Positions 1 through 29,450 of a stretch of DNA of 29,450 nucleotides are shown piece after piece (the stretch's first letter is position 1; every line of letters starts with the position of its first letter). The translations under genes and the position numbers were made by a program. This stretch comes from a virus, in the IMG/VR virus record IMGVR_UViG_3300031576_001300, positions 1-29,450 of that record; one strand, given 5' to 3'. Under the pieces are notes generated by a model. It saw nothing but the letters and a program-made list of their open reading frames with translations, made no database searches and was not told the DNA's origin.

Positions 1-231
1 TTAAGACTCTTCGGCTTCTTTGATAAGTTGGCTTAAAGGAACTTTGAGGGCGGTTGCGATGTTTTTGGCAACACCGATACTTAAGTCAACTTTGCCGAGC
101 TCGATAGAGCTCACATATGTCCGATGAATTTTAGCTTTCTCGGCAAAGATAATTTGAGACCACCCAAGCTCATGCCGCCGACGGCGGACCGCTGTTCCAA
201 GGCTTAAGAGGATTTGATTTTTGGATTTCAC
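1..231 (-). CDS. XRE-family helix-turn-helix regulator
   Basis: A 76-residue protein that is almost entirely one lambda-repressor-like HTH domain (about residues 8-70). The family signature is visible: an R-rich helix 1, 'WSQIIFAEKAKIHRTYVSSIELGK' split over helices 2-3, and a final helix ending LSQLIKEAE. It has no second domain, so it probably acts as a small dimeric DNA-binding protein. The start is GTG at 229-231; this GTG overlaps the TGA stop of the upstream XRE gene (GTGA), so the two are probably translated together. The pair lies to the left of the phage immunity region and could be phage or flanking host regulators. Its target is unknown, and a palindrome at 480-500 in front of the operon is the obvious candidate. 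Confidence 0.85.
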   Translation of the reverse strand: MKSKNQILLSLGTAVRRRRHELGWSQIIFAEKAKIHRTYVSSIELGKVDLSIGVAKNIATALKVPLSQLIKEAEES

Positions 232-446
232 GAGTCCAGAAGCTTCCAGGCAGGAATCTTTAAAACCTTGGCGAGTTTTTCAATCGTATCGATTGTGACG
301 GCACCCGGTTTTTTTGATTCGAGCATTTGGTAGTATCGGGCGCTCACTCCAATTAATTCGGCCATGCGCTCTTGAGTAAGCCCGGATTGCGTCCGTTCTT
401 GCCTTAATTTTCGAGCGAATTCCAGCCTCAATTTAGGGATTGACAT
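228..446 (-). CDS. XRE-family helix-turn-helix regulator
   Basis: A 72-residue single-domain HTH protein. Helices 2-3 read LTQERMAELIGVSARYYQML, the typical XRE recognition unit, followed by a C-terminal helix pair (TIDTIEKLAKVLKIPAWKLL). The frame is open to 518, but I chose the ATG at 444-446: a GGGAG ribosome site sits just upstream, and the longer N-terminus has no HTH-family character. The gene overlaps the next XRE gene by a GTGA junction. A possible -10 (ATTATC on the + strand, 454-459) is so close to the ATG that the mRNA leader would be almost absent. It probably regulates its own promoter through the inverted repeats at 462-472 and 480-500. Confidence 0.85.
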   Translation of the reverse strand: MSIPKLRLEFARKLRQERTQSGLTQERMAELIGVSARYYQMLESKKPGAVTIDTIEKLAKVLKIPAWKLLDS

Positions 447-461
447 GCTCCCAATTATCAA

Positions 462-472
462 GGCGAATCGCC
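462..472. promoter_or_regulatory. Small palindrome between XRE promoter and operator
   Basis: GGCGA-A-TCGCC is a perfect 5-bp inverted repeat around one base. It lies between the likely -10 of the leftward XRE operon and the larger palindrome at 480-500. It may be a second, weaker regulator site. Short palindromes of this size also arise by chance. Confidence 0.3.
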
Positions 473-479
473 AAATTGA

Positions 480-500
480 CCACGAAGGTACACTTCGTGG
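480..500. promoter_or_regulatory. Perfect palindromic operator candidate
   Basis: CCACGAAG, five bases, then CTTCGTGG: perfect 8-bp arms in the gap between the leftward XRE pair and the rightward small zinc-binding gene. It overlaps the likely -35 of the leftward promoter and lies just upstream of the rightward promoter at 508-536. That position suits control of both directions by a dimeric HTH protein, most simply one of the two XRE proteins beside it. Confidence 0.55.
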
Positions 501-507
501 TATTGTG

Positions 508-536
508 TTGCCAGACAAATTGCGGCCGTTTAGTAT
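508..536 (+). promoter_or_regulatory. Sigma-70-like promoter for the small zinc-binding gene
   Basis: TTGCCA (508-513), a 17-base spacer, then TAGTAT (531-536). Spacing is ideal and four of six bases match in each box. Transcription would start near 543, about 40 bases before the GTG at 584. The palindrome at 480-500 lies directly upstream. Confidence 0.45.
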
Positions 537-583
537 GGCCTTTAGGTGGCCGCCCTATAGTGGACCAAGAGGCAAGACTTTAC

Positions 584-790
584 GTGAAGAAATTAGAATT
601 AAAATGTCGTGTTTGTAAGAGGGTCTTGTCGAAAAGGAGGGCTTTAAAGCTTGGCCGTGCGATTTACTGCCCGACCCATTATTTCGGTATGATGAAGCAA
701 TTTCAGAAGGAAGATCCGAGACGTTTCGAGATCGAGATCAATGCACTTAAGAAGGAAGGGGCTCTAAAAAAACACGCTCTAGACGGTTAA
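584..790 (+). CDS. Small CxxC/CxxH zinc-binding protein
   Basis: A 68-residue basic protein with C8-x2-C11 and C29-x2-H32, a likely treble-clef or zinc-knuckle site (CRVC ... CPTH), then a charged helical tail. The frame is open from 440, but the upstream part overlaps the operator region and starts inside the divergent gene. I prefer GTG at 584, preceded by AAGAGG and placed about 40 bases after a good promoter. I do not recognise a family. Such proteins in phage early regions are often host-takeover or regulatory factors, but that is only context. Its last codons lie inside a hairpin that serves as terminator for the opposite strand. Confidence 0.5.
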   Translation: MKKLELKCRVCKRVLSKRRALKLGRAIYCPTHYFGMMKQFQKEDPRRFEIEINALKKEGALKKHALDG

Positions 791-805
791 TTACCACCTA
801 GAGCG
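766..805 (-). terminator. Rho-independent terminator of the S24 repressor gene
   Basis: Read on the - strand: CGCTCTAG, GT, GGT, a five-base loop, ACC, GT, CTAGAGCG, then TGTTTTTTT. The outer arms (775-782 and 798-805) are perfect and the seven-T run comes from A766-A772. It sits about 65 bases past the repressor stop codon and overlaps the end of the convergent zinc-binding gene. On the + strand the hairpin has no T run. Confidence 0.8.
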
Positions 806-870
806 CGGACTTAAGAACCTCGCTTGGGCCACCTTACAACAGCCGCTAGTATATCTTAAATCCCACCGCC

Positions 871-1554
871 TTAAAATCTTTTCTTACACTCAACTATTTT
901 TCCAATAATGGTTATTCTTTTATCAAACTCCTTTTTCGTGAGCTTGATATCGGGGTAGAGCCCCTCGTCCGATAAGTGATGAAGAAAGACTTTATCGTTT
1001 TGTATTTTTATCTGCTTAAACGTCGCCTCATCGTGGTTAAATCGAACGACGATATAATCGCCGCCTTTCCACTTAGCACTCGGATCCACGGTAATAATAT
1101 CGTCGCGGCTAAATACCGGCTCCATGCAGCTATCTTTGATTTTTAAGGCAAAAAGATGCTCACCTTTAAGATCAGTCGTAGTCCTGCCTTCGACGTTTTT
1201 AATTTGAGCCACGTTCTTGCCCTTGGCAATATGAGCCGCACTTGCCCATGAAAGAATCGGTATTTCATCGGTAGGGGGTGGGGGAAGGGTAACCTCGATT
1301 TCTCTGCCCATGAGCTTCGAGGCGTCTTCGCCAAGCACTCGCTTATACGAAAAGTCCATAAGCTTTTGTGTCTCGGTTTTGTCAGCATCAAGTGCTTTTG
1401 CGATCAAAGCCATGGACTTAGGCTTAGGCGTGGGTTTCTTACCGCTACAGAGCTGATAAATATAGGGGCGGGTTTTTCTGATGCGGCGGGCAAGTTCCAC
1501 CTTATACATATCCTTGCGCTCGATCAGTTCAGTCAAATACTGCGGAAATTCCAT
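871..1554 (-). CDS. CI-like repressor: HTH plus S24 (LexA-like) domain
   Basis: A 227-residue protein with an N-terminal HTH (about 1-60), a Pro-rich linker (residues 91-94), and a C-terminal S24 domain (about 98-227). It would bind the operators facing the divergent Cro-like gene and hold lysogeny. The usual G-D-S-M-E-P nucleophile motif reads D-S-C-M-E-P, so aligned Ser becomes Cys143; the partner Lys is K180 (ATFKQIK). The usual Ala-Gly cleavage site after the S-W motif reads Ala106-Ala107. Both changes suggest poor or no RecA-stimulated self-cleavage. The start is ATG 1552-1554, with GGAG five bases upstream, rather than GTG 1560. Promoter at 1589-1617 and terminator at 766-805 are both visible. 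Confidence 0.92.
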   Translation of the reverse strand: MEFPQYLTELIERKDMYKVELARRIRKTRPYIYQLCSGKKPTPKPKSMALIAKALDADKTETQKLMDFSYKRVLGEDASKLMGREIEVTLPPPPTDEIPILSWASAAHIAKGKNVAQIKNVEGRTTTDLKGEHLFALKIKDSCMEPVFSRDDIITVDPSAKWKGGDYIVVRFNHDEATFKQIKIQNDKVFLHHLSDEGLYPDIKLTKKEFDKRITIIGKIVECKKRF

Positions 1555-1586
1555 AGTCACTCCAAAGTGTATTTAATCGTCTGCAT

Positions 1587-1603
1587 AAAGTATACGATAC
1601 TTT
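1587..1603. promoter_or_regulatory. Operator: AAAGTAT-ACG-ATACTTT
   Basis: A perfect 7-bp inverted repeat with a three-base centre, 17 bp in all, the usual size for a phage repressor operator. It lies on the -10 of the repressor promoter. A related half-site (ACGATAG on the - strand) lies on the -10 of the Cro-like gene at 1660-1665. Confidence 0.65.
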
Positions 1604-1617
1604 TTGGTTATCTTCAA
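1589..1617 (-). promoter_or_regulatory. Promoter of the S24 repressor gene
   Basis: On the - strand: TTGAAG (1612-1617), 17 bases, TATACT (1589-1594). The -10 matches five of six consensus bases at ideal spacing. The palindrome at 1587-1603 covers the -10, as expected for autoregulation or Cro repression. Confidence 0.7.
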
Positions 1618-1635
1618 AGTTTTTTTAGAAAAAGA

Positions 1636-1665
1636 TTGACAAAAAAGGGAAGCATTTGCTATCGT
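1636..1665 (+). promoter_or_regulatory. Promoter of the Cro-like gene
   Basis: Consensus TTGACA (1636-1641), 18 bases, TATCGT (1660-1665). The expected transcription start is about 1672-1674, only a few bases before the ATG at 1676. There is no ribosome site in between, so the message is probably leaderless or nearly so. Confidence 0.75.
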
Positions 1666-1675
1666 TTCTGTTGCC

Positions 1676-1915
1676 ATGCATAAAAAATCCAAAGAAATAG
1701 GAAGGCGAATTAGGACAGCTCGACAGAGGGCGGGGCTCTCAAGGCGAGAACTCATGCTTAGTTTGCGCTCGCGCGGAATCGATGTCGTTGAAGCGACGAT
1801 ATTTAACTGGGAAAACGGAGGTAGTATTCCGACAGCTGAGAAGCTTCCGATCTTGGCCGCGGCACTCGGCGTAACTGCTGAATTTTTTTTATCGAATAAC
1901 GAAAGCAAACGGTAA
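1676..1915 (+). CDS. Cro-like XRE regulator, probably leaderless
   Basis: A 79-residue single HTH protein, divergent from the S24 repressor. Helices 2-3 are LSRRELMLSLRSRGIDVVEATIFNWE split across a slightly long turn, followed by IPTAEKLPILAAALGVTAEFF. It has no peptidase domain, so it takes the Cro position in the CI/Cro pair and would shut off the repressor and open the early genes. A strong promoter ends 10 bases before its ATG, and no Shine-Dalgarno is present. The following gene starts four bases after its stop, so it heads the early operon. Confidence 0.85.
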   Translation: MHKKSKEIGRRIRTARQRAGLSRRELMLSLRSRGIDVVEATIFNWENGGSIPTAEKLPILAAALGVTAEFFLSNNESKR

Positions 1916-1919
1916 TCTT

Positions 1920-2162
1920 TTGTCGAAAGAGACCAATAAAGAAAAAGTTTTAAATCTCCTGAAAGACCGAAAACCGCATTTTAGCGCGGAGTTTCGGGAT
2001 GCGCTCGGGCTTTTAGAATACCGAAAACGAATCATGGAATTAAGAGAGGAGGGCTACATCATCGAAGCGTTCAGGATCGGAAAGCGCCCGGCGTATCAGC
2101 TGGTCGGTCATATGACGGAAAAAATTCAGGACGAAAAGGGGCAGAAAAAATGGGGGTTTTGA
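1920..2162 (+). CDS. Small winged-helix DNA-binding protein (phage HTH_39-like)
   Basis: An 80-residue protein. The segment EKVLNLLKDRK, then EFRDALGLLEYRKRIMELREEGYIIEAF (in two halves), then RPAYQLV has the helix-helix-strand-strand spacing of small winged-helix proteins common in phages. The Gly-Tyr-Ile-Ile wing is typical. The start is TTG at 1920 with a poor ribosome site, four bases after the Cro-like gene, so translation is probably coupled. It probably acts as an early regulator or replication accessory; the target is unknown. Confidence 0.65.
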   Translation: MSKETNKEKVLNLLKDRKPHFSAEFRDALGLLEYRKRIMELREEGYIIEAFRIGKRPAYQLVGHMTEKIQDEKGQKKWGF

Positions 2163-2166
2163 TTTC

Positions 2167-2514
2167 ATGAAAATTGTTTTAATCGGATCCACGGGTTACC
2201 GCGAGAAATTCGAAGTCCAGAAAGCGATCTTTAGCTCAATGAGTCATGAGGTCATGATGCCGGCCTTTGATGATCACCCGGTGTTTAACGAGCTTGAGCT
2301 TTGCGAATATAACCGGCTTCTGATTGAGGAGGCCGATGAAGTTCACGTTATTTGGGATGGCAGAAGCGTTGGCACCGTCTTTGACTTCGGGATGGCCTTT
2401 GCGCTTCGAAAGCCCATCCGAATTGTTTACATCGAACCGAAAACGATTGCTGGCGTCATGAAGCTGTATGCCCAAGCTTTTTCGAAAAATGGAGGTCACA
2501 AATGCGCTGGTTAA
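2167..2514 (+). CDS. Nucleoside 2-deoxyribosyltransferase-like protein
   Basis: A 115-residue Rossmann-type protein. The N-terminus MKIVLIGSTGYREKF is the first strand and loop; ADEVHVIWDGRSVGTVFDF holds the later strand with a conserved D-G and a G-T-x-x-D-F-G-M-A motif, as in the DUF4406 and nucleoside deoxyribosyltransferase-like group. These enzymes or folds handle nucleosides or nucleotides. The exact reaction cannot be assigned from sequence. The ATG follows a GGGG stretch and lies four bases after the previous stop. Its end overlaps the next small gene. Confidence 0.6.
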   Translation: MKIVLIGSTGYREKFEVQKAIFSSMSHEVMMPAFDDHPVFNELELCEYNRLLIEEADEVHVIWDGRSVGTVFDFGMAFALRKPIRIVYIEPKTIAGVMKLYAQAFSKNGGHKCAG

Positions 2515-2669
2515 AAGAGTATCTGAAATGGCTTAAAGAATCGCTTCCGATTATCGAAGGTCGGCGCGTTCATTTCACGAAAGATTCGCTCATTCTTCTG
2601 CTTGTAATCGTGAGCGCCCTTTTGACTGGCTTTTATGTGCTTGGGATCTTGGCAGGGATGAACTTTTAG
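2502..2669 (+). CDS. Short membrane protein in the early operon
   Basis: A 55-residue ORF with an excellent ribosome site (GGAGG six bases before ATG). It begins with a basic amphipathic stretch (MRWLKEYLKWLKE) and has one clear membrane segment (LILLLVIVSALLTGFYVLGI). It overlaps the end of the deoxyribosyltransferase-like gene by 13 bases. I do not recognise a family. Superinfection exclusion or another membrane-targeted early function would be consistent, but nothing proves it. Confidence 0.6.
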   Translation: MRWLKEYLKWLKESLPIIEGRRVHFTKDSLILLLVIVSALLTGFYVLGILAGMNF

Positions 2670-2693
2670 AGGTCGTAATGACCGGAGAGCTTG

Positions 2694-3071
2694 ATGGTCA
2701 ATCCCTGGAAAAGTTTATCGAAAATAAACCCGCAGCGAGAATCGGGCAACCGGCAGATCTGCAACTGCGTTTACCAAGCCTTGATCCGCGCGGGGCTCAC
2801 GGCCTCGGAATACAAAGTGTGTTTGTTCGTTATCGATAAAACATGGGGCTTCAACAAAAATTTCGACACGATTGTTGCCCAGCAGTTTCAGGAAGCAACG
2901 GGGTTATCGGAGCGCATGGTGCGAAAAGTGACGCATGACTTGAAATCTAAACGAATCGTTTACTTCGAGCCCTCTAAAAGGGTGCATCGTGGTTCACCCT
3001 TTAATCAGTATTTGTTCAACAAACATTACGACACGTGGCTTTTAAAAAGATCGAAGCGGGGCTGTGGATAA
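2694..3071 (+). CDS. Replication protein O, N-terminal domain
   Basis: A 125-residue protein matching the N-terminal origin-binding domain of phage replication protein O: NCVYQALIRAGLTASEYKV, then VIDKTWGFNKNFDTI, EATGLSERMVRKVTHDL and KRIVYF, a winged-helix fold. Lambda O has a further C-terminal part that recruits the helicase loader; here it is missing, so either a short form or help from another protein is needed. I chose ATG 2694 (GGAGA five bases upstream) over TTG 2691. An inverted repeat inside its 3' end and iterons just downstream indicate that it binds its own neighbourhood, as lambda O does. Confidence 0.85.
   Translation: MVNPWKSLSKINPQRESGNRQICNCVYQALIRAGLTASEYKVCLFVIDKTWGFNKNFDTIVAQQFQEATGLSERMVRKVTHDLKSKRIVYFEPSKRVHRGSPFNQYLFNKHYDTWLLKRSKRGCG
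2977..3002. repeat. Inverted repeat inside the O gene
   Basis: AAAGGGTG (2977-2984) and CACCCTTT (2995-3002) are perfect 8-bp arms separated by 10 bases. The core AAAGGGTGCA also begins each iteron downstream, so this is probably part of the same protein-binding array. Confidence 0.55.
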
Positions 3072-3200
3072 GTCGCCGAAAGGGTGCAATAGCGTGTAGC
3101 GAAAGGGTGCAATAGCGTGTCAAAGAAGGGTGAACGCTATTGCACCCTCAATAGAAATATATAAAGAAACTCTTTCAATAGAAATAGAGCTTGTGGATAT
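3063..3200. other. Candidate phage replication origin
   Basis: Directly after the O gene, non-coding DNA holds four origin-type elements: a perfect DnaA box on the - strand (TGTGGATAA, 3063-3071); two 21-bp iterons (3077-3097 and 3100-3120, period 23) with a third reversed copy of the core (3134-3148); an AT-rich stretch with a 12-bp direct repeat TCAATAGAAATA (3148-3159 and 3175-3186); and a near-match DnaA box (TGTGGATAT, 3192-3200). The arrangement of initiator gene, iterons, melting region and DnaA boxes is that of a theta-type phage origin. The rest of this gap to 3357 has a possible promoter and nothing else I can read. Confidence 0.65.
3077..3148. repeat. Iterons: two direct 21-bp copies and one inverted 15-bp copy
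   Basis: CGAAAGGGTGCAATAGCGTGT occurs identically at 3077-3097 and 3100-3120. The segment 3134-3148 is the exact reverse complement of 3104-3118, giving a 15-bp perfect stem with a 15-base loop. Repeats of this kind beside an O gene are initiator-binding sites. Confidence 0.8.
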
Positions 3201-3271
3201 GTGGAAAACCGACAGCAAAAAGGGGAATTAATCCACGTGGAATAAAGATAGTGAAAATGCACCTTAGCACC

Positions 3272-3301
3272 TTGACGAAAAAGGATTTAATCGTTTGTAG
3301 T
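3272..3301 (+). promoter_or_regulatory. Possible promoter after the origin
   Basis: TTGACG (3272-3277), 18 bases, TGTAGT (3296-3301). The -35 matches five of six, the -10 four of six. It would drive the gene at 3358 and possibly the packaging genes. No other promoter-like site is obvious between the origin and 3793. Confidence 0.35.
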
Positions 3302-3357
3302 TCTCATTCCAGATTGAGGGGAGTAACCATCACAAAACAAGGCAAAGGAGAAAGTTC

Positions 3358-3618
3358 GTGAGCCCACTTAAGGACAAGGAGTTTCAGGATTCGATGATAA
3401 GAATAAGCCGACTAGCAACAGAGCTTTACGGGCTCATGGAGCATGGCACGACGATTGACGTGACGTTTCCCGAGTATCGGCCACCAAGGGCGGCGCTTAA
3501 AGAAATGAAACCAAACCGTTTGATTGTAACAAAGCCAGGGGATCACATGGCGATCACCGCAAAGGTTGGAGTGCTTGCGGCCGTGTCGCCGCCGGTTACG
3601 ACGAGACGCCGAAAATAA
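3358..3618 (+). CDS. Hypothetical protein, 86 residues
   Basis: Starts at GTG with GGAGA six bases upstream. The first half is a likely helix (MIRISRLATELYGLMEHG), followed by a beta-rich middle and a basic tail ending TTRRRK. I recognise no family. It stands alone between the origin and the packaging genes, with a possible promoter at 3272-3301. A basic, small, orphan protein at this place could be a late regulator or a DNA-binding accessory protein, but the sequence does not settle it. Confidence 0.6.
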   Translation: MSPLKDKEFQDSMIRISRLATELYGLMEHGTTIDVTFPEYRPPRAALKEMKPNRLIVTKPGDHMAITAKVGVLAAVSPPVTTRRRK

Positions 3619-3792
3619 TTCACGGGTCCTTCGGGGGCGGGTGGCGGTCGCGGGTCGGGCGAGGCGTTCGCTCTCCCTCCGCAAAAAATGCTTTTTTGGG
3701 TTTCCTCTTCCGCGAGGGTTTGCGGGTGAGAAATGAAATAGCCCGAAGTGGCTCAACGCGCGTGACTTACATACAAAAAAGGAACTTTTACA
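3619..3792. other. GC-rich non-coding spacer before the packaging genes, possible cos
   Basis: No gene. Bases 3627-3666 are very G-rich and hold GCGGGT at 3637-3642 and 3650-3655, with a third copy at 3722-3727. An A6-TGC-T6 stem lies at 3683-3697. Phages with GpA-type terminase usually cut at a cos site just upstream of the small terminase gene, and this is the only non-coding stretch of any size there, although a methyltransferase gene lies between. The cos assignment is inference from position. Confidence 0.25.
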
Positions 3793-5112
3793 ATGTCAAA
3801 AACGATTAAACAACCGGAAATACAACGTTTCCTCCTTTCCTCTCTGAAGCCCGACCCGGAAAACCCGAGGGAAATTTCCTCCGACGCTTTCTCCGGCCTA
3901 AAAGCAAGCCTCGAGCGCTTCGGATACGTCGATCTTTTGATTGTTAATAAACGAAACATGATGCTTGTTTCCGGTCACCAGCGTTACAAGGCGCTCACCG
4001 AAGCCGGCATTAACGAGGCCGATTGCATCGTCGTAGACCTCGACGACGTCGGCCATAAATCCTTGGCCGTCACGATGAATAACCAGCAGATCGTGGGCGC
4101 GTTTACCGCCGCGATCATTCCGATCTTGGAAAAATTACGCCAGGAAGCACCCGAAGAATATCTCGCCCTAAGGCTGGGTGAACTCCGAAAAGAAGTAGCA
4201 GAGTTTGAAGTCGAAAATAACGGCACGGGCGATACGGGGCCCGACGATATCCCCGAGAACGTGCCGGCCGTCACAAAGCCCGGCGACATTTGGGAGCTCG
4301 GAACTCATCGCCTCATGTGCGGCGATAGTACAAAATCTAGCGATGTCGAAAAACTTTTTAACGGAGAAAAAGGAAAACTCTTTTCGACGGATCCGCCGTA
4401 CCTCGTCGACTACACGGGCAAAGATCGCCCGGGCGGTGGTAAAGATTGGTCGGACAAGTACCACGAAATCGATATAAAAGACATCGAAGGATTTTTCCGG
4501 TCGATTTATGAAGTCGGCTTTCAATTTGTTGAAGAAAATAGCGCGATTTATATGTGGCACGCTGACAAGCGCGTCAGAGTGATCAACGATATTTTAGAGA
4601 GTTTAAACGTTCTTGTTCACCAAACAATAATTTGGGTAAAGCCCGCTCCTTTAATGACCTTTGCACTTTTTCCATGGAGGCATGAACCATGCCTTATGGG
4701 ATGGAAGAAAGCACACAAGCCGAATTTAAATGCGCCCGCCAAATGGAGCGACAAAAACGCTCTGACTAACAGCACTGTTTGGAAAATCGATTTAATGCGC
4801 TCGGGCGACCCGATGGATCCCGCCTATTATTCGGATATCTGGGAAATTGATTTTGACGGTAAGAAAAGAAATAGCGGCAAACTCCACCCAACGGTAAAGC
4901 CTACGGAGATATTTGCGATTCCAATGAGAATTCATACCCAGCCTGGCGATATTTGCTATGAGCCTTTTTCGGGGTCGGGCTCTCAGATTATCGCGGGTGA
5001 GCGTGTCAACCGCCGCGTTTTCGCCATGGAGGTTGAACCTCATTTTTGTGATGTCGCGGTCAGAAGGTGGGAGGACTTTACCGGCAAAAAAGCAAAGCTT
5101 ATCCGAAATTAA
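3793..5112 (+). CDS. ParB-domain / adenine-type DNA methyltransferase fusion
   Basis: A 439-residue two-domain protein. Residues about 8-110 are a ParB/Srx-like domain with ENPR (23-26) and SGHQRYKAL (60-68). Residues about 160-430 are an amino-methyltransferase with DPPY at 200-203 before FSGSG at 392-396, the beta-class order used by N6-adenine or N4-cytosine enzymes. LHPTVKP just before the SAM-binding part is also typical. It would methylate phage or host DNA, most likely to protect the genome from restriction; no endonuclease partner lies beside it. Target sequence unknown. It sits 15 bases before the small terminase, so methylation may be timed with packaging. ATG with GGAAC upstream. 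Confidence 0.92.
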   Translation: MSKTIKQPEIQRFLLSSLKPDPENPREISSDAFSGLKASLERFGYVDLLIVNKRNMMLVSGHQRYKALTEAGINEADCIVVDLDDVGHKSLAVTMNNQQIVGAFTAAIIPILEKLRQEAPEEYLALRLGELRKEVAEFEVENNGTGDTGPDDIPENVPAVTKPGDIWELGTHRLMCGDSTKSSDVEKLFNGEKGKLFSTDPPYLVDYTGKDRPGGGKDWSDKYHEIDIKDIEGFFRSIYEVGFQFVEENSAIYMWHADKRVRVINDILESLNVLVHQTIIWVKPAPLMTFALFPWRHEPCLMGWKKAHKPNLNAPAKWSDKNALTNSTVWKIDLMRSGDPMDPAYYSDIWEIDFDGKKRNSGKLHPTVKPTEIFAIPMRIHTQPGDICYEPFSGSGSQIIAGERVNRRVFAMEVEPHFCDVAVRRWEDFTGKKAKLIRN

Positions 5113-5127
5113 AAAGGCGGAACTTTT

Positions 5128-5760
5128 TTGAATGAACCGGAAAAGAAAAAATTCGATGTCGTTGAAATCGCCAAGAAAAAACGACACGCCTACCTTCTTG
5201 AGAAACTTCAAAAGTCGTCACTCACAAAATCCGAACTTGAAGATTTAAAGCAGCTCGAACATACCGAGCTGCCGGCAGGCGTCGTCGAATCTCAAAAAGA
5301 CGTCGCCAAGACTTTCGGCGTATCCGTTCGAACGATCCGAAACTGGATCAAAAACGGAATGCCGGCACGAAAAGAGGGCGGCTATGACCTTTCAGAAGTT
5401 TACCGCTGGAAGCTTAAAAAAGAAGGTGAGTCAGGTGAGCAAGGAAATCAAAAACATCACTGGGAAATTCATTACCGGCAATACAAAGCGCTTCTTGCCG
5501 AAATCGAATACCGAAAAGCATTGGGGGAGCTCGTCACGCGCGAGGAAGTTGAAGAAGGCCGGGTTCAACGGATCCTCACCGTTAAAAAGGCACTTCTCGG
5601 GTTGCCTGCGCGGTTGGCACCCCAGGTCGTCAATCTCGTCATCAAAAAAGCCGAAGAAATTATCCGTATCAGGATCGAGGAAATCATAAACGATTTTTCA
5701 AGGGGCGGGGATGGGAGCGTCAGTAATGAACGAAACGAAACCAGCGTGGTCGAGCCTTGA
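5128..5760 (+). CDS. terS: Terminase small subunit, Nu1-like
   Basis: A 210-residue protein with a winged helix-turn-helix at about residues 52-79 (ESQKDVAKTFGVSVRTIRNW followed by IKNGMP), the DNA-recognition part of Nu1-type small terminase, then GGYDLSEVYRW. The middle is a long charged helix (KALLAEIEYRKALGELVTRE) and the C-terminus is helical, probably for binding the large subunit. It starts at TTG with AAGGCGG upstream; there is no ATG alternative in this frame. It overlaps the large subunit by 50 bases, as expected for a coupled pair. It would bind cos and load the large subunit. Confidence 0.88.
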   Translation: MNEPEKKKFDVVEIAKKKRHAYLLEKLQKSSLTKSELEDLKQLEHTELPAGVVESQKDVAKTFGVSVRTIRNWIKNGMPARKEGGYDLSEVYRWKLKKEGESGEQGNQKHHWEIHYRQYKALLAEIEYRKALGELVTREEVEEGRVQRILTVKKALLGLPARLAPQVVNLVIKKAEEIIRIRIEEIINDFSRGGDGSVSNERNETSVVEP

Positions 5761-7612
5761 ACGCAACGCTTGGCGTTTGCCTGAGGCCTTCACGGTGTCC
5801 GAATGGGCGGACCATCATCGGGTCTTGGATCCCATGATCTCGGCCGAACCCGGACGGTGGATCACCGATAGAACGCCGTATCTGCGCGGCGTCATGGACG
5901 CTTTCATCGACCCCGAGGTTGAGGAAATAACGCTCATGATGTCGGCACAAGTCGGCAAAACAGAATCGGAGTTAAATTTCATTGGCTACTGCATCGATCA
6001 GGATCCGGGCCCGCTTCTTTATGTCTCGACCCGCGCAGACGACGCCGAGAGCGTCAATGTCAAACGCGTCCAACCGATGATTCGGTTGTCCGACGCTTTA
6101 AAACGGCACATGACAAGCCGTGATGACAATTTCAAAAAAGAAGAAATAACCCTCGACCGCATGATCGTTTATTTTTGCGGGGCAAACTCTCCAGCTGCGC
6201 TTGCCTCAAAACCAATTCGATATCTCGTTATGGACGAGGTCGACAAATACCCAAAATTTTCAGGCCGGGAAGCAGACCCTATTAAGCTTGCGCGTGAGCG
6301 TACAAATACTTTCTGGAACCGAAAAATTATAAAGTCCTCAACGCCGACCACGCGACAAGGCTATATCTCCCGCGAATTCGAAGAAAGCGACGGTCGGCGT
6401 TTTTTCGTCCCTTGTCCTTATTGCGGCGAATACCAAGTCCTGGCCTTCGGGCAAATCAAATTCCCCGCAGAAGAAAGACACCCTCAAAAAATAAGAGACA
6501 AGCGTCTTGCCTGGTATGAATGCGTCTTGTGCAAAGAAAAGATCGATGACGTTCAAAAACACCGGATGCTTCTAAAAGGCGCTTGGCTTCAAAAAAGCCA
6601 ATCGATTAATAAAAACGGAAAAGTTTCAGGTGAGCGTATGGTCACGCGAAAGATCGGTTTTTGGATCAACGCGATCTATTCGCCTTGGAAGACCTTTTCG
6701 GATATCGCGGCTGAATTCTTGGACTGCGAAGGCCGCCCCGAGCTTCTCATGAATTTCGTCAATTCATGGCTTGCCGAAGTCTGGGAAGAAAAAGCACTCG
6801 AAACCTCCGAAAAAAGAATTTTAAATTTAAGAGTTGATTACACGCCGATGTCTATCCCGGCCGCGGCGGTTGTTCTCACAGCCGGTGTCGACGTCCAGAA
6901 AGATCACTTTTACTACACGATCCGGGCCTGGGGCGCTTATGAGGAGTCGTGGCTTATCAGAGCGCTTCGCGTGGAAGATTGGGAAGAGCTTATCACCGAT
7001 ATTTTCTTAACCGAATATTCGGGAGAGGACGGCTACAAAGCTTATGTGCGTCTTGCGTGTATCGACTCGGGCTTCAGAACGGATGAAGTTTACGAGGTAT
7101 GCCGAAAATGGCGCGAGCGCGCCCGCGCGACAAAGGGCGTCGACCGGCTAAACGGTGCGCCGTATCTTGTTTCAAAAATAGACCGTAATCCCCGCACCGG
7201 CCAGGTTATCCCCGAAGGCCTTTCTTTATTCCGCGTCGACACAACTCTTTTTAAAGATAAAATCTCACGCCTGATAAACGCGCAAAGAGAAGACCGTAGC
7301 CAGTGGCACGTTTTTAAAGACGTCTCGGACGCTTATGTGAAACAAATGTGCTCCGAGCATAAAGTGATCGTCCGAAATAAGCGAAAAGGCCAAGTCTGGG
7401 AAGAGTGGCAGCTGAAAGGCTCGGCCACGCCGAATCACTTCTGGGACTGCGAAGTAAACGCGCTTGTCGCATCAGATATGCTTCGCATCCGGTCCTTAAA
7501 GCCCATCGACATCGAAAAAATTAAGGCCGCACAAAAGAAGGAACGCACGTCGTCTCAAGATGAGCCTAGCAACTGGAATCTTGGCAATACGTCCGGGTGG
7601 TTTCAAAGATGA
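5711..7612 (+). CDS. terL: Terminase large subunit, GpA family
   Basis: A 633-residue packaging motor, the normal length for lambda GpA. Walker A is SAQVGKT (78-84), Walker B LVMDE (172-176). A four-Cys zinc site C235-x2-C238 ... C271-x2-C274 is present, as in other GpA proteins. The nuclease part begins with AGVDVQKD (391-398), whose Asp residues would hold metal for cos cutting. ATP hydrolysis drives DNA into the prohead through the portal. Two starts are possible, ATG 5711 and ATG 5726 (MNETKPAW), each with a purine-rich site. It ends in an ATGA overlap with the next gene. Confidence 0.97.
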   Translation: MGASVMNETKPAWSSLERNAWRLPEAFTVSEWADHHRVLDPMISAEPGRWITDRTPYLRGVMDAFIDPEVEEITLMMSAQVGKTESELNFIGYCIDQDPGPLLYVSTRADDAESVNVKRVQPMIRLSDALKRHMTSRDDNFKKEEITLDRMIVYFCGANSPAALASKPIRYLVMDEVDKYPKFSGREADPIKLARERTNTFWNRKIIKSSTPTTRQGYISREFEESDGRRFFVPCPYCGEYQVLAFGQIKFPAEERHPQKIRDKRLAWYECVLCKEKIDDVQKHRMLLKGAWLQKSQSINKNGKVSGERMVTRKIGFWINAIYSPWKTFSDIAAEFLDCEGRPELLMNFVNSWLAEVWEEKALETSEKRILNLRVDYTPMSIPAAAVVLTAGVDVQKDHFYYTIRAWGAYEESWLIRALRVEDWEELITDIFLTEYSGEDGYKAYVRLACIDSGFRTDEVYEVCRKWRERARATKGVDRLNGAPYLVSKIDRNPRTGQVIPEGLSLFRVDTTLFKDKISRLINAQREDRSQWHVFKDVSDAYVKQMCSEHKVIVRNKRKGQVWEEWQLKGSATPNHFWDCEVNALVASDMLRIRSLKPIDIEKIKAAQKKERTSSQDEPSNWNLGNTSGWFQR

Positions 7613-7848
7613 CGGGCTGGCTCGGAGACGATAAGAATTGGTTCCCACCGGCGCAACAAAAAATCCAAAAAAAGTCTGAAGCAGTCAAGAAAGAACCTGA
7701 AAACGAATACGCGGTGTTTTACGTTCCGATTCGGTGCCCGAATAAAAAGTGCGGGTCAAAAGACATAAAGTGTTATACCTCGTCGCCGCCAACGCGATAT
7801 CACATCTGCCGCGAGTGCGGCCTTCGCTTTAAATCCATCGAACAATGA
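7609..7848 (+). CDS. Small zinc-ribbon protein
   Basis: A 79-residue protein whose C-terminal half is a zinc ribbon: C43-x4-C48 and C67-x2-C70 (RCPNKKC ... HICRECG). The N-terminal half is polar and likely unstructured. I chose ATG 7609 because it overlaps the terminase TGA (ATGA); the longer GTG start at 7597 is possible. Zinc ribbons of this kind occur in phage transcription or translation regulators such as the Mu Com group, but overall similarity is not visible. It is first in a run of small genes lying between terminase and gpW. Confidence 0.65.
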   Translation: MTGWLGDDKNWFPPAQQKIQKKSEAVKKEPENEYAVFYVPIRCPNKKCGSKDIKCYTSSPPTRYHICRECGLRFKSIEQ

Positions 7849-7898
7849 GTGCTTTTGCCTTCTTAACAAAGGCGTCCTTTTTAGGCCGAAATGACTTG

Positions 7899-7915
7899 AT
7901 AACTACAACCGTTAT
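7899..7915. promoter_or_regulatory. Imperfect palindrome ATAAC-N7-GTTAT
   Basis: Five-base arms in the non-coding space before the gene at 7968. Its core ACTACAAC is also found in the palindrome at 10005-10021, so both may be sites for one regulator. No clear promoter is seen next to it. Confidence 0.25.
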
Positions 7916-7967
7916 GGCACCCTCCCACCAAGATGAAAAACGAAATAAAAAAGGGAGGAAATTAAAA

Positions 7968-8189
7968 ATGAAAACGGCAAAAAAGGTCACGGAAACGATG
8001 GTCAAAAACGCGTTTAAGCGTTGTCCGCTTTTCGATACCGAGCAAAAAGCGCGAGCTTTCTCGGCGGGTTACGTCGACAAGGTTTGGATCCTTAAAGGAT
8101 CTGGCCGCTATCGCGGATTTTACATTGTCGCGGATTCCAAAAACGCCGCGATTCTAAACGGTCACGGTTTTATGGGAGGCGAAAATTAA
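7968..8189 (+). CDS. Hypothetical protein, 73 residues
   Basis: Start chosen at ATG 7968 because of a strong GGGAGG nine bases upstream; the frame is open back to ATG 7845, which overlaps the previous stop, but those 41 residues look like untranslated leader. The protein is basic at the N-terminus, then has a beta-rich part (DKVWILKGSGRYRGFYIVAD) ending in a Gly-rich tail. I do not recognise it. It is the first of a tightly packed run of four to five small genes. Confidence 0.6.
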   Translation: MKTAKKVTETMVKNAFKRCPLFDTEQKARAFSAGYVDKVWILKGSGRYRGFYIVADSKNAAILNGHGFMGGEN

Positions 8190-8447
8190 ATGACTGCACA
8201 AGGCATGATCAACGAAAAAATGAAATCAAGCCGTGAAATGACAAGAAAACTCAACGAAGCCCGTGCTTCGATTCAAAGGTCGTCTGATTATCTGGACAAG
8301 GAGTGGATCAAAAACGCGGAAGGAATCACGGCACTTAAACCGATCTCGACTTGGGCGGACGTGGGCGATATGGGAAGGGTTCTCGAGCTTTTAAAAGACC
8401 TCGAAAATGTCCTTTCTGATCGAGCAAAACAAAGAGGTGAAAAATGA
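8190..8447 (+). CDS. Hypothetical helical protein, 85 residues
   Basis: Begins directly after the preceding stop codon, with GGGAGG ten bases before the ATG. It is mostly helical and charged (INEKMKSSREMTRKLNEAR; VLELLKDLENVLSDRAKQR), suggesting a coiled-coil or protein-binding role. Its TGA overlaps the start of the SpoVG-like gene (ATGA), so the two are translationally coupled and possibly act together. Family not recognised. Confidence 0.65.
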   Translation: MTAQGMINEKMKSSREMTRKLNEARASIQRSSDYLDKEWIKNAEGITALKPISTWADVGDMGRVLELLKDLENVLSDRAKQRGEK

Positions 8448-8704
8448 CGAACATCGAAGTGGTTGATATTCGGAAAATTATAGGCGACGGAAACTTGAAG
8501 GCTTTCGCGGACGTGAAATTCTCAGACACGATCATCGTGAAGGGCTTCAACGTCCTGATGGGAAAACACGGTGTTTTCGTCGCGATGCCGCGCAAGGCGT
8601 CTAAGGATGGCCGGTGGCTCGATGTCCTGACGCCAGTGAATGACAAAGTTAAAACCCAGATCGAGACAAAAATTCTCGAGGCCTATGAAAAAGAGGGGGC
8701 ATAA
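8444..8704 (+). CDS. spoVG: SpoVG-family nucleic-acid-binding protein
   Basis: An 86-residue match over its whole length to SpoVG: VVDIRKIIGDGNLKAFADV, then IIVKGFNVL, the hallmark GVFVAMPRK, DGRWLDVLTPVN and a C-terminal helix ending in LEAYE. Cellular SpoVG is a small site-specific DNA- and RNA-binding dimer that changes expression of many genes in Bacillus, Staphylococcus and Borrelia. The phage copy, without the usual chromosomal neighbours, probably regulates transcription or translation. The start has AGAGGTG five bases upstream and overlaps the previous stop. It is the most recognisable gene of the terminase-gpW insertion. Confidence 0.9.
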   Translation: MTNIEVVDIRKIIGDGNLKAFADVKFSDTIIVKGFNVLMGKHGVFVAMPRKASKDGRWLDVLTPVNDKVKTQIETKILEAYEKEGA

Positions 8705-8707
8705 ATC

Positions 8708-8854
8708 ATGGAACTCAAATGGCGCGTGGTTTGTGTGGTTGCAATTGGGCAGACGTGCGAAAGAGATATCGATGACTTGGCAGACCTGACAAAAGTCATT
8801 GATACGCTTCCGGCTTTACCGATATCCGTTCATATTTTTGCAATCGGCGTATAG
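8708..8854 (+). CDS. Hypothetical protein, 48 residues
   Basis: A short frame with GAGGGG nine bases before the ATG, lying three bases after the SpoVG-like stop and ending directly before the next ATG. The protein has a beta-type hydrophobic start (WRVVCVVAIG), an acidic helix (DIDDLADLTKVIDTL) and a hydrophobic end. Tight spacing and a good ribosome site support it. No family recognised. Confidence 0.55.
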   Translation: MELKWRVVCVVAIGQTCERDIDDLADLTKVIDTLPALPISVHIFAIGV

Positions 8855-9223
8855 ATGAAATACGTTCACCCGGATCACAACGTTGTGATAAACGCCCAGG
8901 GCGGTTATGCGGTCCTCGAGCGTTTAGGATTTAAACCTGAAAACCAAAAGGAGGATGAAATGGCAAAGAAGAAAAAAGCCGCATTGAAAAAGGCGGAGAA
9001 ACCGGCCTCGAAGACCGCGGCGGCGAAAACCGAAAAGGCCGAAGTCTCGGGACAGAGCCGAAACGAGCTCATGCTCGAAGTAAAGTCGCGCGGGATCAAA
9101 AACTTTCGCGTGATGAATAAGGCCGAGCTTGTAGAGATCGTCGCCGGTGTGACACCCGAACGCCTCAAGGAAATCGAGGAAGAGGCGGTCGCTCGCTGGA
9201 AGTCCGGCTGGTCGAAGAAATAA
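8855..9223 (+). CDS. Lys/Ala-rich protein with Rho-N/SAP-like C-terminal motif
   Basis: A 122-residue protein in three parts: an N-terminal segment (MKYVHPDHNVVINAQGGYAV), a Lys/Ala-rich low-complexity linker (about 36-65), and a helical motif RNELMLEVKSRGIKNFRVMN followed by KAELVEIV, resembling the Rho N-terminal or SAP helix-extended-helix motif that binds nucleic acid. The first ATG follows the preceding stop without a good ribosome site. An internal ATG at 8960 has AAGGAGG five bases upstream, so an 87-residue form beginning MAKKKK is likely made as well or instead. A DNA- or RNA-binding role is inferred from the motif and basic linker. Confidence 0.6.
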   Translation: MKYVHPDHNVVINAQGGYAVLERLGFKPENQKEDEMAKKKKAALKKAEKPASKTAAAKTEKAEVSGQSRNELMLEVKSRGIKNFRVMNKAELVEIVAGVTPERLKEIEEEAVARWKSGWSKK

Positions 9224-9300
9224 GCGGAGTGGCCGGGGTCGAAAAAGGGCCCCGGTTAACGCACAGGCTCGGTCACAAGTCCGGGCGAAAAGGGGGAAGT

Positions 9301-9471
9301 ATGAAACTCGGTCTTTTGGAAGAAATGCCCGCCATACGCGTGGCGCTGGGCTTGAATCAAGCGCTCCGCGACAAGCTTGCGGCCGCAAAGAGGAATTTAA
9401 GAAGGCTTAAGCGATGCGAGGCTACTCGAGAAGCTCGGCTGGTTTCACGCGCAGGACCTTGGCAATCTTAA
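9301..9471 (+). CDS. Small basic protein overlapping the XRE gene tail to tail
   Basis: A 56-residue frame with AGGGGG before ATG 9301; the frame stays open upstream to GTG 9229. The N-terminal half is helical (LGLLEEMPAIRVALGLNQAL), the rest basic. From 9422 on it overlaps the convergent XRE gene, and this last part looks unlike a normal protein end. Insertion of the XRE unit may have cut off an older 3' end. Function unknown. Confidence 0.4.
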   Translation: MKLGLLEEMPAIRVALGLNQALRDKLAAAKRNLRRLKRCEATREARLVSRAGPWQS

Positions 9472-9646
9472 AAAGGGTCGCAAGCGACGGCGTGTCTTTC
9501 TGCAAGGGAAGCTCAAGGCGTTGGTAAAAGTTAAGCGAAAGGTCGGCAAGTTCGGCAACCTTTTCTTGGGTGAGCTCGGCTTTTATTCGGTACTTGCGTA
9601 TGTTCTTAGCGACGATGCGCTTAATAATCTGGTCGTCTTTAGTCAT
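9422..9646 (-). CDS. XRE-family regulator of an accessory unit
   Basis: A single-domain HTH protein of 74 residues: LTQEKVAELADLSLNFYQRL is the recognition unit, then SLATLFKIAKVLRVKPAELL. The frame is open to ATG 9682, but I prefer ATG 9646 (MTKDDQII): the longer N-terminus is not HTH-like and overlaps a pair of direct repeats that look like operators. It is the only - strand gene between 1.6 and 28.9 kb and points away from the gene at 9731. This is the layout of a lysogenically expressed extra unit placed inside a late operon. Confidence 0.75.
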   Translation of the reverse strand: MTKDDQIIKRIVAKNIRKYRIKAELTQEKVAELADLSLNFYQRLELPLQKDTPSLATLFKIAKVLRVKPAELLE

Positions 9647-9659
9647 GATGCTATTAGAG

Positions 9660-9688
9660 CAAACATACGCTAAAACAAACATTTGCTA
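9660..9688. promoter_or_regulatory. Direct-repeat operator candidate of the XRE unit
   Basis: CAAACAT-two bases-GCTA occurs at 9660-9672 and 9676-9688, eleven of thirteen bases identical with a 16-base period, in the gap between the divergent genes. The outer ends also form AGCAAA/TTTGCT. A tandem HTH-protein site is the simplest reading. No consensus promoter is clear. Confidence 0.45.
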
Positions 9689-9730
9689 TAAAGTCATTAT
9701 CTTTCACGTATACTTATAGGGGAGGCCTGT

Positions 9731-10000
9731 ATGGATTACCAAATAACGGCGTATTTAAAGAACGGCCAGTCGCGTCAAACGTCCTATGAAAAGCTTCTGG
9801 ATTCGCTCGGGATCCGGGAGGAGTATTTTCTGGCTGAACCTCTAACGATGGGAACGCAAAGCCAAGCCTGCTATGTGGCCATTCTTTTAAAGAGTCAAAT
9901 CAAGGACATTGCGAAGGTGATTATTCACGATGCGAACGGTAATCAGGTAGGCGCTTTTGGGCTCTTAAGCGACCTTTTGGACGAAAAAGACCCAAAATAA
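9731..10000 (+). CDS. Hypothetical protein of the XRE unit, 89 residues
   Basis: A good start with GGGGAGG five bases before ATG. It has an N-terminal beta hairpin (MDYQITAYLKNGQSRQTSY), a helix, and a beta-rich middle (ACYVAILLKSQIKDIAKVII) followed by a DANGNQVG turn and an acidic end. No family recognised. It diverges from the XRE gene, shares its control region, and is followed by a strong terminator at 10060-10088, so it seems to be an independent two-gene unit. Confidence 0.6.
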   Translation: MDYQITAYLKNGQSRQTSYEKLLDSLGIREEYFLAEPLTMGTQSQACYVAILLKSQIKDIAKVIIHDANGNQVGAFGLLSDLLDEKDPK

Positions 10001-10004
10001 GTCG

Positions 10005-10021
10005 TTACTACAACGTAGTAA
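10005..10021. promoter_or_regulatory. Palindrome TTACTAC-AAC-GTAGTAA
   Basis: A perfect 7-bp inverted repeat with a three-base centre, four bases after the stop of the previous gene. At 17 bp it has the size of an HTH-protein operator. It shares ACTACAAC with the site at 7899-7915. It could also be the foot of a small RNA hairpin. Confidence 0.4.
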
Positions 10022-10059
10022 AGACCCCCTTTTAAAAAATCAAAACGCCGTTAAGATAG

Positions 10060-10088
10060 AGCTTGGGTAACCCCCAAGCTGTTTTTTT
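10060..10088 (+). terminator. Rho-independent terminator
   Basis: AGCTTGGG (10060-10067), five-base loop, CCCAAGCT (10073-10080), G, then seven T. The stem is perfect. It would end the transcript of the gene at 9731 and any read-through from the terminase genes, so the head genes need antitermination or their own promoter. Confidence 0.88.
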
Positions 10089-10091
10089 AAA

Positions 10092-10219
10092 TCGTCGGCC
10101 TCATGAACCGGCGATCCTGACAACTGAATAAATAGTCCTTTCGCGAAGGGCAAGAGAAACACGAGACCTAAGAAGGCTCGTGTTCTCTTGCCTTTTTTAT
10201 TTGGTTGTCAGGAAACCAA
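10092..10219 (+). ncRNA. Candidate structured RNA or leader element before gpW
   Basis: Non-coding, and it folds on paper into several abutting stems: a 7-bp hairpin (10092-10098 with 10108-10114); immediately beside it an 18-bp outer stem (10115-10132 with 10196-10213) with two adjacent G-U pairs; inside that a 4-bp hairpin (10137-10140 with 10146-10149) and a long terminator-like hairpin (10149-10192). The three G-U pairs would be A-C mismatches in the opposite strand, so the RNA is + strand. An alternative 6-bp hairpin (10201-10206 with 10214-10219) excludes the outer stem and touches the gpW ribosome site. No known RNA class recognised. Confidence 0.5.
10149..10198 (+). terminator. Strong terminator-like hairpin with T6
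   Basis: A 16-bp stem with one bulged A: GGCAAGAG onward from 10149 to 10165, eleven-base loop, 10177-10192, then six T (10193-10198). It lies 34 bases before the gpW start. Three of its T residues also take part in the larger outer stem described for the structured RNA, so termination and that stem compete. Confidence 0.75.
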
Positions 10220-10232
10220 GGAGAGCCAGGCC

Positions 10233-10451
10233 GTGGCGGTAACAGTCCAAACGATGCTCGACAACGTGGAAGCGGCGATCAACGCGCGTCTAACCGGCGG
10301 CGCGGTTCAGTCGTACACGATTGGAGGTCGGAATATTCAGTATTGCTCTCTAAAAGAGCTTTACGACATCCGCACCTTGCTACGACGCGAGCTGAATTCC
10401 TCCACGCCTGGCTCGTCCACCAATTACGCGAAGTTTGAAAAACCGACATGA
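10233..10451 (+). CDS. Head-tail joining protein, gpW family
   Basis: A 72-residue protein with the gpW pattern: a helix (MLDNVEAAINARLTGGAVQS), a beta hairpin (YTIGGRNIQYCS) and a second helix (LKELYDIRTLLRREL). Lambda gpW closes the portal channel after packaging and makes the site for the next joining protein. I chose GTG 10233, with AAGGAG nine bases upstream; the frame is open to 10188, but that would include the terminator hairpin. It lies directly before the portal gene, as in lambda, with an ATGA overlap. Confidence 0.85.
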   Translation: MAVTVQTMLDNVEAAINARLTGGAVQSYTIGGRNIQYCSLKELYDIRTLLRRELNSSTPGSSTNYAKFEKPT

Positions 10452-12076
10452 CCAAAGAAAAAGAAAAAATCTCAATCCGTGAGCGCGTGGGAATTGGCCT
10501 CGACAAGATGATCGGCCTTTTCGCGCCAAAGGCCGCGTATCGCCGGATGGTGTATCGCCGCGCGGGAGAGATCATGGCGGCTGGCTTTTACAAAGGGGCG
10601 GGGTATGACCGTCTGAAAGGCTCTTGGGTTCCCGGCCGTGGATCAGCGGATCAGAACCTTTTGCTAGACCTTCCGATTCTTCGGGAACGAAGCCGCGACT
10701 TAAACGCAAACGACCCTCGCGCCTCAGGTATTACAAAAACGCTCGTCAATAACACGGTCGGCACCGGCATTCGTCTTCAGTCACGAATCAGCGCGGAAGA
10801 TCTAGGTATTACGGATGAGGCGGCCCATAAGCTTCAAGACGAGTGCGAAAAAGTTTGGGAGAAGTGGTGCGGTTGGGCCGATGCGTCAAACCGCATGGAT
10901 TTTTATGAAATCCAGCGCCTCATTGACCGCCAGATCTTGGAATGCGGCGAAGCGCTCTTTATTCCGGTCATGCTCACGGATGCGAGCCGCCCGTATTCTT
11001 TGGCACTCGACATTATTGAGCCCGACCGCTTGCGGACGCCTTTTGCGTTTGTCGGGGACCGGAATGTCCGAGCGGGTGTGAAGGTCGGGGAGCGCGGCGA
11101 GCCGCTTTCTTATTTCATTTCGAAAAAGCATCCCGGGGATTTTCTTTATGGTGGTGGCTCCTACGATTTTGCGTATACGGAGATTCCAGCATTTAACGCT
11201 CAAGGCCGAAAAAACCTTATCCATATCTACGAAGTTGAGCGGCCAGGCCAAACACGCGGCATTCCTTTTTTCGCGCCGGTCCTTGATTACTTTAAGCACT
11301 TAGTCGATTACGAAGAGGCCGAGCTCGTCGCCGCGCGTATTTCGGCCTGTTACGCTCTCATCATCGAAACCGAGAATTCGGCAAGTGCATCAATCGCTGC
11401 ATCTGACGAAACCAACTTAAATAACCAACGCTTGGAAAAGCTTGAACCGGGCATGATTAAACGAACTCAGCCCGGTGAAGAGGTTAAATCCTTTAACCCC
11501 GCGCGGCCTTCTGGAAATTTTGACCCCTTTGTTTTTTCGATTCTTCGCGCGATCTGCGCCGGCCTTAACCTTCCTTACGAGATTGTTTCAAAGGATTTCT
11601 CGAAAACGAATTATTCAAGCGCACGTGCCGCACTTTTACAAGCCTATCGGTATTTCAAACAGCGGCAAGTATCGCTTTCGAATAAGCTTTGCCAGCCGGT
11701 TTACGAAATGCTCCTTGAGGAAGCGTATCTTCGTGGCGAGCTTGCGGTACCGGATTACTACGCGCGGCGCTACGACTACAACAAAGCGCGGTGGATAACA
11801 CCTGGCTGGCAATGGGTGGATCCCTTGAAAGAAGCCCAAGCCGCCGAGCTTTCGATCAATAACGGCATTTCAACCCTAGCCGATGAATGCGCCTCACGTG
11901 GGGACGATTGGGAAGAAAAGATCGAGCAAAGAGCGCGTGAAGCCCGAAAGATTCAAGACCTCGAAAAGAAATACGGTGTCAGGATCGTCGGCCAGGACGC
12001 GAAAACGTCATCGAAAAATTCCAACAACTCCGACCCAAACGACCCGAATAACCCTAACCAAGAAGGCGGCGACTAA
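10448..12076 (+). CDS. Portal protein, lambda gpB family
   Basis: A 542-residue protein of the lambda-type portal family. Typical segments are RERSRDLNANDPRASGITKT, then NNTVGTGI near the N-terminus, DIIEPDRL, and GLNLPYEIVSKDFSKTNYSS, the best-conserved family stretch, followed by SARAALLQAYRYF. It forms the dodecameric ring at one vertex through which DNA enters. The C-terminal 35 residues are polar and rich in Asn, Asp and Pro, probably disordered. In lambda the portal is trimmed by the C protease, whose homologue is the next gene, one base after this stop. Confidence 0.95.
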   Translation: MTKEKEKISIRERVGIGLDKMIGLFAPKAAYRRMVYRRAGEIMAAGFYKGAGYDRLKGSWVPGRGSADQNLLLDLPILRERSRDLNANDPRASGITKTLVNNTVGTGIRLQSRISAEDLGITDEAAHKLQDECEKVWEKWCGWADASNRMDFYEIQRLIDRQILECGEALFIPVMLTDASRPYSLALDIIEPDRLRTPFAFVGDRNVRAGVKVGERGEPLSYFISKKHPGDFLYGGGSYDFAYTEIPAFNAQGRKNLIHIYEVERPGQTRGIPFFAPVLDYFKHLVDYEEAELVAARISACYALIIETENSASASIAASDETNLNNQRLEKLEPGMIKRTQPGEEVKSFNPARPSGNFDPFVFSILRAICAGLNLPYEIVSKDFSKTNYSSARAALLQAYRYFKQRQVSLSNKLCQPVYEMLLEEAYLRGELAVPDYYARRYDYNKARWITPGWQWVDPLKEAQAAELSINNGISTLADECASRGDDWEEKIEQRAREARKIQDLEKKYGVRIVGQDAKTSSKNSNNSDPNDPNNPNQEGGD

Positions 12077-13426
12077 ATGAAAAACATTATCCAAGACGTT
12101 TACTCGAAGGCCTGGGCGATCCGAGAAGAGACGCTCACGGTCATCACTCAAAGAAATCTCTCCACCGAAGACGTCACGAAGGAAACTTTTGTCGCCGCGT
12201 TAAAAGGCCGGCCTGAATTCAAACAGGAAGGCTATGCCATCGTAAACGGTATTGCGGTTATCCCGATTCACGGCGTCATCATGAAAAATCCTGACTTTTG
12301 GGATCTGCTTTTCGGGGCCGTTTCAACAGGTTCTATTCAAAACATGGTGAGCGCCGCCGTCGTGGATCCCGCGGTCCAGGCGCTCGCACTTGATATCGAT
12401 TCACCTGGTGGCACTGTTGCCGGTACAGCTGAAACAGCCGATCTCATTTTTGCTTCCCGCTCGAAAAAGAAAATCTACGCTTTCGCAAGCGGCCAAATGG
12501 CGTCTGGCGCATATTGGATCGGGTCGAGCGCGGACAAGATTTACGCCACGAAAACGACCGAAGTCGGATCCATCGGCGTTTACACGACCATGATCGATAT
12601 GTCGGTCTTGGCGCACAACGCCGGCATTAAGTTTGAAATCGTGAAAGCCGGCAAATATAAAGCCCTCGGCCATCCCGCCAAACCCCTTTCTGAAGAAGAA
12701 AAACAAATCGCACAAACTCGAATTGACGACATTTATTCGGTGTTTGTTGACTCGGTCGCGCGTAACAGAGGCTTATCCGCTCAAAAGGTCATGGAATTTT
12801 CTGATGGGCGCGTGTGGATCGCCGAAAAGGCGACGGATCTCGGTCTCATCGACGGCGTCGATTCTTTGGGCTCGTTTTTAAGCGGTGGAGTAAGCGGCAA
12901 GGCTTTGAGTGTGGGCTCACAGCCGGTCGCCGGTGTTGAACGAAACATAACCCCGGCGTTAAAAGCCGGCAAACAAACGGAGGAACGAAAAATGGAACTT
13001 AAGGACTTAACGCTCGAGGAATTTCGCGCCGGTCGCCCGGACCTGGCCGCGCAGCTCTTAAAAGAGGGACGGGAAGCGGGAATCAGCGAGGGGAAAACTC
13101 TCGCCGAAAGCGATTTCAAGACGAAAACCCAAGCCGAAAAAGACAGGGTGAGCGCCATCAACGCCAAAGCCAAGGAAATCGGCGGCGTGGAAGCGGTGGC
13201 GCTTCTTTCCATCCAGAACGGCGATTCGGTCGAGGTGACGACCGAAAAGATGAAGGAGGCGAAGCTCAAGGCCATTCAAACGGGTGCGCCCGGTGCGATG
13301 GGTGGAGGGAACACGGGCGGCGAGACGAAGGATCATCTGACGCTCGCCCGCGAATATCAGGCCGCTCACAAGTGCTCGATGGAAGAAGCGCTTCTTGTTA
13401 CGGCACCGAAAAGGGAAACCAAGTAA
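12077..13426 (+). CDS. Head maturation protease (S49) with C-terminal scaffold
   Basis: A 449-residue protein. Residues about 50-280 are an S49/SppA-type peptidase like lambda gpC: DIDSPGG (106-112), the nucleophile Ser143 in GQMASGAYW, and the Lys region KAGKYK (190-195). Residues 306-449 form a separate helical scaffold part with a Gly-rich link. The scaffold part is likely also made alone from an internal start (see next entry). In the prohead the protease would remove scaffold and itself before DNA entry. Order after the portal is as in lambda B-C-Nu3. Confidence 0.93.
   Translation: MKNIIQDVYSKAWAIREETLTVITQRNLSTEDVTKETFVAALKGRPEFKQEGYAIVNGIAVIPIHGVIMKNPDFWDLLFGAVSTGSIQNMVSAAVVDPAVQALALDIDSPGGTVAGTAETADLIFASRSKKKIYAFASGQMASGAYWIGSSADKIYATKTTEVGSIGVYTTMIDMSVLAHNAGIKFEIVKAGKYKALGHPAKPLSEEEKQIAQTRIDDIYSVFVDSVARNRGLSAQKVMEFSDGRVWIAEKATDLGLIDGVDSLGSFLSGGVSGKALSVGSQPVAGVERNITPALKAGKQTEERKMELKDLTLEEFRAGRPDLAAQLLKEGREAGISEGKTLAESDFKTKTQAEKDRVSAINAKAKEIGGVEAVALLSIQNGDSVEVTTEKMKEAKLKAIQTGAPGAMGGGNTGGETKDHLTLAREYQAAHKCSMEEALLVTAPKRETK
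12992..13426 (+). CDS. Scaffold protein made from an internal start (Nu3-like)
   Basis: In frame within the protease gene, ATG 12992 has GGAGG eight bases upstream, a much better ribosome site than chance would give inside a gene. The 144-residue product (MELKDLTLEEFRAG ...) is acidic and helical, with LARE-YQAA-HKCSMEEALL at the end, which is the capsid-binding type of tail in lambda-like scaffolds. Lambda Nu3 is produced the same way from the end of gene C. It would guide capsid assembly and then be degraded. Confidence 0.72.
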   Translation: MELKDLTLEEFRAGRPDLAAQLLKEGREAGISEGKTLAESDFKTKTQAEKDRVSAINAKAKEIGGVEAVALLSIQNGDSVEVTTEKMKEAKLKAIQTGAPGAMGGGNTGGETKDHLTLAREYQAAHKCSMEEALLVTAPKRETK

Positions 13427-13452
13427 CCGAATTTTAAAGGGAGGAAAAGCAA

Positions 13453-14136
13453 ATGTCTCAACAGACCGAAGGGAATTCCAAGACGTTTCAGGCGGGGGCG
13501 GCGCTCGTATCATTTCGCCGGGTGAAGCTCAACTCGTCCATTCAGGCCGTCTATGCCGGTGCGGGTGAGGACAACGTCGGCGTAACCCAGCAGGACGTCG
13601 CAAACGGCGAAAACGTGACGGTGGCATTCAAAACGCCAGGCCGCACGTTCAAGTTGACGGCCTCGGGTGCCATCACAAAGGGTGCCCTGATTTACGCCGA
13701 TGCAAACGGCAAAGTGTCGGCAACCGTGAACGGCACGCCTTTAGGCGTGGCGCTCGAGACGACAACCGCAGACGGCGACATCTTCGAGACGCTTCTCGGA
13801 TATGTGATTCAGGACAACGCCGAGCAGCTTCTTGTCTTCTCGAAAGAAGGCATAACAGATGCGACGACGTCACCCATCATCGTCACCGCCAATTTCAAGT
13901 TCCGCATCATCGATTGGTGGCTTGTCTCGCGCGATACAACGGCGGCCAACGTGAAGCTCATAAACGGCGTGACAGATGCCACGGCAGTGGTGGCAAAAGG
14001 CACGACGAATGACGCCATCGTTCGCGGCGGCACTATCGTCGCGGCTCAAAAAGACATCGCGGTCGGAACGGCGTTCAAGGTGAATGCGAGTGCGGCGGCC
14101 GCATTTGACGTGTTCGTCCACATCAAACGGTCTTAA
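13453..14136 (+). CDS. Capsid decoration-type protein, DUF2190-like N-terminus
   Basis: A 227-residue protein. The N-terminal half (about 20-115) has the beta pattern of DUF2190 proteins: VTQQDVANGENVTVAF, LTASGAITKGALIYADANGK and TPLGVALETTTADGDIFETL, which take the place of lambda gpD beside the scaffold and capsid genes. The C-terminal half (about 118-227) is another beta domain that I do not recognise (TANFKFRIIDWWLVSRD ... FDVFVHIKRS). It probably stabilises or decorates the capsid, with the second domain exposed. ATG preceded by GGGAGG. Confidence 0.78.
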   Translation: MSQQTEGNSKTFQAGAALVSFRRVKLNSSIQAVYAGAGEDNVGVTQQDVANGENVTVAFKTPGRTFKLTASGAITKGALIYADANGKVSATVNGTPLGVALETTTADGDIFETLLGYVIQDNAEQLLVFSKEGITDATTSPIIVTANFKFRIIDWWLVSRDTTAANVKLINGVTDATAVVAKGTTNDAIVRGGTIVAAQKDIAVGTAFKVNASAAAAFDVFVHIKRS

Positions 14137-14165
14137 ACCAAAGCGAAAAAGGGGAGGAAATTTAA

Positions 14166-15125
14166 ATGCCTATTCAATATCCGGGAGGTCGCGCAACTCC
14201 GAGACTTGAGCTCGGAGTAGCGGTTCAAGAGTTCATCCAAACGGCGGATGAATTCGTGGGGACGAAGATTATGCCGATCTTCAAAACGAAAAAGAAAGCC
14301 GCGACGTTCTCGGCCATCACTCGTGACTACATTACCCAAGATGTGGACACGAAAAGATCAAGCCGTGGCAATTACAACCGGATCGGTGTCGGCGCAAAAG
14401 ACAAGTCCTTCAATTGCGCTGAAAACGGTCTTGAAAATCCTTTGGGCGATGACGAACGCGCCTTGTATCAAACGGATTTTCAAGCGGAGCTTGTCTGTTC
14501 GAAGGTGACGGCGCGTGCGGTCCTGCAAGCACAGGAGAAAAGGATCGCGGCGAAGATCTTTAACACCACGACCTTCACGGGTTCGGCGCTTTACACGGAC
14601 AATACGGCCAATCCGTGGGCAACAATCGCAACAGACATCATCGGCCAGGTGTCGACCGGCAAGCAGAAGATCCGCTCGAACACGGGACTTCTGCCGAACG
14701 CGCTTCTCATGAACTATGCGAACTTCGAGAATTGCAAAAAGAACACCGCAATCTTGAACCGCATTCAATACAACAAGGTTGCCACGGACGCGGAAGTGGC
14801 GGGGTACTTGGCGGCGCTCTTCGGGGTCGACAACATCCTGATCGCCAAGGGGATCTTGAATAGCGCCAAGGAAGGTCAGACGTTCGTGTCGGGCGATATC
14901 TGGAGCTCGAATTTCGTTCTTTTCGGGCTCATCGACCCGAGCGGCGAAGATCTTTCGATTCCGAGTGTCGGACGCACGTTCCTTTGGACGGAAGATTCGC
15001 CCGACAACGCGCTCGTCGAGCAGTACCGCGACGACACGATTCGCTCGGACGTTTTCCGCGTTCGGCAGAATACGGACGAGAACTTGATCGATCCGTATTT
15101 CGGTCATCTCATGAAGGTCGGCTAA
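14166..15125 (+). CDS. Major capsid protein
   Basis: A 319-residue protein with a strong ribosome site (GGGGAGG), lying directly after the decoration protein. The N-terminus ELGVAVQEFIQTADEFVGTK is helical and DEFVGTKIMPIFKTKKKAATF is typical of HK97-fold capsid proteins in this context. A central helix-rich part (KVTARAVLQAQEKRIAAKIF), ALLMNYANFENCKKN, and a beta-rich end (FLWTEDSPDNALVEQYRDD) follow. Position, length and pattern support the call. It forms the capsid shell. Lambda gpE is of similar size, but I cannot place it in a precise subfamily. Confidence 0.85.
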   Translation: MPIQYPGGRATPRLELGVAVQEFIQTADEFVGTKIMPIFKTKKKAATFSAITRDYITQDVDTKRSSRGNYNRIGVGAKDKSFNCAENGLENPLGDDERALYQTDFQAELVCSKVTARAVLQAQEKRIAAKIFNTTTFTGSALYTDNTANPWATIATDIIGQVSTGKQKIRSNTGLLPNALLMNYANFENCKKNTAILNRIQYNKVATDAEVAGYLAALFGVDNILIAKGILNSAKEGQTFVSGDIWSSNFVLFGLIDPSGEDLSIPSVGRTFLWTEDSPDNALVEQYRDDTIRSDVFRVRQNTDENLIDPYFGHLMKVG

Positions 15126-15134
15126 AGGACAGGT

Positions 15135-15698
15135 GTGCGTGGCGGACAGTACGCTCTCACCGGCTTTGAACACAAAGCGCCTATTTTTGAGGCACTTTTA
15201 AAGCCGCTTCGAGGCAAGCCCGGACTTCATTTTTTAGAAGTTGGTTCCTTTGCCGGCGATTCAGCCGAATGGTTCTTATCGAACATTCTGACTGATGAGA
15301 GTGCCACGCTCGTCTGTATCGATATCTGGAACGACAAGCCCGATTCTCGAAAACCGGAGCTTGTCGTTCCAGAATCCCGCCAAGCATTCGATGAAAAAAC
15401 CAAGTCCTTTGAATCGAAAGTTATTCCGGTCGAAGGCCTCTCGCAGGAAGTGCTTCGAGAATTCGGGTTGCAAGAGTTTGATTTTGTTTTTATCGATGGG
15501 TCGCACGATCTCGCGGACGTTTTGACGGACGCGGTTTTAGCGTTTGGACTTTTAAAGATCGGAGGGCTCTTAGTCTTTGATGATTATGAGCCGAAAATGG
15601 ATGTGTTTGTGGCAGTGAACTTTTTCTTGGAAGCGTTTAAAAAGAATCTCGAAATCTTGTACCAAGAGAACTTGGTCGCAATAAGAAAGACGGTATAA
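15135..15698 (+). CDS. Class I SAM-dependent methyltransferase (Methyltransf_24-like)
   Basis: A 187-residue Rossmann methyltransferase. LEVGSFAG (34-41) is the SAM-binding loop, LVCIDIW (59-65) the acidic ribose-binding strand, FVFIDGSH (117-124) and LLVFDDY (145-151) the later strands. FIDGSH and FDDY are typical of Methyltransf_24 and related O-methyltransferases. The substrate cannot be read. It is an insertion relative to lambda, placed between the capsid and the tail-connector genes, so a virion protein or a surface sugar is a reasonable guess. Start GTG with AAAGGA upstream. Its stop is directly followed by the next ATG. Confidence 0.85.
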   Translation: MRGGQYALTGFEHKAPIFEALLKPLRGKPGLHFLEVGSFAGDSAEWFLSNILTDESATLVCIDIWNDKPDSRKPELVVPESRQAFDEKTKSFESKVIPVEGLSQEVLREFGLQEFDFVFIDGSHDLADVLTDAVLAFGLLKIGGLLVFDDYEPKMDVFVAVNFFLEAFKKNLEILYQENLVAIRKTV

Positions 15699-17585
15699 AT
15701 GTCGCTTCACGCGGACATGATTTGGGAATTCCGGCCGAGCGCCGGAAACAACAATAACGGAGGCGGCTTCAAAGAAAACGCCACCGGCACCGATTATTCC
15801 CAACAATCAACACCGCAAGTTTCTTACACGGACCTTGTGATCGACACGGTCGATAATACGAAAGTCACGTCCGCGGCCAATCCCTTCGGCGCGAGTGCGG
15901 TCGGAAACATCATCAATGTGACAGGTGGCACGGGATTCACGACCGGACGCTATGAAGTCACGGCGGTCGTCGGAAACGTCGTAACACTTGACCGCGCGGT
16001 CGGCACCGTGGCCTCAACCGGCGGCAGCGGCAATTTAGGCGGAGCGCTTGATTCGTTTACGGACGCTTGGCTTGACAACGATTTTCGCTCGGATGGCGCG
16101 AACGTTAATCGCATTTATATAAAAAACACCGGCACGATGACGGTCTCAGGCTCACTCTCGGCCGCCAACAAGCAGGGAAGTGACACCAGGCCGCTTCTTT
16201 TTGAAGGTTATAACGCGACGCGCGGCGACAATCCCACCGGCAACAATCGCCCTCTTATTTCACTCGGCGCGAATGATTTTACGTGCGATCAAAATTGCCA
16301 CCGCTGGGCGATCCGGAATCTTCGCTTTTCATCCTCATCGGTGAACGGAATGTCGACTGGCCTTTTTGCAACGGTCAAAAACTGCAAGTTTTCATCAACA
16401 GGCGGTGTCGGTCGATACGCGTGTATTTCAGGATCCGCGGGGCAAGCGCCGCAAAGCGGTGTTGTTTTCATCGACTGTGAATTTTCGAACCCGGCCGGTA
16501 ACGGTTTGGGACTTGGCACTTCATCCTATGTCAGCGGTTTTTCAACGCTTATCGGGTGCTGGATCCACGATTGTCTTGTCGGAATTACGCGCCAAGGCTC
16601 GAATGTTCATAACGTCTATATGTTCGATTCGATTGTTCAGAATTGCACAAATAGCGGCGTTACGGGAACCGCCGTTACTTACAAGGTTATAAAAAATTGC
16701 ACGTTTTATGGTGCCTCTACGCCGACCGGAACGGGTATCAATCAGCAGGGAACGGCGAGCGCAGTTCTTTGGATCAACAACATTATCTGGGGCTGGACGC
16801 TCGGGGTGTTTGCGGGAAGCCAGAGCGAAGTCAATGTCATCGATTTCAATAATTTCTTTAACAACACGACAAACCGCACGAACGTTACAGCCGGTCCCCA
16901 TGATACGGCGCTCGATCCGCAGTTTACAGCGGTCGGATCAAATGATTTTTCTGTCGGATTGAACATGAAGGAAAAAGGCGCTCCTTCGCTCATCACCGGA
17001 TTGGGGACAACGTCGTATGTCGATATGGGCGCGGCGCAACGCCAAGAGCCGTCAGCTGACTATCCCGCCGCTCAAAACGTTCGAAGCGGGACGGTCTATA
17101 ACAACGGCGGATCCGTGGGAACGCTGGCACTTCCAGCCCAAGTCGATGTCCGAAACACCGTCCAGTACGGCGCAGGGGGCAATGAATTTACGGGGTCTTA
17201 CGTTCCGTCGCCTTTGACATCGCCGTCACAGAGTGCGGTCAATTTTGATACGAAGCTTCTGGATGACGCAAAACTCGCATTCTTAAATTCGTCCGAATTT
17301 GCAGAAATCGTGAGCTACACGCCTTACGGTGGATCAGCCAAATTTATCAACGCGATTATTATGCGCGAGCGCTTGGAATCCAAGGGGCCGGATCAAAGCA
17401 TCGCGCTCACGCGCGGATGCGAAATCTTCATCGCCAACGATGCCGTGGCCGGTGTCACCTCCATCAATAAAAACAACGACAAGGTTTCTTTCCCGGTGCA
17501 GGTGGGCGGGACACCCGTTATCTGGACGGTGGTCGAAATCCTACAGCACGACGACGCGATGTGGCACTTGAGGGTCATTAAATGA
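15699..17585 (+). CDS. Beta-helix protein fused to a head-tail joining (FII-like) domain
   Basis: A 628-residue fusion. The start MIWEFRPSAGNNNNGGGF and GTDYSQQS is the N-terminus common on phage beta-helix proteins. Residues about 150-430 have Asn/Gly/Cys-rich repeats (VKNCKFSS, FIDCEFSN, LIGCWIHDC, VIKNCTFYG) of a right-handed beta-helix. Then come two copies of a V-R-x-x-V-x-Y motif (about 455-510). The last 100 residues (FAEIVSYTPYGGSAKF ... DDAMWHLRVI) resemble the lambda FII-type joining protein or stopper. No internal start with a ribosome site separates them, so the neck protein seems to carry a surface spike. Overlaps the next gene by ATGA. Confidence 0.78.
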   Translation: MSLHADMIWEFRPSAGNNNNGGGFKENATGTDYSQQSTPQVSYTDLVIDTVDNTKVTSAANPFGASAVGNIINVTGGTGFTTGRYEVTAVVGNVVTLDRAVGTVASTGGSGNLGGALDSFTDAWLDNDFRSDGANVNRIYIKNTGTMTVSGSLSAANKQGSDTRPLLFEGYNATRGDNPTGNNRPLISLGANDFTCDQNCHRWAIRNLRFSSSSVNGMSTGLFATVKNCKFSSTGGVGRYACISGSAGQAPQSGVVFIDCEFSNPAGNGLGLGTSSYVSGFSTLIGCWIHDCLVGITRQGSNVHNVYMFDSIVQNCTNSGVTGTAVTYKVIKNCTFYGASTPTGTGINQQGTASAVLWINNIIWGWTLGVFAGSQSEVNVIDFNNFFNNTTNRTNVTAGPHDTALDPQFTAVGSNDFSVGLNMKEKGAPSLITGLGTTSYVDMGAAQRQEPSADYPAAQNVRSGTVYNNGGSVGTLALPAQVDVRNTVQYGAGGNEFTGSYVPSPLTSPSQSAVNFDTKLLDDAKLAFLNSSEFAEIVSYTPYGGSAKFINAIIMRERLESKGPDQSIALTRGCEIFIANDAVAGVTSINKNNDKVSFPVQVGGTPVIWTVVEILQHDDAMWHLRVIK

Positions 17586-18217
17586 AAACCCAAGTCGACG
17601 CGTCGAAAGTTCTAGCCGCTCTTGGGAAATTGCCCCGTGCGGTGCGCTTCCAATTTGGCGATGCGCTCGATCATATCAGTCTCAAATTCCTAAAGAAATT
17701 CCGAACAGAACGCCTTTCGGGCGGCTCGGAAGGCGTGAAAGCTCGGCCCGGAGGCCTGTATCGGCGCTTTAAAAGAGTGTTTCTCGTTCCGTCCGATACC
17801 CAATCAATGGGTGTAGAAATCTTCACCCTTTCCAAAATTGCAAAGCTTCACGAAGAGGGCGGCGTCATGCGAAGCGAAATAGGAAGACGTCTTGCAGTTC
17901 CTCTTTCCAGAAGATCCAAGGAAACCGAATCGACCACAGGCGCCGTTAAGAAAAAATACGGTGGCACATCCTACATCCGGGACGTGAAAGCGCTTCAAAA
18001 ACGCCTTCGTCTTCGCGTGATCACGGTCGGGGGAAAGACGTTTTTATTCGCGCCTAAAAAGGAAGGCGAAGGACAAGCGCCGCTATTTGTTCTTCAACAA
18101 AACGTGAGACTCACGCCTCGGCTTGGGTTTTACAAAACATGGAAGGATCTTGAGCCCGAGGCAATCAAGATCGTAAGTAACGCACTTACGAAAGCCGCAA
18201 AAGAGGCGGTGAGCTAA
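17582..18217 (+). CDS. Tail completion protein, gpZ/gp10-like
   Basis: A 211-residue basic protein in the lambda Z position, between the joining protein and the tail terminator. KVLAALGKLPRAVRFQFGDAL is a typical start for this group; the middle GLYRRFKRVFLV ... KIAKLHEEGGVM contains the conserved H-E-x-G of minor tail Z and HK97 gp10-like proteins, which are needed for a complete tail top. A C-terminal helix ends in KAAKEAV. The call rests on pattern and order. TAATG overlap with the next gene. Confidence 0.72.
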   Translation: MKTQVDASKVLAALGKLPRAVRFQFGDALDHISLKFLKKFRTERLSGGSEGVKARPGGLYRRFKRVFLVPSDTQSMGVEIFTLSKIAKLHEEGGVMRSEIGRRLAVPLSRRSKETESTTGAVKKKYGGTSYIRDVKALQKRLRLRVITVGGKTFLFAPKKEGEGQAPLFVLQQNVRLTPRLGFYKTWKDLEPEAIKIVSNALTKAAKEAVS

Positions 18218-18681
18218 TGCCAAATACCGTCCGCGAAAATATTTTCCAGGATATCAAATCAGCCCTTTCGCTTATTTCGGTTTCAAACGGCTTTGACAAC
18301 AACATCGCAAGCGTCCAACAGTGGGACGTAAACGGAAATAATCTTGTCTCCGTCCCCGTCATCATCGTCAATTCCGGTCCTGAAGATGGAAGTGACAACG
18401 CTTATCCTCTGACGACTTGTAGTCTCAAGGTTTTTCTTACCCTTTGGACGCGAATTGACGAAGGGTCATCCTCTGCGCCCGATACCGTTTTAAACAGTCT
18501 TTTGGGCGATATCAAAAAGAAATTAAAAGAGGACATCGCGCGCGGGGGAAACGCCGTCGACACATCCATCACGGCGGTCGAACCATTCGACACTATCGAA
18601 GGGCAAGGGGAAGTCGGGCTTGTCATCACGGTCGAAGTCAAATACCGCCACGCTCAAACAAATCCAAAAACGGTTATGTAA
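18217..18681 (+). CDS. Tail terminator protein, gpU-like
   Basis: A 154-residue alpha-beta protein: an N-terminal helix (VRENIFQDIKSALSLI), a strand with VPVIIVNSG, LTTCSLKVFLTLW, a helix (LNSLLGDIKKKLKEDIAR) and EGQGEVGLVITVEVKYRH, the secondary-structure order of gpU and related terminators. It ends tube growth and binds the head connector. It has AAGAGG upstream and lies between Z-like and tube genes, as in lambda. Confidence 0.75.
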   Translation: MPNTVRENIFQDIKSALSLISVSNGFDNNIASVQQWDVNGNNLVSVPVIIVNSGPEDGSDNAYPLTTCSLKVFLTLWTRIDEGSSSAPDTVLNSLLGDIKKKLKEDIARGGNAVDTSITAVEPFDTIEGQGEVGLVITVEVKYRHAQTNPKTVM

Positions 18682-18696
18682 AAAGGAGGGCTTTAA

Positions 18697-19623
18697 ATGA
18701 GATCAGCACTCGGAATTATGTATGCGAAAGTCGAATCGACCTATGGCACGGATTCGGTGCCCACGGGGGCTGCAAATGCCATCCAGGCCTTTGACGTGAA
18801 ACTAGATCCACAGCACGAAAGCTTGGAGCGAGACGATCTCGCCGTCACGAAATCCAAGCTCAAAAGCTTGGGTGGCAAAAGAAATTACGAGCTTTCGTTT
18901 TATGTGGAATTAAGGGGCTCGGGCGCAGCTGGTACGGCTCCGAGAGGCGTGAGTGATCTTTTAAAAGCGTGCGATCACACGGAAACCGTGAGCGCCGGTG
19001 TTTCCGTAACGTACGCGCCGCGTTCGGGGTCGCTTCAATCCTGCACGATTTATCTTTTTATGGACGGCGTGCGGCACATTTTGACAGGTTGCGTGGGTGA
19101 CATGGAATTCTCAGGAGTTGCCGGGGAAGTGGCAAAACTCAAATTTAAAATAAAGTGTCTTTACGCGACACCGACCGATCAGGCGCTTCCCTCGAGCCCG
19201 ACGTATGACTCGACCGTGCCGGTTGTTTTAAAGAACCTCACGGCGACGATGGACACTTTTGCGGCCGTAATCCGCGAACTGATGCTCAAGCAAGGCAACA
19301 AAATCACGGATCGTGGGGATTTGACCGCAACGCACGGCATCCGCGGCTTCGACGTAGTCGACCGAAACCCCGAAGGCGAGATTACGGTCGAGGCGACGAC
19401 GCTTGCCACGAAAAATTGGTACACGAAGTTCGAAGCCGACACGGTTCAAGTTTTAAGTGTCGCCATCGGTGCCTCGGCCGGAAATATCTGCACGATTACC
19501 GCCAACCAGTGCCGTCTCAAAAACATCCCTTACGACATATCGGACGGCATTCTGATTCACAAATTGCCGTTTCAGATGGCGCGTTCCACGGCGGACGATG
19601 AGTATGCGATTGTTTTCACGTAA
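18697..19623 (+). CDS. Tail tube (major tail) protein
   Basis: A 308-residue beta-rich protein with AAAGGAGG upstream. Features of tail-tube proteins: an N-terminal arm (YAKVESTYGTDSVPTGAANA), the FDVKLDPQHESLERDDL segment, RNYELSFYVELRGSG, and a second half with IRGFDVVDRNPEGEITVEAT. It follows the terminator and precedes the chaperone, which is the fixed order in siphoviruses. At 308 residues it may have a double tube domain or an extra outer domain. Its UAA stop is followed, in the same frame, by 35 sense codons and the next ATG. Confidence 0.85.
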   Translation: MRSALGIMYAKVESTYGTDSVPTGAANAIQAFDVKLDPQHESLERDDLAVTKSKLKSLGGKRNYELSFYVELRGSGAAGTAPRGVSDLLKACDHTETVSAGVSVTYAPRSGSLQSCTIYLFMDGVRHILTGCVGDMEFSGVAGEVAKLKFKIKCLYATPTDQALPSSPTYDSTVPVVLKNLTATMDTFAAVIRELMLKQGNKITDRGDLTATHGIRGFDVVDRNPEGEITVEATTLATKNWYTKFEADTVQVLSVAIGASAGNICTITANQCRLKNIPYDISDGILIHKLPFQMARSTADDEYAIVFT

Positions 19624-19630
19624 TACAAAA

Positions 19631-19724
19631 AGGATAGAACGAGGATAGTTCGAGGATACAAAGGCACACCTTTAGAGGACAGAAATAGGATAGTCAAAGG
19701 ATACTTTAAGGATACGAAAGGACG
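19631..19724 (+). repeat. Phased AGGATA array in the chaperone leader
   Basis: AGGATA begins at 19631, 19642, 19653, 19687, 19698 and 19709; variants AGGACA at 19676 and AGGACG at 19719. Steps are 11, 11, 23, 11, 11, 11 and 10 bases. The whole also forms a 45-base imperfect direct repeat. Small stems show GGA in the loop (GAAC/GTTC at 19637-19651, AAAG/CTTT at 19696-19707), and AAAGG/CCTTT at 19660-19673 fills the gap. It is non-coding and upstream of the chaperone ATG; the last copy is that gene's ribosome site. Confidence 0.75.
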
Positions 19725-19728
19725 AAAA

Positions 19729-20148
19729 ATGATTGTTCCCGATTTATCGGATAAGCATGAAGTGAAATTAAAAGACGCAACGTTTAGCGTGAGGCAAATC
19801 TCCACGAAAACGTATCGGAGCCTTGTTTCTCGGCTCTCTTTCTTAAGAGAAATGAGCAACAAAGTCACGAAGGAGAGTTTCGAGAATTTGAAAGCGCAGG
19901 ACCCGCAGAAATACGAGGACGTAAACGAGCGTCTTCATGAAGTCTTCAGAGATTTCATCAAGCAAGGCGTGGTAGGTCATGCCGGCATCACGAAAAAGGA
20001 CAACACAGAGTTTCCTTTTACGCCGGACGAAAAGGGTCTGGTGCCGGATGAGATTTTAGACGTCTACGACCGGCTTCACATCACCTATGTTTTGGCGAGC
20101 GAAGTTATTGCCTTAAATACGGTGACCGGAGAAGACCTAAAAAACTAA
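19729..20148 (+). CDS. Tail assembly chaperone, G-like
   Basis: A 139-residue soluble protein between tail tube and tape measure, where lambda has gene G. It begins MIVPDLSDKHEVKLKDATFSVRQI (in two parts) and is mainly helical, with an acidic second half. The product would coat the tape measure before tube growth. The last sense codons, CTA AAA AAC before UAA, are a canonical slippery heptamer (20139-20145) that leads into the next frame. The ribosome site is AAAGGA, the last unit of the AGGATA array. Confidence 0.82.
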   Translation: MIVPDLSDKHEVKLKDATFSVRQISTKTYRSLVSRLSFLREMSNKVTKESFENLKAQDPQKYEDVNERLHEVFRDFIKQGVVGHAGITKKDNTEFPFTPDEKGLVPDEILDVYDRLHITYVLASEVIALNTVTGEDLKN

Positions 20149-20474
20149 TCGTTGCCGTCTTGCAATCGGAGCTTGTGAAGTCCCACGAATGCGAGACGGC
20201 CGCACCGGCGATCCGGGAGATCATGGGCTGTGATAAGCCAAAGCCCGAGCATCAATGTTTTAAGTTCGACGGCATCGTGATTGATCGGTGCCCTGGTCAT
20301 TACGTGAAAGAAGGCGGACTCATCAAGTTCGCCTATGAGCTTCATAACTGGCGCGAAAAAGGATTTTTGCCATACCCGGGCGGCTATATGGATCAGCCGA
20401 ACCGAATAGTCGAGATCTTAAATTACATGGACTACTTGTTCGCCGAAAAAATTAAACGAGAAATCACCAAATGA
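19729..20474 (+). CDS. Frameshifted G-GT-type chaperone fusion
   Basis: A -1 shift at 20139-20145 joins the G-like protein to the downstream frame (open from 20145 to 20474) giving about 248 residues: ...GEDLKK-LIVAVLQSELV.... In lambda the equivalent gpGT is made by -1 slippage in a small fraction of rounds and is needed for tail assembly; its T part binds the tube protein. The downstream frame has Cys/His residues (KSHECE, MGCDKPKPEHQC, DRCPGHYV) that could bind metal. It has no good start of its own; TTG 20160 lacks a ribosome site. Confidence 0.8.
20139..20200 (+). promoter_or_regulatory. -1 programmed frameshift signal
   Basis: Slippery heptamer A-AAA-AAC (20139-20145) in the right register, directly before UAA (20146-20148). 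After an 8-base spacer, 20154-20163 (GCCGTCTTGC) can pair fully with 20191-20200 (GCGAGACGGC), ten pairs with one G-U, loop 27 bases. The frame after a -1 slip is exactly that of the downstream T-like part. Confidence 0.82.
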
Positions 20475-22282
20475 GCGACGCGACCCTAAGTATCAAGCTT
20501 CTCTTGGACGACAAAGACGCTCTTTCGAAGCTTAACGGCGCTCTAAAGCAAATCGGGAGCGACTCAAGAAGCACCGCCGATTCGATGAATTTAAGCTGGG
20601 CGGGGTTTGCCTCCCAGCTTTTCATCGTCGAAAAAGCCATAGGGCCTGTGATTGATCTCATGAAGAGCGCTGTCGTCGAAGCCCAAAAAGACGAAGAGGC
20701 GATTCACCGGCTGTCAATGGCGCTTCAAAACCAAGGCTTCACGACCGATGCCGTCTCGAAAAAATATGAAGAGATGGCGGATAGCTTCTCCCGGTCGACG
20801 CGTTTTAGTAAAAGTGCCGTCGAAGAAACGATTACAACCCTCGTAAATTTAGGCAACGTGGGCCCGGGTGAGATGGATAAAATTACCCGGGCAACGCTTA
20901 ACCTTGCCACGGTAACAGGCCGCGATCTCCCGCAAGCCGCACTCATCATGGCCAAGGCCGCCGAAGGCAATCTCACCGCTTTAAAGAAATGGGGCATTGA
21001 GCTCGACGAAAACAAATCCAAATCCGAGCAGTACGACCAGCTTCTTGAAATTCTCTCCACACGCTTTGGCTCGGCCGCAACCCAAGACGTAAAGAACTTC
21101 TCCGGCGCACAGGCGCAGCTGGGGAACGCTATTCATGAGGTTTTGGCGGAGCTCGGGAATTTCGTCATTAAGTCGCCGGCAGTTCAGGCGGCCATGGCCG
21201 GCATGACAAAAGGAGCGCTCGACCTTGCCGATAGTCTTAAGAAAATCAACGCAGAATCCGAAGGCGAGCGCTCGAAAAGATTCATGGAGGCGAATAAACA
21301 GAATCCCGATATTGATCGTTTTTTAAGGCAACAGAATGCATCGGCCATTGCCTCCGGTGGTGAAGCGCAAAACAATTTAGCACGGCCTTCGTCGGAGGAG
21401 AACTTTTTAAGGGATCTTGCCAATACCCGAACCCAGGTAGCCGCGCAGATTGAAGCCGACGAAGTCCTCCACAACCAGCGCATGGATGAAATTGACCGGC
21501 TCTTTCAGGACTCGAAGCTCAATCAAGTCATTTCACAAACCCAAACCGCAAGACTCATCAAAGAACAGGAAACACAGGATTTTCTCGAAAAAGAACAAAA
21601 GAAAATAGACGCGCTTTTAAAGACTTCCAATCTCGACAAAACAACACAAGACAAGCTTCTCCAATATAAAAAAGCCATCAAAGAAGCCGAGCTCGAGAAT
21701 CATCAAAAAACGCAAGAGGCAATTTTAAAGGCAGAGCTTCAAAAATTTAAGTATCAGTTTCAATTTGCCTCGGCTGTGGCGAATTTAACCCAAGAGCTCT
21801 CGATTGCCACAGGGTCAAGCGCCTTAAAAGGCATATCGATTGTTTTAAATGCCTCCGTTGCGGCCGCCAAAGCGATTATTGCGATCAAAGCGGCTGTGAA
21901 CCCCTTAGCGCGAATCACCGCCGCGGTGGAGCTGGCAGCCGTCGTTGTAAGTGCGGCGAACGCCTTTGCTCAAATCAATGCCGCCGAAAAGGCCTTAAAC
22001 GAATCAAAAAATAAAGAGCTTGAGCTTCCCAATATTCCGGGCCTAGCCGGTGGTGGCGTCATCCGGCGCGAAGGCGCGGTCCTTGTCGGTGAGCGGGGAC
22101 CTGAACTTTTGAACCTCCCGCGTGGGGCAACGGTGACGCCGAACCCCGAAGGAAACGTTTATCACATCCAGATTATCATCAATAACCCCGTTTTTACGCC
22201 CGATGATTTAGCGGATCAGGTCGTGAGAAACATCGGACCCCGGCTTTCGCAGTTTATCGATGTCGAAAGGGAGCGCCTCTAA
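20471..22282 (+). CDS. Tail tape measure protein
   Basis: A 603-residue, mostly helical protein after the chaperones, with ATGA overlap. The N-terminal 240 residues resemble tape measures of small siphoviruses (NLSWAGFASQLFIVEKAIGP, then NLATVTGRDLPQAALIMAKA and LTALKKWGIEL). A charged coiled-coil follows (about 290-430), then a hydrophobic part (SIVLNASVAAAKAIIAIKAA) that may insert into the membrane, and a C-terminal GGGVIRREGAVLVGERGPEL, frequent in tape measures. At about 1.5 angstrom per residue it predicts a tail near 90 nm. Confidence 0.93.
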   Translation: MSDATLSIKLLLDDKDALSKLNGALKQIGSDSRSTADSMNLSWAGFASQLFIVEKAIGPVIDLMKSAVVEAQKDEEAIHRLSMALQNQGFTTDAVSKKYEEMADSFSRSTRFSKSAVEETITTLVNLGNVGPGEMDKITRATLNLATVTGRDLPQAALIMAKAAEGNLTALKKWGIELDENKSKSEQYDQLLEILSTRFGSAATQDVKNFSGAQAQLGNAIHEVLAELGNFVIKSPAVQAAMAGMTKGALDLADSLKKINAESEGERSKRFMEANKQNPDIDRFLRQQNASAIASGGEAQNNLARPSSEENFLRDLANTRTQVAAQIEADEVLHNQRMDEIDRLFQDSKLNQVISQTQTARLIKEQETQDFLEKEQKKIDALLKTSNLDKTTQDKLLQYKKAIKEAELENHQKTQEAILKAELQKFKYQFQFASAVANLTQELSIATGSSALKGISIVLNASVAAAKAIIAIKAAVNPLARITAAVELAAVVVSAANAFAQINAAEKALNESKNKELELPNIPGLAGGGVIRREGAVLVGERGPELLNLPRGATVTPNPEGNVYHIQIIINNPVFTPDDLADQVVRNIGPRLSQFIDVERERL

Positions 22283-23046
22283 TGGCCGACGAAATCGACG
22301 TCAATATAGGCACGTTCAATCTCGATCAGACAAATAACGTCGCTATCGAAGATATCAATATCAGTGTCGCTAAATCAATCCAAGAATTTGACCTTCCAAA
22401 ATTCCACGGTGCCGTCGTTCCTATCGGAAAAAGAAAAACACTCGGCGTCAGGATTCGCGGCACGATCACGGGTTCGAACTACGACAATTTGCGAGCCATG
22501 CTCGACGGCTTAAAAGGCGCTTTTGAATCCAGCTCCGAGCAAAATTTAACGCTCGATGACGACCGGATCCTTAAAGTCCAATACAGGAATTTTGCTTATT
22601 CGTACAAAACGCTTCGAACATTCGCGGATTTTTCAGTCGATCTTGTTGCATCCGACCCATTTTGGTACGCGGCCAGCATCACGACCCATGACGAAAACCC
22701 GGCGGTCAGCACAACCCCTTTTGTCGTCAATAACCCGGGGAACGCTCCCGCGAGGGTCAGGGTTCAGATTTCCAACGCTTCAGGCAACATCATCGACAAC
22801 TGCAGGCTCGAAAATCAAACCACAGGCGAGACCATGCAGTACCGAGGAACGGTGCTCATGGGGAAAAATCTTGTGGTGAATAATCGCATGGATTTACAGG
22901 ATCTAGCCGTCACAAATGACGGCGTTGACGACATCAAGAATTTTGAAGGGGATTTTTTGACCCTCAACCCAGGAAACAACACGCTCGTTTTCACCGGCAC
23001 CGGAAGCACACGGGTCAAGATTGAATTTAGAGCCGCCTATTACTGA
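22282..23046 (+). CDS. Distal tail (Dit-like) protein
   Basis: A 254-residue beta-rich protein right after the tape measure. Its pattern fits the Dit/phage-tail family: an N-terminal beta domain with a long strand pair (GKRKTLGVRIRGTITGSNY), DLVASDPFWYA as the end of the N-domain, and a C-terminal jelly-roll-like domain with FVVNNPGNAPARVRVQISN. The F-W-Y-x-x-S motif and NPGNAPA-type linker are typical. It would form the ring joining the tube and hub. ATG overlaps the previous stop by one base. Confidence 0.8.
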   Translation: MADEIDVNIGTFNLDQTNNVAIEDINISVAKSIQEFDLPKFHGAVVPIGKRKTLGVRIRGTITGSNYDNLRAMLDGLKGAFESSSEQNLTLDDDRILKVQYRNFAYSYKTLRTFADFSVDLVASDPFWYAASITTHDENPAVSTTPFVVNNPGNAPARVRVQISNASGNIIDNCRLENQTTGETMQYRGTVLMGKNLVVNNRMDLQDLAVTNDGVDDIKNFEGDFLTLNPGNNTLVFTGTGSTRVKIEFRAAYY

Positions 23047-23065
23047 TCGAAAAGGAGACGAGGCA

Positions 23066-23395
23066 ATGGACAAAATCATTATCGATAAAATAACAAGAAT
23101 CATACGGGCGGTCACGACCGACGAAGATCCGATAATTTTACCGACCGAGGAAATTGTTCCGGTTGACTTCAAGGTTCTCTTAAAAGGAGAGAATCAGAAG
23201 CTTCTGGCGGATAACAAAACAATGGTTTCGGCAACAACCGAAGAGATCGAGCTGTACGCGGACATTCAAAACCCCAAAAGAAAGAAAAAAAGAGAGCTGA
23301 CCCAAGCCCTTGATGAAACCGTGACTTTTTTGAACGGCCAGGGCGACGGCAAACTCGCGGACGTCCTTCAAAAGTTAAAGGATTACATCGACTAA
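23066..23395 (+). CDS. Hypothetical tail-region protein, 109 residues
   Basis: ATG 23066 has AAAAGGAG nearby; the frame extends to 23021 but that part overlaps the Dit-like gene. The protein has a beta-rich first half (TEEIVPVDFKVLLKGENQKL), a very basic stretch (NPKRKKKREL) and a helical acidic tail (VLQKLKDYID). No family recognised. It lies among tail-tip genes and its stop is followed directly by the next ATG, so it is probably a minor structural or assembly factor. Confidence 0.6.
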   Translation: MDKIIIDKITRIIRAVTTDEDPIILPTEEIVPVDFKVLLKGENQKLLADNKTMVSATTEEIELYADIQNPKRKKKRELTQALDETVTFLNGQGDGKLADVLQKLKDYID

Positions 23396-24652
23396 ATGAA
23401 CGTCAAGGCTGGAAGTTTCGCAACGAATACCGCGACAGGCAACCAGGCCGTTACAGGGCTTGGTTTCCAGCCGAAGCTTGTTTTATTCTTCGGCGCCGCC
23501 GCGACGGGCGAAAATAGCGGCGAGTCCGACCTTAACCCATTCTTTGGCGCGGCAAAAAGTGCGACCAAAAGATGGTGCTCGACCGCGCACGATGACGATA
23601 CCCTCGCCACAGCCAACACTTGCAAAGGTTTCAGAAGCAATAAATGCATCATCGCCGCCCAACCGACCGACACGACACTCATGGAAGCGGATTTTGTCTC
23701 GATGGATTCGGACGGCTTCACGATCAACTGGACTACCGCCCCGGCCGCCTCGCGTGTTGTCTATTTTCTCGCCATTGCGGGCGATGATGTGGACGTCGAA
23801 GTCGGGATATTTGATTCGATTACCACGACCGGCTCACAGGCGATAACCGGCGTGGGTTTTGCACCTATGGGGCTCATCGTGGCGAACGGCACAATTAACG
23901 TAGCCGAAGGTTATGTGGGGGATTTGGTTTACACGATTGGTTTCGGATCATCCAGCCGGAATACGGTCAATGTCATTTCTTGCAACGACGCCGCGCTCAC
24001 TTCCGATACCGAGGGGTCGCAGCTGGGGAGTGCCATCTGCAGACGTCATCAGGTAAGTGTCACGAAACAAGCAAGTCTCACCTCGCTTGATTCGGACGGC
24101 TTTACGCTCAACTGGTCAACGAATTCAGCCGGAACGGCCACGCGCTGGGGATATGTGGCCATCGGCGGCGCAAATATTCGCTGTCACGCCGCCTTGGAAG
24201 TGGAGCCCACTTCGACGGGCAACTTTTCAAAGACAGGCTTGGGCTTTACGCCGCAAGCGATTCTCTTTTTGTCTCAATCGAAAGCGCCGAGCGGCGGGAT
24301 TAGCCCAGAGGGAAATCTTTTAATCGGCGTTGGAGTCAGCCCGTCGGAGCGCTTTGTGGCGGCGAACGACTCACGCGACAATCAGGCGAATATGCAAGCG
24401 CATAAGAAGCAGGCGTCAAACCGCTGTCTGCAACACATCACCGCCGGAGCAACATTGCCGCCGACCGTTAACGCGGATGTGGATGTCGTCTCGATGGACG
24501 GCGACGGATTTACTTTAAACCAGACAACTGCCGATGCGACGGGGAGAGAATACAACTTTTTCGCCATCGGCGCCGCCGGGCAGCCTTCTCGCGTGCGCCA
24601 TGACAATACACCGCACCAGCGCACCAAGTTTTTCAATGCGGTAACAAGATAG
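23396..24652 (+). CDS. Tail-associated protein with three internal repeats
   Basis: A 418-residue protein built of three tandem repeats of about 130 residues. Each has T-G-x-G-F-x-P (VTGLGFQPK 19-27, ITGVGFAPM 150-158, KTGLGFTPQ 279-287) and, near its end, a D-x-D-G-F-T-x-N motif (104-111, 232-239, 368-375) followed by a W- or F-rich strand with AI-G. These are beta domains of a kind seen in phage virion proteins of unknown function; I infer a trimeric or surface-exposed tail component. Expressed among the tail-tip genes. Ribosome site weak, so translation probably depends on the upstream gene. Confidence 0.72.
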   Translation: MNVKAGSFATNTATGNQAVTGLGFQPKLVLFFGAAATGENSGESDLNPFFGAAKSATKRWCSTAHDDDTLATANTCKGFRSNKCIIAAQPTDTTLMEADFVSMDSDGFTINWTTAPAASRVVYFLAIAGDDVDVEVGIFDSITTTGSQAITGVGFAPMGLIVANGTINVAEGYVGDLVYTIGFGSSSRNTVNVISCNDAALTSDTEGSQLGSAICRRHQVSVTKQASLTSLDSDGFTLNWSTNSAGTATRWGYVAIGGANIRCHAALEVEPTSTGNFSKTGLGFTPQAILFLSQSKAPSGGISPEGNLLIGVGVSPSERFVAANDSRDNQANMQAHKKQASNRCLQHITAGATLPPTVNADVDVVSMDGDGFTLNQTTADATGREYNFFAIGAAGQPSRVRHDNTPHQRTKFFNAVTR

Positions 24653-24661
24653 GGAGAAACC

Positions 24662-25258
24662 ATGGCCGCCACCGACGCTAAACCGATTCCGGTAAAAAAC
24701 CAAGCTTACAGGGCATATTTTGCGATCTATGACGCCGACGGGGATCCGGTGGCCGGTGCCGCGGGTCTTGATTCCGAAGTTTCAATAGACGGCGGGGCCC
24801 TGGCTGACTGCACGAATGAAGCGACCGAGATCGGGCAGGGCGTCTATTATCTCGATCTCACTGCTTCCGAGATGAACGCCGATGGGGTGGTGGTGATCGT
24901 GAAAACCACAACCGGCGGAGCGAAAACGACGGTCCTTACGATGTACCCCAAGGAGCCCGGCGATATTGTGGATGTTGCTTACAAGAAAAATATCGCCCAC
25001 GGCAATTATATGTTCCTCATGGTCGACGACACCGACGGCAAGACACCCGAAACGGGGCTTACGGGTATTACCTGCCAGCGCTCCATCGATGCGGGAGCGT
25101 TTGCGGCTTGCGCCAATAGCGCCTCCGAAGTCGGAAACGGCTGGTACAAAATCGATCTTGCGGCATCCGATTTAAACGGAGACGAGATCATTCTTCGTTT
25201 CACGAAAACCAGCGTTGCCCGAAACTGGGAACACAAAATAAGAACGGTGGCTTCCTAA
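24662..25258 (+). CDS. Tail-associated protein with two internal beta repeats
   Basis: A 198-residue protein consisting of two similar halves (about 12-100 and 112-190). Matching pieces are IDGGALADCTNEATEIGQGV and IDAGAFAACANSASEVGNGW, then YYLDLTASEMNADG and YKIDLAASDLNGDE. Each half is a beta-sandwich of the type found in phage tail and baseplate proteins. GGAGAAACC precedes the ATG. It probably sits on the tail tip or fibre. The Cys pairs are conserved between halves. Confidence 0.72.
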   Translation: MAATDAKPIPVKNQAYRAYFAIYDADGDPVAGAAGLDSEVSIDGGALADCTNEATEIGQGVYYLDLTASEMNADGVVVIVKTTTGGAKTTVLTMYPKEPGDIVDVAYKKNIAHGNYMFLMVDDTDGKTPETGLTGITCQRSIDAGAFAACANSASEVGNGWYKIDLAASDLNGDEIILRFTKTSVARNWEHKIRTVAS

Positions 25259-26548
25259 ATGACCGCCCGGATCGTATCTCCATCCAGCGTTGTCGTCACG
25301 CCCGACCTCGGCATAATCGGGAATTACTCCTCCGGGACGCCGGTTTCTACCATTTCGCCGTCAAGATATGCGATTGAAATACGTGATAAGAATTTTCAGC
25401 TTAAAAAACGCATCGAATCACAAGTCACGGCTCTTTCCTGGGAATGGAACCGGATCGGCGGGTGTGGCCGATGCACAGTCAAAGTAGACGGCAATTATAA
25501 AAGCTTTCAAGTAAATCCCGATGATGACGTTCGGATTTATCTTCCAAAGGCAGGCTCCGGGGCTCTTCTTTGGTACCGGGGTTATGTAGAGTCGGTTTCG
25601 CCTTCCATTCAAACCGGAAACTCAGGCTCCATCACAATTGAATGCACGGGCTACTTCGGCTGGCTTGACCGCATCATCGTTCATGATCAGGGCGCTTCCA
25701 AGGTTTATACGAATCAAGAGGTAAGCGCCGTTGTTCAGGACATCGTGGACAACTTCATCGTGGGAAACGCCGGGATCACGAGAGGCACGATCCAGGGAAG
25801 CACGTTCTCTCCGGATTCCATCTCTTTTAAGACGACGGCCAGAGACGCGATTCGCACCCTTTTTGATCTCATCGGAACGGTCGAATACGGCATCGACGAG
25901 AACTTGAAATTCTTCTGGTACAACCAGGATCCGGTTTTAAGGGACTTGTTTTATCTGGGAGACAAGGTCGTCAAGATCACCGACAGAGTTGATTTCAAGA
26001 ACATCGTGAACAAAGTTTATTTTGAGGGAGGCGAAGCAAGCCCCGGGGTGGTCTTCCAAACCACAGGCCAGTCTCAGTCAAGCATCAACCGCTACGGCAA
26101 GCACGAAGAAATTATCTCAAACGGCTCGATTTACACGATCAACGTCGCCAGTCAGTTTATTACGAGCGTTCTTCGCCAGCGAAGCATTCCCGCCCGGCAG
26201 CTTGCGGTGGGTTTAAAGAATATCCCGAAAAGACTTGAGGCGGTATTACCGATAGGTGCTTTCTCGGTGGTTGATCCCGACAATAATCAAACGGGTGCCA
26301 TTTACGGCACGACCGCGGCCGGAGGCTCGAATAAGTATTACGGCTCCATCTTAAGCGGCGGGTCAGGCCAGCTTTACGGTGGTGTGGCGAAACACCAAGT
26401 CGACCGTGTGCAGTATCAGATGAGCCCCGAAGACGGGCGCGTTCATGCCGAGGTTCAGTTTGGAACGTCGACTTCCTATTCAAGGGCATCATCGGCATTA
26501 AAAAGAATTGAACTGGAGCAATCGGCTTTAAGGCTTAGGAGCTTGTAA
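25259..26548 (+). CDS. Tail hub/baseplate protein (Tal or gp37-like)
   Basis: A 429-residue protein in the hub position. YAIEIRDKNFQLKKRIESQV and SWEWNRIGGCGRCTVKV is the N-terminal beta part, WYRGYVESV ... TIECTGYFGWLDR the typical ring fold, then a helical insert (DAIRTLFDLIGTVEYGIDEN) and FKNIVNKVYFEGG. This is the outline of siphovirus hub proteins of the ReqiPepy6 Gp37-like group and other Tal N-domains. It lacks the long C-terminal fibre of gpJ, so receptor binding must be done by other proteins. It would seal the tube and bind the tail fibres. Confidence 0.75.
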   Translation: MTARIVSPSSVVVTPDLGIIGNYSSGTPVSTISPSRYAIEIRDKNFQLKKRIESQVTALSWEWNRIGGCGRCTVKVDGNYKSFQVNPDDDVRIYLPKAGSGALLWYRGYVESVSPSIQTGNSGSITIECTGYFGWLDRIIVHDQGASKVYTNQEVSAVVQDIVDNFIVGNAGITRGTIQGSTFSPDSISFKTTARDAIRTLFDLIGTVEYGIDENLKFFWYNQDPVLRDLFYLGDKVVKITDRVDFKNIVNKVYFEGGEASPGVVFQTTGQSQSSINRYGKHEEIISNGSIYTINVASQFITSVLRQRSIPARQLAVGLKNIPKRLEAVLPIGAFSVVDPDNNQTGAIYGTTAAGGSNKYYGSILSGGSGQLYGGVAKHQVDRVQYQMSPEDGRVHAEVQFGTSTSYSRASSALKRIELEQSALRLRSL

Positions 26549-27495
26549 TGGCAGGATCAACCACTTATCCCTCAAGCGTTGACAATAAAACCGCCCTCCA
26601 AGACGGCGTCGATATTATTCAGGCGGATGACGTCAATGACGCCTACGTGCCGGTCGATGCGATTGAAACCTTCGTCGGAGCATCAGGAAAGCCGCAAAGC
26701 GGATCCATCGATCTTTTGGAATATCTGCGGTTTCTCGGGGATCCGGTAAATGAAGCCAGGGTCGAGTGGGTAAGCGCCATACAGCTTAAAATCAAAGCCA
26801 GCATTATCTGGTGCACCAATGCTTCGGGGTCAATCCGCGTCCCGCGAAAATTAACGGGAGATTTGACACTTAGTTTTACGGACCTCGACACAGGATCCGA
26901 AGCGGCAAGCACAAAATATTACGTGATTGCCGTTGCGGATGCCGCGAACACGACAATCACCGGCAAATTCAGCCTAAGCAAGACAGCGCCTTCAGGGATT
27001 ACGACGTTTGCGGTCCTAGCGTCCTTCGTGAATAACGCATCCTCCGATATTGACAAGTGGTCGGTAAAGAATTTTAGAGACCGCGCAAAAACAGGCGAGA
27101 TCATGGAATGGGCGGGAACGATTGCTTCACTTCCCGAAGGCTGGAAGCATTGCGACGGCGCGGCTATTTCAAGGACGCTATTTGACGACCTTTTTAACAT
27201 CATTGGGACGCAGTATGGCGCGGGTGACGGAAGTACAACTTACAACCTACCTGAAGCTCGAGACCGTTTTGTGGTCGGGGCAAAACAAGATGATTCGGGT
27301 GTTGCAAAAACGAATTTGACAGGCTCGCTTACGAAAAGCGGCGGCGATACAAATCAACCACCGAAAACGGGCAACGACTTAAACGGGGCCTTCCAGCCGG
27401 CAGGATCAAACCCGCCGCTTTCGTGCTCCAATTCGCCGCACCAGCATAATTTCACGCCGCCTTTCGTATCGTTTGTGGTGGCGATCAGGATTTAG
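26548..27495 (+). CDS. Tail fibre protein with phage tail-collar domain
   Basis: A 315-residue protein. Residues 1-180 include a beta-rich shaft-like part; residues about 183-245 are a clear tail-collar domain: GEIMEWAGTIASLPEGWKHC, then DGAAISRTLFDDLFNIIGTQ, YGAGDGSTTYNLPEARDRF. The end is His- and Pro-rich (SNSPHQHNFTPPFV), the usual close of such fibres. It is the best candidate for the receptor-binding or adhesin protein. It overlaps the hub gene by one base and is followed by an oxygenase gene. Confidence 0.88.
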   Translation: MAGSTTYPSSVDNKTALQDGVDIIQADDVNDAYVPVDAIETFVGASGKPQSGSIDLLEYLRFLGDPVNEARVEWVSAIQLKIKASIIWCTNASGSIRVPRKLTGDLTLSFTDLDTGSEAASTKYYVIAVADAANTTITGKFSLSKTAPSGITTFAVLASFVNNASSDIDKWSVKNFRDRAKTGEIMEWAGTIASLPEGWKHCDGAAISRTLFDDLFNIIGTQYGAGDGSTTYNLPEARDRFVVGAKQDDSGVAKTNLTGSLTKSGGDTNQPPKTGNDLNGAFQPAGSNPPLSCSNSPHQHNFTPPFVSFVVAIRI

Positions 27496-27504
27496 GGGGA
27501 CGCG

Positions 27505-28134
27505 ATGCACGAGCTTAAGGAAAATACCTTTATTTGCGTAGAAGACAACGCGCTTCCCACGTATCTTTGCGACGGGATCATTTCATTCTTTGAAGAATCC
27601 CACAAGAAACTGGAAGGACGCGTGATAGACGAAAAGGGAGAACATGTCGTTAATAAAAAAGCCAAGATATCGATGGATCTTGATTTGAGCGGTGAAACAG
27701 GTATGGGCTCTGATATCGATAGAGAGCTCTTTCGAATCGTTGGCCGCGCGTTCAATACCTATGTCGATATGTTCGGCGTCTTAAAAGCTTTCTCGGTGTA
27801 CGACACAGGGTATTTTCTGACGAAATATTTGAAAGACGAGGGGTTCTACGATTGGCACATCGATGCGGGGAACGACGCCACGATCAACCGTCTTTTCTCA
27901 TGCCTCATCTATCTCAACACCGTCGATTACGGAGGCGAGACGGAATTCTTTTATCAGAAGCTTTCGGTGAAGCCCATAAGGGGTAGGCTTCTTCTTTTCC
28001 CGGCCGCCTGGACGCATCTTCATCGGGGTATTGTTCCGGTCTCAGGCGATAAGTTCATCATGACAACCTTTTTGACGCACAAGATTAACAGTTCAATAAA
28101 ACTGCACGAATTGGGAGAGACGAAAAATGCTTAA
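27505..28134 (+). CDS. 2-oxoglutarate/Fe(II) oxygenase (prolyl 4-hydroxylase-like)
   Basis: A 209-residue protein with the full 2OG-Fe(II) oxygenase set: iron ligands H118 and D120 in DWHIDAG, distal H173 in HLHRG, and K183 in GDKFIMTTFL for the 2-oxoglutarate carboxylate. CLIYLNTVDYGGETEFF and VKPIRGRLLLFP are standard for the prolyl-hydroxylase-like group. It would hydroxylate a protein side chain or another substrate using oxygen and 2-oxoglutarate. Lying directly after the tail-fibre gene with AGGGGG upstream, it may modify a tail protein; such enzymes are known in many phages but their targets are mostly unknown. Confidence 0.9.
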   Translation: MHELKENTFICVEDNALPTYLCDGIISFFEESHKKLEGRVIDEKGEHVVNKKAKISMDLDLSGETGMGSDIDRELFRIVGRAFNTYVDMFGVLKAFSVYDTGYFLTKYLKDEGFYDWHIDAGNDATINRLFSCLIYLNTVDYGGETEFFYQKLSVKPIRGRLLLFPAAWTHLHRGIVPVSGDKFIMTTFLTHKINSSIKLHELGETKNA

Positions 28135-28321
28135 GCCCACGGGCGAGAAATTCAACGCCGAAATCGACGGAAAAATAAAAGAAGTGAATGTCTATAACCG
28201 AGACACGATGGTTACCGAAAGGGTCGATCTTGCATCGCTCAAAGTAAGGAAGGCGGTACTCGAAAAAGAGCTTGAGGAGGTAAATCAAATCATTTTGGAA
28301 ATTGTCGCAGAGGAAGCATAG
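28127..28321 (+). CDS. Hypothetical protein, 64 residues
   Basis: ATG 28127 with GGGAGAG upstream, overlapping the oxygenase end by 8 bases. An N-terminal beta part (NAEIDGKIKEVNVYNRDT) and a C-terminal acidic helix (LEKELEEVNQIILEIVAEE) likely to form a coiled-coil. No membrane segment and no family recognised. It precedes two small membrane proteins. Confidence 0.6.
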   Translation: MLKPTGEKFNAEIDGKIKEVNVYNRDTMVTERVDLASLKVRKAVLEKELEEVNQIILEIVAEEA

Positions 28322-28332
28322 GAAAGGGATCT

Positions 28333-28584
28333 ATGAACGAAACGATTAATTGGACGGCGATAAACGTTGTTTTTGGAGTTTTAACTTTTTTAGGCGGGAT
28401 CATGTTTGCGGTGACCGCTAAGATTTTCAATCTGTCGATTTCGCAGAAGCTCACGTCTTTTAAAGATGAAATTTTAACTCAAATCAGGCTCGAATTTCCA
28501 AACAAAGAAGTCACCAATACCAAAATGGACGAGCTTGAGCGCCGGATTACCGTTCTTGAAATCAACGGTAAGAAAAAACGATGA
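28333..28584 (+). CDS. Small membrane protein with coiled-coil, possible holin-like
   Basis: An 83-residue protein: short N-terminus, one membrane segment (VVFGVLTFLGGIMFAVTAKI), a charged region, and a coiled-coil tail with a basic end (MDELERRITVLEINGKKKR). This shape resembles phage hemolysin XhlA-type or single-span lysis proteins, in mirror order. Placed after tail-fibre genes where lysis genes usually are, but no endolysin is visible, so the function is inferred. AAGGG precedes the ATG. Confidence 0.6.
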   Translation: MNETINWTAINVVFGVLTFLGGIMFAVTAKIFNLSISQKLTSFKDEILTQIRLEFPNKEVTNTKMDELERRITVLEINGKKKR

Positions 28585-28602
28585 ACGAGGGAAGGAGATA
28601 TC

Positions 28603-28914
28603 ATGACGCCCGAAGACTTGGCCGAAATTAAAAAACTCATCAAAGATGAAAATTCCCAACAGGAGCCGTGGAGTTTCAAGAAATTCTTCATGGGCTTCTT
28701 TAGGATGCAAAACGGCGCTAAGGCGCTTGTGATCGGTTTTTGGATTTTTCTGATTTTGTTTGTGGGTTACGCGGTGTTTAAAGTCTTTCAGTCAAAATTC
28801 ACGCACGTTCAGCCCACACAGGCGGTCGGCACCAATCAGGGGATCGTCGCCACAAAGAACGAGGACAAGCAAGGCAATAGCTACAGCCTTCTGAATTTCT
28901 TCAATTGGCGTTAA
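28603..28914 (+). CDS. Small membrane protein, possible lysis accessory
   Basis: A 103-residue protein with AAGGAGA before the ATG. A charged N-terminal helix (TPEDLAEIKKLIKDENS), an amphipathic part, one strong membrane segment (VIGFWIFLILFVGYAVFKVF), and a polar C-terminal tail. Not recognised. Together with the previous gene it could form a holin pair, or both could be membrane-anchored superinfection factors. The last + strand gene of the window, ending 11 bases before hicA's stop, tail to tail. Confidence 0.6.
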   Translation: MTPEDLAEIKKLIKDENSQQEPWSFKKFFMGFFRMQNGAKALVIGFWIFLILFVGYAVFKVFQSKFTHVQPTQAVGTNQGIVATKNEDKQGNSYSLLNFFNWR

Positions 28915-28925
28915 ATACTTAAATC

Positions 28926-29156
28926 TCAGAGAGTTTCGATGATTTGGAGGTAGGTTTTGGTGTCTATTCGAAGAGTCCGTAGATTCGACATGATTTCAAA
29001 AGCGGAGAGTTCTCTTCCGTGACACACGACGACCGGGCGGCGCGCTCCGACTTTCGTATAAATCCTATGGGAACCTTTTTGACGCAGGAAAACGCAGCCC
29101 ACTGCAATGAGGAACTTTTCAAATTCCCGGCTGTGAACTGGTCTGATGCCGGGCAT
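28926..29156 (-). CDS. hicA: HicA-type mRNA interferase toxin
   Basis: A 76-residue protein with the HicA/YcfA dsRBD-like fold. The hallmark GSHRIYTK has the catalytic His30; V-V-V-C-H-G-R-E-L is the second conserved strand. HicA binds and cuts mRNA, causing growth arrest unless HicB is present. It begins three bases after the hicB stop with no ribosome site of its own, so it depends on hicB translation. Toxin second in the order is the less common hicBA arrangement. Confidence 0.88.
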   Translation of the reverse strand: MPGIRPVHSREFEKFLIAVGCVFLRQKGSHRIYTKVGARRPVVVCHGRELSAFEIMSNLRTLRIDTKTYLQIIETL

Positions 29157-29159
29157 ATT

Positions 29160-29450
29160 TTATGCGTGGATGGGGATTTGAATGTCTTTGGATTCCTGGC
29201 CGACGACTTGAGGAGTGGACCACTTATTTTTAACTTTCGTCCAGCCGTAGTTTTGGAGCATTTCTTCCACGGTGCCGTTTTTCACGGTTTCCTCAAGAAT
29301 CAGTTGATAGGAAATATCAAAGGATTTTCTGGCCTCTTCAAGCGTATCGCCGCTTGCGGCCAGATCAAAGGCTGGCGTGTAGCAGATAAAGTGCTTGCCT
29401 TCTTTCAGATAAAAAATGGGGATTTGAGTTTTAATGGCGACGTGTTTCAT
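29160..29450 (-). CDS. hicB: HicB-type antitoxin
   Basis: A 96-residue protein of the HicB fold: FYLKEGKHFICYTPAFDL, then AASGDTLEEARKSFDISYQL and ILEETVKNGTVEEML. It would bind HicA and block its active site. The ATG is the last codon of the window, so the promoter lies outside. The C-terminus shows no clear ribbon-helix-helix or HTH part, so I cannot see how it would bind its own operator. The pair is antisense to the tail operon and probably stabilises the prophage or blocks other phages. Confidence 0.85.
   Translation of the reverse strand: MKHVAIKTQIPIFYLKEGKHFICYTPAFDLAASGDTLEEARKSFDISYQLILEETVKNGTVEEMLQNYGWTKVKNKWSTPQVVGQESKDIQIPIHA

Follow-up and report, generated by a model that had tools for sequence, protein, structure and literature searches.

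The window analysed here, that is the whole stretch of DNA under study, is a complete viral record of 29,450 bases, in which the genes around the boundary between packaging and head functions are arranged as follows:

5128-5760: small terminase subunit (PHROG 57)
5711-7612: gpA-type large terminase (PF05876/PF20454)
7597-10000: small accessory genes, ~2.4 kb, including one for a SpoVG-like protein (PF04026)
10001-10232: gap of 232 nt before the head genes
10233 (GTG start): gpW-like head-tail joining gene (PHROG 5774/118)
10448-12076: lambda-type portal (PF05136), with more head genes beyond

The 232-base gap that the first-pass annotation had placed between the packaging and the head genes is indeed found, extending from the stop codon at 9998-10000 to the GTG at 10233. 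Here the large terminase is separated from the head genes by an accessory block of ~2.4 kb, whereas most of the lambda-type phages compared have almost no gap at this point. Also, a ParB-like domain fused to a DNA methyltransferase is encoded upstream of the terminase (3793-5112).

Structure of the RNA element

The gap contains a conserved RNA element, and the features identified there are listed below. Conservation refers to six copies, which are those of the window, of four related phage contigs (L002 to L005) and of a further record, L021.

10030-10057, + strand: weak promoter candidate TTTTAA-16-TAAGAT (TTTAAA-16-TATCAT in the relatives)
10060-10088, + strand: T1, terminator-like hairpin with T7 upstream of the element (terminator scan and alignment)
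10091-10217, + strand: whole conserved RNA element, matched by covariance models R1/R2 in six phage records
10091-10115, + strand: P0, 8-bp hairpin (10091-10098 with 10108-10115) with the 9-nt loop CCUCAUGAA at 10099-10107
10116-10132, + strand: P1 5' strand, CCUGACAACUGAAUAAA, abutting P0 and pairing with 10196-10212
10137-10150, + strand: P2, inner hairpin CCUUU-CGCG-AAGGG, with three pairs changed on both sides
10149-10192, + strand: P3, terminator-like hairpin of about -29 kcal/mol, with a bulge lying ~9-10 nt away from the foot
10193-10198, + strand: U-tract of P3 (U6), found in every copy (U5 in that of L004)
10196-10212, + strand: P1 3' strand, UUUAUUUGGUUGUCAGG, in which UGUCAGG is invariant in all six copies
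10213-10223, + strand: invariant AAAC tail, then AAGGAG, the ribosome site for the gpW-like gene (sequence and alignment)

The folding energy computed for positions 10091-10219 is -64.4 kcal/mol against a mean of -30.3 kcal/mol for shuffled sequences (z -9.65; 0 of 200 shuffles), and the opposite strand of the same interval yields a weaker fold (-55.3 kcal/mol). The parts that had been described beforehand are present, namely the 7-bp hairpin (10092-10098 with 10108-10114), which amounts to 8 bp when A10091-U10115 is counted, the outer stem (10115-10132 with 10196-10213) together with the G-U pairs named for it, the small inner hairpin at 10137-10150, and the terminator hairpin, which is strong, spans 10149-10192 and is followed by U6. 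The three-way junction that these parts were thought to form is however missing from the minimum-energy fold, in which P3 reaches into the U-tract and leaves a bulge of ~11-13 nt instead.

Within the element, P2 and P3 are both nested inside P1 and have a GG in common. The P0 loop is identical in the six copies, and so are the portion CCUGACAA of the P1 5' strand, the helix foot CCUGAC/GUCAGG of P1 and the AAAC tail. The GC-rich stem of P3, on the other hand, is retained despite divergence of its sequence, and a run of U5-U6 follows it in every copy. In P0, three pairs are changed on both sides in L021 while the U10095-G10111 pair is conserved; the retention of this U-G pair in both phage lineages fits selection at the RNA level. 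The earlier view of a structured RNA on the + strand is supported.

The tetraloop of P2 (10142-10145 in the window) reads CGCG, UCGA, UCGA, GCGC, GCGC and CGCG in the six copies and is thus self-complementary in all of them, an intriguing observation made post hoc. In four copies P2 constitutes a perfect 14-bp palindrome at the DNA level.

Copies in related and unrelated phages

Two of the relatives were obtained through a portal query and two more through a pattern of the conserved core, and the element occupies the same genome place in all four of these contigs. The five related phages are well diverged, with 59-93% pairwise nucleotide identity across the next 1.8 kb, where half of the columns are invariant; the longest run identical among them measures 33 nt within the element (TCGTCGGCCTCATGAACCGGCGATCCTGACAAC) versus 14 nt in those next 1.8 kb. 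A pattern that fixes only the loop and CCTGAC matched 21 stretches and gave one new full copy, at positions 2415-2521 of L021. This copy comprises an 8-bp P0 made of different pairs but with the same U-G pair, as well as P1, P2 and P3 with U6, and it ends in GTCAGGAAAC followed by AAGGAG and ATG. Covariance model R1, built from the five relatives without L021, assigned it 65 bits with an E-value of 1.2e-12 in 431 kb, a value that is rough owing to the short calibration of the model and that refers to a search set which was not blind, since L021 had been obtained by pattern.

The L021 phage is unrelated to the window phage. Its terminase belongs to PHROG 38 and has its nearest known phages at ~26% identity, the 685-residue protein at its portal position has no family match, its major head protein, further downstream, falls in PHROG 9953 (2.7e-39), and no convincing protein in common with the window phage was found. 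As the element lies once again between terminase and head genes, one RNA occupies the same boundary in two unrelated phages, in both directly before the first head-module gene and on the same strand as the genes. The motif CCTCATGAACC occurs exactly once in each of the six records, and every genome has a single copy of the element, always joined to a head-gene ribosome site. The six copies represent only two independent lineages.

The stems also change in pairs among the relatives, which is what the first-pass annotation had proposed to look for. In an alignment fitted to the model, and therefore biased towards the structure, 96% of the cells of the six copies pair and 12 of the 35 pairs change on both sides; shuffled alignments average 3.9 such changes, with 0 of 500 reaching 12, and only 0-3 are obtained when the structure is shifted by 1-3 columns. 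When the five relatives are aligned by MAFFT and a structure is drawn on the window copy, five two-sided pairs result, with a covariation score that no shuffle matched. It is near certain that this is a real RNA family, supported by covariation.

The family lies outside those of Rfam, in agreement with the earlier statement that no matching class was known. Over the element, the covariance models of Rfam 15 (4227 families, gathering thresholds) returned no match, and raising the limit to E-values of up to 10 added only weak matches at chance level. The models for ribozymes (twister, hammerhead, HDV-like, pistol, hatchet and others) matched the window only at a twister in 9224-9284, and those for packaging RNAs of the phi29 type gave nothing among the 4227 families. 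A BLAST search with the element in known phages and plasmids gave chance matches or none; no model match was obtained in twelve known phages whose portals are of lambda type or whose terminases resemble that of L021, several of these phages having no gap at that place; and model R2 found no match in 45 other loci. Pattern scans of the IMG/VR and GTDB genomes recovered the six copies and otherwise chance matches only, a search of one guessed host phylum gave two chance matches, and nothing of this kind turned up in the literature searches. Two further candidates were set aside: a micro-ORF (AUG AAC ... UCC UGA) across P0, whose frame is retained in both lineages, was judged unlikely, being devoid of a ribosome site and having its AUG in the hairpin loop, and pairing of the P0 loop with the Shine-Dalgarno sequence amounts to only 3-4 bp.

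Other features accompany the element. The promoter candidate upstream of it attains a 9/12 match in L005 only; that of the window stays under the threshold of the promoter scan, and in L021 none above threshold precedes the element. The T1 hairpin is present in the clade of the window and not in L021. A second conserved structure of the gap, at 10005-10034 in the window, consists of a hairpin (TTACTAC/GTAGTAA) with compensatory changes in the arms in relatives, followed by the near-invariant GACCCCCTTT and an A-rich stretch; this structure is absent from L021. The twister ribozyme mentioned above is of type P5 (RF02684), lies on the + strand and is found upstream of the element in all five related phages (L002 1797-1856, L003 4348-4408, L004 2772-2710, L005 5609-5669), adjoining the gap in L004 and with accessory genes in between elsewhere; the L021 record has none. 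In addition, a group I intron (RF00028, 70 bits) is located at 5140-5390 of L051, which belongs to the same phage record as L005.

Exclusive folds and possible functions

In all six copies the 3' arm of P2 has two possible partners, its own 5' arm and the strand that follows P3, the P3 foot. Both pairings are complete in the five related phages, and L021 has one mismatch in P2; in L004 all three segments have changed in concert, to CCCAU, AUGGG and CCCAU. Since P3 requires the GG-containing P2 3' arm for its foot, P2 and the complete terminator are mutually exclusive, and this pair of alternatives is conserved. The earlier idea of two exclusive folds is therefore upheld in its general form, although with other partners: the 6-bp hairpin (10201-10206 with 10214-10219) near the gpW ribosome site, which had been put forward as the second state, is present in the window but reduced to 4 bp or fewer in the relatives and absent from L021. 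Folding of successively longer prefixes yields the order P0, P2, P3 displacing P2, and then P1 once the polymerase has cleared the U-tract, with P2 being seen only in the shorter, co-transcriptional prefixes.

Among the roles suggested at first, action as a riboregulator or in antitermination has the best support, while nothing found speaks positively for a packaging RNA. More specifically, we tentatively read the element as a 5'-leader attenuator with an antitermination module which would gate transcription into the head operon. Two features expected of a leader attenuator are found here, with a stable hairpin and U5-U6 before the first gene and an alternative hairpin that excludes the complete terminator. 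This reading draws on the terminator signature being kept despite changes in the stem, on the earlier competing hairpin and on the place before the first head gene. According to the computed prefixes, P0 would form first and then P2 while the leader is being transcribed; P3 would then take the GG-containing P2 3' arm, as the comparison of copies also suggests, completing its foot beside the U-tract. Should P2 yield in this way, the polymerase may stop at the U-tract, leaving a short RNA and the head genes off. Alternatively, the P0 module with its CCUCAUGAA loop might engage a partner or the polymerase and suppress termination, upon which P1 would close in the wake of the polymerase, leaving the first head gene with an accessible ribosome site. 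The invariant P0 loop and the P0/P1 junction are likely to constitute the putative specific-recognition part. As there is no detectable gene common to both phage lineages, the partner probably comes from the host, with RNA polymerase or a Nus-like factor as candidates. A phage protein is less likely than a host factor, the polymerase itself or action of the RNA alone.

The P1 3' strand is invariant beyond the terminator, so that selection acts on the read-through transcript as well. This goes beyond what simple attenuation requires and keeps processing and translation in play. The element could act in mRNA processing, stability or translation, the P1+P3 helix of more than 30 bp being cut by RNase III or another factor or else shielding the 5' end of the head message and, along with the upstream twister, separating the terminase and head messages and setting their dosage. 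The great stability of the long helix, the absence of variation in the P1 3' strand and AAAC tail just ahead of the ribosome site and the twister found upstream in the five related phages speak for this; nevertheless, RNase III sites require neither an invariant 9-nt loop nor an invariant helix sequence, no role would be left for the U-tract and the P2/P3 exclusion, and the twister is missing from the L021 record, so that we regard this alternative as unlikely. The twister in five phages, in combination with a compact conserved core and variable inner stems, might also hint at a new class of self-cleaving ribozyme, near a twister like other such phage RNAs. This is improbable, considering that the conserved bases are found mainly in helices and in one hairpin loop, that no Rfam ribozyme model matched the element even at a lenient threshold, and that, here too, L021 offers no twister.

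The own terminator, the conserved loop and the candidate promoter in L005 would likewise suit a small RNA gene of ~110-135 nt, running from a promoter in the gap to P3, whose P0 loop and free CCUGACAA strand would act in trans. We consider it quite unlikely, as the conserved P1 3' strand lies past the terminator and hence outside such an RNA, and the single copy per genome is always joined to a head-gene ribosome site. Self-pairing offers another possibility, a dimer-forming RNA that might take part in packaging or in the assembly of heads. The 6-nt palindrome UCAUGA is set in a 2+6+1 layout within the P0 loop, the computed loop-loop duplex reaches -7 kcal/mol, each copy has a self-complementary P2 tetraloop, and the location between terminase and head genes would be apt. 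This proposal is however post hoc, the P0 loop never swaps to another palindrome, perfect palindromes can be created by template switching, and there is no match to a known packaging RNA model, which makes it as improbable as a ribozyme or slightly more so. Finally, inverted repeats and palindromes are visible in the DNA as well, as would be the case for a pac/cos, recombination or operator site merely resembling an RNA. The conserved U-G pair, the exchanges among G-U, G-C and A-U pairs, the constant orientation relative to the genes, the weaker fold of the other strand and stems that covary rather than keep a repeat sequence render such a site highly improbable.

Significance and comparison with known systems

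The element is a covariation-supported RNA family outside Rfam, located at the packaging/head boundary, a place of evident biological meaning, in phages without a detectable common gene. If the head genes are gated by a host factor, the timing of head production would be set without a dedicated regulator protein and the element would serve as a transcription switch both compact and portable. Direct mutational predictions follow from the invariance of the 9-nt loop and from the exclusion between P2 and P3.

The nearest functional analogue is the put RNA of phage HK022, which binds the beta' zinc-binding domain of RNA polymerase and suppresses termination. This antitermination RNA is found in early operons, downstream of PL or PR, and consists of two stem-loops of ~70 nt (PMC9378689). 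Compared by description, both are phage stem-loops in cis with which the polymerase could pass terminators without a phage protein, and P0 precedes a terminator here. However, the present element lies between the terminase/accessory and the head genes rather than in an early operon, encloses a terminator within its outer stem and leads immediately into a ribosome site. That it represents a putative new class of phage RNA acting on the host transcription machinery without a phage protein, put-like in action and unrelated in structure, is a rather doubtful proposal, and the same holds for a portable switch gating the head operon from the same genome position in unrelated tailed phages.

In the late control of lambda-type phages (PR', 6S RNA, tR' and the Q protein), a short leader ending in a terminator precedes the late genes, and Q acts through a DNA site and as a protein. 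The logic of leader, terminator and late genes is alike, whereas the element described here is a conserved RNA structure for which no shared protein was found. Similarly to the phi29 packaging RNA, it is a small phage RNA near packaging functions in which self-pairing loops are possible; yet it has no Rfam match, another genome position and an end at a head-gene ribosome site. With leader attenuators and terminator riboswitches it has in common the exclusive hairpins, one being an intrinsic terminator, and differs from them in that its terminator is enclosed by an outer stem whose closure has to await read-through, and from riboswitches also in matching no known aptamer class in Rfam. We provisionally class the element as a new RNA family within a broad type already known, the phage leader regulators.
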